Positions 1-53,164 of a stretch of 53,164 nucleotides of DNA are shown one piece after another. Position 1 is the stretch's first letter; the number at the start of each line of letters is the position of its first letter. The notes beneath the pieces were generated by a model, which searched no databases, was not told where the DNA came from, and was given only the letters and a program-made list of their open reading frames with translations. Both the position numbers and the translations under genes were made by a program. The stretch comes from Rhodovastum atsumiense (GTDB taxonomy: Bacteria > Pseudomonadota > Alphaproteobacteria > Acetobacterales > Acetobacteraceae). The stretch is taken from the NCBI GenBank assembly GCA_026225115.1, contig JAMFSE010000066.1:1-53164 (forward strand). The letters run 5' to 3'.

Positions 1-106
1 AAAAACTTTTGCTTTCCTGGAGCCGGGAGTTTCAAACGCCAATGGCCCAGAGTAAAAAAAGCTTTTGCGGATGCGCGGGCGGCCAGCCTTTTCAAAAAGC
101 GACCTC
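1..106. repeat. Triple-hairpin intergenic element, copy A (partial at window edge)
   Basis: This is the left-edge remnant of a repeat family found nine times here. Read on the minus strand it starts three bases after the stop codon of the transporter gene, with GGTCGCTTTTTGAAAAGG, then a GGCCGCCCGCG insert also present in copy C (10797-10933), then the AAAAGCTTTTTTTACTC arm and a degraded central stem (CTGGGCCATTGGCG). The opposite AAAAACTTTT arm is at bases 1-10 and the second small hairpin lies outside the window. The first small hairpin is poorly paired, so this copy looks decayed. A role as a transcription terminator for the transporter gene is inferred from position. Confidence 0.6.
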
Positions 107-1708
107 TTAAACCAGCCTTGGTTCGCCCTCAGCTTCGGCCGCCAGCAGCCGCGACTCCGGCGTCTCGACGCGCAAGCGCCGCGCCGCCGCAAGCAGCAAT
201 ATCGCCGCCAGGGGAACGAAGGCGATCAAGCACAACAAGCCGGTCGCAAGCGACCCCGTCATCTCGCTGATTTTGCCGACCCAGTAAGGTCCGAGCCCGG
301 ACGCCATCAGGATGATACACAGCGTGTAAACGCCCGCAGCCGTGCCGCGCATCCGCGGCAGCACCAGATCCTGCATCAGCGCGCCATTAAGGCCGGTCCA
401 GGCCAGCGTGAAAAAATTGAAGACCAGAAAGGCGAGGGTGAAGCTGGTAAGATTATGCGCATGGATCATCGCCAGCAGCGGCACGATCGCAATCACGGTG
501 CAGATCAGGATCATCCAGACCGGCGCCCGCGAATCGTGGCGTTTCCACCGATCCGCGATCACGCCGCCCAAAATATTGCTGACCGTGGCTGAAAAAATCA
601 GGCTGCCGCCAATGTCGATGCCAACCGCCTGTGGCGGCGCGTGCAGTGCGCGCATGGCATAGGCGGCGCCCCACACCCCCACGCTGGTTGCCAGGATCGA
701 TGCCACCCCGGCGCCGGTCATGGCGAACAGGAAGGTCGGCGAACCGAATGATAGCCGGTACAGCGGCCGGTCGCGCAGTTTCAGCACCGAAGACCAGGCG
801 GCGATCGAGTATCCGCCAACCGCCAGCGCGATCCATTGCAGCCAATCGCCGGTGGCGTAGCCGATCCCGCCGCCCACCGCCGCCAGCATGACGGCGATGA
901 CCGCATTGCGCCGCACCGCCGGCCAGCCGCCCGCCATGTAAAGATTGATGAAGGTGAGCGGCAGCACCGCTGCGGAAAGTTCGCGCACGATAATCCGGAT
1001 CAGCGGCACCGATTTTGCCGCCCGCCACCGCCGCGGCTCCGGCAGCAGCCAGATCAGTGGCGCCAGGATTAGACCCGGTAGCCCGACAATCACGAATGAC
1101 GCCTTCCAGCTGGCGATGCCGCAGGCATTACCCGGAAGGTGCCGGCACATCACCGGCCAATGGCTCAACAGCACGCCGCCGAACACGAAGGCGCAGGCGC
1201 CGCCAAGCGGTATGCCGATCAAATAAATGGCAAGCACGACCGACCGGTTACGCGCCGGAAAATAATCCGACAGCAGCGAATAGGCGCAGGGCGTCGCCAT
1301 CGCCTCGCCGATCCCAACACCGACGCGCGCTGGCGCCAATGTCGCGAAGTTGAATGCAGCGCCCGAAATCGTGGTCATCGCCGACCAGAAGGTCAAGCCC
1401 GCCGCGATCATATGTGTGCGGTTCACTGCATCGGAAATGCGCCCCATGGCGATGCCGAAAATTCCGTAAAGTGTTGCAAAGGCGGTGCCGAGCAGAAAGC
1501 CGAGCTGCGCGTCGGACAGCCCCAGATCCTTCTGCATGCTGCTGGCGAGAATCGCGATGATCTGGCGATCCACGTAACTGAAGAAGTTGACGAAAAACAG
1601 CAGGAGCAACGCCAGATAAGCAAAAATCGGCACCGGCCGCGACGCGCCGAGATCATATTCCGTAATCGCAACATCATCGCGATCCGCCGGCGCAGATTTA
1701 TCTGCCAT
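107..1708 (-). CDS. MFS transporter (spinster-like)
   Basis: A predicted inner-membrane transporter of the major facilitator superfamily with about twelve hydrophobic segments. The motif SYVDRQIIAILA in the first helix and GRISDAVNR after the second helix match the spinster-like MFS subgroup, which often accompanies catabolic genes in proteobacteria. The chosen start is the ATG at 1708 (MADKSAPADRD), preceded by a GGGGACGGA stretch; an ATG at 1798 and a TTG at 1822 are in frame but would add a low-complexity Asn-rich leader. It is divergent from the P450 operon at 1880, so it may import that operon's substrate. Substrate unknown. Confidence 0.85.
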   Translation of the reverse strand: MADKSAPADRDDVAITEYDLGASRPVPIFAYLALLLLFFVNFFSYVDRQIIAILASSMQKDLGLSDAQLGFLLGTAFATLYGIFGIAMGRISDAVNRTHMIAAGLTFWSAMTTISGAAFNFATLAPARVGVGIGEAMATPCAYSLLSDYFPARNRSVVLAIYLIGIPLGGACAFVFGGVLLSHWPVMCRHLPGNACGIASWKASFVIVGLPGLILAPLIWLLPEPRRWRAAKSVPLIRIIVRELSAAVLPLTFINLYMAGGWPAVRRNAVIAVMLAAVGGGIGYATGDWLQWIALAVGGYSIAAWSSVLKLRDRPLYRLSFGSPTFLFAMTGAGVASILATSVGVWGAAYAMRALHAPPQAVGIDIGGSLIFSATVSNILGGVIADRWKRHDSRAPVWMILICTVIAIVPLLAMIHAHNLTSFTLAFLVFNFFTLAWTGLNGALMQDLVLPRMRGTAAGVYTLCIILMASGLGPYWVGKISEMTGSLATGLLCLIAFVPLAAILLLAAARRLRVETPESRLLAAEAEGEPRLV

Positions 1709-1879
1709 CGGTTTTCCGTCCCCACGGCCAAATGCGCCGGATGTGATCGGCCCATTTTGGACGTTTGTATTGTTATTAATTAAATTCGTGCCAAGCATGG
1801 CCGCGCGGTCCTTGAATGTCAATTAAACTGCGCTGACAATAAGCCAGCCGATTTTACAAAACGGGAAGGAAACCAGCCA

Positions 1880-3103
1880 ATGCGCGAACCCGACCCGGCG
1901 ATCGCCGCAACCTGTCCAATGCGCGGTTCCGACGACCGGCGCACCGCCGTTATTTCCGGCCTCGGCGCCGGTCCGGAGATCACCCGCGACGCGCAGGGCG
2001 CGTGGATCATCCGCAGCCTTTCGCTCGCGCGCCAGGTGCTCAAATCCACGGCAACGCGGCAGGCCGGTTTCGCGGCGGAATCGATGGACCCGCTGCCGGC
2101 TTCGATCAAACGCCCCGTGATCTTCCTTGAGGGTCATGTTCACAACGAAATGCGCCGCGGCACCGCGCGCTATTTCACCCCGAGGGCAGTGGCGGAAAAC
2201 TACCATCTCCCGATGTCCGCGCTGGCGGACCGGCTGGTCGCGGAGCTCATCGCCAGGGGCTCGGCCAACATGGATGACCTCGGTCTGGAACTGGCGATGA
2301 CGATGACCGCCCAGATCGTCGGCCTGACCGAAACCGGCATTACCGGCATGGCCAAAATCCTCGACCGCATGGTGCAGCCCATCCGCATGCAGCCGCGCCA
2401 TCCGCTCTATCCGCTGGTGCAGATGATCCACGGCCGCGTCACCTTCCTGCGCTTTTATGTCGCCCATGTCCGCCCGTCGATCCGCGCCCGCCGCAAGCAG
2501 CCGCGTGACGACGTCATCTCGCATCTCATCTCCATCGGCTATGACAATCCCTCGATCGCCATCGAGACCGCGACCTATGCGCCGGCCGGCATGTCGACGA
2601 CCCGTGAATTCATGTCGCTCACGGTCTGGCATTTTCTTGACAGACCGGCGCTCAAAGCGCGGTTTCTTGCATCGACGGATGAAGAAAAACGTTCGATCCT
2701 GGAGGAAATCCTGCGCCTGGAGCCGGTCGTCAGCCAGCTCATGCGCCGCACCCTGGAGGACATCGAATTGCAGGCGGAGGCCGAGACCGTGACCGTACCG
2801 AAAGGCGCACTGATCCGCATCGACACGCGCGCCGCCAACCACGACCCCGCGGTCACCGAATGTCCCTTCGCCCTCAACCCTGACCGCACGCTCGACACCA
2901 ACATGACGCGCGCGGTCCTGACATTCGGCGACGGCATTCATCGCTGCCCCGGCATCTATGTGGCGCTGCAGGAATCCGCGATTTTCCTATCCAAATTATT
3001 GGCCGTCCCGAACCTGCGCGCCGCGGCCGCCCCGCAACTGCGCCACAATCCGCAGGTCGGCTATGAACTCCGCAATTTCACCCTCATCACGCGGCCGGCC
3101 TGA
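1880..3103 (+). CDS. Cytochrome P450 (first of three)
   Basis: Soluble bacterial-type cytochrome P450 of 407 aa, expected to hydroxylate a hydrophobic substrate using electrons from a ferredoxin not encoded nearby. The heme-binding loop FGDGIHRCPG places the thiolate ligand at Cys356. The K-helix ExxR is in EEILRLEP. The I-helix reads AGMSTTREF, with the acid/alcohol pair that usually follows AGxxT partly replaced. A GGGAAGGA ribosome site precedes the ATG. The stop is four bases from the next gene, a DUF35 protein that overlaps a thiolase-fold gene, so P450, DUF35 and thiolase form one operon. Individual substrate cannot be deduced. Confidence 0.93.
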   Translation: MREPDPAIAATCPMRGSDDRRTAVISGLGAGPEITRDAQGAWIIRSLSLARQVLKSTATRQAGFAAESMDPLPASIKRPVIFLEGHVHNEMRRGTARYFTPRAVAENYHLPMSALADRLVAELIARGSANMDDLGLELAMTMTAQIVGLTETGITGMAKILDRMVQPIRMQPRHPLYPLVQMIHGRVTFLRFYVAHVRPSIRARRKQPRDDVISHLISIGYDNPSIAIETATYAPAGMSTTREFMSLTVWHFLDRPALKARFLASTDEEKRSILEEILRLEPVVSQLMRRTLEDIELQAEAETVTVPKGALIRIDTRAANHDPAVTECPFALNPDRTLDTNMTRAVLTFGDGIHRCPGIYVALQESAIFLSKLLAVPNLRAAAAPQLRHNPQVGYELRNFTLITRPA

Positions 3104-3107
3104 CGCC

Positions 3108-3482
3108 ATGCCGGCAAAGCGTGACCAGGATTTTTTCTGGGAAGCCGTAGACCGCAGCGAGCTGACAGCCCAGCAATGCAGCGATTGCGAAAAGCGCCGC
3201 CACCCGCCGGCGCCCGCCTGTCCGCATTGCGGCAGCCAGCATTTCACAATCTCCCGCCTCTCCGGTAGCGGCACCATCCATAGCTGGATCATCTCCTGCC
3301 ACCCGACGCTCCCGGACCCCAATCCAAAAACCGTAATCCTCGTGGATCTGGCAGAGGGTTTACGTTTCATTTCCAACCTGATCGACGCCGAAAACATCCG
3401 CATCGGCGCCCCCGTCACCGTCGAATTCGGCGAAGTGAACGGCCGCCGCTTGCCCTTGTTCCGCACGGTGAAAAACCCATGA
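3108..3482 (+). CDS. DUF35 zinc-ribbon/OB-fold protein, pair 1
   Basis: A 124-aa protein of the DUF35 family: N-terminal rubredoxin-like zinc ribbon (CSDC, then CPHC twelve residues after the second Cys) followed by an OB-fold. In cholesterol degradation the DUF35 domain of ChsH2 binds the thiolase-fold aldolase Ltp2 and is needed for its activity. The same partnership is indicated here because the stop overlaps the start of the thiolase-fold gene (ATGA). The ATG at 3108 follows the P450 stop directly; longer in-frame starts lie inside the P450 gene and are rejected. Confidence 0.88.
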   Translation: MPAKRDQDFFWEAVDRSELTAQQCSDCEKRRHPPAPACPHCGSQHFTISRLSGSGTIHSWIISCHPTLPDPNPKTVILVDLAEGLRFISNLIDAENIRIGAPVTVEFGEVNGRRLPLFRTVKNP

Positions 3483-4624
3483 CCGGGCAGGCCGCCATCA
3501 CCGGCATCGGCCAGACCGAATTCACCAAGGCCTCGGGCCGCACGGTGCTCTCGCAATGCGTCGAAGCCAGCACCAAAGCCATAAGGGACGCCGGCCTCGA
3601 ACCCGCCGATATCGACGGCATCATCACCTACACCTTCGATACCAACGACGAGATCGCCGTGCAGCGCAGCCTGCGCATCCCCGAACTGCGCTGGACCTCC
3701 CGCACCCCGTTCGGCGGCGAGCTCTCCTACGCAACCTTCCAGTTGGCCGCCGCCGCGGTCGCTTCGGGTGCTGCCAACCACGTCCTCATCTACCGCGCCT
3801 TCAACGAACGCTCGGAGGCCCGCTTCGGCCAGCCCAACGCCAACGCGCAAGCCGCCGACCTCGAGCAGCGCGAATTCTACCGCGGCTTTGGCCTCAACAC
3901 GCCGGCGCAGGTCTACGGCCTATGGTACCGGCCCTATCTCGACCGTTACGGCGTCACCAGCGCGGATCTGGGCGCTTACGTGGTGCAGGCCAGGGACTAT
4001 GCCGCCACCAACCCGCTCGCCTGGTTTCACAACCGCCCCTTGACCCTGGAAGAGCACCAGGCATCGCGCTGGATCGTCGAGCCGGTGCTCCGCAAGCTCG
4101 ATTGCTGCATGGAAACCGACGGCGGCATCGCCTTCATCGTCAGTTTCCTCAGCCACGCCCGCGCCTCTACCCGCCCGGTGGTGCGCATCCTCGCGGCCGA
4201 GCAGCTTTGGCTGCACGGCAGCGAGGTCATGTATAATTATTACCAACCCGATCTGACCGCGCAGGCATCCACCGAACGCCTGGCGGCAAATCTCTGGCGC
4301 GCCAGCGGCCTTTCGCCCGCGGAAATCGATGTCATGACCATCTATGAAAATTTCTCGCCGATCGTGCCGATGTCGCTTGAGGCCTACGGATTTTGCAAAC
4401 CCGGTGAGGGCAGAGAGCTGATCAATTCCGGCGGCATCGGCCGCGGCGGCGTCATCCCCGTCAACACCAACGGCGGCCTGCTCGGCGAAGCCTATATCCA
4501 TGGCCTGAACAACGTTACGGAAGCGGTGCGACAGCTGCGCGGCTCGGCCGCCAACCAGGTGGCCGGCGCGCGCACCGCACTGGTCACCGGCCGTCATTGC
4601 GCGATGCTGCTGGCCCGCGAATAA
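3479..4624 (+). CDS. Thiolase-fold lipid-transfer/aldolase-like protein, pair 1
   Basis: A 381-aa member of the SCP-2 thiolase / lipid-transfer branch of the thiolase superfamily. The conserved VNTNGG loop near the C-terminus and the N-terminal AITGIGQTEF strand support this. The position of the thiolase nucleophile reads TPFGGELSY, with no cysteine, so ordinary CoA-dependent thiolysis is unlikely. Cysteine-less relatives such as Ltp2 work as retro-aldolases on side-chain hydroxyacyl-CoA esters together with a DUF35 partner, here encoded immediately upstream. The specific substrate is not known. Confidence 0.85.
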   Translation: MTGQAAITGIGQTEFTKASGRTVLSQCVEASTKAIRDAGLEPADIDGIITYTFDTNDEIAVQRSLRIPELRWTSRTPFGGELSYATFQLAAAAVASGAANHVLIYRAFNERSEARFGQPNANAQAADLEQREFYRGFGLNTPAQVYGLWYRPYLDRYGVTSADLGAYVVQARDYAATNPLAWFHNRPLTLEEHQASRWIVEPVLRKLDCCMETDGGIAFIVSFLSHARASTRPVVRILAAEQLWLHGSEVMYNYYQPDLTAQASTERLAANLWRASGLSPAEIDVMTIYENFSPIVPMSLEAYGFCKPGEGRELINSGGIGRGGVIPVNTNGGLLGEAYIHGLNNVTEAVRQLRGSAANQVAGARTALVTGRHCAMLLARE

Positions 4625-4980
4625 TGGCCTGCCGGCTTGGCTGCCAAAATGATCGTTTTGTTGCAGTCAACCGGGAAACGCCGGGGGATATTGATGCGTT
4701 TAACTAACTGGCCGTTGGGCCCAGCCTCGCGGTAGAACCGGTTGAAATCCCCCTGGCGGTGGCGCGCATACCATGGTATTCTAACCTTAAGCGAGGATGC
4801 GCTGCTTCCCCGGTTACCGGTGGACGCAATCGTTATGGGGGTCGAAAACAGAAAAACGACCACCGTGTATGATTACGGCCGCGAAGAAAATTGTCTGAAT
4901 TAATTAGCCGGATCCAAAAATCTGGCATGGAAACGTTTTTTTTAGTCTTTTATACACGAATGAACCTCTGGGAGATAACT
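4625..4980. other. Non-coding stretch upstream of the porin gene
   Basis: This 356-base gap has no credible gene: the only open frames are short, compositionally unlike the neighbours and match nothing I recognise. It contains a perfect 12-bp palindrome ATACCATGGTAT at 4768-4779, and an AT-rich end that carries the likely promoter of the porin gene. No terminator with a T-run is evident after the thiolase-fold gene. Confidence 0.5.
4928..4956 (+). promoter_or_regulatory. Candidate promoter of the OmpA-family gene
   Basis: TGGAAA at 4928-4933 and TATACA at 4951-4956 are separated by 17 bases and fit a sigma-70-type promoter (the -35 only weakly). Transcription would begin near 4963, giving a leader of about 18 bases that contains the GGGAG ribosome site before the GTG start at 4981. 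Confidence 0.4.
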
Positions 4981-6063
4981 GTGAAACACAGACTTGCACT
5001 TCTTGCGGCAACTTGCCTTGCCGCGCCATTGGCCGCGCCAACGCTCGCGCATGCCCAGCCTGTCACCGGCATGTATGTCAGCGGCGGTGTCGGTTACAAC
5101 ATCGAACTAAAGCAGGAGCTGAAGGATGCCGTGGTCGGCAACCAGGCGCTTTCCGGCAACACCCATGTTGGCGCACAAGACGGCATCATGGGCCAGGCCA
5201 GCTTCGGCTACGGTTTCGGCAACGGGTTCCGCGTTGAACTCGAAGGCGATTACTACAACAACATCTTCTCCAAAAACCCCAACAGCAGCGACACCGTCCC
5301 TGTCGCCGGCGGCCGCGATGAGAAATACGGCGGCATGGTCAATGGCCTGTACGACTTCAATATCGGCTCGACCCTGCTGTTCCCCTATGTCGGCGCCGGT
5401 GTCGGCTACCAGGAAGACGATTTCAACAAGCTGCTGAGCCCGGGCGGTCTCTACGCCAACCAAAGCAAGGGCTCATTCGCGACCCAGGGCATCATCGGCC
5501 TTGCCGTTCCCTTCGCGCCGGTTCCGGGCCTCTCCTTCACCGGCGAATATCGCTTCCTGGCGCTCCTCGGTAACCGCAAATACGATGGCGACTACAACGG
5601 CATCGCCAGCACCTTCAAGGCGAATAACAGCTTGAACAACTCCTTCCTGCTCGGCGTGCGTTACCAGCTGTATACGCCGCCGCCGCCGCCGCCGCCGATG
5701 GCAGAGCCCGTCGCCGCCCCGGCGCCAGCCCCGGCCAAAACCTATCTGGTGTTCTTCGACTGGGATAAATACAGCCTGACGCCGCGGGCGCTGGACATCA
5801 TCGCGCAGGCGGCATCCGACAGCAAATCCCAGCAAACCACGACGATCGCCGTCAACGGCTATACCGATACCTCCGGTACCGCCGCCTATAACCAGGGTCT
5901 GTCGGTCCGCCGCGCCAAGGCGGTTCAGGCGCAATTGGTCACCGACGGTGTTCCGGCGTCCGAGATCACCGCCCAGGGTTTTGGCGACACCAATCTGCTG
6001 GTGCCGACCGGCCCCGGCGTACGTGAACCGCAAAACCGCCGCGTGCAGATCGTTCTGCAATAG
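4981..6063 (+). CDS. OmpA-family outer-membrane protein
   Basis: Outer-membrane protein with a signal peptide (cut expected after LAHA), an N-terminal eight-stranded beta-barrel-like region starting MYVSGGVGYNIEL, a PPPPPPP hinge near residue 235, and a C-terminal OmpA peptidoglycan-binding domain (FFDWDKYSLT, NGYTDTSGT, NRRVQIVLQ). It should anchor the outer membrane to the cell wall. The GTG at 4981 is taken as start because GGGAG lies 6-7 bases upstream and the signal peptide begins there; an in-frame ATG at 4891 would add 30 residues ahead of it. The gene is monocistronic and ends in a strong terminator at 6105-6140. Confidence 0.92.
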   Translation: MKHRLALLAATCLAAPLAAPTLAHAQPVTGMYVSGGVGYNIELKQELKDAVVGNQALSGNTHVGAQDGIMGQASFGYGFGNGFRVELEGDYYNNIFSKNPNSSDTVPVAGGRDEKYGGMVNGLYDFNIGSTLLFPYVGAGVGYQEDDFNKLLSPGGLYANQSKGSFATQGIIGLAVPFAPVPGLSFTGEYRFLALLGNRKYDGDYNGIASTFKANNSLNNSFLLGVRYQLYTPPPPPPPMAEPVAAPAPAPAKTYLVFFDWDKYSLTPRALDIIAQAASDSKSQQTTTIAVNGYTDTSGTAAYNQGLSVRRAKAVQAQLVTDGVPASEITAQGFGDTNLLVPTGPGVREPQNRRVQIVLQ

Positions 6064-6104
6064 AACGCTCAAAAGCTCTTTATTTCATTTTCACGGCAAT
6101 GCCT

Positions 6105-6140
6105 AAAAAGGCTTCGGTGGGAAACCACCGAGGCTTTTTT
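6105..6140 (+). terminator. Rho-independent terminator of the OmpA-family gene
   Basis: Stem of GGCTTCGGTGG paired with CCACCGAGGC (one G-T pair) around a GAAA tetraloop, with five flanking A-T pairs and a T6 run at 6135-6140, 41 bases after the stop codon. Confidence 0.9.
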
Positions 6141-6213
6141 ATGCGCGCCAACCTGTGCCGGCCCCAGTACCAGCCACGAGAATTGTAGAATCAATAAAAA
6201 ATTACTAAACAGG

Positions 6214-6963
6214 ATGGCTTATGAGCCAATCGCTTTGAACAGCTTCGTCCCGATCAAATCGTTCTTTTCAAGTCGCGGCCGCGGTCTCGCCACTATTGTA
6301 CTGATCATGCTGGTGGTCTCCCTGGCGCAGGCGCAAATTTCCGGCTCGCTATCCTACGGCACGCTCATCGGCATATTGGAAAGCATGATGTCGGCGGTCG
6401 TGACCAAAGAGGTCCTGTTCAGGATCGCCGTTCCCGCAATGGAAGTCGTCCGTATCGGACTTGTCGTAGCCGCCGCCGCGCTCTACCTCACCCGGCGCAA
6501 AACCGCGATGTTCCGCCTTGTTATAATTACCAACGTTCTGTTTACAATTGGATTGCTCGCGCAGACCGCGGGACTGATGGAAGAGCTGTTCGGCGCCGGC
6601 ACCGTTAACGCCGCCGAGCTGATGCGCAACGTCGTGCTCATGATCATATCGAATATTCTGATCTTTTCCCTCTGGTACTGGATCATCGACCCGCCGGGCG
6701 TCGAGGGCACGCGCCATGAAGACAGATGGGACTTCCTGTTTCCCCAGCGCAGCGGCCCGCTGCCGCATTTCGAGTTATGGGAACCGCATTACGTCGACTA
6801 TCTGTTCCTCGCCTTCATGACGAGCTTCGCCTTCAGCCCCACCGACACGTTGCCGCTGACGTCACGCGCCAAAATGCTGATGCTCCTGCAGGCCTCCATC
6901 TCGGTCATCACACTCGTCGTCATCGCCAGCGGCGGCATCAACATCCTGTCCGGCAGCAAGTAA
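6214..6963 (+). CDS. Uncharacterised multi-pass membrane protein
   Basis: A 249-aa protein with about six hydrophobic segments (around residues 25-45, 70-90, 98-120, 133-155, 190-205 and 220-243). The C-terminal part contains FSPTDTLPLTSRAKMLM, a stretch I recall from uncharacterised bacterial membrane proteins, but I cannot give a function. The ATG at 6214 lacks a good ribosome site because AGG directly abuts it, so the start is uncertain. It converges with the DUF4105 gene, whose stop is only eight bases away, and no terminator separates them. Confidence 0.7.
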   Translation: MAYEPIALNSFVPIKSFFSSRGRGLATIVLIMLVVSLAQAQISGSLSYGTLIGILESMMSAVVTKEVLFRIAVPAMEVVRIGLVVAAAALYLTRRKTAMFRLVIITNVLFTIGLLAQTAGLMEELFGAGTVNAAELMRNVVLMIISNILIFSLWYWIIDPPGVEGTRHEDRWDFLFPQRSGPLPHFELWEPHYVDYLFLAFMTSFAFSPTDTLPLTSRAKMLMLLQASISVITLVVIASGGINILSGSK

Positions 6964-6971
6964 TCGCGGCC

Positions 6972-7976
6972 TTAAGGCGCGGGCAGGCCCACCCGGATTT
7001 GGCTAGAGAAATCCGTAGCGTCACCGGCCCGCCGCGCCTTGTCATCGATCTTCGCCAGTGTGCGAAGCTGGTCGAACGGAATGCGAGTATCCAACGCGCC
7101 CAGGCTATAAACATAATTCGGCAGATAGCCGGAGATCAGAATGCGCGGATCCCAATGCAGTCCTGGATGGATCTTTGCCACCAGCCCGTATACCAGCGTC
7201 GTGCAATTCGCTGTCGCCGTATTATAGAACCGCGGCCGGACGGCCAGGTCATTCGCTGCGCCGATATAGCCCCGCAGTAAGTTCTGCGCGTCGGCCGGCT
7301 GCATCCGCACCCGATAAATCCGAACATCCTCACCCCGGATATTGCTCCGCACCCGCACCACATCGCGCTCATCGGCGGCAATGATGATCAGCGTATATTC
7401 CTTGAAAAATCCGGCAACCGTCGAATAGCTCTGGCCCTGCGCCTTGCGGGTTTCAATCGAAAAATCCAGCCGCTGTCCGTCCTTGAATCCGAAGCTTACG
7501 ATGGTATGCGCAATCGCCTCGCCGGACCAGTATGACATGATCAGATCGACATTGCTGACATCGGAGAGACGATAGGATCGTTGCTCCCATTTCTGGTCGA
7601 AATCCGTATCACTGCGCCAGTCGAAATTCCGCACATTCTGCACAGATAGTTGATCGCCATCGATTTCGCCGGTGACATTGCGGGCGACATCGGCCATCCA
7701 GTTGCGATTGCCGGACGGGGTAATCGTCGACCACCAGAGACAGACAAGCCCGAATAATATGGCGTAGCCGGCAATCGCCGGCCATCGAAGCCGTGTCCAT
7801 ATCAGAATATTCGCAAGAACGATCAAAGCGATCACGACCCCGGTGGTCACGTCGCGCAGCGTTTGGCGGGCGGGAAGGCGATACCAAAGCGCCAAAGCGC
7901 ACCACAAACCCACAAGCACGATCACCAGCGCCAGCAGCGCCAAACCGATCCACCGAATAACGCGCCAGAATGTCAT
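6972..7976 (-). CDS. DUF4105 (Lnb N-terminal-like) membrane protein
   Basis: A 334-aa protein with three N-terminal hydrophobic segments (about residues 8-30, 42-60 and 66-86) and a periplasmic DUF4105 domain. The family is named for the N-terminal domain of lipoprotein N-acyltransferase Lnb and carries a Cys/His pair reminiscent of papain-like enzymes. Here AHTIVSFGF and ANCTTLVYGL supply the His and Cys. A role in envelope lipid or lipoprotein modification is inferred from the family only. It is divergent from the SYLF gene at 8160 across a roughly 180-base region. Confidence 0.8.
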   Translation of the reverse strand: MTFWRVIRWIGLALLALVIVLVGLWCALALWYRLPARQTLRDVTTGVVIALIVLANILIWTRLRWPAIAGYAILFGLVCLWWSTITPSGNRNWMADVARNVTGEIDGDQLSVQNVRNFDWRSDTDFDQKWEQRSYRLSDVSNVDLIMSYWSGEAIAHTIVSFGFKDGQRLDFSIETRKAQGQSYSTVAGFFKEYTLIIIAADERDVVRVRSNIRGEDVRIYRVRMQPADAQNLLRGYIGAANDLAVRPRFYNTATANCTTLVYGLVAKIHPGLHWDPRILISGYLPNYVYSLGALDTRIPFDQLRTLAKIDDKARRAGDATDFSSQIRVGLPAP

Positions 7977-8159
7977 CGCGCCGAAAACCCCAACCTGTTG
8001 AGTTCCAAAAAATTGACTTGGTTACAGGCCCGGTTTAAATCAAATGAAGATTTTTGACTAAAAAGACCAATCCAAAGAACATTAGCCAGAACAAAAGCAG
8101 CCAAACAGGAACCGAACAGGAAAAGATCTGCTGACGACGATTCCGATTGGAGAGATATG

Positions 8160-8723
8160 ATGAACCTTACGCGCCGAAACCTGGGATCAAGCCTCGCTTC
8201 CGCAACAATAGTATCGCTCGCCGGTTCCACCGCTGCCTACGCCGCTTCCGCCGATGAACTCATCCGCAACTCGGACACAGCTTTGGCGACGCTCTACGCG
8301 CAACAGCCAAAAGCAAAAGCCCTCGGCAGCCGTGCAACCGCCATCCTGGTGTTTCCGCGCATCTACAAGGCCGGCTTCATCATCGGCGCCACCACCGGCG
8401 ACGGTACCCTGTTCCAAGACGGCCTGCCCACAAGTTTTTATAACACCTCGTCGGGATCCTACGGCCTTCAAGCCGGCGTCCAGGCCTTCAGCCTCGCCAT
8501 GTTCTTCATGAACAAATCCGCCCTGAGCTACCTTTCAAAAAGCAGTGGATGGTCGGTAGGTGCCGGACCCAGTGTCGTGGTGGTCAACGCGGGCATGGCA
8601 AAAAGCTTCACATCAACCAGCCTTACCCAGGATGTCTACGCCGTCCCCTTCAGCCAGCAGGGCTTGATGGCGGGTCTTGGCCTTGAAGGCGCAAAAATTA
8701 CCCAAATCTACCCAGGGCCGTAA
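8160..8723 (+). CDS. SYLF-domain (Ysc84-like) exported protein
   Basis: About 187 aa: a signal peptide (cut near AAYAASA) followed by a complete SYLF domain, a lipid-binding fold shared with yeast Ysc84 and many bacterial exported proteins. Visible signatures are ATAILVFPRIYKAGFIIG, GSYGLQAGVQ and the C-terminal GLMAGLGLEGAKIT. The second of two adjacent ATGs (8160) fits the GGAGAG ribosome site better than the first (8157). Function in the bacterium is not established; binding of envelope lipids is the family expectation. Confidence 0.9.
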   Translation: MNLTRRNLGSSLASATIVSLAGSTAAYAASADELIRNSDTALATLYAQQPKAKALGSRATAILVFPRIYKAGFIIGATTGDGTLFQDGLPTSFYNTSSGSYGLQAGVQAFSLAMFFMNKSALSYLSKSSGWSVGAGPSVVVVNAGMAKSFTSTSLTQDVYAVPFSQQGLMAGLGLEGAKITQIYPGP

Positions 8724-8773
8724 AAACACCCGCGGTTCTTTGCTTCAGGCCCGCTGTCGCATAGAACGGCGCC

Positions 8774-9685
8774 GTGGATGGATTTGTGCGATCGCTACGC
8801 GGCCTGTCGCATATCGTGCAGGCAACCAGCCTTCGCGGTGCAATCCTGCTTTTGCGCTGCCTCGGCCCGGTAAACGCCTCTAATTTCGGCGGCTGGGTCA
8901 CCCGCTCCATCGGCCCCATGCTCTCGGTCGCCCGCGTCGCGGACCGCAATCTCTGCCACGCCTTCCCTGACCTGCCCAAAACCGAACGGGCGCGCATCAT
9001 CCGCGCCGTATGGGAAAATCTCGGCCGCACCGCGGCCGAACTGCCGCATTTAAGCGCGCTGCGGCGCACGCCGTCCGGACCAGGCTGGGAAATCGAAGGC
9101 GAAGCGCATATCGAAACCCTCCGCAACGCCGGCACCCAAGCGCTGTTCTTCTCAGGCCATCTCGGCAATTGGGAAATGATCCTCCCCATCGCCGCCAGCC
9201 TCGGCTTCCCCGTATCCGGCTTCTACCGCGCCGCTTCAAACCCCACAGCCAACGCCATCATCCAATCCTTGCGACAAAAAGCCCTGACCCCGAACGTCGA
9301 CATGTTTGCAAAGGGCCCGCAAGGCGCCCGCGCGGCCCTGTCGCACTTGCAATCCGGCGGCTCGCTCGGCCTGCTCGTCGATCAGAAAATGAACGACGGC
9401 ATTCCCGTCCCCTTCTTCGGCCGCACCGCAATGACCGCCCCGGCCCTCGCCCAGTTCGCGCTACGCTTCCAGGCCCCCATCCTGCCCATCCACGTGACCC
9501 GCCTCGGCCCCGCACGCTTCCGAATGGTCGTCGAACCCCCGCTCAACATCCCCAGAACCAACGACAAAAAATCCGACACCTACGCAATCCTGCTGGCCGT
9601 AAACCAAACCCTGGAACGCTGGATCCGCGCCAAGCCGGAATCCTGGCTATGGCTCCACCGCCGCTGGCCGAAGGAAGGCAAGTAG
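8774..9685 (+). CDS. LpxL/HtrB-family lipid A acyltransferase-like protein
   Basis: A 303-aa member of the LpxL/LpxM lysophospholipid-type acyltransferases that transfer secondary acyl chains to lipid A at the inner membrane. The HX4E catalytic motif is HLGNWE (His129 to Glu134) and the N-terminus has an amphipathic or membrane segment. The start is a GTG at 8774. The gene is followed by repeat copy B and then by the convergent formylglycine-generating-enzyme gene. Which lipid is acylated is not certain; it could act on another glycolipid. Confidence 0.9.
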   Translation: MDGFVRSLRGLSHIVQATSLRGAILLLRCLGPVNASNFGGWVTRSIGPMLSVARVADRNLCHAFPDLPKTERARIIRAVWENLGRTAAELPHLSALRRTPSGPGWEIEGEAHIETLRNAGTQALFFSGHLGNWEMILPIAASLGFPVSGFYRAASNPTANAIIQSLRQKALTPNVDMFAKGPQGARAALSHLQSGGSLGLLVDQKMNDGIPVPFFGRTAMTAPALAQFALRFQAPILPIHVTRLGPARFRMVVEPPLNIPRTNDKKSDTYAILLAVNQTLERWIRAKPESWLWLHRRWPKEGK

Positions 9686-9691
9686 CAAGCA

Positions 9692-9811
9692 CTTCTTTTT
9701 GTGAACAAAAAGAAGCAAAAAAACTTTGTTATGCTGGGCCTGGGGCGTTGGGTCTTCAGCGCCCATGCCCCGGCATACAAAAGTTTTTGTGTCGCTTTTT
9801 TCAAAAGCGAC
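9692..9811. repeat. Triple-hairpin intergenic element, copy B
   Basis: Left hairpin CTTCTTTTTGT-GA-ACAAAAAGAAG (9692-9715), then AAAAAAACTTTGT, an imperfect central stem (ATGCTGGGCCTGGGGCG against CGCCCATGCCCCGGCAT), ACAAAAGTTTTTG, and right hairpin GTCGCTTTT-TTC-AAAAGCGAC (9791-9811). It lies between two convergent genes, six bases after one stop and eight before the other, as expected of a bidirectional terminator. Confidence 0.85.
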
Positions 9812-9819
9812 TTCTTCAC

Positions 9820-10779
9820 TCACCCGCGAATCACGCAGCGAAACCCAACATGGCTGGTCGACGTATCTACCGGCTCCGCGTGCCGCGCCGCCGGCCGATA
9901 CCGCCGGCAGTAATTCGGCGCACATAAATGTGAGCCGCCCTTCAGCACCTTCCGCGCAATCCGTATCTCCGGCGTGCAGTTATCAAAACTATCCGCTTCA
10001 GCGCCGCCGCGCGGGTTCTGCGGAATACAGCAGGCCTTCGCCGCATCCGCCTGGTGTTTTTCCGACCACCAATCGGCAGTCCATTCCCAAACATTGCCGA
10101 TCATATCGACAACGTCATAGGCATTCGGCGGAAACGCGCCAACCGGCGAGGTCCTTGCAAACCCATCCGTCAGCAAATTCTCCGCCGGAAAAATCCCCTG
10201 CCAGGTGTTGGCCATATGCACGCCGCCCGGCGTAAATTCATCGCCCCAGGAAAATTCCGCGCCCTCCAGCCCGGCGCGCGCGGCAAATTCCCACTCCGCC
10301 TCGGTCGGCAAATCCTTGCCCGCCCATTGCGCATAGGCGGCCGCGTCGGCGTAAGCCAAATGCACCACCGGATGATCCCAAAGCCCGTTCATATTGCTCT
10401 TCGGCCCATACGGCCGCCGCCAGTTGGCGCCCCGCAAAAAGCTCCACCACTGGCTCCAGTTCTTGGTGCTCACTTGCTTGGCCGGCGGCGTAAACACCAG
10501 CGATCCCGCATACAGCATATGCGGCAACGCCCCCGGATAATCCTCCGCCTTTGGCACCTTCTCGGCAAAGGTCACATGCCCGGTCGCCTTAACGAACTCC
10601 CGAAACTGCCGGTTGGTCACAGGCGCGCGATCAATCCAGAACGCATCCACCGCCGCCCGGTGGCTAGGCGCCTCTTCCGGATAATGGCTGTCCGATCCCA
10701 TAACAAACACCCCTCCGGGAATCCGCCGCATATCCGAGAACCGGTCCTCAGCTTTTGCCTCTGCCGTAACTGCATCCAT
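9820..10779 (-). CDS. Formylglycine-generating enzyme (sulfatase maturation)
   Basis: A 319-aa FGE-sulfatase-domain protein that would oxidise the active-site cysteine of sulfatases to formylglycine. The catalytic pair is GGSHLC (Cys286) and YC (Cys291), matching the Cys-x4-Cys pair of SUMF1-type enzymes, followed by CRRYRPAARH. MRRIPGGVFVMGSD opens the domain and NVWEWTADWW is the typical central motif. The ATG at 10779 has TTGGAG eight bases upstream; the longer in-frame extension to 10884 is an artefact of repeat copy C. It lies downstream of BASS and sulfatase genes on the same strand, so the substrate is probably the arylsulfatase at 12284-13798. Confidence 0.93.
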   Translation of the reverse strand: MDAVTAEAKAEDRFSDMRRIPGGVFVMGSDSHYPEEAPSHRAAVDAFWIDRAPVTNRQFREFVKATGHVTFAEKVPKAEDYPGALPHMLYAGSLVFTPPAKQVSTKNWSQWWSFLRGANWRRPYGPKSNMNGLWDHPVVHLAYADAAAYAQWAGKDLPTEAEWEFAARAGLEGAEFSWGDEFTPGGVHMANTWQGIFPAENLLTDGFARTSPVGAFPPNAYDVVDMIGNVWEWTADWWSEKHQADAAKACCIPQNPRGGAEADSFDNCTPEIRIARKVLKGGSHLCAPNYCRRYRPAARHAEPVDTSTSHVGFRCVIRG

Positions 10780-10796
10780 AAGGAAGCTCCAAGGAG

Positions 10797-10933
10797 GTCG
10801 CTTTTTGAAAAAAGCGACGCAAAAACTTTTGTTACTCTGGGTCATGGGCGTTGTCAGCCCCAACGCCCATGACCCAGAGGACAAAGTCTTTTTGCTTTCG
10901 CGGGCGGCTAGCCTTTTTCTTCAGAAAAAGAAG
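10797..10933. repeat. Triple-hairpin intergenic element, copy C
   Basis: Left hairpin GTCGCTTTTT-GA-AAAAAGCGAC (10797-10818), a long central stem CTCTGGGTCATGGGCGTTG paired with CAACGCCCATGACCCAGAG, and right hairpin CTTTTTCT-TC-AGAAAAAG (10913-10930). A GCGGGCGGCTAGCC insert precedes the right hairpin, as in copy A. Its right edge is eight bases after the BASS gene stop on the minus strand, so it separates that gene from the FGE gene. Confidence 0.85.
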
Positions 10934-10940
10934 TGCTTTT

Positions 10941-11792
10941 CTACCTGCTACTTTTCCTGCGCCAGGTCTTGTAGGGCGTTGTCAAAATCATCCCGACAAT
11001 CAGGTGCCACAGAATAACCGCCAGCACGGCGGATTTCAGATGCGGAAAATTCACCGCGACGATCGTCAGTGCAATGCCCGGATGCCGCACGCAGGTCGCA
11101 AGCGCCAGCACCGTCCGCGCCTCGGGGTCCGGGCCGCCGAGCAAATGGCCCACCATGAGGCCCACCAGGCTGAATGCGACCAGCACCGCAAGCACGCCGT
11201 TTCCAAGCATGCTGAACATCAGCCCCGCATTGAAAATAATCACCGGCAACGCCACAGCGAGCAGCAAAATCCACGCCCCTTTCCCAAGCGGCCCGACCAG
11301 GCGCGCTGCAAATTTGGGTGCGAACCTGCTCAACAATATGCCGCTCACCATCGGCACCAGCGCGGTGATCAGCACAATCGGCAAAATTTTCCCGGGCGGC
11401 ATATAGGCTTTCACGCCGAAATAACGCCCCAGCCCGTCGATGGACACCGGCACGATCACGAAAGCGGCCAGCACTGCGACAAACAGCAGTCCGACGCTAT
11501 AGGAATTATCGCCGCCGCCCTTCCGGCTATTCCTCGGCAGCACCGGGGGCACCGGCGAGACCGCAAGCGCCAGGATCGCGACCTCGATTTCAGGATCAAG
11601 CTTAAAGAGCTGCGTGACCGCAACAGCAAACGCCACCATCACGATATGCATCGACAGCAACGAGCGCAGCGCCAATGACGGCCGGCGCAGCAAAAACACC
11701 GCATCCCCGGGCTTGGCCTCAAGCCCAAGCGAGAACACGACCAGAAAGATACTCAACAGAAGTGCGATCTGGATCAGCTGCTGCGCTTGCAC
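10941..11792 (-). CDS. Bile acid:sodium symporter (BASS) family transporter
   Basis: A 283-aa membrane protein with eight to nine hydrophobic segments, resembling the SBF/BASS family that takes up bile acids, steroid sulfates or organic anions with sodium. Supporting segments include ALAVSPVPPVLP and CVRHPGIALTIVAVNFP, the latter close to the substrate/sodium crossover region of the family. The start is a GTG at 11792 with AAGGTG eight bases upstream. It is twelve bases downstream of the DUF1622 gene, forming a two-gene unit. Its position between sulfatase and FGE genes suggests uptake of a sulfated anion, but this is inference. Confidence 0.75.
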   Translation of the reverse strand: MQAQQLIQIALLLSIFLVVFSLGLEAKPGDAVFLLRRPSLALRSLLSMHIVMVAFAVAVTQLFKLDPEIEVAILALAVSPVPPVLPRNSRKGGGDNSYSVGLLFVAVLAAFVIVPVSIDGLGRYFGVKAYMPPGKILPIVLITALVPMVSGILLSRFAPKFAARLVGPLGKGAWILLLAVALPVIIFNAGLMFSMLGNGVLAVLVAFSLVGLMVGHLLGGPDPEARTVLALATCVRHPGIALTIVAVNFPHLKSAVLAVILWHLIVGMILTTPYKTWRRKSSR

Positions 11793-11804
11793 GTTATTTC
11801 ACCT

Positions 11805-12206
11805 TCAAGGCGCGTCGCCCTTACCGTTTGGGCTGCGTACCGGCTGCCACGGCCAGCGTCCCTCGATTTCCAACACCAGCGTCCAGTTCAAAAACGTACG
11901 AATGGCGACCAGCCCAGCCAACACCCCGAGGCTCCTGAAGGTCAGCTCCAGTGCGACGGTTTTAACGATATCGGCGGCGACCAGCACTTCCAGACCCAGC
12001 ATCAGGCTGCGGCCGATCTGTATGCGGTACTGATCGTAACTGGCGTTTCCGCTAGGCGGAAACCTGACAAAAAAACCGCGGGTGGACCATATAATGCCAA
12101 GCACGATGATCAACACGCCGAACACGTCGATCCCGACGCCCAGGATCCGTATCCAATGGTTGATCACCGCTTCAACGGCAACCAGCTCGCCCGCGGTCTG
12201 TTCCAT
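11805..12206 (-). CDS. DUF1622 membrane protein
   Basis: A 133-aa protein with three hydrophobic segments and the DUF1622 pattern, including a conserved IGRSLMLGLEVLVAADI stretch and a W-x-L-x-LEIEG-rich C-terminus. No function is established for the family. Its start has only a weak ribosome site. It is followed twelve bases later by the BASS-type transporter gene, so the two are probably co-expressed; an upstream terminator at 12238-12266 separates them from the sulfatase gene. Confidence 0.8.
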   Translation of the reverse strand: MEQTAGELVAVEAVINHWIRILGVGIDVFGVLIIVLGIIWSTRGFFVRFPPSGNASYDQYRIQIGRSLMLGLEVLVAADIVKTVALELTFRSLGVLAGLVAIRTFLNWTLVLEIEGRWPWQPVRSPNGKGDAP

Positions 12207-12237
12207 GGCCCGTTCTAATCGATCAACGCGCCGGCGT

Positions 12238-12266
12238 AAAAAGGGCCGCGTTCGCCGCGGCCCTTT
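12238..12266 (-). terminator. Rho-independent terminator of the sulfatase gene
   Basis: An 11-bp perfect stem AAAGGGCCGCG / CGCGGCCCTTT with a five-base loop. Read on the minus strand it is followed by a T5 run and sits about 18 bases after the sulfatase stop. Confidence 0.85.
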
Positions 12267-12283
12267 CCCCGTTCAGCACGGGC

Positions 12284-13798
12284 TCAGTGGTTTGCACTAC
12301 TTCCGGCTTCCTGCAGCGTCGCCAGCACCGCGTCCAGATTGAAAGAAGCCGGTTTCTGCCGCGGCGGAAACTTCTTGAACGCTTCCAGCTGACCCGCGAC
12401 GATCGCCTGCATCGCATAGACAATGTAAGTGTGTGAAATCACCCAATCCCAATAGGTATTGGAATTCTCATCCGCCCGCTCGAACGGATCGCGCCGCAGG
12501 TTGAACATTTTCGGCGCCCGTAGTTTCACGAACGGCTCAAACCAACAGGCCAATGTCTTGGCCCGTTGCTCCATCAGCACGACCTTCCAATCAAGCATCC
12601 GGATCGCCATGATCTCGCCGTCATCGCTGATATAGAAGAAGAATTTCCGCGGGCTCTCCTTCACCTCGCCGCTCAGATACGGCAGCATGTTTTCGCCGTC
12701 GATGTGAACCTTATAGGTTTTCTTGCCGATGGTATGGCCCTTCAGCAGCTTCGCCTTGATATCCGGTTCGCCGGCCGCGGCCAGCAGCGTCGGCAGCCAG
12801 TCCTGATGCGTCACGATATCGTTCAGCACCTGGCCCGGCTTGATAACGCCGGGCCAGCGCACGAATGCCGGCACCCGCCAACCGCCTTCCCAATTGGTGT
12901 TCTTCTCGGCGCGGAACGGCGTGATGCCGGCATCCGGCCAGGTATTGAAATGCGGCCCGTTATCGGTCGAATACATCACGATCGTATTCTCGGCGATGCC
13001 AAGCTCGTCGAGTTTCCCCAGCATCGTGCCGATCCGCTCATCATGCGCGACCATCACGTCGTTATAATCGCCCTGGCCGTTGCTCTTGCCCTTATGCTGC
13101 GGCGCCGGATGGGTACGGAAATGCATGGCCGTGGTATTGTACCAGACAAAGAACGGTTTGCCGTCTTCATGCGATTTGTCGATGAACTTCAGCGCCGCTT
13201 CGGTCGTTTCGTCATCGATGGTTTCCATCCGCTTTTTCGTCAGCGGCCCGGTATCCTCGATTTTCTGCCCGCCCTTGCCGTCAGAATAGCAATGCAGAAC
13301 ACCACGGGGCCCAAAGTTCTTCTTGAACTCAGGGTTCTTCGGATAGTCCTGATCTTCCGGCTCTTCCTCGGCATTCAAATGGTACAAATTTCCAAAAAAC
13401 TCGTCGAACCCATGCAGCGTCGGCAGGAATTTATCCTTGTCGCCAAGATGGTTCTTGCCGAACTGCCCGGTCGCATAGCCCAACGGCTTCAGCAATTCAG
13501 CAATGGTCGGGTCTTCCGCCGACAGCCCGACATCGGCGCCCGGCATGCCCACTTTGGTCAGCCCGGTGCGGATCGGGTTCTGCCCGGTGATAAAGGCGGC
13601 GCGCCCGGCAGTGCAGCTTTGTTGCGCGTAGTAATCGGTAAACGCGGTGCCTTCATTGCCAACCCGGTCGATATTCGGCGTCCGGTACCCCATCTGCCCG
13701 CGGCTATTGTAGCTGATATTCCACCAGCCGACGTCATCCCCCCATAAAATGAGAATATTCGGTTTGCCCGACGTTTTTTTTTTTGCTTTTTTGGCCAC
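12284..13798 (-). CDS. Arylsulfatase, Cys-type
   Basis: A 504-aa type I sulfatase. The nucleophile motif is SCTAGR with Cys62, the residue an FGE would convert to formylglycine; Ala replaces the usual Pro of C-x-P-x-R, a variant known in the family. Metal ligands are visible in WGDDVG (Asp21-Asp22) and STDNG, and GKNHLGD and HFRTHPAP match other active-site segments. The GTG start at 13798 is preceded by AGAGGAG. There is no signal peptide, so the enzyme should be cytosolic and act on imported sulfate esters. The FGE gene at 9820 and BASS transporter at 10941 fit this. An 11-A run lies in codons 6-9. Confidence 0.93.
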   Translation of the reverse strand: MAKKAKKKTSGKPNILILWGDDVGWWNISYNSRGQMGYRTPNIDRVGNEGTAFTDYYAQQSCTAGRAAFITGQNPIRTGLTKVGMPGADVGLSAEDPTIAELLKPLGYATGQFGKNHLGDKDKFLPTLHGFDEFFGNLYHLNAEEEPEDQDYPKNPEFKKNFGPRGVLHCYSDGKGGQKIEDTGPLTKKRMETIDDETTEAALKFIDKSHEDGKPFFVWYNTTAMHFRTHPAPQHKGKSNGQGDYNDVMVAHDERIGTMLGKLDELGIAENTIVMYSTDNGPHFNTWPDAGITPFRAEKNTNWEGGWRVPAFVRWPGVIKPGQVLNDIVTHQDWLPTLLAAAGEPDIKAKLLKGHTIGKKTYKVHIDGENMLPYLSGEVKESPRKFFFYISDDGEIMAIRMLDWKVVLMEQRAKTLACWFEPFVKLRAPKMFNLRRDPFERADENSNTYWDWVISHTYIVYAMQAIVAGQLEAFKKFPPRQKPASFNLDAVLATLQEAGSSANH

Positions 13799-13886
13799 GT
13801 CTTTTTGCTCCTCTAAAGATTTCGATAAAATCAAGCCTGCAGAGAGAAAGTTCTGAAATCGCGCGCCCGCGGCGAAGCCAACTTCG

Positions 13887-14324
13887 TCACGACAGCCGGA
13901 AAAATACGGTGAAAAAAGCAAACAACCCGATCAGGAAAAGCAGCACCGCCAGCGCCGGCGTCGCGGATTTGTAGCGGCCGTCAAGCGCTCCCACGAGCAC
14001 TTCAAAACCGTTATTGCGCAAATATTGATTGATGCTTCTGTACTGCAGCGCTGCAACGCCAAGCGCGATGACTCCAGCGAGGATCAACGCAAGCCCCAGA
14101 TCGCGCGGTCCGCCGGGAAGCAGAGGTTTCCGTTTCAGCGGCGGCAGTCGTTCAAAGAATTGAACGATGGTGAAACCAAAGCCGATCAGCGATGCCGCGG
14201 TTCGCACCCAGGCCAGGAACGTATTCTCCAAGGCCAGCCGTGTCCTTATCCAGGCGAAATGGCTATTCGCCGTCGCCTCTACCGCGAACCGACTCCCCGA
14301 GTGTCCGCTATCCGCCGTCATCAT
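13887..14324 (-). CDS. DUF202 (YidH-like) membrane protein
   Basis: A roughly 145-aa protein with three hydrophobic segments and the DUF202 signature RTRLALENTFLAWVRTA followed by GFGFTIVQFFERLP. The family is widespread and uncharacterised. Start codons GTG 14327, ATG 14324 and ATG 14321 are adjacent; the ATG at 14324 is chosen by distance to the upstream AAGG. It precedes the sulfatase gene by 88 bases on the same strand, but a functional link is not implied. Confidence 0.85.
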   Translation of the reverse strand: MMTADSGHSGSRFAVEATANSHFAWIRTRLALENTFLAWVRTAASLIGFGFTIVQFFERLPPLKRKPLLPGGPRDLGLALILAGVIALGVAALQYRSINQYLRNNGFEVLVGALDGRYKSATPALAVLLFLIGLFAFFTVFFRLS

Positions 14325-14578
14325 CACCCCGGCCTTGTTGACGCAGATAAACCAAATTTAACGTTTCGGGTCAATCACGCTTCCCTGAACGCAAGGCACC
14401 GCCTCATCCGGCCTCAAAAACAAATTTGTCGGTAAACAATCGCCGCCTCGGACGCCGAGCGCTACGCGCCGAAAGTCAGCAAAACATTCCATATTTATTG
14501 TTTAACAAAACCAGGTTGTAAGATAAGAAGCCTGTCGCAAGAGCCGAGACTTAAATTCAAATGCGCCAGGGAAACAAA

Positions 14579-15958
14579 ATGCGAGATCAACCAGCAGCTT
14601 CCGGCAGCTCCGGTAACCCATGGCACAGATCGGCAATCCGTCTTGGCCGCCGCGGCATCGAAGCCGCCATCTGCGCCGTTTTATTAGCCGGCGCGCCAAC
14701 ATTCTCCGCTCTGGCACAGGACGCTCAAGCCCTGGCCGCATCGGACAGCACCGCGGACACCAGCCAGGACTACACAACCGAACAGCTCGACGCTTTGCTG
14801 GCGCCCATCGCCCTCTACCCGGACCAGTTGCTGACGCAAATCCTCATGGCCTCCGCCTATCCGCTGGAGATCGTACAGGCGCATCGCTGGCTTGAGGTCC
14901 CCGCCAACAAAGCCCTCACGGGCGACGCGCTGGCAAGCGCGCTGGAGCGCCAAAGCTGGGATCCGTCCGTCAAATCCCTGGTACCGTTTCCACAAATCCT
15001 CAATACCATGAATGAGAAGCTGGATTGGGTGCAGCAGCTTGGCTACGCGGTGGAAAACCAGGAAAATGCGGTAATGGATTCCATCCAGCGCCTGCGCCGG
15101 CAGGCGCAGGAAGCAGGCCAGCTGCAATCGAACGAACAACAGACCGTCAGCACCGAAAACCAGGCCATCATCATCGCGCCGGCGCAGCCGAATGTCGTCT
15201 ATGTTCCGGCCTATAATCCCACTGTCGTTTATGGCGCCTGGCCCTACCCGGCCTATCCGCCGGTTTATTGGCCGCCGCCGCCCGGCTACGCGCTGGCCTC
15301 CGGCATCGCATTCGGCGTCGGCATTGCGGTCACGTCCAGCCTATGGGGCTGGGCGCGGCCAGCCTGGGGCTACGGCGGCTACCACGGCAACATTAACGTC
15401 AACGTGAACCGATACAACAATATCAACGCCAACCGCACGCAAATCCATAACTCCAACTGGAAGGCCAACCGGCCGGCTGACGCCGGCAACCGGCCCACGC
15501 GCCCGCCGGGCGGCCCCGTGGGCCGGCCCGGCCGTGGCGGCGGCCTGCCGTCAAACGCCATCGGGCGGCCGAGCGTAGATGTTCCTGGAAACATTACTAA
15601 ACCCCCAGGCGGCATCGGCGGCAACCGGCCCGGAAACGGCGGCAACCCCGGTGGCGGCCTGAATAAACCCGGCAACGGCAACAAACCGGGCGGCGGGTTC
15701 AACAAAACCGGCAATGGCGCCGGCATGGGCAACGGCAATCGTCCGGCACAGGGCGGCGGTGCTGCCGCCAACCGGCCCAAACCTGGCGGCGGCGCTCGCC
15801 AGCCGGGCGCGCTGTCGGGCATGAATCAAGGCAAGACCGCATCCCAGTTCGGCAATCGCGGTGCGCAAAGCCGGGAGGCCGGCGGCATGCGCGCGGGCGG
15901 CGGCCGACCTGACGGCGGTGGCGGACGAATGGGCGGCGGCGGAGGAAGACGCAGATGA
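14579..15958 (+). CDS. DUF3300 protein with Gly/Asn/Pro-rich tail
   Basis: About 459 aa: an N-terminal hydrophobic export segment (near residues 28-50), a DUF3300 domain (QLDALLAPIALYPDQLLTQ, then SWDPSVKSLVPFPQIL and PNVVYVPAYNPTVVYG), one further hydrophobic stretch, and a C-terminal third of low-complexity Gly/Asn/Pro/Arg repeats such as NRPGNGGNPGGGLNKPG. The ATG at 14579 has AGGGA seven bases upstream. The gene overlaps the next by ATGA, reproducing the DUF3300-DUF2950 pairing seen in many proteobacteria. It is probably an exported envelope protein; molecular function unknown. Confidence 0.9.
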   Translation: MRDQPAASGSSGNPWHRSAIRLGRRGIEAAICAVLLAGAPTFSALAQDAQALAASDSTADTSQDYTTEQLDALLAPIALYPDQLLTQILMASAYPLEIVQAHRWLEVPANKALTGDALASALERQSWDPSVKSLVPFPQILNTMNEKLDWVQQLGYAVENQENAVMDSIQRLRRQAQEAGQLQSNEQQTVSTENQAIIIAPAQPNVVYVPAYNPTVVYGAWPYPAYPPVYWPPPPGYALASGIAFGVGIAVTSSLWGWARPAWGYGGYHGNINVNVNRYNNINANRTQIHNSNWKANRPADAGNRPTRPPGGPVGRPGRGGGLPSNAIGRPSVDVPGNITKPPGGIGGNRPGNGGNPGGGLNKPGNGNKPGGGFNKTGNGAGMGNGNRPAQGGGAAANRPKPGGGARQPGALSGMNQGKTASQFGNRGAQSREAGGMRAGGGRPDGGGGRMGGGGGRRR

Positions 15959-16962
15959 GAACAGTTCTAACGCATCGGCGGTTCCGGCGCCTGAACATCC
16001 CGGCGGCAGTCATCCTGGGCGGGTTCTGCATGGCACCCACCGGCACGCTGGCCGTTGCTTATGCAACGCCAGCGGCCGCCACGACCGAATCCGCCGCCCA
16101 GCGAAGCTTCGCCTCCCCGCAAGCCGCGGTCGACGCATTGATCAGCGCCCTGAAATCCGACGACCCGAAAGCCCTTTCGGCCATCTTCGGCCCCGACGGC
16201 GCGCATCTGGTCGCATCCGGCGACAAGGTGGCCGATGAGGCAACCGCCGCGAAATTTGTTGCCCGCTATGCGCAAGACCATTCCATGGCAACACAGCCCG
16301 ACGGCAGCGTCATCCTCTCGGTCGGCGAAAACGCCTGGCCGCTCCCCATTCCCCTTGTCCAATCGAAGGGCAAATGGAGCTTTGATACTTCGGTCGGCAT
16401 CCAGCAAATCATCGACCGCCGCATCGGCACCAACGAACTGCTCGCGATTCAAACCCTATTCTCCTGCGTCGAAGCCCAGCAGGATTTCTTCGGGCGCATG
16501 CAGGACAGCACCGGCACCGGCGTCTACGCCGGTCAGGTGTTCAGCACGCCGGGCCAGGAAGACGGGCTTTATTGGGACGCCAGCAACGGCGAAATCCCTA
16601 GCCCGCTCGCCCCGCTCATCGCCCAGGCGCAGAGCGAGGGCTATCTCGACGCCGACACCATTGTGCCGGACTCACCCAAGCCCGAGCCCTATCACGGCTA
16701 TTTATACCGCATCCTGAAAAGCCAGGGACCGGACGCTGCCGAGGGCGCCAAAAACTATATCGTCAACGGCAAAATGACTGGCGGCTTCGCCTTCGTCGCC
16801 TGGCCCGCCGTCTACGGCAGCACCGGCATCATGACCTTTATCATCAACCAGGACGGGGTGGCCTTCCAGCAGGATTTGGGGCCCGGTACCGCCACCGAGG
16901 TCGCGCAGATGAAGTCGTTCAACCCGGACCTCGATTGGGCTCGCATCGTCCCCACCGATTAA
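15955..16962 (+). CDS. DUF2950 exported protein
   Basis: A 335-aa protein with a long N-terminal signal region (cut expected near AVAYATPA) and the DUF2950 domain: FASPQAAVDALISALKS, WPLPIPLVQSKGKWSFD, RIGTNELLAIQT, and the aromatic PEPYHGYLYRILKSQGP. Translation is coupled to the DUF3300 gene through an ATGA overlap. Both proteins are expected in the periplasm or outer membrane. Function is unknown. Confidence 0.9.
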   Translation: MRTVLTHRRFRRLNIPAAVILGGFCMAPTGTLAVAYATPAAATTESAAQRSFASPQAAVDALISALKSDDPKALSAIFGPDGAHLVASGDKVADEATAAKFVARYAQDHSMATQPDGSVILSVGENAWPLPIPLVQSKGKWSFDTSVGIQQIIDRRIGTNELLAIQTLFSCVEAQQDFFGRMQDSTGTGVYAGQVFSTPGQEDGLYWDASNGEIPSPLAPLIAQAQSEGYLDADTIVPDSPKPEPYHGYLYRILKSQGPDAAEGAKNYIVNGKMTGGFAFVAWPAVYGSTGIMTFIINQDGVAFQQDLGPGTATEVAQMKSFNPDLDWARIVPTD

Positions 16963-16983
16963 AGCCGAGACTAAAGCTCCGCT

Positions 16984-17370
16984 CTAATCGTTCGGAACGA
17001 CCTTCCAGCCGGCCGACGTTTTGCAGGTGTCCAACACCAGCGTCACCGGCGCGGAGCCCTTTTTGCTGTACTCGATGAGCGAATTCACCTTCCTGCAGGG
17101 CATGCTGTCCCTGGTGAATATATCGGTGATCGTCAGCTTGCCCTTGTTGCCGGAGGCCGGGTTGCTCCAGTCCTCATATCTCCCGACGGCCGGCGGCTCA
17201 TCCAGCAATTTCCCCACCGCAACGCGCGCAACCTTATAGTCTTCCGCGGTGAGCGCGGTTCCGTTGTTCACCCCGAACGGATTGATGATCTGCGCCTGTG
17301 CGGCCCCGGCATGGGCAAGCAGGAAGGCGGCGGCGATCAAAGCGGGCCAGGTGAAGCGCATTCCAGTCAT
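16984..17370 (-). CDS. Small exported protein with Cys pair
   Basis: A 128-aa protein with a clear signal peptide (cut near AAQAQI). The mature part has two cysteines (in SMPCRKVNS and LDTCKTSAGW) that could form a disulfide, and ends in GWKVVPND. The layout recalls the C-terminal part of RT0821/Lpp0805-type surface proteins, where a Cys-containing strand precedes a GxW motif, but the similarity is weak and I assign no function. The ATG at 17370 follows AGGGACAAAATT; the longer frame to 17487 is rejected. It converges with the DUF2950 gene. Confidence 0.7.
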   Translation of the reverse strand: MTGMRFTWPALIAAAFLLAHAGAAQAQIINPFGVNNGTALTAEDYKVARVAVGKLLDEPPAVGRYEDWSNPASGNKGKLTITDIFTRDSMPCRKVNSLIEYSKKGSAPVTLVLDTCKTSAGWKVVPND

Positions 17371-17506
17371 AATTTTGTCCCTGATGTTCGTTCGCGGCAT
17401 TGTCAAACGAGTTCCCCCAATTGGCAAGTCCCGCACCCGGTGTCTTGCGCGCCGCAACGGTTGCGCCGAAAACCGCTCCAAAACCAAACGGATAAGGAAA
17501 AATCAC

Positions 17507-18292
17507 ATGCAAATCGGCTGGGTGGGACTGGGCAGCATCGGCACCGGCATGGCCAAACAGGCGCTCGCCGCCGGTCACAATGTCACCGTCTACGCGCGGG
17601 GCAGGGGCCTGCCCGAGTTGTCGGCCGCGGGTGCTACCAGCAGCGATGACTACACTGCCATCGCCGCGCAATCCGACATCCTCGGCCTCTGCGTCTATTC
17701 CGATCCGCAATTGCGCGAAGTCCTGTTCGCCGGCGCCCTGGCCGCCATGCGCCCGGGCGCGATCCTGGTCATCCACACCACCGGCTCGCCCGCTTTGGCC
17801 CGCGAAATCGGCGCGCTGGCGCCCGCCGGCGTCTCGGTCATCGACGCCACCTTCAGCGGCGGCCCGGTCGAAGTCGCCGCCGGCACACTCACCCTCATCA
17901 CCGGCGGCGAGGCCGCCGCCATCGAGCGCGCCCGCCCGCTGATCGGCACCTATGGCGGCACCATCCATCACGTCGGCCCGCTCGGCCATGGCCAGATGGT
18001 CAAGCTGCTGAACAACCTGCTGTTCGCGTCCAATGTCCAGAGCGCCGCGCAAATCCTGCGCATGGCCGAACAGCAACAGCTCGACACCCAGCTCATCGCC
18101 CGCATCATCCAGGATTGCAGCGGCGCCAGCTTCGCCGCGAAACTCTTCGGTGGCGCCTCCATCGACGCAATCGACGGCATTACCCGCCCCTATCTGGAAA
18201 AAGACGTCGCCACCGCATTGTCCAGCGCCAGACAGGCAGGCATCGACACCACAGCCTTCGCCGCTACCGAAGCCTATTTCGCTAAGAGGTAG
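17507..18292 (+). CDS. Beta-hydroxyacid dehydrogenase (3-hydroxyisobutyrate dehydrogenase-like)
   Basis: A 261-aa NAD(P)-dependent dehydrogenase of the beta-HAD family. The dinucleotide fold starts GLGSIGTGMA at residues 7-16, the substrate loop reads DATFSGGPVEVAAGTL, and the catalytic lysine is in GHGQMVKLLNN. Members reduce or oxidise small 3-hydroxyacids or related semialdehydes; the exact substrate is open. The ATG at 17507 has AAGGA upstream; an in-frame upstream extension to 17249 overlaps the divergent exported-protein gene and is rejected. It is followed by a membrane-protein gene 69 bases on. Confidence 0.9.
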   Translation: MQIGWVGLGSIGTGMAKQALAAGHNVTVYARGRGLPELSAAGATSSDDYTAIAAQSDILGLCVYSDPQLREVLFAGALAAMRPGAILVIHTTGSPALAREIGALAPAGVSVIDATFSGGPVEVAAGTLTLITGGEAAAIERARPLIGTYGGTIHHVGPLGHGQMVKLLNNLLFASNVQSAAQILRMAEQQQLDTQLIARIIQDCSGASFAAKLFGGASIDAIDGITRPYLEKDVATALSSARQAGIDTTAFAATEAYFAKR

Positions 18293-18361
18293 ACAATTAG
18301 AAACGGATCGTGCTTTCCTCCCCGCAATAAAACAAAAATCTTTCATTGAGGGGAACATCCA

Positions 18362-18892
18362 ATGTCCGATCAGGACCCAACAGCACGCCTGAATTTTTTG
18401 CCGGCCGCCGGCATCACCGTCTTCTCGCTCGTCATCTCCATCGGCTGGGTCGTGCTGGCGATGCAGGTCTTCCACCTGCACGCCAACTTCGCCGCCTTCG
18501 TCTTCGCCTTCTACTGGGCCTTCGTGGAAAAAGGCGACTTCAAACTATTTCCAAAATACATGCTCGGCGCCCTGCTCGGCATCGCCATCTCCTGGGCCCT
18601 CGTCACGCTGCCAGCGCATATGGGCGCCCTGGGCTTCGCCATCGCAATGCTCTTCATCATCGCCGGCATGCTGCTGACATTCGCCAACTGGATTCCAATC
18701 CTGCTGAACCCGCTTACGTTGCTGTTCCTGGCCATATTCACGGCAGCACCCGTCGTCGCCAACGTGAACTTCCTCGACGTAGCAGCCTCCACCCTCCTCG
18801 GCGGCCTCTACTTCGCCGCCATCCTGTATCTCGCCGGCCGCGTGCAGGCCATGCAGACCAAATCCGTTAAAGGCGACGTCGTAACGCATTAA
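18362..18892 (+). CDS. Uncharacterised membrane protein (about five TM segments)
   Basis: A 176-aa protein with hydrophobic stretches near residues 12-35, 40-58, 68-85, 92-110 and 115-165. The start has a strong GAGGGGAA ribosome site. The arrangement resembles DUF1097-type small membrane proteins, but I could not confirm a family. It may be a transporter partner of the upstream dehydrogenase, since both lie in the same direction; this is only positional. Repeat copy D follows nine bases after its stop. Confidence 0.7.
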   Translation: MSDQDPTARLNFLPAAGITVFSLVISIGWVVLAMQVFHLHANFAAFVFAFYWAFVEKGDFKLFPKYMLGALLGIAISWALVTLPAHMGALGFAIAMLFIIAGMLLTFANWIPILLNPLTLLFLAIFTAAPVVANVNFLDVAASTLLGGLYFAAILYLAGRVQAMQTKSVKGDVVTH

Positions 18893-18900
18893 GCGAAGCA

Positions 18901-18975
18901 GCCGCTTTTTTGAAAAAAAGCGGCACCAAAAAACTTTTATATGCTGGGCCATGGGCGTTGGCATCCCAACGCCCC
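18901..18975. repeat. Triple-hairpin intergenic element, copy D (right half missing)
   Basis: Left hairpin GCCGCTTTTTT-GA-AAAAAAGCGGC (18901-18924), then AAAAAACTTTTATATGCTGGGCCAT and a short central hairpin GGGCGTTGG-CATC-CCAACGCCC ending at 18975. The ACAAAAGTTTTT arm and the second small hairpin are absent; a different inverted repeat starts eight bases later. Confidence 0.8.
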
Positions 18976-18982
18976 ACTCCGT

Positions 18983-19010
18983 ATGGCGGGTAAGCGAAGC
19001 GCAACCCACC
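18983..19010. repeat. Short inverted repeat of the GGTGGGT...ACCCACC type
   Basis: GGCGGGTAAGCGAAGCGCAACCCACC forms a short hairpin and resembles a GGTGGGTTACGC...ACCCACC dispersed repeat that I remember from many proteobacterial genomes (from memory, not searched). It sits where the right half of copy D should be and ends ten bases before the downstream convergent gene. Confidence 0.5.
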
Positions 19011-19020
19011 GTCTTCTCAT

Positions 19021-20385
19021 CTATTCCGCAATCAGCTCCTTAAAAGTCTTCAAACTGATACTAACACTTTCCCGCGACAAAAACGGCCTGAACAACTGGC
19101 ACTGCCGCTCGGCCCGCTTGTACAACAACGGCAATAACTTATCGTCATGCTCGGCCCCGGCCTGCGCCACAAACGCCTCCAGCGCCTCATCGGCCGCCTG
19201 CCATCCCGCAAACTTCCGCCCCAGCAGCGCTTCAATATCCGCAATATCCTGGCGCATGATCCCCGGACCATAATCGGCAACCCTCGCCATATACTCAGCA
19301 AGCTTCGCCGTCGCACCACGTTCGTAGCTGGCAAATCCATCCTCCGCCGGCAACGCCTTGATAGCCCCAACCAGACTCTCCGCCATCGGCGCGGACGGCG
19401 CCCGCTCTCCCACAATCGGCGCAACCGCCGGCAATGCCCGCCCGGTCGATGCCATAATCAGCTCCAGCGGTATCCGGCAAAACGCCGTCCACCACTCCAG
19501 ATATTGCAGCACATTCCCGGTCGGCCTGCCCTCGGTGATGCTCTCCGTCATCGAAATCGGCGTCACCGCGCACCAGGCGATGGCATAATAATCAAACGCC
19601 GCCGCATCGATTTTCGTGCCGGTGTACGCTTCATAATGCCGCAGTGCCCGCCCGATATCGCCCAGCGGCTCAGACGTATCCCGCAGCTGAATCGCCGCCA
19701 GATCATGGGTGCGATCGCCCATATACGCCATCTCCAAATCCAGAACAGCCGTGAGCTTGTCTCCATCAAACATGAACTGCGCCGGATCGCACACCAGAAA
19801 TGAGACAGGTCGTTCCCCCTTCGGCGCATTGCGCCTCACCCAGCCGATCAGATATTCCAGGATAGGTTCGGGCCGCCGCTTCGCCTTGCGAAAAGCCTTC
19901 TCATAATTCTCAAACTGCGCCGGCACATTATCCCCCGCCGCCCGCGGCCGCGGCAACTCGATAGGGTCGAATCGCGCCGGATCGATCGCATGAATTTTTG
20001 CCAGCTCCTCCATATACTGGTCCAGCACGGCGGCTCGTTCCTCATCGGAATCCGTAGTGGAAAGATCCGGCCGCCCGGCCGCCTGGTCCATGACGATCGC
20101 CTTCGGATTCGGACACATCCCATAAATATGCGGCACCAGAATCCCCTCGGCCTCCAGCGTGCAAAGAATATTATATTCCATATCGAAACGATTTGTTATC
20201 GTCGTCGCTTCCCGATCGCCGCGCACGAACAGCGTCCGCAAGGCGCCGGCCGGTGTCCGCACCTCCACATACCAGCCAGCCCGCCAGCGTTTTTGCCGCT
20301 CAACCGAGATAACTTCCAGATTTAATTCCTCTTCAATCCACCGGGATAAAAACCGTTCCGAAGTCATTTCCAATATTTCAGACAT
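19021..20385 (-). CDS. APH-fold phosphotransferase-like protein with degenerate catalytic loop
   Basis: A 454-aa protein of the aminoglycoside phosphotransferase/choline kinase fold. The family's DxD region is clear (FDGDKLTAVLDLEMAYMGDRTHDL), but the catalytic loop HGDxxxxN that should precede it reads FLVCDPAQFMF, without the His and Asn and with the Asp out of register. It is therefore either inactive or unusual. A roughly 150-residue C-terminal helical extension beyond the kinase fold is also present. GAGGG precedes the ATG. It is followed on the plus side by a nitronate-monooxygenase-like gene transcribed in the same minus direction, 29 bases upstream. Confidence 0.85.
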   Translation of the reverse strand: MSEILEMTSERFLSRWIEEELNLEVISVERQKRWRAGWYVEVRTPAGALRTLFVRGDREATTITNRFDMEYNILCTLEAEGILVPHIYGMCPNPKAIVMDQAAGRPDLSTTDSDEERAAVLDQYMEELAKIHAIDPARFDPIELPRPRAAGDNVPAQFENYEKAFRKAKRRPEPILEYLIGWVRRNAPKGERPVSFLVCDPAQFMFDGDKLTAVLDLEMAYMGDRTHDLAAIQLRDTSEPLGDIGRALRHYEAYTGTKIDAAAFDYYAIAWCAVTPISMTESITEGRPTGNVLQYLEWWTAFCRIPLELIMASTGRALPAVAPIVGERAPSAPMAESLVGAIKALPAEDGFASYERGATAKLAEYMARVADYGPGIMRQDIADIEALLGRKFAGWQAADEALEAFVAQAGAEHDDKLLPLLYKRAERQCQLFRPFLSRESVSISLKTFKELIAE

Positions 20386-20414
20386 CGCTCAAACCCTCGC
20401 AGTTATTTTTATTG

Positions 20415-21362
20415 TTATCTTCGCAGATGATTGCTGCCCAACCGTTCGATCACGGCGCCAAACTCCTCAACCGTGCGCCGAATAATCTCCGCCACCGGCG
20501 CCACATCCTCAATCCGCCCAGTAGACGACCCCACGCTGGCGAAACCCGCTTCCATATCGCCTTCCTGATAAACCCGCGGCACGCCCCGGACCAGCTCCAT
20601 AAAAGCATCGCCCTCGGTCGCGAATTCGTATTTCTCGGTGGTCCTGGTTCGTAGAACCCGCAGCGGCTTCTTCAAATGCCGGTTGATGAACAGCGTGCCG
20701 GTTTCCGGCGTTGCCACCAGCGTCGCCTTGAAATTATCATGCACGCTGGATTCCAGCGACGCCAGCATCCTTGTTCCCATCTGCACGCCCTCGGCACCCA
20801 TCGCAAACGCCGCCGCCATGGAAACCCCGTCGACAATCCCGCCCGCCGCAATCACCGGCAGATCGATATGCCCGGTAATCAACGGCAGCAGCACCATCAT
20901 GGAAACTTCGGTTGCACCCCGCAGCCCGGCACCTTCGCTACCTTCCACAATCAAGCCATCGACTCCCGCATCCGCCGCCTGCTTTGCCGTATCCAGTGAC
21001 GTCACGACATGAAAAACCTTAATCCCGCCTTGCTGCAGCTTTGCGGTAAAGCTCGCCACCGGCCCGGTCGAGGTCGTCACATAGCGAATGCCCTGTTCCT
21101 GCAGCGTGTCGGCAATCGAAGGATCGCTGAAGGACACCGGAATATTCACGCCAAACGTCCGATTGGTCCGCGCCTTCATATCTTCAATAAAACCGCTTGC
21201 ATAAGCCGCACCCATCGAACCCGGAATCATCCCAATCCCACCGGCCTCCGCCACCGCTGCCACCAAAACCGGATTGACAACTCCGCCCATCGGCGCGTTG
21301 GCAATCGGAATATCGACCCCCAGCATGCGGGTAACGCGATTATCAAAAACAGGGTGCGCCAT
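20415..21362 (-). CDS. Nitronate monooxygenase / FabK-like flavoprotein
   Basis: A 315-aa FMN-binding TIM-barrel protein of the nitronate monooxygenase/2-nitropropane dioxygenase family. Signatures: NAPMGGVVNPVLVAAVAEAGG, AAGGIVDGVSMAAAFAMGAEGVQ and the phosphate-binding GTRML. The loop that usually reads E-A-G-G-H-R-G is EGAGLRGA, so the catalytic histidine is Leu147. A nitronate oxidase role is therefore doubtful; an enoyl-reductase-like or other flavin reaction is possible. CAGGAG precedes the ATG. It probably shares a transcript with the degenerate APH-fold gene downstream. Confidence 0.88.
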   Translation of the reverse strand: MAHPVFDNRVTRMLGVDIPIANAPMGGVVNPVLVAAVAEAGGIGMIPGSMGAAYASGFIEDMKARTNRTFGVNIPVSFSDPSIADTLQEQGIRYVTTSTGPVASFTAKLQQGGIKVFHVVTSLDTAKQAADAGVDGLIVEGSEGAGLRGATEVSMMVLLPLITGHIDLPVIAAGGIVDGVSMAAAFAMGAEGVQMGTRMLASLESSVHDNFKATLVATPETGTLFINRHLKKPLRVLRTRTTEKYEFATEGDAFMELVRGVPRVYQEGDMEAGFASVGSSTGRIEDVAPVAEIIRRTVEEFGAVIERLGSNHLRR

Positions 21363-21538
21363 TCTTGCTCCTGAAGCTGGACTTTACGGCAGTTATTTCG
21401 GATTTATGCTCCGCCAACGTAGCACGCCGACTTAGTCCACGAAAGTTATTTCGTAGTTTTCAAAAACCAATTGGCTCGACAAAATACCAGAAAATTGCTA
21501 AAAAAACTGCAAAATCACCATCGCCGGGATGAACGTCC

Positions 21539-22381
21539 ATGATCGAAATAAGAACACCTTTGCGCACCATATTCGAGGGCCTGCACTTGCCGGAATGCCC
21601 GCGCTGGCGAAACGGCCGCCTGTATTTCTCCGACATGTATGGCCAGGCCGTCTACGCTGTCTCGGAAACAGGCGAAAGTGAGCAACTCTGCACTGTTCCT
21701 GGCCGCCCCGGCGGCCTTGGCTTCGCCGAAAACGGCGACCTCCTCATCAACGAAATGGAAACAGCCCGCGTCCTGCGCCTAACCCCGGAAGGCGATCTTT
21801 CCATCCACGCCGACCTCACCGCTCTGGTCCCTTCCATCAACGACATGGCAACCACCGCCGACGGCCGCTGCTATATTGGCAAGCTCACCATGGAACCCCC
21901 GTTCGACGCCGCACCCCTCATAACCGTCGACCTGCAAGGCCAACCATCCATCGCCACAAATGAAAAACTCCTCGTTGCCAACGGCATGATCGTCCGCCCG
22001 GATGGCAAAACCCTGATCGTCGCCGAAAGCGCCGCCGGCAAACTGATCGCCTACGACATCGACGCGCAAGGCCAACTCTCAAACCACCGCGTCTTCGCGC
22101 AGCTCCCAAAAGAACTCTTCCCAGACGGCATCTGCGGCGACAACGAAGGCGGCATCTGGCTTGCCTCCCCAAACTCAGGCCGCTTCGCCCGCGTCCTCGA
22201 AGGCGGCACCATCACCCACCAAATATCCCTGGTCCCCGGCCGCTACGCCTATTCCTGCGCGCTCGGCGGAAAAACCGGCCGCACCCTCTTCATGTGCACC
22301 AGCGGCCACTACGCCCCGGAAACAGTATCAAACAACACCGATGGCCGTATCGAAACAGTCGAAGTTTCAGTGGCAGGTTAG
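21539..22381 (+). CDS. SMP-30/gluconolactonase-family protein
   Basis: A 280-aa six-bladed beta-propeller of the SMP-30/lactonase family, which hydrolyses lactones using a divalent metal. Metal-site and blade signatures include LPECPRWRNGRLYFSDM, VPSINDMATTADGRCYIG, VANGMIVRPDGKTL and FPDGICGDNEGGIWLA. No signal peptide is visible, so it should be cytosolic. It may open a lactone produced by Baeyer-Villiger-type or P450 chemistry in the neighbouring catabolic genes, but this is inference. Repeat copy E follows directly. Confidence 0.9.
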   Translation: MIEIRTPLRTIFEGLHLPECPRWRNGRLYFSDMYGQAVYAVSETGESEQLCTVPGRPGGLGFAENGDLLINEMETARVLRLTPEGDLSIHADLTALVPSINDMATTADGRCYIGKLTMEPPFDAAPLITVDLQGQPSIATNEKLLVANGMIVRPDGKTLIVAESAAGKLIAYDIDAQGQLSNHRVFAQLPKELFPDGICGDNEGGIWLASPNSGRFARVLEGGTITHQISLVPGRYAYSCALGGKTGRTLFMCTSGHYAPETVSNNTDGRIETVEVSVAG

Positions 22382-22388
22382 GCAAGCG

Positions 22389-22511
22389 GTCGCTTTTCAA
22401 AAAGCGACGCAAAAACTTCTTTTAATTTCGGGCATGGGCGTTGCCGCCGCCGCAGCCCATGCCGAGGATAAACAGAAGTTTTGTGGTTCTTTTTTTCAAA
22501 AAAAAACTGCT
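22389..22511. repeat. Triple-hairpin intergenic element, copy E
   Basis: Left hairpin GTCGCTTTT-C-AAAAAGCGAC (22389-22408), AAAAACTTCTTTTAATT, central stem CGGGCATGGGC against GCCCATGCCGAG with a GC-rich loop, AACAGAAGTTTTG, and a right hairpin GGTTCTTTTTTTCAAAAAAAAACTGC whose stem is partly decayed. It separates two convergent genes. Confidence 0.8.
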
Positions 22512-22522
22512 TCTCCTCCTCT

Positions 22523-23752
22523 TCAATCCCAACGAATCTCCAACGAATTAAACGACAACACAAAACTAGGCCGGAACGAGGCCGGCTTTTCCGGATCCAA
22601 CCGAAACTCCGGCAACCGCTTCAGCACTTCCTCATACAGCGTATGCAATTCCAATCGCGCCAAATGCGAGCCAATACAGCGATGCGCACCGGCGCCGAAG
22701 GCGAGATGCGGGACTCTGCGATTTAAATCGAATTTTTCCGGCGCATCGAATTCCTTCGCATCCAGATCCGCCGCCGGCAGGTAAATCACAATTCGCTCGC
22801 CGGCCTTCATTTGCCAGCCATAGAATTCCAGATCCTTGGCCACCCAGCGCGGCGGCGTGGTAAACGTATAGCAGCGCAGGATTTCTTCCGCCGCCACCGG
22901 GATCAGCGACGGATCCGCCCGCAGCTGACGCTGCAGTTCCGGATTGGCCGCAAGGTGGCGAATGCCGTAGCCAATGCCGTTGATTACCGTATCCAACCCG
23001 GCCACGAACAGATTGACGCTGAAATCCTCGACGATCTCCAGCGTCCCCTTCTGGCCGCCAAAATCCGCCGCCCAGAGCGCGCTGATCAAATCATCCTTCG
23101 GATCATGCTCCCGCGCGATGATAATCTCATCGAGCGTGTCGGCCACCATGCACATCAGCCGGTTGGTCTCCCCCGCTATCAGCAGCGACGGTCCCAAAAC
23201 CAGCTGCACCAGCTTGCGGAATTCCTCCAGCCGTTCCAGTGGCAGCCCCATCATTTTCATGAAAACCTGCACCGGCAGCGGCTCGGCGACGGTCGCGATG
23301 AAATCGCAATGGCCCTTATCCACAATCGCGTCGATCAGCGCGACAGCCAGCGAACGGATTTCCTCGGCCCTTGCCCTTATCGCCTTCGGCCCAAACGGCT
23401 CCGCCAGCGGCGCCCGCCAGATCCCGTGCTCCGGCGGATCGAGCGTCGTCGGCAGCGAGCGCGGAATATGTCTGCCATTTAGTTTCGTCGGCGCCGCGGC
23501 GCCGTCGAGCCCGGTATATACATTGGTAAATTTCTCATAATCCCGCGCGACCTGGAACGCCGCATCGTAGCCGGCTGCCATCCAGTGCCCGCCATTGCGC
23601 GGCGTCCAGAACACCGGCGCGGCGTCTCGCATCAGCCTGGCAATGCGCCCATGCGGATCAGTCTTCAGTTCCGGATCATTGAATATATCGAAATCAACCG
23701 TCGCAGCCTCGGGAATATGCGCTGGCCGCGTCATCACATTACTGGCGCTCAC
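22523..23752 (-). CDS. Cytochrome P450 (second of three)
   Basis: A 409-aa bacterial P450. Heme loop FGAGAHRCIG with Cys359, ExxR in EEILRCY, I-helix AGLDTVINGIGYG. The start is a GTG at 23752 with CCAGGGAG upstream. It is the last gene of a six-gene minus-strand operon that begins with the PanC-like gene at 29107, 51 bases after the aldehyde dehydrogenase. It would introduce the alcohol that the SDRs and the aldehyde dehydrogenase then oxidise. Electron-transfer partners are not encoded nearby. Confidence 0.93.
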   Translation of the reverse strand: MSASNVMTRPAHIPEAATVDFDIFNDPELKTDPHGRIARLMRDAAPVFWTPRNGGHWMAAGYDAAFQVARDYEKFTNVYTGLDGAAAPTKLNGRHIPRSLPTTLDPPEHGIWRAPLAEPFGPKAIRARAEEIRSLAVALIDAIVDKGHCDFIATVAEPLPVQVFMKMMGLPLERLEEFRKLVQLVLGPSLLIAGETNRLMCMVADTLDEIIIAREHDPKDDLISALWAADFGGQKGTLEIVEDFSVNLFVAGLDTVINGIGYGIRHLAANPELQRQLRADPSLIPVAAEEILRCYTFTTPPRWVAKDLEFYGWQMKAGERIVIYLPAADLDAKEFDAPEKFDLNRRVPHLAFGAGAHRCIGSHLARLELHTLYEEVLKRLPEFRLDPEKPASFRPSFVLSFNSLEIRWD

Positions 23753-23803
23753 GTTGTTTCTCCCTGGCCAGGCGGCACCGCGTCACCGCGATGCCGCTTG
23801 CCC

Positions 23804-25288
23804 TCAACCGACCGGAAACGCGATCGATTTCATCTGCGTATATTCCAGATACCCTTCCTCGCCCCATTCGCGGCCAAGGCCGGAGCGCTTGTACCCGCCA
23901 AACGGCGTATCCGGGTGCATCCGTCCCGGCCCACCATTGATCAACACCATGCCGGTGCGGATTTTCATCGCCATGTTCAACGCGGTACCGGCATCGCGCG
24001 AGATGATGCCGCCGCTCAAACCGAAGTCAGAGGTGTTCGCAATCTTTACCGCCTCTTCATCGGTATCGAAGCCGATGATCGAGGTAATCGGCCCGAACAC
24101 CTCGTTCATCGCCAAATAGCTATCCGGCTTCACATTATCAAAAATCGTCGGTTCGAAATAAAATCCTTTGGTCAGATGCGCCGGCCGCTTGCCGCCGGCA
24201 ATCAATGTCGCCCCTTCGGTCAGCGCGCGTTCGACGAATTTCTCGGTCCGCACCCGTGCCGCATCGCGGATCACCGGCCCCATCGAAATACCTTCGTCGA
24301 ACGGATTGCCGACTTTCCAACTCGGTGCCATTGCTTTCATGCCGGCAACAAATTCCGCCCTGATTTTGTTGTCCACCAGCACCCGCGTGGTGCAGGCGCA
24401 GCCCTGGCCGGCCTGCGAGAAATTTCCGTAAAATGTGCTCGGAATGGCCGTGGCAAGGTCCGCGTCGTGGCGCAGGATCATTGCCGACTTGCCGCCCAGC
24501 TCCAGATGGCATTTGGTGATATGCTGCGCCGCCTGGATCATGATCTGGGTCCCGACCTTATCGGACCCCGTGAAGCTGATCATGTCGACGCGCTTGTCGG
24601 AGCTCAGAACCTCGCCGACATCGGCGCCGCCGCTGACAATGTTGAACACGCCCGGCGGCAGGTCCAGCTTCGCAATCAGCTCGGTCATGAAAAAGCTCTG
24701 CAGCGGCGTGAACGGCGCCGGCTTCAAAATCACCGAATTGCCGGCGGCCAGGGCCGGCACTGTCTTCAACAGGCTCAGAAACAGCCCGGCATTATACGGG
24801 GTCACCGCAACCACCACCCCGATCGGGTCCCGCACAACAATGGCGCCGCCCAGCTTGATGGTGCCGTTCGGCTGCGGGGTCGAGAGCAGCGGCAGGTTCT
24901 TGGTCAGTTCGGCCTCGGCGAAATCCAGCATCCGCGAGCAAAGTTCGATCCCGAAATGGAACTGGAAACCCGCCTCGCGCTTGGTAAAGCCGACTTCCAG
25001 CTGCATCAGCTGCAGCGCCTCCTCCGAGCGCGCCTGCACCATTTCCAGCAATTGCCGCATCTTCTTCACCCGAACCGAGCGGTGTTCGGTCGCCCAGGGC
25101 CCCTCATCGAACGCATGCCGTGCCGCCGCCAGGGCGGTCTTGGCGTCCGCTACCGTGCCCAAAGGCGCAATACCCGCAACGCCCTCATCGGAGGGGCTGA
25201 TGATGTTCTCCACGCCGCCGGAGGGCGCGACGAATTGCCCGTCGATGAACAGCTTGTGGTATTCGGGTTTTACAATGGTGGCGCTCAT
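23804..25288 (-). CDS. Aldehyde dehydrogenase (first of two)
   Basis: A 494-aa NAD(P)-dependent aldehyde dehydrogenase. The nucleophile Cys297 is in SQAGQGCACT, the general base Glu263 in LELGGKS, and Asn166 in TPYNAGLF; all are intact. It should oxidise an aldehyde formed from a P450 or alcohol dehydrogenase product to a carboxylic acid. GAGGAAA precedes the ATG. Its neighbours are an SDR upstream (45 bases) and a P450 downstream. The acid formed could be the substrate of the adenylate-forming PanC-like protein encoded first in the same operon. Confidence 0.94.
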   Translation of the reverse strand: MSATIVKPEYHKLFIDGQFVAPSGGVENIISPSDEGVAGIAPLGTVADAKTALAAARHAFDEGPWATEHRSVRVKKMRQLLEMVQARSEEALQLMQLEVGFTKREAGFQFHFGIELCSRMLDFAEAELTKNLPLLSTPQPNGTIKLGGAIVVRDPIGVVVAVTPYNAGLFLSLLKTVPALAAGNSVILKPAPFTPLQSFFMTELIAKLDLPPGVFNIVSGGADVGEVLSSDKRVDMISFTGSDKVGTQIMIQAAQHITKCHLELGGKSAMILRHDADLATAIPSTFYGNFSQAGQGCACTTRVLVDNKIRAEFVAGMKAMAPSWKVGNPFDEGISMGPVIRDAARVRTEKFVERALTEGATLIAGGKRPAHLTKGFYFEPTIFDNVKPDSYLAMNEVFGPITSIIGFDTDEEAVKIANTSDFGLSGGIISRDAGTALNMAMKIRTGMVLINGGPGRMHPDTPFGGYKRSGLGREWGEEGYLEYTQMKSIAFPVG

Positions 25289-25332
25289 GTCGGTTTCCTC
25301 GTTTTAAATGGTTAGCGGCATATATAAGTTGT

Positions 25333-26172
25333 TCAGCCTCTGGCGGAACCCGGCGTCACCGGCGGCGTCAGTGCCCCGGTCATCACGCCGCCGGCAAAGC
25401 CCTGGTCGGTATATAGCAGCGCCCCGGTGACCACATTGTTCAGCCGGCTGTTCAGCAGCACCATCGGCCAGGCCTGCTCCTCCGCCGTCGCCATCCGGTG
25501 CAGCAGCGGATAGGGGAAGGCATTGAAAAATTCCTCGCCCAGATCCTTGATGGTCGGGTCCATGAACGGCGTCGCGGTAGGGCAGGGGGCAATGCAATTC
25601 ACCCGTATCGCCCGCGCCTCGGCAAGCTTCACCCCGTGATGCTTCGACCAGACAATCAGCATCTCCTTTGAGACGCTATACCCATCCTTGATGAATTCAG
25701 GATGCGCCGCGCAATACTTCCCGGCCTCAACCGCATCCGAAATCGCCAGAAATTCCAAATTTTTGGCAAGATTGCTTTGCCAGCCCATCCCCGCATCCGA
25801 CGAGATAATGGCAATCGACCCCCCATCTTTCATCGAAGGAATGATCCCGTCCATCAACTGCCGGGTTCCGATATAATTGATGAGCATGCAGTTGAGCGGC
25901 CCCACCACATGCGGGGCCCCGGCGCAGGCAAACACATGGTCAACCGGCCCGATTTCTCCAAGCGCCCGTACAGTCGCGCTTACCTGCTCCGGCTTCGCCA
26001 GATCGGTTTTATAAAACCCTGCGCAGGCAATCCCCGGCTCCTGATGGTCGACAATGTAAATTTTGGCGCCAAGCTCGCCCAGAATCCTGCCCGCGGCAGC
26101 ACCCATGCCGGTAGCCGCCCCGGTCATGACGATGGTGGTATCGCGATATCCAAGCCCGTCCAGTCGGTGCAT
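25333..26172 (-). CDS. Short-chain dehydrogenase (3-alpha-HSD-like)
   Basis: A 279-aa SDR with the cofactor motif TGAATGMGAAAG and the catalytic YSVSK. The long helix-rich segment between the SSDAG serine and the catalytic tyrosine is typical of the 3-alpha-hydroxysteroid dehydrogenase/carbonyl reductase subgroup, as is the PGATETP-like CPTATPF. A hydroxysteroid or terpenol substrate is suggested, not shown. GGGGAG lies nine bases before the chosen ATG at 26172; the extension to 26220 is rejected. Spacing of 28 bases to the upstream SDR gene indicates one operon. Confidence 0.9.
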   Translation of the reverse strand: MHRLDGLGYRDTTIVMTGAATGMGAAAGRILGELGAKIYIVDHQEPGIACAGFYKTDLAKPEQVSATVRALGEIGPVDHVFACAGAPHVVGPLNCMLINYIGTRQLMDGIIPSMKDGGSIAIISSDAGMGWQSNLAKNLEFLAISDAVEAGKYCAAHPEFIKDGYSVSKEMLIVWSKHHGVKLAEARAIRVNCIAPCPTATPFMDPTIKDLGEEFFNAFPYPLLHRMATAEEQAWPMVLLNSRLNNVVTGALLYTDQGFAGGVMTGALTPPVTPGSARG

Positions 26173-26200
26173 TTTTGTTTTCTCCCCTGCCGTCCGCGTC

Positions 26201-27151
26201 CTACCCGCCGGCGGCGCCACTCACTTCCGCATAGGCCTTGATGTCCTCGATATTCGTCCCGGTGAAACCGGCCGGCGTCATCGTAGCACCCGTCATATCC
26301 ATCACCTGCGCAAACCCCGCGGCCAGGCTCTCAATCGTCAGCTCGGCATCGGCGAAGCCTCGCGTCTCCGAGAGGAACAGCCGTTTCACGGAACCGCCGG
26401 TCGTGGCAAAACATTCCCCGCTCACCGGGCAATCCGCATGGCTGAGATACGCCACCACCGGCGAGACCTTCTCCGCCGGCAGTGCCGAGCGCGACAATTG
26501 CAGAATCGCCGAGGACTCCCGCTGCGTGCTCTGCATCATCCGCGTATAGGCAAACGGATTGACGGTATTTGCCTTGATCCCATGCGCCGCGCCCTCATCC
26601 GCCAGCGCCCGTGTCAGCGAGAACAGCCCGCCCTTGGTGGTGCCATAGGCGCTGTGCAGCGCCATCCCTCGCAGCGCGTCGGATCCGATATTAACAATGC
26701 GCCCATAGCGCTTCTTCATCATGAACGGCCATGCCGCGCGAGCCACCCAGATCGCACCCAGCAGGTTAACCTCGATATGGCGCTGGTAGTCGCGAACGGA
26801 CATTTCCTCGAACCGCGCAATCGCCACTACTGCCGCATTATTCACTACGATATCGACGCCGCCGAACGCATCCACCGCGCGCTGCACAAACTCGGCAGCA
26901 CCCTCCGCCGTTGCGACCGAATGCGTATCCGCCACCGCCTTGCCGCCCAGCGCCGTAATCTCCGCCACCACGGCCTCCGCCGATGCCGCGCTCTGGTAGC
27001 CCTTGTTCAGCGGGTCCTGGCCGATATCGTTCACCACCACATTGGCGCCACGAGCGGCGAGCAGCATCGCATGCGCCCGGCCCAGACCCGGGTTCCCCCC
27101 AGCCCCGGTGACAAGGGCGGTCCGCCCGTCGAAGCGCAGAAGCTCCCTCAT
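26201..27151 (-). CDS. Short-chain dehydrogenase (MFE-2/HSD17B4-like)
   Basis: A 316-aa SDR whose N-terminus RTALVTGAGGNPGLGRAHA matches the (3R)-hydroxyacyl-CoA dehydrogenase domain of peroxisomal MFE-2. The active site is SAYGTTKGG (YxxxK). The C-terminal 60 residues extend past the usual SDR end. It likely oxidises a hydroxyacyl-CoA or cyclic alcohol. The ATG at 27151 is six bases downstream of the stop of the DapB-like gene, so translation is probably coupled; a longer frame to 27322 overlaps that gene and is rejected. Confidence 0.9.
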   Translation of the reverse strand: MRELLRFDGRTALVTGAGGNPGLGRAHAMLLAARGANVVVNDIGQDPLNKGYQSAASAEAVVAEITALGGKAVADTHSVATAEGAAEFVQRAVDAFGGVDIVVNNAAVVAIARFEEMSVRDYQRHIEVNLLGAIWVARAAWPFMMKKRYGRIVNIGSDALRGMALHSAYGTTKGGLFSLTRALADEGAAHGIKANTVNPFAYTRMMQSTQRESSAILQLSRSALPAEKVSPVVAYLSHADCPVSGECFATTGGSVKRLFLSETRGFADAELTIESLAAGFAQVMDMTGATMTPAGFTGTNIEDIKAYAEVSGAAGG

Positions 27152-27156
27152 CTCCG

Positions 27157-28206
27157 CTACCCTTTCGCCAGCCCGAAGGCATAGGGCGCGGGAAAATCCA
27201 ACACCGAAAGCGCGCCGGCCGGCGCTTCGATCAGCCTTGGCAGCACATTTACCGCGCGCGCCGCATTCAACGCGTGGCAGGCTGCCCCGGGATCGGTCCC
27301 GCCCGGCCAGCCAAAGCTGCACACAATCGGCGGATCGCCGTCGATCTCCACCCGCCAGGCGGGATCTTCATAATTCTGCCGCCAATCCGGCCCGGAGTTC
27401 AAAGCGGTGGATTGTTCATTCACCAGCCGGTAAAATTCGCGTCCGCCGGCGCGCGCCGCGAGCGTCCAGCGGATCCCCTCCGCCGTTCCCTTCTTAATCT
27501 CCAGCCCGCTTCCCGGCAGCACCCGGTCCTCTTTCGCCACCGCGTATTCCACGCGCTCGAGCGCAATGCCTTCCCATTCGATCCCGAGCCCCGCCGCGAT
27601 CATCCGGCTCGACTGCGCCATGGTCCGGGTCCATCCGGCATCGATATATTTCTGATACGGCCCTTCGCCCGGCGGTTCGCCAATCCCCAGCATCTTGATC
27701 TGCGGCGCCGACGGCCCGCTTTCCATATCATTGCGCTGCCAGCAGCGGATCTGGCTGATCTCTCCAGTATATCCGGAAAGAAAAAGCGGCAGCACATCCG
27801 CCACCAGCCCCGGAATATTCCCGCCCGCGCAAAGCGAGGCATTGCCCTTCAGCGCCGCGCCCTTCAGTTTCGCCTCTTCCGGCTGGCCTTCCAGAAAATA
27901 CGCGCCGATGCCGTTATATAAATTAATCCCGGCTTCCAGGATTTTCGCATAGGCATCGATATCGTAAACGCTGCCGCTCCAGTTAATCGCATCCGGCTTC
28001 AGCGCGATGATCTCGTCCAGCGATCCCACGGTCATAATGCCGTTCGGCTTGCCGCCCGCCAGTTCCCCGGAATCCAGCCCCACCTTCTCCGGGTAATGCA
28101 CCAGCACGCCCACCAGCTCCAGCTGCGGATGCCCGGCCAGCCGCCGGATCGCCGATCGCCCGACCGGCCCGGTATAACATTGCGCAACCCGATATTTTTT
28201 TGTCAT
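27157..28206 (-). CDS. DapB-fold NAD(P)-dependent dehydrogenase
   Basis: A 349-aa protein with an N-terminal Rossmann domain of the dihydrodipicolinate reductase type (YRVAQCYTGPVGRSAIRRL, then VGVLVHYPEK and LCAGGNIPG). Relatives with this length include 2,4-diaminopentanoate dehydrogenase and many unassigned paralogues in catabolic clusters. It lacks the diagnostic DapB substrate loop, so lysine biosynthesis is unlikely. Its position between the PanC-like gene (52 bases) and the SDR genes suggests it oxidises or reduces an intermediate carrying an amine or ketone. GGAG precedes the ATG at 28206. Confidence 0.82.
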   Translation of the reverse strand: MTKKYRVAQCYTGPVGRSAIRRLAGHPQLELVGVLVHYPEKVGLDSGELAGGKPNGIMTVGSLDEIIALKPDAINWSGSVYDIDAYAKILEAGINLYNGIGAYFLEGQPEEAKLKGAALKGNASLCAGGNIPGLVADVLPLFLSGYTGEISQIRCWQRNDMESGPSAPQIKMLGIGEPPGEGPYQKYIDAGWTRTMAQSSRMIAAGLGIEWEGIALERVEYAVAKEDRVLPGSGLEIKKGTAEGIRWTLAARAGGREFYRLVNEQSTALNSGPDWRQNYEDPAWRVEIDGDPPIVCSFGWPGGTDPGAACHALNAARAVNVLPRLIEAPAGALSVLDFPAPYAFGLAKG

Positions 28207-28258
28207 TGGTTTCTCCGCCGCGTCCCGCGGCATGGTTTTCCTCCACCGCTTGCGCGGT

Positions 28259-29107
28259 TCAGGTCACCGTCACGCCCACATTATCCACCAGCGGCACGTC
28301 GCCCAGTTTCAGCGAAGCAATCAACCGAATCTCGCCCTTCAGCGTCTCCATCGATTGCAATGATTCCGCATCCACCGCATTGGCATAAACCGACTCGCCA
28401 ACCGCATTCAACCGGTCGTTCAGCAACTTCTCAATCACCGCCGAAGACCGTTCGCCTGCCTCAATCGCGGCCACGCCCGCCATCAGCGTCTCATACAAGG
28501 CCGGCGCCTTTTTGCGATCCTCCGCCGTCAGCCGGGCGTTGCGGCTGGACAGCGCCAGCCCGTCGGCATCGCGGATCACAGCACATCCCACCACCTCCAC
28601 CTCGGTCGCAAGATCCTCAGCCATGCGCTTGAACATCGCCAGCTGCTGCCAGTCCTTCTCGCCGGAATAATACCGCATCGGGCCAAAAATATTATAAAGC
28701 TTCGCGGTCGCGGTCGACACCAGGTTGAGGTGGTATTCCTTCTCCATCGGCGGGCATTCGGAGGCCAATTGCGGCACCAGCGTAATCGTCACCGGCCGGC
28801 GCGGCGAATAATCGTCGCCATTCGGGACATAAGCGTATTTAATGCCGGTCGACTCAATCAGCGGAAGATCCTTGTTCCAGTCGCGGTCATCATAACCCGG
28901 CGGCCGTGTATGATTGGACCAGGACGTCGTCATCCCGCCCATCCAGAACATCAGCGCCACCTCATTCTCCGCCACCGCACGGCGGATCAATGACAAATGC
29001 CCGTCATGCACTTTCCCGCTGGTTCCCATAACGCCGGCCTTCCCGCCGGCAGCCTGGACCGGCTTCAGCAATGCGCGCACTTCCGCAATGGTCGAAAGAA
29101 TCTTCAT
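28259..29107 (-). CDS. PanC-like adenylate-forming ligase, diverged
   Basis: A 282-aa paralogue of pantothenate synthetase. ATP-site signatures remain: HDGH (His34, His37), SGEKDWQQ and LSSRN (187-190), with the RDADGLALSSRNARL region almost canonical. Pantoate-binding segments are replaced: the usual FVNPxQF is WMGGMTTSW, and R-P-x-H-F-x-G is PMEKEYHLNL; a three-residue insert precedes HDGH. It probably still forms an acyl-adenylate but on another acid, then passes it to an amine or thiol. It leads the operon with DapB-like, SDR, ALDH and P450 genes. ATG at 29107 is placed by AGGGAG; a GTG at 29113 is the alternative. Confidence 0.85.
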   Translation of the reverse strand: MKILSTIAEVRALLKPVQAAGGKAGVMGTSGKVHDGHLSLIRRAVAENEVALMFWMGGMTTSWSNHTRPPGYDDRDWNKDLPLIESTGIKYAYVPNGDDYSPRRPVTITLVPQLASECPPMEKEYHLNLVSTATAKLYNIFGPMRYYSGEKDWQQLAMFKRMAEDLATEVEVVGCAVIRDADGLALSSRNARLTAEDRKKAPALYETLMAGVAAIEAGERSSAVIEKLLNDRLNAVGESVYANAVDAESLQSMETLKGEIRLIASLKLGDVPLVDNVGVTVT

Positions 29108-29139
29108 AGTCACTCCCTAAAAAACGCACATGTTCGGCG

Positions 29140-29169
29140 TTGACATATTATAGGCCGATGGCTTATCAC
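29140..29169 (+). promoter_or_regulatory. Candidate promoter and operator of the SDR at 29214
   Basis: TTGACA at 29140-29145 and TATCAC at 29164-29169, 18 bases apart, fit a sigma-70-type promoter about 45 bases before the SDR start. The spacer contains ATAGGCC, the core of the motif found at 31911, 41517 and 42340, so a repressor could block it. The divergent PanC-like operon starts at 29107, so the site could control both. Confidence 0.4.
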
Positions 29170-29213
29170 GAAAAGTGAAACACATTCAACAATTAAAAAT
29201 TCGGAGGATTGCG

Positions 29214-30041
29214 ATGCGGCTTCAGGGCAAGGTAGCGGTCATAACGGGCGGCACCAAAGGCATCGGCCGCGTCACCGCGATCATGATGGCGGCGCAAGGC
29301 GCCAAAGTCGTTTTCACCGGCCGCAGCGAAGACGCCGGCGCCGAGGTCGTGGAGCGCATCAAGCAAGCCGGCGGCGAGGGTACATTCGTGCGCGCCGACA
29401 ATAAAATCGAAGCGCAGATCGCCGGCGCCGTTCACAAGGCAGCCGAACTCTACGGCCCCGTCACCATCCTGATGAACAACGCCATCGCATCGGATGATGT
29501 CGGCAGCGGCAAAGACAGCCACGTCCATGAACTCGACACCAACGTGCTGGACGAGATCATGAAGGCCGCCCTCTACGGCACCATCTGGGCCAGCAAGGCG
29601 GCAATCCCCTATATGAAACAGGTCGGCCGCGGCTCCATCATCAACATCTCCGCCTCCTCCAGCGTCGGCGCAATACCGGCCCGCCCCTCCTACCAGGCCT
29701 CCAAAGGCGCGATCAATTCACTCACCCGGCAGATGGCGTTCGACTACGGCAAGGACGGCATCCGCGTAAACACCATCGTCGTCGGCTTCACCAACACCGG
29801 CAGCGATTCCTTCAAGCGCATGCTGGCCAACCCGGACATCAAGGGCGCCTTCGAAAAACTGGTGCTCACCCCATATCTCGGCGAATCCTCGGACATCGCC
29901 AACGGCGCCATCTACCTCGCCTCGGACGAATCCAAATACGTCACCGGCACCATGCTGACCATCGACGGCGGCGCTTTATGCCACCAGGCCCAACCGCAAC
30001 TGGACTTCGCCAAAATGCGTGCTGAGGCGGCAGCAAAGTAA
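29214..30041 (+). CDS. Short-chain dehydrogenase/reductase
   Basis: A 275-aa classical SDR: TGGTKGIG at residues 11-18, NNA at 88-90, catalytic SYQASK with Tyr160 and Lys164, and C-terminal VTGTMLTIDGG. A strong GGAGG ribosome site precedes the ATG at 29214. It is divergent from the PanC-like operon with 106 bases between starts, and probably belongs to the same pathway. Specific substrate unknown. Confidence 0.92.
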   Translation: MRLQGKVAVITGGTKGIGRVTAIMMAAQGAKVVFTGRSEDAGAEVVERIKQAGGEGTFVRADNKIEAQIAGAVHKAAELYGPVTILMNNAIASDDVGSGKDSHVHELDTNVLDEIMKAALYGTIWASKAAIPYMKQVGRGSIINISASSSVGAIPARPSYQASKGAINSLTRQMAFDYGKDGIRVNTIVVGFTNTGSDSFKRMLANPDIKGAFEKLVLTPYLGESSDIANGAIYLASDESKYVTGTMLTIDGGALCHQAQPQLDFAKMRAEAAAK

Positions 30042-30044
30042 GCA

Positions 30045-30164
30045 CTTCTTTTTTGAAAAAAAGAAGCAAAAACCTTCCGTTAATCTAGGGCATGGGCATT
30101 GGCGCCGCCACAGCCCATGCCCAGCATAACAGAATTTTTTGCGCCGATTTTTTCTAAAAGCGGC
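30045..30164. repeat. Triple-hairpin intergenic element, copy F
   Basis: Left hairpin CTTCTTTTTT-GA-AAAAAAGAAG (30045-30066), AAAAACCTTCCGTTAAT, central stem TAGGGCATGGGC against GCCCATGCCCAG, AACAGAATTTTTT, and right hairpin GCCG-ATTTTTTCTAAAAG-CGGC (30143-30164), slightly decayed. It begins four bases after the SDR stop codon. Confidence 0.8.
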
Positions 30165-30190
30165 TACTTTCTGGCTATTTTTTTATCGGA

Positions 30191-30454
30191 TCAAAGCGCC
30201 ACATTGTGATGCGGCTGCCGGCATGTAATTAAAAAAGAGGCACCGATCAACTTGGGCAAAGGCATGGCGATGCGCTCCGCCGTCCGCACCTCATCACACC
30301 AGAACGGCCGTCCGGCGAGATCTGCCAGGCGCGGTACCAACACCAGCAAAAACACCGCCAGCGGCAACGACTGATCCAGCATCCCGACGCCAAGCCGATG
30401 GAGGCGTTCGCCGCTGCTGGTTGCAAGCGCGGTGTCACCCTCCAATGCCGTCAC
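30191..30454 (-). pseudogene. Fragment of a GT39-like membrane glycosyltransferase
   Basis: About 87 codons read on the minus strand. A hydrophobic helix (LPLAVFLLVLVPRLADLAG) is followed by RPFWCDEVRTAERI and MPLPKLI, the pattern that opens membrane glycosyltransferases of the ArnT/GT39 type (helix, then W-x-DE in the first periplasmic loop). The reading frame stops after about 60 residues of that fold, so only the N-terminal end of a normally 400-550-aa protein remains. A GTG at 30454 could start it, 20 bases after the TetR gene. Assignment rests on a short match and is tentative. Confidence 0.4.
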
Positions 30455-30474
30455 ATTTTTGTGCCCTTGCCCAT

Positions 30475-31086
30475 TCAGTTTGCCAAAGGATCGTGGCGCA
30501 GCAAGGTGGTGATCAATTGCGCAATCGCCTGCTGCTGCTCCACGACTCTCGGCTGGCGGGCTGTGCGCCTGCCCGCATTCTGCAGCAGCAACGTCGTCGT
30601 CCGCTCCAGCCCCGAGATCAGAATGCCCGCAATCGGCAGATCGGCCTCTATCCCGGCACGGCCATGCGCCGCCGCCAGCTTGGCGGCGAGCCCGTGAAAC
30701 AATGCCGTCGGCCACTGCGCGCGCAGCTGAATAAACCGGCTGTCGCCACGCTCGGCCAAGGTATTGCGCACGAACAGAGCGCCGCGCCGCGCGTGCCAAT
30801 ATTCGTAATGCGCATGCGCGAACGCCAATGCGCATTCATGTTCGGAGCCTTTTGCCCAGGGCGCCTGCAGCATCGCCGCCAATGGCGCTATTTCCTCGCG
30901 CAGCGGCTGCATCGCATCAAACAGCAATGCGCCGGCATCGGCATAATATCGGTACACGATCGTGATATTCACGCCGGCCTCGGCAGTTACCGCGGTCAGC
31001 GTCGGCGGCGTGTCGGGCGCAATCTCCATCAGCAGCCGGGCGGCGGACAGCAGCCGGTCGCGCACCTGCCGCCCTTTGCTGCTCAT
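30475..31086 (-). CDS. TetR-family regulator (first of two)
   Basis: A 203-aa regulator with an N-terminal TetR helix-turn-helix (LTAVTAEAGVNITIVYRYYAD, residues about 29-50) and an all-helical ligand domain. The ATG at 31086 has AGG upstream; an extension to 31146 is less likely. Its targets are not evident: the repeated operator-like motif described elsewhere is not found directly upstream. The neighbouring GST gene and SDR operon are candidates. Confidence 0.88.
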   Translation of the reverse strand: MSSKGRQVRDRLLSAARLLMEIAPDTPPTLTAVTAEAGVNITIVYRYYADAGALLFDAMQPLREEIAPLAAMLQAPWAKGSEHECALAFAHAHYEYWHARRGALFVRNTLAERGDSRFIQLRAQWPTALFHGLAAKLAAAHGRAGIEADLPIAGILISGLERTTTLLLQNAGRRTARQPRVVEQQQAIAQLITTLLRHDPLAN

Positions 31087-31186
31087 CTTTTGGCCTAGGA
31101 GATTATATTCATGGCCCTGGTCCAGTCGATCAATTCCTTCCAGCAATGCCTAACTCTAACCGGAACGAATAAAGTCGCAACGTCAA

Positions 31187-31867
31187 TTAATCCTTCTGAA
31201 TAAAACGAAACATGTTGCGCCGGAATTCATCGTCGATCTTCTGCTCAGTGGCGAAGCGTTCTCTCAACCCATCCGCCCGAATGGCCGCCGGCCGGATCTT
31301 GATCGCCTCGATCAACCGGTTCAAATGCGGGAATTCCTCCAGCACCTCGCGCCCGAGCAGCATCGGCAGCATCCGCGCCCAGCCCCAGGCCGCCATGTCG
31401 ACAATCGTATAGCGATCGCCCAGCAGCCATTGCCGGTCTGCCAGCCTGGTATTCAAAATGCCGTAATGCCGCCGCGCCTCAAAGCTATACCGCTCGACCG
31501 CGTATTCCTTCGGCGCCGGCGCAAAGCGCAGAAAATGCGCCGCCTGTCCGGAATAAGGCCCAACCCCGCTGGCGACGAACATCAGCCAGGACAGCATTTC
31601 GCCGCGCGCGGCCGCCGTCTCATCGGGCAGAAACTTTCCGGTCTTCTCCGCCAGATACAGCAGAATGGCGTTGCTATCGAACACCACGGCGTCGCCATCG
31701 ATGATCGCCGGCAATTTATTATTCGGGTTGATCGCGGTAAATTCCGGCGTGAACTGTTCGCCTTTGCCGATGCTGACCGGGACCACCTCATAAGGCAGCC
31801 CGGTCTCTTCCAGCATCAGCGCCACCTTGATCGGGTTCGGCCCGGTCGCATAATAAAACTTGATCAT
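31187..31867 (-). CDS. Glutathione S-transferase
   Basis: A 226-aa GST: thioredoxin-fold N-terminal domain (FYYATGPNPIKVALMLEE, then NKLPAIIDGDAVVFDSNAI with the cis-Pro and glutathione-binding D-S pair) and a helical C-terminal domain (RYTIVDMAAWGW, the N-capping box). It resembles YfcG/YghU-type disulfide-bond reductases (plus-strand relatives start with FYYA/TSPNG). AAGGGA is six bases before the ATG at 31867, so that codon is preferred over 31873. A candidate operator lies at 31911-31929, upstream of it. Confidence 0.92.
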   Translation of the reverse strand: MIKFYYATGPNPIKVALMLEETGLPYEVVPVSIGKGEQFTPEFTAINPNNKLPAIIDGDAVVFDSNAILLYLAEKTGKFLPDETAAARGEMLSWLMFVASGVGPYSGQAAHFLRFAPAPKEYAVERYSFEARRHYGILNTRLADRQWLLGDRYTIVDMAAWGWARMLPMLLGREVLEEFPHLNRLIEAIKIRPAAIRADGLRERFATEQKIDDEFRRNMFRFIQKD

Positions 31868-31910
31868 TTCCATTCCCTTATCCGCTTCTTGACAGCATTG
31901 CCGATGGTCT

Positions 31911-31929
31911 TATCGTAGGCCTATTGATA
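31911..31929 (+). promoter_or_regulatory. Candidate operator site 1
   Basis: TATCGTAGGCCTATTGATA, an imperfect inverted repeat centred on AGGCCT. The sites at 41517 and 42340 match it at about 15 of 19 positions each in the same orientation. It lies 44 bases upstream of the GST gene and 210 before the divergent SDR operon. Confidence 0.5.
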
Positions 31930-32080
31930 GGATTTGGCGGCGCTTGTCATCAACATTTTAAGCCAGCGAGGGTGTCGAGTCTGATCTGCGGTGGTCGTCT
32001 GAATTTTTTTGCGGCGGATCGGATTCCATCTGTTTCAAGGCAAGTTGCAAAACCAGCGACACGGGTAAAATAACATAATC

Positions 32081-32114
32081 AACGATGCGCAGGCGCAAGG
32101 TCGCGCGCATCGTT
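32081..32114 (+). promoter_or_regulatory. Leader hairpin upstream of the SDR/DUF35/thiolase operon
   Basis: A perfect 10-bp inverted repeat AACGATGCGC / GCGCATCGTT with a 14-base loop ends 24 bases before the SDR start codon. An upstream TAAAAT (32066-32071) could be a -10 box, so the transcript would start close to the hairpin. No T-run follows, so it is not a terminator; it may stabilise the mRNA or bind a regulator. Confidence 0.45.
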
Positions 32115-32138
32115 GAGCATCAAAGAAAGGCGGAGGTT

Positions 32139-32921
32139 ATGGATCTTAAACAAGCATCGGCTGTCGTTACCGGCGGCGCAGGCGGCTTCGGAAGTGCGAC
32201 GGCGCGGCGGCTGGCGGCCATGGGTGCTGCCGTCGTCATCGCCGATATTCACCAGGAGCGCGGCGAAGCGTTGGCCAAGGAACTCGGCAACGGTTCGGTG
32301 TTCTCGAAAATGGATATTTTCGACGAGGATTCCATCGCCGCCGCCGTCGCCAAAGCGGCCTCCATCGCCCCTTTGCGCGCCGCCGTCGTCGTGCACGGCT
32401 CGCCACCGCCGCCCTTTCCCGGTGGCCGCACCATCGGCCGCGACGGCAAGCGCAACCCGGTCGCAAACTTCGCCCATATGGTCTATGTCTATCTCACCGC
32501 CGCCTATGCCGTCAGCAGCTACGCGGCCGAGGCGATGGCGAAAAACGAACCCTTTGCCCTCAACCAGCGCGGCGTCATCATCAACACCGCCTCGATCGCC
32601 GGTTTTGAAGGCAATCCGGGCCTCACCTCCTATTCGGCGGCAAAAGGCGGCGTCATCGCCATGACCCTCACTTTGGCCCGCGACCTCGCCCCGCTCGGCA
32701 TCCGGGTCATGACCATCGCCCCCGGCACTTTCCTCACCTTGGGCTATCAATCGCAAATGACGAATGACGAGGCGCAGGCCAAATGGGGCCCAACCGTGCT
32801 CAATCCAAAGCGCATGGGCGATCCGGAAGAATACGCCATGCTGGCCCAGCAGATCGTCGAAAACGATTTCCTCAACGGCACCACAATCCGGCTGGATGGC
32901 GGCCAGCGCTTCGGCCAATAA
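32139..32921 (+). CDS. Short-chain dehydrogenase (HSD10-like)
   Basis: A 260-aa SDR with TGGAGGFG cofactor motif and catalytic TSYSAAKGG, related to 3-hydroxyacyl-CoA dehydrogenase type II (HSD10-like; LAPLGIRVMTIAPGTF, ending LDGGQRF). The usual NNAG strand reads VVVHGSP. It should oxidise a 3-hydroxyacyl-CoA. The ATG at 32139 has GGAGG upstream; a longer frame begins inside the leader hairpin. Its stop is 14 bases before the DUF35 gene, so it forms an operon with pair 2. Confidence 0.92.
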   Translation: MDLKQASAVVTGGAGGFGSATARRLAAMGAAVVIADIHQERGEALAKELGNGSVFSKMDIFDEDSIAAAVAKAASIAPLRAAVVVHGSPPPPFPGGRTIGRDGKRNPVANFAHMVYVYLTAAYAVSSYAAEAMAKNEPFALNQRGVIINTASIAGFEGNPGLTSYSAAKGGVIAMTLTLARDLAPLGIRVMTIAPGTFLTLGYQSQMTNDEAQAKWGPTVLNPKRMGDPEEYAMLAQQIVENDFLNGTTIRLDGGQRFGQ

Positions 32922-32935
32922 AACGAGCAACCGCA

Positions 32936-33343
32936 ATGCCCGCAAAATCCCTGCCCCAGCCGACGCCGGAAACGGCCATGTTCTGGACCAAGGCAAAACA
33001 GCACGAGCTTTGGCTGCAGAAATGCGAGGAGACCGGCAAATTCTTCTTCCCGCCGCGTCCGGCCTCGCCCTTCACCGGCGGTCCCGCGGTTTGGGAACGG
33101 GTCAGCGGCCGCGCCCGCCTGGTTTCCTTCAACATCCCGCATCGCGCAGCCCCAGGCTTTGAAGGCGAGGCGCCCTATATCGTCGCCATCGCGGCGCTCG
33201 ACGAAGGGCCGAACATGCTCACCAACCTCCCCGGCGCCGCCCCCGATCCCACCACTTTAAAAATCGGCGCCCGCCTCGAACTGACATTCGAGGACCGCGG
33301 CGATTTCAGCATCCCGCAATTCCGCCTGGCGGACAGCCAATGA
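32936..33343 (+). CDS. DUF35 OB-fold protein without zinc ribbon, pair 2
   Basis: A 135-aa DUF35-family protein recognised by the OB-fold and by its ATGA overlap with a thiolase-fold gene. Where relatives have four zinc-binding cysteines, this protein reads LQKCEETGKFFFPPRP, with only one Cys, so the ribbon cannot bind zinc in the usual way. The hydrophobic FFFPPRP stretch seems to replace it structurally. The family role is as a partner of the thiolase-fold subunit. Start ATG 32936 follows the SDR stop by 14 bases. Confidence 0.8.
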   Translation: MPAKSLPQPTPETAMFWTKAKQHELWLQKCEETGKFFFPPRPASPFTGGPAVWERVSGRARLVSFNIPHRAAPGFEGEAPYIVAIAALDEGPNMLTNLPGAAPDPTTLKIGARLELTFEDRGDFSIPQFRLADSQ

Positions 33344-34476
33344 AAGAAATCGTCATCGTCGGCGCCGCCGAGACCAAGCGCCTCGGCATCATCCCCGACC
33401 AATCCGTCATGGGCATGGCGGTCGAGTCCACGCTCTCGGCGCTCAGCCAGGCGGGATTGCGCATCACCGATGTCGACGGCGTCGCCGGCGTCCTGCCGGT
33501 GGTCGACTTTGCCTTCACCCTCGGCATAAAGCCGCGCTGGATCGACAGCACCATGGTCGGCGGCTGTTCCAACATGTTCCACATCCGCCACGCCATGGCG
33601 GCAATCCAGACCGGCCGCGCCGATACCGTCGTCATCGTGCATGCGGAATCCGCCCGCTCCCGCCAGGGTTCCCCCTCCTACGCGCGTGAGCCCGCCAGCC
33701 TGATGGGCCAGTTCGAGCTGCCCTACGGCCTGCTGATGCCCGATACGCGCCTCACCCTTCCCGCCATGGCCTATCTCGACAAATACGGCCTGGGCGAGGC
33801 CGATCTCGCCGAGGTGCCGGTGGCGCAATCGCGCTGGGCCAACCGCAACCCGCGCGCCTTCCGCCCGGAACTCCTCACGGTCGACGACGTTCTCGCCTCG
33901 CCGATGATCTCCTGGCCATTTCACAAACTCGAATGCTGCCCGGTCAACGATGGCGGCGGCGCTTTGGTGCTCACCAGCCTCGAACGCGCCCGGGATCTCA
34001 ACCTCACCTACCGGCCGGTCCGCATCGCCGGCAGCGGCGAGGCCGTCGAGACGCCCGGAACCCCGTTCATGGAGGACCTCACCTCGTCCCGCGCCTTCCG
34101 CGACGCCTCCGCCGAGGCCATGCGCGCGGCCGGCATTACCCACGCCGATGTCGACCACCTGATGATCTACGATCCCTTCGCCCATACCCCGCTCTATGGT
34201 CTGGAGGATATGGGCTTCGTGGAGCGCGGCGGCGCGGTGGATTTCATCCGCAGCGGCGCCACCGGTCCGGGCGGCAGTCTACCCATGAACACCAACGGCG
34301 GTGGGTTGCTTTATGTGCACACGGGCATGTACGGCATGTACGCGCTGCAGGAAGCAGTGCGTCAGGTGCAGGGCAGGGCCGCCGCCCAGGTCGCCGACGT
34401 TACAACCAGCCTCGTGCTGGGGCTGGGCGGCATGTTCGCCGCCGCCGGCTCGGTGGTCCTGCAAAAATCCAACTGA
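33340..34476 (+). CDS. Thiolase-fold protein, pair 2 (Cys retained)
   Basis: A 378-aa thiolase-superfamily protein of the SCP-2/acetyl-CoA acetyltransferase-like branch. Unlike pair 1 and pair 3, the nucleophile region reads VGGCSNMFHI and keeps a cysteine. C-terminal PMNTNGGGLL and MYALQEAVRQVQG are typical of the DUF35-partnered subgroup. It may carry out true thiolysis or an aldolase reaction. Translation is coupled to the DUF35 gene (ATGA). A 242-base gap with a short palindrome follows. Confidence 0.85.
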   Translation: MKEIVIVGAAETKRLGIIPDQSVMGMAVESTLSALSQAGLRITDVDGVAGVLPVVDFAFTLGIKPRWIDSTMVGGCSNMFHIRHAMAAIQTGRADTVVIVHAESARSRQGSPSYAREPASLMGQFELPYGLLMPDTRLTLPAMAYLDKYGLGEADLAEVPVAQSRWANRNPRAFRPELLTVDDVLASPMISWPFHKLECCPVNDGGGALVLTSLERARDLNLTYRPVRIAGSGEAVETPGTPFMEDLTSSRAFRDASAEAMRAAGITHADVDHLMIYDPFAHTPLYGLEDMGFVERGGAVDFIRSGATGPGGSLPMNTNGGGLLYVHTGMYGMYALQEAVRQVQGRAAAQVADVTTSLVLGLGGMFAAAGSVVLQKSN

Positions 34477-34531
34477 TCAGCTGCCGCTGACTTGGCCCCA
34501 GGTTCTCGGACAAACCTTCCCGTTCAAGAAG

Positions 34532-34551
34532 TTAGTCGCCCGGCGGACTAA
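34532..34551. repeat. Short palindrome in the gap before the DUF1329 gene
   Basis: TTAGTC and GACTAA flank GCCCGGCG, giving an imperfect 20-bp palindrome followed by AAAAAACTTTATAA. No T-run follows on either strand, so a protein-binding site is more likely than a terminator. The rest of the 34477-34718 gap is AT-rich and holds no gene. Confidence 0.3.
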
Positions 34552-34718
34552 AAAACTTTATAACCGCCCAACAATTATCTAACCAACTCAAAAAATAAAT
34601 GCTATGAGCCGAGCGTGAATTGAGGGTTCTGCTAATTTAGCGGATTCAGTCAATTCAGCCGATTGAGAGCATTCAAGCCCACCAAAAATATAAATTTGAG
34701 ACTTAGGGAAACTAAAAA

Positions 34719-36107
34719 ATGAAAAGACGGAATTTCAACATTCTGGCGGGGTCGACCCTGGCCTCCACCGCCGTGCTGCACGCCACCGAGGCAAAGGCAC
34801 AAGCAACCGCAGATCCCACACTCCTCACCACAACCCTGACGCCGATGGGCGCCGAACGCGCCGGCAATGCCGATGGTTCAATCCCGGCCTGGACCGGCGG
34901 CGTCTCCGCCCCGCCCGAATGGAACGTGCCATTCGACGTGAAGATGTTTTCGGACGAAAAGCCGCTCTACACGATCACCAAAGCCAATATGGCGCAATAT
35001 GCGGATATGTTGACGGAAGGCGTAAAGGTACAAATCCAGAACTGGGGCATGGCCGTTAACGTTTTTCAAACCCATCGCACCGCTGCCTGCCCGCAATGGG
35101 TATACGACAATGCCGCGAAAAACGTCACCCGCGCAAAGCTGGATGCCGCCGGCGGAAGATTCGGATTCACCGGCGGTTATGGTGGCCCGCCATTCCCGAT
35201 CCCGGACACCTCCGACCCCTATATCGCCGGCGTGCAGCTGATCTGGAATCATCTAACACCCTGGTCGGGCATCTCAACCTCGACGGCCTTTTCGCCCTCC
35301 TTCGCCGTCATTAACGGCCATGCGCCGCTGCTGTCCGCGGGCATCACCACCAATTTCGTCTATCCCTATTATGACCCCACCGGCACACCTGAAACCTACC
35401 AGGGGTATTACACAAAATTCCACGTCATCGACCGCACCCCCGCAAACGTCGAGGGCCAGGAAGATCTGATCTGGCACAGCAGCAATACCACCATCCATCC
35501 AGACATCACCTGGACGCTGGTGAACGGCGAAGCCCGGGTGCGCAAAGCCCCGAACGAAGCCTATGACACGCCCAACTCCGGCACCAACGGCGTCAACAAC
35601 CTAGACGAGAACAGCACCTTCGCCGGCAGCCCGCAGAAATACGATTGGAAGTTTATCGAAAAGAAGGAGATGTTGATCCCCTATAATAACAACAACATCA
35701 TCTTCGCGAATTGGCAGGACGTGCTCATCAACAATTTCGTGAACCCCGAATACCTCCGTTGGGAGAAACACCGCGTCTGGGTCGTCGAAGCAACGCTGCA
35801 CCCCGGCGAGCACAACGTCACCGCAAAACGCCGCTTCTACATCGACGAAGATACCTGGTGGGCCGTGCTGGGCGACGGCTACGACGCCGAAGGGACCTTG
35901 TACAAGGTCTATTGCACCTTGAACCGCTGCGTTCCCATCCTGCCCGGCACCGTCGACACCATCGTGCTGATCTTCAACGTGGTGACCGGAGATTACGCCT
36001 GGGAAGGCTCGATCGATTACGGACCGTATAAATCGCAGGAAATGGCGCATATGTTTCCACCGGCGGAATTCGACCCGTCGTCAATGGCCGCCAACTCCAG
36101 CTTCTAA
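34719..36107 (+). CDS. DUF1329 exported protein
   Basis: A 462-aa DUF1329-family protein. The signal region begins MKRRNFNIL, close to a twin-arginine motif, and ends near EAKAQA. The family folds like the periplasmic lipoprotein carriers LolA/LolB and often sits beside DUF1302 and lipid- or steroid-related genes; here signatures are TPMGAERAGNADGSIPAWTGG and the tryptophan-rich RRFYIDEDTWWAV. It may carry hydrophobic substrate across the periplasm; the DUF1302 partner is not in the window. AGGGAAA precedes the ATG. The SnoaL gene 87 bases downstream could be co-expressed. Confidence 0.9.
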   Translation: MKRRNFNILAGSTLASTAVLHATEAKAQATADPTLLTTTLTPMGAERAGNADGSIPAWTGGVSAPPEWNVPFDVKMFSDEKPLYTITKANMAQYADMLTEGVKVQIQNWGMAVNVFQTHRTAACPQWVYDNAAKNVTRAKLDAAGGRFGFTGGYGGPPFPIPDTSDPYIAGVQLIWNHLTPWSGISTSTAFSPSFAVINGHAPLLSAGITTNFVYPYYDPTGTPETYQGYYTKFHVIDRTPANVEGQEDLIWHSSNTTIHPDITWTLVNGEARVRKAPNEAYDTPNSGTNGVNNLDENSTFAGSPQKYDWKFIEKKEMLIPYNNNNIIFANWQDVLINNFVNPEYLRWEKHRVWVVEATLHPGEHNVTAKRRFYIDEDTWWAVLGDGYDAEGTLYKVYCTLNRCVPILPGTVDTIVLIFNVVTGDYAWEGSIDYGPYKSQEMAHMFPPAEFDPSSMAANSSF

Positions 36108-36194
36108 ACCAACACCCAAGCAAAGCATCGCCTGCCTCTCTGCAAGATCCAAATGCAGTGAGGCAGCAGCGATCCACAGACGGGAAAATAAAAA

Positions 36195-36569
36195 ATGACG
36201 GACAACCGGCAAACGGCGCTGAATTTTCTTGAAAAACTCAACGAAGGCATCCTCCCCGACGACCTGATCACCGAGGATTTCACCGCCTGGATTCCCGGCC
36301 AGGGCGTCGTGAAAAAAGCCGATTTCCTGAACATGATCGCCTTCATCCGCGGCTACATGAAAGGCAAAACCGTCATGGATGTCCACGGCGTCACCGCCGA
36401 AGGCGACCGCGTGGCCGTCGAATCAGAATCCCGCATCGAAATGACCAGCGGCAAAATCTACAACAACACCTACCACTTCCTGTTCAAATTCCGTGACGGC
36501 AAAATCTACCAGTCAAAAGAATACAACGACTCCAAACACGCCGCCGACACATTTGCAGGGATGTTTTGA
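36195..36569 (+). CDS. SnoaL/NTF2-like protein
   Basis: A 124-aa cone-shaped NTF2-like fold protein: N-terminal helix (NRQTALNFLEKLNEG), a WIPGQG strand, the GVTAEGDRVAVESESRIE hairpin and YHFLFKFRDGKIYQSKEYND. The family includes polyketide cyclases, ketosteroid isomerases and epoxide hydrolases, so it may isomerise or hydrolyse an intermediate of the nearby pathway. Without conserved catalytic residues identified I assign no reaction. Repeat copy G follows eleven bases after its stop. Confidence 0.85.
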   Translation: MTDNRQTALNFLEKLNEGILPDDLITEDFTAWIPGQGVVKKADFLNMIAFIRGYMKGKTVMDVHGVTAEGDRVAVESESRIEMTSGKIYNNTYHFLFKFRDGKIYQSKEYNDSKHAADTFAGMF

Positions 36570-36579
36570 AGCGAAAGCA

Positions 36580-36702
36580 GTTCTTTTTGTGAACAAAAAG
36601 AACCAAAAAAACTTTGTTACACTCCGCCTGGGGCGTTGGCGCCCCAACGCCTCAGGCGGAGTGTAACAAAGTTTTTTGCGCCGCTTTTTTTAAAAAAGCG
36701 GC
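36580..36702. repeat. Triple-hairpin intergenic element, copy G (near-perfect)
   Basis: Left hairpin GTTCTTTTTGT-GA-ACAAAAAGAAC (36580-36603). Central inverted repeat 36606-36677: two 34-base arms with a single mismatch and a four-base loop, opening AAAAAACTTTGTTACACTCC. Right hairpin GCCGCTTTTTTTAAAAAAGCGGC (36680-36702). It fills the 136-base gap between the convergent SnoaL gene and solute-binding pseudogene, and is the best-preserved copy. Confidence 0.9.
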
Positions 36703-36705
36703 TGC

Positions 36706-37843
36706 TTAACTTCCTGGCCTTACTAATCCTTCGATCGTCCCGTGGATCACCACGTCGCTCGCATCGTCCAGCACTCTGCGTGCCACCAGAAATTCCGCGC
36801 CCATCCAGCCGTGGCGGATGAACTTGCCGAAGCGCAGCCTTGTTCCTGGAGCGCCGCATGCGGCGGGCAGCATTTTTATGCGTTCCAACGCTTCCTTCAC
36901 GCCGCGGCCCGTTAGCGGCCGGGCGTTGGCAATCGCCGTCGTCATCAGCCGGCCGACATCGCAATAATACAACGGCTGGAAATAGGCGGGGCGGTAGCCG
37001 TAGCGCGCTTCGAAGCGGTTCAGGAAATCCTCACCGGTTTTATTGCGCTCATCGTATTGGTCAATGCCGATCCAACCGGCAAGCTGGTTGCGCCATTTCC
37101 CGGGCTTGGCGCCGATCTCGAAGGCGGTGGTGGTGTAGCGCGGCGGCACCCAGCCGATTTCTTGCAGCGCCGCATTCATCCCGCCGATGCCAAGCCCGAA
37201 GCCGACATGCATGATCCCATCGGGCCTGGCTTCCGCAATCTCCCGCATCGCCTGCAATTTATCGGTTTCCACATGCGAGATCGCGACCTCGCGCGTAATG
37301 GCAAGCCCCGTGTCAGCGCAGGCGGCCCGCAGCGTGCGCTGCCCGCAGCGTGCGCAGGTACTCATGGCCGATCAGCGAGTTCTCATAAACGATGCCGACC
37401 GAGCGGCAGCCGTCATACCAGGCGACCTTCGCCATGATGATCGGCTCTTCTTCCATCGAGCCCGCGGGCAGTCCGAACACCCATTCGCCGAGCATGTTCT
37501 CGGATCCGCCGAGCGTAATGATCGGCACTTCACCCAGCCGCTCGACAAATTCCCGCAACGGCACGCCATTTTCCGAAACCCATGGTCCGCAGATCACGAC
37601 GCAGCCTTCCGCCACCAGCGCGTTGAACGCAGTGCGAACCGCCTGGAAACTTCCTTTCGGCAAGCCGCTGACATGCCGCAGCACGAATTCGACCGGCCGG
37701 TCGATCGCCCCGCTTGCGCGAAATTCCTCAGCAATCAGCTGCAAACTATCGAGGATATCGGCATGCGCCTGCGCCCCTGGCGTGGCGCCATCGGCCAGAT
37801 AATCCCATAGCAATCCGACCCGAACCGGTTCTACGCCGCTCAT
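36706..37843 (-). pseudogene. Periplasmic-binding-fold protein (branched-chain amino-acid ABC type), frameshifted
   Basis: A type I periplasmic-binding-fold protein of about 370 aa, broken into an N-terminal frame (37843-37313; VRVGLLWDYLADGATPG, ICGPWVSENGVPLREF) and a C-terminal frame (37365-36706; GLGIGGMNAALQEIGW, RNKTGEDFLNRFEARYG). The frames join smoothly if one unit of a 16-bp tandem duplication at 37325-37356 is removed, restoring YLRTLRAACADTGLA. No signal peptide is seen, so it may have been a cytosolic sensor rather than an ABC-transporter subunit; no permease or ATPase gene is nearby. The lesion looks recent because both frames are otherwise intact. A sequencing error cannot be excluded. 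Confidence 0.85.
37325..37356. repeat. 16-bp tandem duplication causing a frameshift
   Basis: GCCCGCAGCGTGCGC occurs at 37325-37339 and again at 37341-37355; the unit is 16 bp, not a multiple of three. It sits exactly where the two frames of the solute-binding gene meet. Confidence 0.9.
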
Positions 37844-37904
37844 TCAAGCCTCCCTTTGCTTTTTTTCTCCGCAATCAGCGTTGCGATTAGCCGCCTAAAT
37901 CAGT

Positions 37905-38186
37905 CTACTCGGCGGGTTTCGCTCTCGCAGGTCCGCTCAGCAAAAACGCCAGTTCAGGCGAGGCGATGGACGAAGCGTTGCCGTCCGCATGCACCAGCGT
38001 AACCCGTCCCAGCGCCGGCGAGGCGACCACCGCGGCCACCCCCTCAATCCAATGCCGCAGCACGCCGAGTGCCGCTTCCAGGTCGGACCCATCAACCGCA
38101 GCCCGCCCGTCGGCCTCCAGCTCGGCTTCCAGCTCGACAATGCGTTCAGCCGTTTTATGCGCTGCCGTCTTTGGCGTCTCGGACAT
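37905..38186 (-). CDS. Small hypothetical protein
   Basis: A 93-aa protein: an acidic helix likely to be coiled-coil (ERIVELEAELEADGRAA), a second helix (LEAALGVLRHWIEGVAAVVA) and a short beta-rich C-terminal part. I recognise no family. The chosen ATG at 38186 has GAGGGAG five bases upstream. It lies between the amidohydrolase and the solute-binding pseudogene on the same strand; an upstream terminator suggests its own transcript. Coding status is supported by base use and a good ribosome site. Confidence 0.6.
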   Translation of the reverse strand: MSETPKTAAHKTAERIVELEAELEADGRAAVDGSDLEAALGVLRHWIEGVAAVVASPALGRVTLVHADGNASSIASPELAFLLSGPARAKPAE

Positions 38187-38219
38187 CATAACTCCCTCGC
38201 GAAGCTGCTTCAAAAACAT

Positions 38220-38252
38220 ATGGGGTTGCCGCGCATTTCACGGCAACCCCAT
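38220..38252 (-). terminator. Rho-independent terminator of the amidohydrolase gene
   Basis: A perfect 12-bp stem ATGGGGTTGCCG / CGGCAACCCCAT with a nine-base loop. On the minus strand it is followed by ATGTTTTTG and lies about 25 bases after the amidohydrolase stop. Confidence 0.8.
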
Positions 38253-38276
38253 CGCATCACATTCCTTCGCGAAAGC

Positions 38277-39545
38277 TCAGAACGGCAGGTTATACAATTT
38301 CGCCGCGTTGCTCTGCAGCACCATCTTCTTGATCTCATAATCATAGCCGCCGAGCGTGTGCTTGATATGGTCCTGCACGCCCGGGTAAAGCGAGGTCGGA
38401 TGCGGGAAGTCGGTCTCGAACAGCACCTTGTCGTAGCCAAGGGTTTCCAGCAGCTGCATCGGCCCGACTTTCTCGAACCAGTAGGTGCACCAGAAATGGT
38501 CCTTGAAATACTCCCAGGGCCGGCGCGTCAAAATCTTCGACATTCTCGGCAGCATTTCGTCGAACTGGTGCTCAAGTGCTTCCAGCGCAAACGGCACCCA
38601 GCCCATCCCACTCTCGATCAGCCCGATCTTCAGTTTCGGATGCTTATCCAGCCGGCCGCTCACCATCCAGTTGCCCAACGTCGCCGCATTGCCAATTGAG
38701 AACATCGTCGCAACCACAGCCAAAGTCTGTTCGAATTCGAAGCCCTTCCAGGTCAGCGTATTCGGATCGATCGCGGCATTCAGATGGAAGTTCAGCGGTG
38801 ACCCGGTATCCTCGCAGAATTCCAGGAACGGCGTCCAATACTCATCCATGAACGACGGCAGGCCAAGCCGCTCGGGCGTATCCGGCAGCACAAAGCCCTT
38901 AAGGCCCATGGCGACGCAGCGCTTGGCCTCGGCTTCCATCGCGGATTTATCCCACAGCGGCAAATGCCCCAGGGTAAACAGCCGCTGGTTTGACTCTTCC
39001 TGCCGCTCGGCGGCAGCGTCGTTATACATTTGCAGAATGGCGATCGCGAGGTCGTTATCGCCCAGCGCCATCAGCGATCCCGCCTGCGTCACGCCGGAAT
39101 TCTGATAAATAATCTGGGCGTAAACCCCCATGTCATCCATCGCCTGTAGCCGGGCCTTGGTCTGGTAAGCGCCGGGGTGGCCTTCCTCCAGCGTCGGGAA
39201 GGCAAGCCGGCCGAGCAGCTTGTTGTTATTGGCGTTGATGACATTGCCGCCCATGGTGCCGAAATGCCGGTCCTGGCAGTACCAGGTATCCACGCCGTTC
39301 ACCCGCTTCACCACCGGCACCTTGTCCTTGTATTTGGCAGGCGCGCGTGAGGTGAAAAGATCCGGCGCTTCGGTTGCATGGGTGTCGCAATCGACGATCT
39401 TGATGCCCTTAAGCGACGGGTCGAGCCCGGTGGATTGCTTGGCATAATCCACCTCGCGCACAACACCGCCCGCTGAATAACCGGCATTCGCCCAGTATGT
39501 TTTCGCAGAAGCCGCAAGGTCCGCCATTTTATCGCCGTCCGCCAT
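38277..39545 (-). CDS. Amidohydrolase-family protein (ACMSD-like)
   Basis: A 422-aa metal-dependent TIM-barrel protein of the Amidohydrolase_2 family, related to ACMSD-type decarboxylases and hydrolases. The first ligands are in VDCDTHATE (Asp54, His56); further ones are in NFHLN and in FETDFPHPTS at the end of the barrel. Members decarboxylate or hydrolyse aromatic and alicyclic acids. The N-terminal roughly 45 residues are an extension without a known role. GGAGG precedes the ATG. It is divergent from the SDR at 39850 and has its own terminator. Confidence 0.92.
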   Translation of the reverse strand: MADGDKMADLAASAKTYWANAGYSAGGVVREVDYAKQSTGLDPSLKGIKIVDCDTHATEAPDLFTSRAPAKYKDKVPVVKRVNGVDTWYCQDRHFGTMGGNVINANNNKLLGRLAFPTLEEGHPGAYQTKARLQAMDDMGVYAQIIYQNSGVTQAGSLMALGDNDLAIAILQMYNDAAAERQEESNQRLFTLGHLPLWDKSAMEAEAKRCVAMGLKGFVLPDTPERLGLPSFMDEYWTPFLEFCEDTGSPLNFHLNAAIDPNTLTWKGFEFEQTLAVVATMFSIGNAATLGNWMVSGRLDKHPKLKIGLIESGMGWVPFALEALEHQFDEMLPRMSKILTRRPWEYFKDHFWCTYWFEKVGPMQLLETLGYDKVLFETDFPHPTSLYPGVQDHIKHTLGGYDYEIKKMVLQSNAAKLYNLPF

Positions 39546-39849
39546 TTTTACCTCCGCTAATCGCCGATCGCTTCACCCGACAGGGGCAACAAAATCGCGC
39601 GTGTGTATTTCTAAATATGAAACTCGAAATCGCCCTCAATTGACCGGGCGTAATCCGCCAGCTGCATTACCGCGATCAGTATGCCAAAATAGCCGACAAT
39701 ACAACGGTTTTATCATGAACTCGCGGTAAAATCTCGGAGGCCCAAAAACGGGCTTATAGAAAGCTTTACAGTATGGCTCGTCCAGATTAGAACCATCAGC
39801 GCGAAAAGCCGCGCAGCGGACAAAAACCCGAATTTTTGGAGAGGGAAAC
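39546..39849. other. Divergent promoter region, amidohydrolase / SDR
   Basis: A 304-base gap without a gene. It holds a 9-bp inverted repeat, TTACCGCGA at 39667-39675 and TCGCGGTAA at 39721-39729, separated by 45 bases, which could be paired half-sites for a regulator of both divergent genes. A smaller GGCCC-AAAAAC-GGGCT hairpin lies near 39740-39754. Ribosome sites GGAGG (minus) and GAGGGAAA (plus) close both ends. Confidence 0.4.
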
Positions 39850-40803
39850 ATGGCAAATAAAGTAGCATTCATCACCGGCGCCAGCCGCGGCATCGGCAAG
39901 GTCTGCGCGACCGAACTGGCCGACGCCGGCTTCGACGTTGCAATCACCGCGCGGACCGTCAAGGAAGGCGAGCAGCGCGAGCACAGCTCAACTGTCGCCC
40001 GCTCCGACACCTCGGCCCTCCCGGGCAGCCTGGAGAGCACCATCGAACTCGTGCGCGCCAAGGGCGTGCAGGGCATGACCGTGCAGGCCGACCTGCTGGA
40101 TCCCGCCTCGCTGGGTGCTGCCGTCACCACCGTGCTGGAACGCTGGGGCCGCATCGACGTCATCGTCCATAATGGCCGCTACATCGGCCCCGGCCATATG
40201 GACAAGCTGATGGACACGCCGATCGAGCTGATCCGCCGGCAGATCGAAGCCAACGCCATCGCCCCGCTCATCATCAACCAGCTGGCGCTGCCCAGCATGA
40301 TCAAAAATGGCGGCGGTTCCATCGTCAACATCACCTCTTCCTCGGGCTATTCCGACCCGCCAAAGGCAGCCGGCGACGGCGGCTGGGCACTCGGCTACGG
40401 CATGTCGAAGGGCGCGATGCACCGCATCTCCGGCATCCTTAAAGGCGAGCTCGGCCATCACGGCATCAACTTCTTCTCCGTCCAGCCGGGCTTCATCTCA
40501 ACCGAGCGCATCGCCCAGGACATGGCGAAATTCGGCTTCGACGCCAGCCGCGGCGCCCCCTGCGACGTGCCGGCCAAAGTCGTACGCTGGCTCGTCACCA
40601 ACCCCGAAGCTGCTAAATTCAGCGGCAAGAACATCGAGGGCCAGGAATTCTGCCACGAACTCGGCCTGCTGCCGCAATGGCCCGGCCCGACCAAAACCGC
40701 AGGCATTTCCGCCGGCGGCCCGAAATACGATCTGTCCGCCTACAACATGCACCAGATCACCCGCGGCGCGAAATTCCTCGACGTCTTCGGCTCGCTGGAC
40801 TAA
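39850..40803 (+). CDS. Short-chain dehydrogenase/reductase, extended
   Basis: A 317-aa SDR with TGASRGIG, VIVHNGRYIGPG in place of the usual NNAG, and catalytic YGMSK. It carries a roughly 25-residue insertion after the first beta-alpha unit (TVKEGEQREHSSTV...) and a 40-residue C-terminal tail (ending FLDVFGSLD). These additions suggest a distinct substrate pocket; an acyl-CoA or cyclic ketone substrate is plausible from context. A GAGAGGGAAAC ribosome site precedes the ATG. Repeat copy H follows. Confidence 0.9.
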   Translation: MANKVAFITGASRGIGKVCATELADAGFDVAITARTVKEGEQREHSSTVARSDTSALPGSLESTIELVRAKGVQGMTVQADLLDPASLGAAVTTVLERWGRIDVIVHNGRYIGPGHMDKLMDTPIELIRRQIEANAIAPLIINQLALPSMIKNGGGSIVNITSSSGYSDPPKAAGDGGWALGYGMSKGAMHRISGILKGELGHHGINFFSVQPGFISTERIAQDMAKFGFDASRGAPCDVPAKVVRWLVTNPEAAKFSGKNIEGQEFCHELGLLPQWPGPTKTAGISAGGPKYDLSAYNMHQITRGAKFLDVFGSLD

Positions 40804-40816
40804 CGCCAAGCAAGAA

Positions 40817-40898
40817 GCCGCTTTTTTTGAAAAAAAGCAGCACAAAAAACTTTTTGACTCGGGGCCATGGGCGTTGGTAACTCCGACGCCCATGGCCC
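40817..40898. repeat. Triple-hairpin intergenic element, copy H (right half missing)
   Basis: Left hairpin GCCGCTTTTTTT-G-AAAAAAAGCAGC (40817-40841), AAAAAACTTTTTGACTC and central stem GGGCCATGGGCGTTG against CGACGCCCATGGCCC (40862-40898). The AAAGTTTTT arm and right hairpin are missing; another repeat follows 12 bases later. Confidence 0.8.
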
Positions 40899-40910
40899 AC
40901 TCATATTAGC

Positions 40911-40939
40911 CGTCATTGCGAGCGAAGCGCGGCAATCCA
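40911..40939. repeat. Short dispersed repeat of the CGTCATTGCGAGCGAAGC type
   Basis: CGTCATTGCGAGCGAAGC continuing GCGGCAATCCA matches a short palindromic repeat that I remember from many unrelated bacterial genomes (from memory, not searched). It sits where the right half of copy H should be. Confidence 0.7.
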
Positions 40940-40977
40940 TCTTTCTAACGCCTCCAAGAAACTGCCGGCGTCAAAAC

Positions 40978-41451
40978 CTAAACCGCCCGCCCATCGTTCT
41001 TGGTAAACTCATTCCACACCCGCACCACTTTCCGGTGCACGATAAGCCAGCCGCCCGCAAACCGCTTGCAGGTATCGCGATACTGCACACCCAGCGTCAT
41101 CTGCTCGCGCTCGTCGCCGGCTTTGTGCTTGTGCACCGCAATCGCATAGCTCCACATCAGCGCCTCGTCGCCGTTAACCAGGATGTGCTGATTGGTGATG
41201 TTATGCTGCGTGGCGGCATAGACGGCCGCGCCGTTGAACACCTTCGGCAGATATTCCTCGATCGAAAAAGACCCGACACTGCCATCGGCCTGCGCATCTG
41301 GCGCGAACACGCTTTTCGTTAGTTCAAAATCCCGCATATCGACGCCCAGCGCATAGACTTTCACAAGCTGGCTGATCGCGTAACGGTCGGCGAGTTCAGC
41401 ATTGCTGGGCGCCGGAATCGGGCCCGCCCAACGCATTAAATCTTCGCTCAT
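40978..41451 (-). CDS. SnoaL-like protein
   Basis: A 157-aa NTF2-like protein of the SnoaL_4 type, with ADRYAISQLVKVYALGVDMRD, a FAPDAQADG strand, ATQHNITNQHI (the paired histidines common in this subgroup) and RFAGGWLIVHRKVVRVW. Relatives are dehydratase/isomerase-like enzymes associated with aromatic or terpenoid catabolism, but no reaction can be assigned. GAGGGA precedes the ATG. The candidate operator at 41517-41535 is 66 bases upstream, so it is likely controlled by the adjacent TetR protein. Confidence 0.87.
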   Translation of the reverse strand: MSEDLMRWAGPIPAPSNAELADRYAISQLVKVYALGVDMRDFELTKSVFAPDAQADGSVGSFSIEEYLPKVFNGAAVYAATQHNITNQHILVNGDEALMWSYAIAVHKHKAGDEREQMTLGVQYRDTCKRFAGGWLIVHRKVVRVWNEFTKNDGRAV

Positions 41452-41516
41452 GGTTGCATTCCCTCTCTGATTTATTGCAGCCAGCAGTAACAGGGTTCAA
41501 CCCAGAGGGAAAGTCA

Positions 41517-41535
41517 TACCGTAGGCCTGACGATA
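41517..41535 (+). promoter_or_regulatory. Candidate operator site 2
   Basis: TACCGTAGGCCTGACGATA, an inverted repeat around AGGCCT that matches site 1 (31911-31929) at 15 of 19 positions. It lies between the TetR gene stop and the SnoaL gene that follows it on the minus strand. Confidence 0.5.
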
Positions 41536-42267
41536 TCAATCCGCCGAAGATTTTTCCGAATATTGCAGCCGCAGCCGCATGCCCTCGATAATCGCCCGCA
41601 ATTGCGCGGCATAAGCAACATCGCTCACCCCGCGCGTATTCTGCCGGGCAAGGGCGCGCGTCAGCAATTCAAAATCCGGCGTCACCGGCGTCGGTTCATC
41701 CGGCGCAATCCCGGCTCTGCGCATCTGCCGCTCCAGGACGATGCAGCCGCGGGTATAGAGCGAGAGAATAACAATATTCTGCAAGGCGTCATGCGGCGAG
41801 AATCCGGCGGCAACCAATTTCCCGATGGTCCCCTCGGTGCCCGGCCATAGATGCACCAGCGCGCTTTCGCTGGCCCGCCCGCCGCGCATCAGCAGCAGGT
41901 CGCAGCAAACCTCATTTTCCCGCATCGCATCGCGGAGCCGGCTGAATGCCGAGAACAGGCTCTCATCCCAGGGCAATGCATCGGGCGGATGGATCCAGGC
42001 GTATAATTTGCGCGCCGCCTCAACCGTCAGCGCCTCAATCAACTCGTTCTTGTTCCGAAAATACCAGTATATGCTGGTAACGCCGATACCCAGATGCTCG
42101 GCCAGCAACGGCATGCTCAGCGCGTCCAGCCCATGCGCATCCGTATACGCCATGGCGCCGGCGATAATCTGCTCGGCGCTGATGGAGCCCCGCTTGGCTC
42201 GCGCCGGCCGCGAGGCGACATTCGGCGAATCCGCGGTCGCTTTGGCAAGCCGTTTTGTCGCGCTCAT
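41536..42267 (-). CDS. TetR-family regulator (second of two)
   Basis: A 243-aa regulator with a basic N-terminal tail, a TetR helix-turn-helix (SMPLLAEHLGIGVTSIYWYFRNKNEL, about residues 51-75) and a helical ligand domain. AGGG precedes the ATG. A copy of the shared 19-bp motif at 42340-42358 overlaps a possible -35 box (TTGACT on the minus strand) 73 bases upstream, as expected for autorepression. Other copies lie before the SnoaL gene and the GST gene, so it is the best candidate for local control of the pathway. Confidence 0.88.
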   Translation of the reverse strand: MSATKRLAKATADSPNVASRPARAKRGSISAEQIIAGAMAYTDAHGLDALSMPLLAEHLGIGVTSIYWYFRNKNELIEALTVEAARKLYAWIHPPDALPWDESLFSAFSRLRDAMRENEVCCDLLLMRGGRASESALVHLWPGTEGTIGKLVAAGFSPHDALQNIVILSLYTRGCIVLERQMRRAGIAPDEPTPVTPDFELLTRALARQNTRGVSDVAYAAQLRAIIEGMRLRLQYSEKSSAD

Positions 42268-42339
42268 ATGCTACCCTATCCGGTCAATCCACGACCGCCC
42301 GGCTGCGTCAAACCCGCCTGACAATCATCTCGTTCGCCT

Positions 42340-42358
42340 TATCGTAAGTCAATTTATA
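42340..42358 (+). promoter_or_regulatory. Candidate operator site 3
   Basis: TATCGTAAGTCAATTTATA, matching site 1 at 15 of 19 positions. On the minus strand it contains TTGACT, followed after 17 bases by GATGAT, a possible promoter for the TetR gene. Confidence 0.5.
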
Positions 42359-42387
42359 CCGCACCGGAAGGCTGCCTGCTTGCGCTG

Positions 42388-43341
42388 CTACCGCTTTTTC
42401 ACCAATGCGCGCCGCATTTCTCTTGGCGTTTTGCCGGAACTTCGCACAAAGGCCCTTCGCATCCGCTCGGCGGTCTGAAAGCCGCTCACCCGGGCGATCT
42501 CCTCCATCGACCCCATGCCCGCCTCCACCAGTGACCTTGCCCGCTCTATCCGCAGCCGTTCCACGAATTTCGCCGCCGGCATGCCGGTGCTTTCCTTGAA
42601 CGCCCGGGTGAACTGCCGCACGCTCAGCGCCGCCCGGTCCGCCAGCCGCTCAACCGGCAGCGCCTCTTCCAGATGGTCCCGAGCCCAGGCCATCACATCG
42701 CTGAACCGTGAAACCGGCCGGCCGGTGGTATTCGGCAGGCCCGGGTGCTGCTGGCGGTCAGTGGCGGGCCGGCGATAGGGCAGCAGCAGCGCCTCGGCTA
42801 TTTTCGTCGCCGCCGCCGCGCCGTAATCCTGCTCGACCATCGCCAACGCCAGATCCACGCCGGCAATAATCCCGGCAGATGTCCAGATATTCCCCTCATA
42901 GGCAAACAGCCTGGCGCCATCCACATCCACCCGCGGATACCGATCCGCCAGCACCGAGGCCAGCGCCCAATGCGTCACCACCCGGCGCCCGCGCAGCAAA
43001 CCAGCCTCAGCCAGAATAAACGCGCCGGAGGAGAGGCTCACAATCCGGCGTCCATCCTTGGCCGCGCGCTTTATCACCGGCAGCAGCGCATGATAATTCG
43101 CCGGCTCCAGAATCCCCCGCCCGCCCGGAATGAACAGCGTATCGAACCCAGCGCTCGACCGCGCATCGATCGCATTCATCTCCAGCCCGCCGCTGCTGAG
43201 CACCGGCCCGGCCACGGCCGCCACCGCTTCAACCGAATACTCCCCCACCCCCATGGTGCCACAGGTCTCGAACACCGCCATCGGCCCGGCGACATCCAGC
43301 AGCGTAAACCCCTTAAACAACATGCAGGTAATGCGGATCAT
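42388..43341 (-). CDS. GlxA/AraC-family regulator with DJ-1/PfpI domain
   Basis: A 317-aa regulator: an N-terminal DJ-1/PfpI-like sensor domain (residues about 1-170; FIPGGRGILEP) and a C-terminal AraC DNA-binding domain with two helix-turn-helix motifs (ERLADRAALSVRQFTRAFKE and MEEIARVSGFQTAERMRRAF). The nucleophile elbow reads VSLSSGAFILA, so Ser stands where catalytic DJ-1 members have Cys; the domain is probably ligand-sensing. It is divergent from the P450 operon at 43465 with 123 bases between starts and is a candidate activator of that operon. Confidence 0.92.
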   Translation of the reverse strand: MIRITCMLFKGFTLLDVAGPMAVFETCGTMGVGEYSVEAVAAVAGPVLSSGGLEMNAIDARSSAGFDTLFIPGGRGILEPANYHALLPVIKRAAKDGRRIVSLSSGAFILAEAGLLRGRRVVTHWALASVLADRYPRVDVDGARLFAYEGNIWTSAGIIAGVDLALAMVEQDYGAAAATKIAEALLLPYRRPATDRQQHPGLPNTTGRPVSRFSDVMAWARDHLEEALPVERLADRAALSVRQFTRAFKESTGMPAAKFVERLRIERARSLVEAGMGSMEEIARVSGFQTAERMRRAFVRSSGKTPREMRRALVKKR

Positions 43342-43464
43342 GGCCTATTATGCCGGAAACTCGACCTTTAGGCCAGACGGCGGACGAACTATAAGCCTCC
43401 AGGGAAGAACGGAACGGACCATGAAGATGGGAAACGCACCGAAAATGGTTGGAAGAATCTAGCA

Positions 43465-44751
43465 ATGAGCGCAACGGAAAATGTCCTGCTTGCCGACGAC
43501 GCGCTTTACGACGAACTCTACGACGTCAAGCACGAAGCCGAAGCCTCCGGCAATTACATCGACATCGATCCCTACCCGCTGATGAACGCCTTGCGCGACA
43601 AGGCCCCCTTCCAGAAAGGCCTGCTGCGCGAGCTCATGGGCCTGCCGCCCTACCAGCGCAGCTACGGCCTGCGCGGCCTGCCCGGCTACACCGCGCTTGG
43701 CTTCGAGGTCTGCGAGGCCGCCTTCCGCAACACCCAGGAATTCTCCAACAGCTCCTACAGCCGCCCTGGCCAGCAGGAAAAAAGCCTCGGCATCCTGGAA
43801 ATGGACAACCCCGAGCACCATGCCTACCGCAAGGCGGTCCAGTCGCTCTTCCTGAAATCCAAGGCGCTCACCTGGTGGCGCGAACACTGGATCACCGAAA
43901 TCACCGAGGATCTGGTCGGCAATCTCGCCGGCTCCGATCGCTCGGAGCTCAACATGCAGCTCTGCGCCCGCCTGCCGGTTCACACCATCACCCGCGCCGT
44001 CGGCCTCGCCGGCAATGACGCGCTGGTTTTCCGCGCCGCATTGGTGCGCAGCATGGGCAATCGCGCCGGCCCGCAGGCGCAGCTCGCAAATCTTCTCACT
44101 GTCGAGCGCATGCTGCTGGAGGTGATCACCGACCGCCGCGCACAAGCCGGGGATGACCTCATCTCCTGGCTGATCGCCGCCGAAATCGAAGTCCCCGGCG
44201 ACAGTATCCGCCCCCTGAACGACCGCGAGATCATGATCTTCGCCCGCCTGCTGCTCCTGGCCGGCGGCGGCACCACCTGGCGTCAGCTCGGCATCGTATT
44301 GCTCGCCTTGCTCATCGACCGCGACCAGCTTGAAGCCGTAAAAGCAGACCGCTCCCTCATCGACGCCGCGGTCGAGGAATCGGTGCGCTGGAATCCGACC
44401 AACCCGGTTTTCTCGCGCCTGGCGGTGCAGGATTTCGAACTCGCCGGTATCACCATCCCCAAAGGCGCCGCGGTTGAAATCTGTCTGGGCGCTGCGAACC
44501 GCGAACCCGCCCGCTGGCAAAACCCAGACGTCTTCGACCTGCACCGCCCGGTCAAATATCACCTCGGCTTCGGCATCGGCGCGCATATGTGCCTGGGCCG
44601 CAACGTCGCCGCCAGCGAGATGAACCTCGCCATCAACAAACTGCTCGACCACTTCCCGAACATCCGCCTCGACCCGGCATTTGAAACCCCCTACGTCACC
44701 GGCGGCCTCGAACAGCGCGGCGTCTCCTCGCTGCCGGTAATCCTGAAATAG
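43465..44751 (+). CDS. Cytochrome P450 (third of three)
   Basis: A 428-aa P450: heme loop GFGIGAHMCLG with Cys376, I-helix LLAGGGTTWRQLG, and ExxR in EESVRWN. The N-terminal 60 residues are longer than usual (residues YDELYDVKHEAEASGNYID precede the first helix). It heads the operon P450 / Ddn-like / ALDH / SDR / APH kinase and should start oxidation of its hydrophobic substrate. GGAAG lies 13 bases before the ATG. Divergent regulator at 42388. Confidence 0.93.
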   Translation: MSATENVLLADDALYDELYDVKHEAEASGNYIDIDPYPLMNALRDKAPFQKGLLRELMGLPPYQRSYGLRGLPGYTALGFEVCEAAFRNTQEFSNSSYSRPGQQEKSLGILEMDNPEHHAYRKAVQSLFLKSKALTWWREHWITEITEDLVGNLAGSDRSELNMQLCARLPVHTITRAVGLAGNDALVFRAALVRSMGNRAGPQAQLANLLTVERMLLEVITDRRAQAGDDLISWLIAAEIEVPGDSIRPLNDREIMIFARLLLLAGGGTTWRQLGIVLLALLIDRDQLEAVKADRSLIDAAVEESVRWNPTNPVFSRLAVQDFELAGITIPKGAAVEICLGAANREPARWQNPDVFDLHRPVKYHLGFGIGAHMCLGRNVAASEMNLAINKLLDHFPNIRLDPAFETPYVTGGLEQRGVSSLPVILK

Positions 44752-44787
44752 CCTGCTCCCACGCCCAACGATCAAAAGGAACCCGTC

Positions 44788-45243
44788 ATGACCGATACCC
44801 CACCGACAAAAAGCGCGATCGGCACCGACATCACATTGCTGGGCGACGAACATGTCCGCCGCTACCAGGAAACCGACGGCGAAGTCGGCTATCTCTGGAA
44901 CGGCGCCACCGCATTGCTCATCACCACCACCGGCCGCAAATCGGGTGAGGCGCGCACCATCCCCATCATCTACAAACAGGTCGGCGATGCGCAGGTCATC
45001 ATCGCCTCCAAGGGCGGCTCTCCCACGCATCCGGCCTGGTATCTGAACATCCTGGAAAATCAGCACGTCAAACTGCAGATCAAAGGCGAAAAATTCGACG
45101 CCATCGCCCGCATCGCGGAATCGCCGGAGCGCGAAATGCTCTGGGCCGAAGCCATCAAGCAGTGGCCGGCTTACGACGTCTATCAATCCCGTACCGACCG
45201 TAAAATCCCGGTTGTCATACTGGAACGCCCCGGCGGCATCTAA
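44788..45243 (+). CDS. Ddn-like deazaflavin/flavin oxidoreductase (FDOR family)
   Basis: A 151-aa split-barrel protein of the deazaflavin-dependent nitroreductase family (DUF385). TTTGRKSGEARTIPI, then SKGGSPTHPAWYLNIL are the cofactor-binding and barrel signatures. Actinobacterial members use F420; the proteobacterial ones may use F420 or another flavin, which the sequence cannot tell. It follows the P450 by 36 bases in the same operon, so it may reduce an enone or quinone-type intermediate. AAAAGGAA precedes the ATG. Confidence 0.88.
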   Translation: MTDTPPTKSAIGTDITLLGDEHVRRYQETDGEVGYLWNGATALLITTTGRKSGEARTIPIIYKQVGDAQVIIASKGGSPTHPAWYLNILENQHVKLQIKGEKFDAIARIAESPEREMLWAEAIKQWPAYDVYQSRTDRKIPVVILERPGGI

Positions 45244-45302
45244 TCCGCATTGCAGCGCCGTTCACTCCGGCACCGACCTTAAAATCGAATTGGAAACATG
45301 GA

Positions 45303-46787
45303 ATGACTGAGACTACGGCCAACGTACAACTCTTCATCAATGGCGCGCGCGTCAATGGCGAAGGCGAAATCTTCCCGGTTATCAGCCCCGGCACCGAGGA
45401 AATCATCGCGCAGGTCCCCGGCGCCAGCGCCGCCCAGGTCGAAGCCGCCATCAAAGCGGCGCGCGCCGCCTATGATTCCGGCAGCTGGAGCCTGCTTGCC
45501 CCCGCCGAGCGCGTCGCCGCACTCACCCGCTTCATGGATTACCTGAAATCCCAGGCGCAGCGCCTGACCGATCTCACGATCCGCGAAGCCGGCTGCCCGG
45601 TCAGCTCGATGGTCATGATGGTGCAGGTCCAATTGCCGCTGATGCAGGGCTATCAGGTGCTCGACCTCTATCAGAAACTCCCGCCCTTCGAGGAAAATCC
45701 ACTGCCCTTGAACGAGCGCATCAATTTCCGCGGCGCGGTCGGCCAAAGCATCCGCCACTACCGCCCGGTCGGCGTCGTCGCTGCAATCTCCTCGTATAAT
45801 TATCCCTTCTTCACCAATCTCTGGAAGGTGATGCCGGCTCTGGTTACCGGCAATTGCGTCATCCTTCGCCCGAGCCCGCTCACCCCGCTCACCGCCATGA
45901 TTTTCGGCGAGGCGGCCGAGGCCGCCGGCCTGCCGCCAGGTGTGCTGAACGTGCTGACCGAACGCGGCGCCGAAGGCGGCGTCACCCTGTCCACCCATCC
46001 GGGCGTCGACATGGTCGCCTTCACCGGCTCCACCCTCGTCGGCAAGTCGGTGATGCAGCAGGCGGCGGCCACCATGAAACGCCTGCAGCTCGAACTCGGC
46101 GGCAAATCGGCGCAAATCTATCTGCCGGATTCCGTCGCTTTGGCCGCCAGCGCCGCCGCCCAGGTCTGCTTCGCCCATGCCGGCCAGGGCTGCGCGCTCG
46201 GCACCCGCATCTTCGTCCCGGAATCCGAAAAAGCCGCAACCTTGCAGGCCATGGCGGCATCCCTCCAAAATGCCGTCATCGGCAACCCGGCCGACAAAGC
46301 CACCACCATGGGTCCCGTCATCTCCGCCGCCCAGCGCGACCGGTGCGAGCGTTACGTCGCCATGGCCGTGGAAGCCGGCGCCCGTGTCGTCGCCGGCGGC
46401 AAGCGTCCGGCCGCGCCGAACAAAGGTTTCTATTTCGAACCCACCATCCTCGACACGCCGGATAATAAAAACCCCGCCGCGCAGGAGGAGATTTTCGGCC
46501 CCGTCGTCAGCGTCATCGGCTACCGCGACATCGACCACGTCGTGGAGATGGCCAACGACTCCATCTACGGCCTCTCCGGCTATGTCTACGGCAAGGACAC
46601 CAACCAGGCGCTAGCCGTTGCCGCCCGCATCCGCACCGGCACCGTCAACGTCAACGGCGGCATGATGGGCGCCTACGCCTCATCCGGCGGCTGGGGTTCC
46701 AGCGGCATCGGCCGCGAGCGCGGCGTCGAGGGCCTGCGCGTCTACCAGCAAATTCAGGTCATCAACGTACAGGGAGGCGGACAATGA
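45303..46787 (+). CDS. Aldehyde dehydrogenase (second of two)
   Basis: A 494-aa aldehyde dehydrogenase with Cys297 in HAGQGCALG, Glu264 in LQLELGGKS and Asn166 in SSYNYPFF. The same length and catalytic numbering as the paralogue at 23804 suggest a common subfamily. It should oxidise the aldehyde that results from P450 and alcohol dehydrogenase steps. The stop overlaps the next SDR start (ATGA), so translation is coupled. Confidence 0.94.
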   Translation: MTETTANVQLFINGARVNGEGEIFPVISPGTEEIIAQVPGASAAQVEAAIKAARAAYDSGSWSLLAPAERVAALTRFMDYLKSQAQRLTDLTIREAGCPVSSMVMMVQVQLPLMQGYQVLDLYQKLPPFEENPLPLNERINFRGAVGQSIRHYRPVGVVAAISSYNYPFFTNLWKVMPALVTGNCVILRPSPLTPLTAMIFGEAAEAAGLPPGVLNVLTERGAEGGVTLSTHPGVDMVAFTGSTLVGKSVMQQAAATMKRLQLELGGKSAQIYLPDSVALAASAAAQVCFAHAGQGCALGTRIFVPESEKAATLQAMAASLQNAVIGNPADKATTMGPVISAAQRDRCERYVAMAVEAGARVVAGGKRPAAPNKGFYFEPTILDTPDNKNPAAQEEIFGPVVSVIGYRDIDHVVEMANDSIYGLSGYVYGKDTNQALAVAARIRTGTVNVNGGMMGAYASSGGWGSSGIGRERGVEGLRVYQQIQVINVQGGGQ

Positions 46788-47560
46788 GCGAGCGTTTACT
46801 GGAAGGTAAAACCGCAGTCATAACCGGGAGCGGCTCCGGCGTCGGCAAAGCCGCGGCTTTGCTCTTCGCCGAAGCCGGCGCCAAAGTCATCTGCGCCGAC
46901 GTGCAGGACGAATGGATCGCAAACACCGTCTCCGAAATAAAATCCGCCGGCGGTGAAGCCAAGGCCGCCCATTGCGACGTCCGCAAACGCGAAGACATCC
47001 AGGCCGCAGTCGACGCCGCGGTGGCAGCCTACGGCCGCCTCGACATTATCTACAACAATGCAGGGGTCTCCTCGCCTTTGGGCAAAACCTTCCTCACCAA
47101 TACCGATGACGAAATCGACCGCCTGACCGAAATCAACTTCCGCGGCGTGCTCTACGGCTGCCAGATCGCGGGCCGCCAGTTCGTGAAACAAGGCGGCGGC
47201 GGCGTCATCGTCAACACCGCCTCGGCCGCCGGCCTGATCGGCTGGGGCGGCTCCCTCTACTGCGGCACCAAGGGCGCGGTCGTTAACCTCACCCGCGCGC
47301 TGGCCATCGAACTCGCCTCGGAAAATATTCGCGTCAACTCGGTCTGCCCCGGCGTCATGGTCACCAATTTCGGCATCGGCGCCGCCGGCAATCTCTCCGA
47401 GGCCACGCTGGCCGGCATGGCGAAAATCGCGCCGATCGGCCGCATCACCGATGCCTCGGAGCCGGCGCGCGTCGCGCTGTTCCTCGCCTCCGACCACGCC
47501 ATCACTATCACCGGCACCAACATTCCCGTGGATGGCGGTATGACAGCGGGTAAAAAATAA
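46784..47560 (+). CDS. Short-chain dehydrogenase/reductase
   Basis: A 258-aa classical SDR: TGSGSGVG, NNAG at 91-94, catalytic YCGTK (Tyr159, Lys163) and a C-terminal TGTNIPVDGG. Predicted alcohol or hydroxyacyl dehydrogenase. GGAGG is placed before the ATG and the gene overlaps the upstream ALDH gene by four bases; the kinase gene follows after one base. Specific substrate unknown. Confidence 0.93.
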   Translation: MSERLLEGKTAVITGSGSGVGKAAALLFAEAGAKVICADVQDEWIANTVSEIKSAGGEAKAAHCDVRKREDIQAAVDAAVAAYGRLDIIYNNAGVSSPLGKTFLTNTDDEIDRLTEINFRGVLYGCQIAGRQFVKQGGGGVIVNTASAAGLIGWGGSLYCGTKGAVVNLTRALAIELASENIRVNSVCPGVMVTNFGIGAAGNLSEATLAGMAKIAPIGRITDASEPARVALFLASDHAITITGTNIPVDGGMTAGKK

Positions 47561-47561
47561 A

Positions 47562-48593
47562 ATGACCCTCCCCATCGCCCGCACCCTCGACGCCGCCCTC
47601 GACCCCGCCTGGCTAAGCGAATCCCTTTCCCCCCTCAAAGGCGGCTCTCCCGTCACCGCGGTGGATGTCGTCGAACTCATCCAGATCAACGCCACCAAAA
47701 TCCGCTTCACCGCAAATTTCGCCAACGGCGAAACCGGCGCCTATTGCCTGAAGGGTTTCCTCGACCAGCCCAACGCCAATCCCAATACCGCCTCGGTCCG
47801 CGAGGTAAATTTCTACACCAAACTCGCGGCCCAGCTGCCGCTCCGCGTCCCCGAATGCGTCGCCGCCCCCATCGACCGCGAAGCGGAATTCGGCATCATC
47901 ATCATGCGCGACCTGATCGTCGAAGGCGGCGCATATTTCTGCAGCGCGCTGGAACCTTTCGACGCCCCCCGTACCGCCAAAAGCCTCGAACAACTCGCCA
48001 AGCTTCACCACAGCCAGGCCCATATCGGCCCGGTCGCGGAAATCCCCTGGCTGCCCCGTCAGATCGAATGGCTCTCCACCATCATGCCGCTCGACATCCT
48101 GCAGCCGCTGATGCACGACCAGCGCAGCATCGGCATGCCCGAACACGTCAACGACGGCACGCTCCTCCTGCGCGGCATGAAAGCCCTCTCCGCCATCGAC
48201 GCCACCCGCCCCGGCGCGCTCCTGCACGGCGACTGCCACGCCGGCAATTTCTTCGACACCGCCGAGGGCACCGGCGTCATCGACTTCCAACTCCTCCAGC
48301 AAGGCGGCTGGGCGCTGGACGTCGCCTACCATATCGCCGCCACGCTCCCGGTCGAGATCGCCGAACGCGAAGAACGCAACCTCCTAAACCACTATTTGCA
48401 AATCGCCCGCAGCCTGAACGGTCAAGTTCCCAGTGACGAGGAAGCCTGGACCCAATACCGGCAGAGCGCGATCTACGGCTTCTTCCTCTGGGCGATCACC
48501 CGTAACGTAAAACGCCCCATCATCGACGCCTTCTACCAACGCCTCGGCAGCTCCGTCGCCAGGCATGAAAGTTATAAACTCTTAGGCCTGTAA
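47562..48593 (+). CDS. APH-family kinase, canonical catalytic loop
   Basis: A 343-aa member of the aminoglycoside phosphotransferase/choline kinase fold with an intact catalytic loop LLHGDCHAGNFF and metal-binding VIDFQL. In catabolic settings such kinases (LvaA, the kinase part of ACAD10/11) phosphorylate the hydroxyl of 4-hydroxyacyl-CoAs so it can be eliminated. That would fit its location at the end of a P450/ALDH/SDR operon, but the substrate is inferred. It starts one base after the SDR gene. Repeat copy I starts one base after its stop. Confidence 0.85.
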   Translation: MTLPIARTLDAALDPAWLSESLSPLKGGSPVTAVDVVELIQINATKIRFTANFANGETGAYCLKGFLDQPNANPNTASVREVNFYTKLAAQLPLRVPECVAAPIDREAEFGIIIMRDLIVEGGAYFCSALEPFDAPRTAKSLEQLAKLHHSQAHIGPVAEIPWLPRQIEWLSTIMPLDILQPLMHDQRSIGMPEHVNDGTLLLRGMKALSAIDATRPGALLHGDCHAGNFFDTAEGTGVIDFQLLQQGGWALDVAYHIAATLPVEIAEREERNLLNHYLQIARSLNGQVPSDEEAWTQYRQSAIYGFFLWAITRNVKRPIIDAFYQRLGSSVARHESYKLLGL

Positions 48594-48594
48594 G

Positions 48595-48717
48595 CCGCTT
48601 TTTTGAAAAAAAGCGGCGCAAAAAACTTTGTCATGCCGGGGCATGGGCTTTGGCCGCGCCAACGCCCAAGGCCCAGAGCAACAAAAGTTTTTTGGTTCTT
48701 TTTTCAAAAAAAGAACT
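48595..48717. repeat. Triple-hairpin intergenic element, copy I
   Basis: Left hairpin GCCGCTTTTTT-GA-AAAAAAGCGGC (48595-48618), AAAAAACTTTGTCATGCC, central stem with GGGCATGGGCTTTGG against CCAACGCCCAAGGCCC, ACAAAAGTTTTTTG, and right hairpin GTTCTTTTTT-CA-AAAAAAAGAAC (48696-48717). It lies between two codirectional genes; the CoA-transferase start is 20 bases downstream. Confidence 0.85.
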
Positions 48718-48737
48718 ACTTTTCTTAGGAGATTACC

Positions 48738-49952
48738 TTGGCTTATGACCTGCTAAACGGCGTAAAAATCATCGAAATGTCGATGTACGCCTTCGCGCCC
48801 TCCTGCGCCGCGGTTCTTGCTGACTGGGGTGCGGAAGTGATCAAAGTCGTGCATCCCTCTTTCGCGGATCCCATGAAGGGCAACCCCATCGCCGGCCTGC
48901 CGAAAAAAGACATCGGCATCGCCTTCATGTGGGAGCAGCTGAATCGCGGCAAGCGCTGCCTCTGCCTTGACGTGTCAAAACCGGAAGGCCGGGAGGTCCT
49001 GTACAAATTGCTTGGGGACACCGATGTCTTCCTCACCAATTTGCTGCCCTCCGCCCGCCGCCGTTTCGGCATTGAACCGGCCGACATTCACGCGGTGAAT
49101 CCCAACATCGTCTACGCCCGCGCCAGCGGCCATGGCGACCGCGGCCCGGAGCGTGAAATCGGCGGCTTCGACCACACCGATTTCTGGGCCCGCACCGGCC
49201 TTGGTCATGCCGCCAGCATGGCGGGCGGCGAATTCGTGCCGCAGCCCGGCCCGGCTTTGGGCGATTCCGCCTCCGGCGCCTTTCTCGCGGGCGCCATCGC
49301 CGCCGCTTTGTTCCGCCGTGAGCGCACCGGCAAAAACGCCGTCATCGATGTCTCGCTGGTCTCCGCCGGGTTCTGGATGTTTGCCCCTGCCATCATCGCC
49401 AGCCAGATCTACGGCGTCGACACCATCCCCCGTTACAGCCATGCCGACCAGAAAAACCCGCTTGTCACCGCCTACACCACGCGCGACAAGCGGCAGCTCT
49501 ATTTCGCCGGCGTCCTCACCGACAAGGGCTTCGAGGGCATCGCCGAGATGCTCGGCCGCCCCGACCTGGTCACCGACCCGCGCTTCGCCACCGGCCCGGC
49601 GCGGCTTGAGAATGTCCGCGTCTGCATCGAGGTGCTGGACGAAATCTTCGCCAGCCGCGAGCTCTCCGAATGGATCCAGCGCTTCCAGGGCTGCCCCATC
49701 CCCTGGGCGGTGGTGCAGACAGCCGCGGAAGCCGCGCGCGACCCGCAGGTGGTCGCCAACGGCTACCTCGTCCCCATCGAGGGCGAGGCCCTCTCCTACC
49801 CCGTCGTCGCCAGCCCGGCGCAGATCGACGGCGCCCCGCCGCAACTGCAACGTGCCCCCGACCATGGCGAGCACAGCGAGCAGATCCTGCTGGAACTCGG
49901 CCTGGACTGGGACGAGGTCGTCGCTCTGAAAGGCGCGGGCGTCGTCAACTAG
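48738..49952 (+). CDS. Class III (CaiB/BaiF-type) CoA-transferase
   Basis: A 404-aa CoA-transferase of family III, which moves CoA from a donor thioester to a carboxylate without ATP. N-terminal VKIIEMSMYAFAPSCAAVLADWGAEVIKV and GKRCLCLDVSKPEGR are typical, and a conserved aspartate in GGFDHTDFWARTG is the likely nucleophile position. The start is TTG at 48738 with TAGGAG eight bases upstream. It would activate the acid made by the aldehyde dehydrogenases. The DUF35 gene follows after one base. Confidence 0.92.
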   Translation: MAYDLLNGVKIIEMSMYAFAPSCAAVLADWGAEVIKVVHPSFADPMKGNPIAGLPKKDIGIAFMWEQLNRGKRCLCLDVSKPEGREVLYKLLGDTDVFLTNLLPSARRRFGIEPADIHAVNPNIVYARASGHGDRGPEREIGGFDHTDFWARTGLGHAASMAGGEFVPQPGPALGDSASGAFLAGAIAAALFRRERTGKNAVIDVSLVSAGFWMFAPAIIASQIYGVDTIPRYSHADQKNPLVTAYTTRDKRQLYFAGVLTDKGFEGIAEMLGRPDLVTDPRFATGPARLENVRVCIEVLDEIFASRELSEWIQRFQGCPIPWAVVQTAAEAARDPQVVANGYLVPIEGEALSYPVVASPAQIDGAPPQLQRAPDHGEHSEQILLELGLDWDEVVALKGAGVVN

Positions 49953-49953
49953 T

Positions 49954-50346
49954 ATGCAACGACCTGCACCACCGCTGACACCGCGAACCGAATCCTTCTG
50001 GCGCTCCGGCGAAGACGGCACATTGCGCATCGCAACTTGCCAAGCCTGCGGCTGGCGCCTCCATCCGCCGCGCCCGGTTTGCCCAAACTGCCATGCCCGC
50101 GACATCAGTTTCGAGCCGGTGTCGGGGCAGGGGGTCATCCATTCCTTCACCATCAATCGCTACCAACTCTCGCCCAGCATGCAGCCGCCTTACGTCCTGG
50201 CCGAAGTCGAAATGATCGAGCAAAAATCCCTCATCCTGCTCACCAACATCGTCAACTGCGCTGTGGAAGACGTCCGCATCGGGATGCCCGTCTCCGTCAC
50301 CTTCGACCATGTCGAAGACGCCTGGATCCCGGTCTTCCAGCCATGA
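49954..50346 (+). CDS. DUF35 zinc-ribbon/OB-fold protein, pair 3
   Basis: A 130-aa DUF35 protein: zinc ribbon CQAC...CPNC, then an OB-fold (GQGVIHSFTINRYQL, VRIGMPVSVTFDHVED). All four ribbon cysteines are kept. It is the expected partner subunit of the thiolase-fold protein encoded next, which overlaps its stop (ATGA), and lies one base after the CoA-transferase gene, linking CoA activation directly to cleavage. Confidence 0.9.
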   Translation: MQRPAPPLTPRTESFWRSGEDGTLRIATCQACGWRLHPPRPVCPNCHARDISFEPVSGQGVIHSFTINRYQLSPSMQPPYVLAEVEMIEQKSLILLTNIVNCAVEDVRIGMPVSVTFDHVEDAWIPVFQP

Positions 50347-51470
50347 TCGAGCAGCAGGCCGTCATCAGCGGCACCGGCATCTCGAATGTCGGCCGCCGCC
50401 TGCACCAGGACCCCTGGTCGCTCACTGCCGACGCCGCGCTCGCCGCCATCGCCGACGCCGGCCTGACCCCCGAGCACATTGATGGCCTCGCCACCTATCC
50501 CGGCGCCACCGGCTCCACCCCTGGCATCACCGGCGCCGGGGTTGAGGATGTGCGCGCCATGCTCGGCCTGAAAACCCGTTGGCACACCGGTGGGAGCGAA
50601 CTCCCCGGCCAGCTCGGCTCGGTCATCAACGCCATCCTTGCCGTCGGCTCGGGCCTGGCCGAGCACGTTCTATGCTTTCGCACCGTCTGGGAATCGAGCG
50701 CGCAAGACCAACTCGGCGGCCGCTCCGCTACCCTGCAAAGCCGCGCCGCCCGCGAAATGAACCAATGGTACGAACCTTACGGTGCCGGCTATTCCACCTA
50801 CGGCGCCCTGAGTATGCAGCGCTACATGCATGAAAGCGGCGCCACGCGCGCGCAACTCGGCCAGATCGCCGTCAATGCCCGCGCTAACGCCGCCCTCAAC
50901 CCGCTCGCTGTCTACAAATCTCCGCTCTCCATCGAAGACTATCTCGACAGCCGCATGATCTCAGACCCGCTCTGCCTCTATGATTGCGACGTCCCGGTCG
51001 ACGGCTCCGTCGCCTTCGTCATCTCCCGCGCCGACAGCAAATTGATCGACCGCGGCCGCGCCATCACCTTTGAAGCCATCGGTTCCGCCGCCGGCCTCAA
51101 CGCCTGCGCCGCCATGATGTGGTCGCGCACTGAGCTCAAACCTTCGGACGTAAAACTCGCCGAACTCTACGACGGTTTCTCCATCCTCGCCGTACTCTGG
51201 CTGGAAGCACTGGGCCTGGTACCAAAAAACAAAACCGGAGAATTTCTGCAAAACGGCACGCGCATTTCGCGCACCGGCCAACTGCCCCTCAACACCGGCG
51301 GCGGCCAGCTCTCCGGCGGCCGCCTGCACGGCTACGGCCAGCTCCACCAGGCCTGCCTGCAGCTACGCGGCAATGGCGATACGCGGCAGATCAGCCCGCG
51401 GCCTGAAGTCGCCGTCGTCAGCAGCGGCACCACCAATTTCTCCTCTTGCCTGCTTCTGTCGAGGCATTAA
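50343..51470 (+). CDS. Thiolase-fold lipid-transfer/aldolase-like protein, pair 3
   Basis: A 375-aa thiolase-superfamily protein. The nucleophile segment reads TGGSELPGQLG, without cysteine, as in pair 1. The C-terminal loop is PLNTGGGQLSGGRLHGYGQ, keeping a glycine-rich histidine-containing stretch. A DUF35 partner upstream and a CoA-transferase gene in the operon favour an Ltp2-like retro-aldolase on an acyl-CoA. The ATG at 50343 is chosen because the longer frame lies within the DUF35 gene. Confidence 0.86.
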   Translation: MIEQQAVISGTGISNVGRRLHQDPWSLTADAALAAIADAGLTPEHIDGLATYPGATGSTPGITGAGVEDVRAMLGLKTRWHTGGSELPGQLGSVINAILAVGSGLAEHVLCFRTVWESSAQDQLGGRSATLQSRAAREMNQWYEPYGAGYSTYGALSMQRYMHESGATRAQLGQIAVNARANAALNPLAVYKSPLSIEDYLDSRMISDPLCLYDCDVPVDGSVAFVISRADSKLIDRGRAITFEAIGSAAGLNACAAMMWSRTELKPSDVKLAELYDGFSILAVLWLEALGLVPKNKTGEFLQNGTRISRTGQLPLNTGGGQLSGGRLHGYGQLHQACLQLRGNGDTRQISPRPEVAVVSSGTTNFSSCLLLSRH

Positions 51471-51537
51471 GGATGGTCCATCCTCAACGGGACGGCCGGA
51501 CAGGCAATAAAAATAAAAGCTGGAAATGGAAGAGCGA

Positions 51538-52683
51538 ATGACCGAGATCAAAAGCAAAGCGCCGTCGCAAATTGACGAAAAAGCCCTATCGGGCCGCGAT
51601 GTCACCGTCGACAAGCCCATGCTGGTCGCGCCGAAAACCCGCGACCTCGATCAGCTGGCCGGCGAAATGGAAAGCTGGCTCGCGCCCAAACTCACCGGCG
51701 CCAAAAACATCAAGGTGCACGACCTCAGCTATCCGCTTGGCGCCGGCATGTCGCACGAAACCATCCTGTTCGAAGCCGAGTGGGAACAGGCCGGACAGAC
51801 GCAGCGCCAGGGCATGGTGGTCCGCATCAAGCCGACCAGCCAGCAGGTCTATCTCGATGACATGTTCGACCAGCAATATGCCATCATGGATCTCCTGCAC
51901 CACAACAAGGCGGTCCCGGTCGCCGAGCCCTTATGGCTGGAGCCCAGCCCGGACCTGCTCGGCTCGCCCTTCTTCGTCATGAAACGCGCCTATGGCCGCG
52001 TCGCAGTCAGCTTCCCACCCTATTCGAAACAAGGCTGGCTGTTCGACGCCGCCCCGGCCGAGCGCCAAAGGGCCTGGTCACACGGCGTGCGCTGCCTCGC
52101 CGGCATCCAGACCGTGCCGGTCAGCGACGCCGCCTTCCTGCGCGGCCCCCGCACCGGCAGCCTCGCCGAGGGGCCGGACCAGGAAATCGACCGCTGGCAG
52201 CGCTACCTCAATTGGGTCGACCCGAAGGGCGAGCTTACCTATCTCCGCGAATGCTTCGACCGCCTGCTCGCCGCGCGTCCGAAAAACGAACCGGAAGGCA
52301 TCGTCTGGGGCGACGCCCGCATCGGCAATATGATGGTCGACAATAATTTCGACGTCATCGCCGTGATGGACTGGGAACAGCCTTCGCTCGGGGGCGCCCT
52401 GCACGATCTCGGCTACTGGCTCTATACCGACCTCATGCAGACAACCTTCAAGGACCTGCCGAGAATGGAAGGCATGGGCACGCGCGAGGAGGTGATCGCG
52501 CTATGGGAGGAAACCTGCGGCAAATCGGCCGCCGATGTCGACTGGTACATGGCCTTCGCGGCACTCAAGATGGAATGCATGAACGGCCGCATGATCGCGG
52601 CCGGCACCATCTCACCCGCAACCCGGAAAGTTCCGTTCGGCACCTGGGTTGGGGCGATGCTGGAGAAAATCCCCGGCGCCTGA
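51538..52683 (+). CDS. APH-family kinase, ACAD10/11-type loop
   Basis: A 381-aa APH-fold kinase. The catalytic loop IVWGDARIGNMM has Trp in place of His, the form seen in kinase domains of ACAD10/11-like proteins that phosphorylate 4-hydroxyacyl-CoAs; the metal-binding VMDWEQ follows. About 35 N-terminal residues precede the fold. Two in-frame ATGs (51526, 51538) exist; the second is better spaced from GGAAGAG. It lies 67 bases after the thiolase-fold gene and is probably part of the same operon. Confidence 0.87.
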   Translation: MTEIKSKAPSQIDEKALSGRDVTVDKPMLVAPKTRDLDQLAGEMESWLAPKLTGAKNIKVHDLSYPLGAGMSHETILFEAEWEQAGQTQRQGMVVRIKPTSQQVYLDDMFDQQYAIMDLLHHNKAVPVAEPLWLEPSPDLLGSPFFVMKRAYGRVAVSFPPYSKQGWLFDAAPAERQRAWSHGVRCLAGIQTVPVSDAAFLRGPRTGSLAEGPDQEIDRWQRYLNWVDPKGELTYLRECFDRLLAARPKNEPEGIVWGDARIGNMMVDNNFDVIAVMDWEQPSLGGALHDLGYWLYTDLMQTTFKDLPRMEGMGTREEVIALWEETCGKSAADVDWYMAFAALKMECMNGRMIAAGTISPATRKVPFGTWVGAMLEKIPGA

Positions 52684-52724
52684 ACCGCAAAGCCAAAACA
52701 AAAAAGGGAAAGGTCCAAGCCCCC

Positions 52725-53164
52725 ATGGATGCCATAACAAAACTGCTCGCCATCGAGGAAATCAAACAGGTCAAAGCAGCGCGCTGCCGCTGCGTCGACG
52801 ACAAGGACTGGGAAGGCTACGCCGCCTGCCACACGCCGGATGCAAAATCCTACGCGCTACCCAACAAAGACGGTGAAAACATCCCCACCGTCGGCATCGA
52901 CGCCATGGTCGCCAACCTGAAAAAAACCCTCACCGGCCGCACCACCGTCCACCACGTCCACTCGCCGGAAATCGAAATTTTGTCGGACACTACCGCCAAG
53001 GGCACCTGGGCGATGGAAGACATGCTATGGTGGGAAGAAAACGGAAAAAAGCGCTGGACCCACGGCTACGGCCGTTATTACGAGACCTATGAAAAACCAA
53101 ACGGCAAATGGCTCATCGCCAGCCGCAGACTGGTACGCTCGCGCGTCGATAACGGCACCGAAGA
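52725..53164 (+). CDS. SnoaL-like protein, partial (open at the window end)
   Basis: At least 146 codons remain and no stop is reached. The frame reads MDAITKLLAIEEIKQVKAAR, CVDDKDWEGYAACHTPDA and WLIASRRLVRSRVDN: an NTF2-like/SnoaL_4 protein. The HHVHSPEIEIL strand with paired histidines is characteristic of the subgroup. Its start is about 41 bases after the kinase gene in the same direction. The C-terminus lies beyond the window. Function not assigned beyond a small-molecule isomerase- or dehydratase-like fold. Confidence 0.85.
   Translation, partial: MDAITKLLAIEEIKQVKAARCRCVDDKDWEGYAACHTPDAKSYALPNKDGENIPTVGIDAMVANLKKTLTGRTTVHHVHSPEIEILSDTTAKGTWAMEDMLWWEENGKKRWTHGYGRYYETYEKPNGKWLIASRRLVRSRVDNGTE

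Follow-up and report, generated by a model that had tools for sequence, protein, structure and literature searches.

Why should a bacterium with an ordinary pantothenate synthetase keep a second, heavily altered member of that enzyme family among genes for cytochromes P450 and dehydrogenases? The question is raised by a 53,164-nucleotide stretch of Rhodovastum atsumiense DNA (hereafter the window), wherein positions 28259–29107 on the minus strand encode a 282-residue paralogue of pantothenate synthetase (PanC, EC 6.3.2.1) that we call PanC*. The original prediction had located the gene correctly, and the motifs it quoted (HDGH, SGEKDWQQ, RDADGLALSSRN, WMGGMTTSW and PMEKEYHLNL) are all present in the protein. 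The reading frame is intact and begins with an ATG codon at 29107. PanC* matches PF02569 over its whole length (180.8 bits, profile positions 1–267 of 268) and scores 156.9 bits against TIGR00018, under the curated panC equivalog cut-off of 212.75; its two orthologues described below also fall under that cut-off (172.1 and 169.9 bits).

The vitamin pathway of the host, judged by panC and panB, does not appear to need this protein. A canonical panC, for which a check elsewhere in the genome had been proposed, is present in the host assembly (G000; 3.67 Mb, 149 contigs) at C30:7495–8298, and its product scores 312 bits, with 273.0 bits against TIGR00018. A single panB resides on contig C57, apart from the contig carrying PanC*. 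With an ordinary panC and panB elsewhere in the genome, the PanC* gene is thus an extra copy.

We aligned PanC* and its two orthologues (L034 and L033) to E. coli PanC, whose numbering is used here, together with 58 canonical PanCs that represent the better search matches rather than a random draw. This set comprises the host's own protein, 29 from 60 relatives of the host, four from a pattern scan, two from the metagenome-assembled genomes (MAGs) that carry the orthologues, 19 from the family of one of these MAGs (G061) and three from the class. Asn58 and Gln61 of the FVNPxQF motif occur in all 58 canonical proteins and in none of the three variants. Arg123 of the RPxHFxG motif is likewise present in 58 of 58, and Lys, Ala or Pro takes its place in the variants. 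Furthermore, Pro59, Pro124, Phe127, Gly129 and Met30, all invariant in canonical PanCs, are changed or missing in every variant. Kept in all three are His34, His37, Gly149, Lys151, Asp152, Gln154, Gln155, Arg179, Ser187, Ser188 and Arg189, of which we take His34, His37, Lys151, Asp152, Ser187, Ser188 and Arg189 to have ATP-site roles. The proposal of a PanC paralogue with a changed pantoate site and a preserved ATP site therefore holds. Its claim that the R-P-x-H-F-x-G segment is replaced has to be narrowed, because His126 is retained and the changes affect Arg, Pro, Phe and the Gly that comes next.

In Mycobacterium tuberculosis PanC, substituting alanine for H44, H47, N69, Q72 or K160 reduces activity roughly 1000-fold, according to a passage of PMC5772511 that cites Zheng et al. 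Judged by motif, H44 and H47 are the HxGH histidines, K160 lies in GxKD, and N69 and Q72 lie in FVNPxQF. By this mapping, the variants retain the three residues outside the replaced loop but not the two within it. Because the N69A and Q72A enzymes are reported to have impaired adenylate formation, loss of Asn58 and Gln61 could disable adenylation as such. Since Gln155, His126 and Arg179 are kept, the substrate may also be a small, pantoate-related hydroxy acid.

Both orthologues were recovered from Novosphingobium MAGs (L034, 61% identity; L033, 58%) by scanning species genomes with exact 8-residue patterns, which diverged members can escape. Besides these, the scan returned another five PanC-family stretches, of which four are ordinary and one is partial. 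Each of the two MAG genomes also encodes a canonical PanC (322.5 and 330.7 bits). The G061 MAG contains a third, partial PanC-family frame at one end of contig C283 (L044:3–440). The C-terminal half that is present looks canonical, and the frame may represent either contamination or another copy of canonical panC.

A protein query recognised no further member among the 60 host relatives, each of which gave at most one match, with identity up to 38%. Profile and protein searches of larger genome sets, which overlap in part, returned G061 alone among 397 genomes of its family (next best 176.5 versus 571.1 bits), G061 and G062 alone among 195 genomes of the genus of G061 (1e-52), the host alone among 190 genomes of its class, where four other matching genomes were residue-tested, and the host alone among 349 genomes of the phylum (1e-54). 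At 1e-45 the family search matched 23 other genomes, of which 19 were residue-tested and four (156–158 bits) were left out. No plasmid match reached at least 60% identity to PanC* among the best 20 of 375 matched records, and no relatives were found in viral contigs. Among the matches listed, the open-access literature contained no described PanC paralogue of this kind. Across the class, PF02569 matches 214 of 376 genomes at E ≤ 1e-10, with more than one match in three: the host, G1159, whose two matches are partial, overlapping fragments from different contigs, and G835, which is discussed below.

In a maximum-likelihood tree of 62 proteins, with a midpoint root used only for drawing, the three variants form one clade (support 100/100), which a stem of 2.62 changes per site separates from the 59 canonical proteins, and the host's canonical PanC groups with those of its own genus. 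That PanC* arose by a recent duplication of panC within the host is ruled out, because this branch parts the variant clade from the canonical proteins, including that of the host. The dN/dS values of the three PanC* pairs (0.12–0.20, Nei–Gojobori) are only indicative, because dS (1.3 to 2.0) is near saturation. An AlphaFold2 model of PanC* (seven rows) has a pLDDT of 84.9 and a pTM of 0.83, with the lowest confidence at residues 61–70 and 101–130, which overlap the replaced segments. The 50 Foldseek matches listed for this model are all pantothenate synthetases, with TM-scores up to 0.90, and the identity of PanC* to solved PanCs among the matches listed is 24–34%. In sum of likeness, PanC* shares with PanC whole-length PF02569 homology, the fold and all of the ATP-site residues named above. 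It differs in its TIGR00018 score, in the replaced Asn58/Gln61 loop, in the loss of Arg123 and the rest of the R-P-x-H-F-x-G segment apart from its His, in being a second copy in genomes that also encode a canonical PanC, and in its gene neighbours.

At all three loci, PanC* is followed by a gene for a DAP_DH-family oxidoreductase and faces a divergent short-chain dehydrogenase (SDR) gene. The oxidoreductase (27157–28206, minus strand) is 75% identical to its orthologue in L034 and 67% identical to that in L033. The divergent SDR (29214–30041, plus strand), which was absent from the gene list of the original prediction, is the most conserved member of the module (90% in L034 and 86% in L033, in the same arrangement), and its best solved match is 5epo, a 7-alpha-hydroxysteroid dehydrogenase (143.8 bits). 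Convergent with this SDR is a TetR-like regulator gene (30475–31146, minus strand) that scores 22.3 bits against PF19352, just under the cut-off of 23.9; L034 has a homologue with 57% identity at the corresponding position, which the L033 contig is too short to cover. Alignment of the three regions between the divergent genes (29108–29213 in the window) reveals a block at 29171–29190 that is partly common to L034, with a weak match in L033, and that is possibly a regulator site.

The original prediction had proposed to check whether PanC-like genes of this kind always neighbour DapB-like and SDR genes. They do so for the DAP_DH-like and divergent SDR genes at three of three loci, and the co-directional SDRs of the window were not found at the others. 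The residue changes and the two neighbours are unlikely to be chance, because they are the same at both orthologous loci elsewhere and dN is well below dS. A profile of the DAP_DH-like protein finds an orthologue in G061 alone among the 397 genomes of its family (next best 206 versus 743 bits), so that PanC* and this protein occur together in the genomes covered. Canonical PanC, by comparison, shows 54–55% identity between the host and the two Novosphingobium genomes. The proteins of the module are therefore better conserved between these organisms than this housekeeping enzyme is, and the module may have been transferred laterally.

The partner dehydrogenase had been called DapB-like. Its sole Pfam match at E ≤ 0.001 is DAP_DH_C (PF19328), at 32.8 bits against a cut-off of 23.3, which places it in that family, and no model of the DapB N- or C-terminal domain matches at this threshold. 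The best NCBIfam match, 2,4-diaminopentanoate dehydrogenase (NF040740), reaches 59.0 bits, far under its cut-off of 400. Among solved structures the best matches are 6g1h/6g1m and 7xdu, which were deposited as dihydrodipicolinate reductases, and 7r09, an amine dehydrogenase; we take 6g1h/6g1m to be AmDH4 and 7r09 to be MATOUAmDH2. Chains named DapB (5kt0, 6bdx and 5ugj) match more weakly, with E values of 0.0017–0.0093. The protein beside PanC* is better described as DAP_DH-like or native-amine-dehydrogenase-like. Two further members of the family in the host genome are 27–28% identical to it. A second DAP_DH-family protein is also encoded on the G061 contig C33 (L087:9515–10564), the same contig as PanC* of that genome. 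An AlphaFold2 model of the partner had a mean pLDDT of 62.7 and was set aside.

The catalytic glutamate of amine dehydrogenases is given as E111 of MATOUAmDH2 and E108 of CfusAmDH, position P3, in the relevant part of PMC9325545. In profile alignments, the catalytic glutamate of 7r09 (residue 111), 6g1h, 6g1m and 7xdu aligns with Gly101 of the partner, which is invariant in all three partner orthologues. The glutamate pair of 6iaq lies opposite a gap, and a single-sequence alignment also places the glutamate opposite a gap. The partner therefore appears to lack this residue, with a placement that is only moderately certain because identity is low. It shares its domain and its best solved matches with native amine dehydrogenases and 2,4-diaminopentanoate dehydrogenase (PF19328), and differs in the missing glutamate (Gly101 or a gap). 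In this respect it resembles the Glu-less members, mostly of group G5, for which a section of PMC11164908 describes inactivity in reductive amination: within that group, activity on the substrates tried was confined to members with the glutamate, and divergent activity is reported for members of the family. A model in which the dehydrogenase makes the amine for the ligase, suggested by the presence of amine dehydrogenases among the nearest solved relatives, is made less probable by the missing glutamate.

PanC* is also, as had been predicted, the first gene of a co-directional run of six on the minus strand. The order is PanC*, the DAP_DH-family gene, two SDR genes (26201–27154 and 25333–26172), an aldehyde dehydrogenase (ALDH) gene (23804–25288) and a CYP101-like P450 gene (22523–23752), with gaps of 52, 2, 28, 44 and 51 bases. 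The first of these SDRs (PF00106, 133.9 bits) and the P450 (PF00067, 81.1 bits; best solved match 5kyo, CYP101J2) have no orthologues in L034, L033 or the 35-kb G061 contig, where matches reach 28–30% identity at best: 28–30% in L033, L034 and L087 for the SDR, and 29% to a P450-like protein near PanC* in G061 for the P450. The second SDR, whose best NCBIfam match is coniferyl-alcohol dehydrogenase (NF009092, 208.5 bits versus a cut-off of 242), has no match in L034, L033 or the whole 35-kb contig. The ALDH (PF00171, 453.7 bits) is the exception, with a 62% homologue (L086:768–2270) on G061 contig C33, about 13.7 kb from PanC*. The L033 contig informs little past the next gene because it is 4.8 kb long. 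On these two contigs, the idea of the six-gene operon as a conserved functional unit is rejected for the P450 and both co-directional SDRs, which may lie outside the pathway because they are not found with PanC* elsewhere.

Across the window as a whole there are three P450 matches, alongside ALDHs, SDRs, thiolase-like proteins, a ChsH2-type OB protein, a CoA-transferase and phosphotransferase-family proteins. On the G061 contig are an FAD-monooxygenase-like protein, the P450-like protein, LuxC, an NMO-family protein and the second DAP_DH protein. From these neighbours we infer that a catabolic role on hydrophobic compounds is favoured; CYP101J2, as described in part of PMC5598857, hydroxylates 1,8-cineole. 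A Peripla_BP_6-like gene (36739–37774, minus strand) is similar to L087:10600–11706 on the G061 contig (43–47% by tblastx), and because its halves lie in different frames (break at 37329–37343) it is a frameshifted gene or reflects a sequencing error. Genes for DUF3300 and DUF2950 proteins lie adjacent on the plus strand of the window (14561–16962).

That PanC* is a repurposed PanC is well supported by the comparison of sequences. We give slightly better than an even chance to the reading in which it is an ATP-dependent acyl-adenylating ligase for an acid other than pantoate, in a small module with an SDR and a Glu-less DAP_DH-family enzyme and in a catabolic setting. Specifically, PanC* would use ATP to convert a carboxylic acid other than pantoate to an acyl-adenylate, as the retained residues suggest, and an amine, or less likely a thiol, would then attack the adenylate to yield an amide and AMP, by analogy to PanC. 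Adenylation is proposed because the nucleotide site is kept, and a change of acid because the loop is lost; adenylation followed by amide or thioester formation can reasonably be inferred from the analogy. The enzyme's partners, in a small regulated module, would be the divergent SDR and the DAP_DH-family dehydrogenase; having lost the amine-dehydrogenase glutamate, the latter probably carries out a different redox reaction on the same metabolite. Given the abundance of P450, ALDH, SDR, thiolase-like and CoA-transferase genes in the window, the acid would most likely be terpenoid-like, steroid-like or otherwise hydrophobic. A little short of an even chance is the broader claim, made from three PanC* members in all, two of them from MAGs, that these proteins represent a family of PanC-derived catabolic or tailoring amide (or thioester) ligases for a hydrophobic acid, each with a dedicated SDR, ligase and Glu-less DAP_DH module. 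We could find no counterpart to the pathway step that such a ligase would perform.

An alternative retains the acyl-adenylate and dispenses with the amide, such that the adenylate goes to CoA, another thiol or water, or the partner dehydrogenase reduces it, in a carboxylate-activating catabolic step. The nearby CoA-transferase, thiolase-like and ALDH genes are consistent with this route, as are the replacement of the R-P-x-H-F segment along with FVNPxQF and the identity of the constant partner as a DAP_DH-family oxidoreductase. However, the clusters have their own CoA-transferase or CoA-ligase-type genes, and we know of no PanC-family enzyme that passes its adenylate to a thiol or water or has it reduced, and we regard this route as unlikely, if worth serious consideration. 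It is improbable that PanC* is a non-catalytic relic or binding protein. Although its very long stem (2.62) and the total of three members could be read in this way, the tested ATP-site residues are all kept in three divergent members, the frames are intact and dN/dS is 0.12–0.20.

Transfer of AMP to a non-carboxylate such as an alcohol or phosphate, as in the wider nucleotidyltransferase superfamily, would fit a kept nucleotide site beside a replaced acid site. We consider it very improbable, as Gln154, Gln155 and His126 are kept and nothing observed suggests that the acceptor is a phosphate or hydroxyl group. Least probable of all is that PanC* still makes pantothenate as a fast-evolving isozyme with relaxed substrate contacts. 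Its whole-length PF02569 match, its fold, its 24–34% identity to solved PanCs among the matches listed, and its retention of Gln155 and the tested ATP-site residues agree with such a role, but residues present in 58 of 58 canonical proteins (Asn58, Gln61 and Arg123) are gone in three of three variants, all three score under the panC equivalog cut-off, all three genomes encode a canonical PanC, and the single panB lies on another contig.

A clade without the pantoate contacts but with the ATP site makes it possible to test directly whether a vitamin ligase has been turned to a different acid. The partner of PanC* is a Glu-less protein of the amine dehydrogenase family, for members of which part of PMC11164908 reports divergent activity, so solving one protein should help with the other.

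Diverged PanC-family proteins also occur outside the PanC* clade. Two that are 75% identical to each other are encoded in G835 (L124:1405–2313) and on a plasmid of Bradyrhizobium sp. 187 (L129:7947–8885; NZ_CP064694.1), and the G835 copy scores 120.7 bits against TIGR00018, where the cut-off is 212.75. These proteins resemble PanC* as extra, diverged PanC-family genes, in G835 with a P450 next door whose best NCBIfam match is SolI of solanimycin biosynthesis (445.5 bits versus a cut-off of 850). In contrast to PanC*, they have different partners and best match canonical PanCs (111 bits, versus 64–79 bits to the PanC* clade); judged by these scores, they are independent of it. The PanC-family genes of G835 further include two ordinary ones and one that is broken into three pieces. 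The label panC is readily given to members of this family, and even the strongly diverged Bradyrhizobium protein is annotated as a pantoate--beta-alanine ligase. In both G835 and Bradyrhizobium sp. 187, a gene for a pentapeptide-repeat protein adjoins the diverged PanC-family gene.
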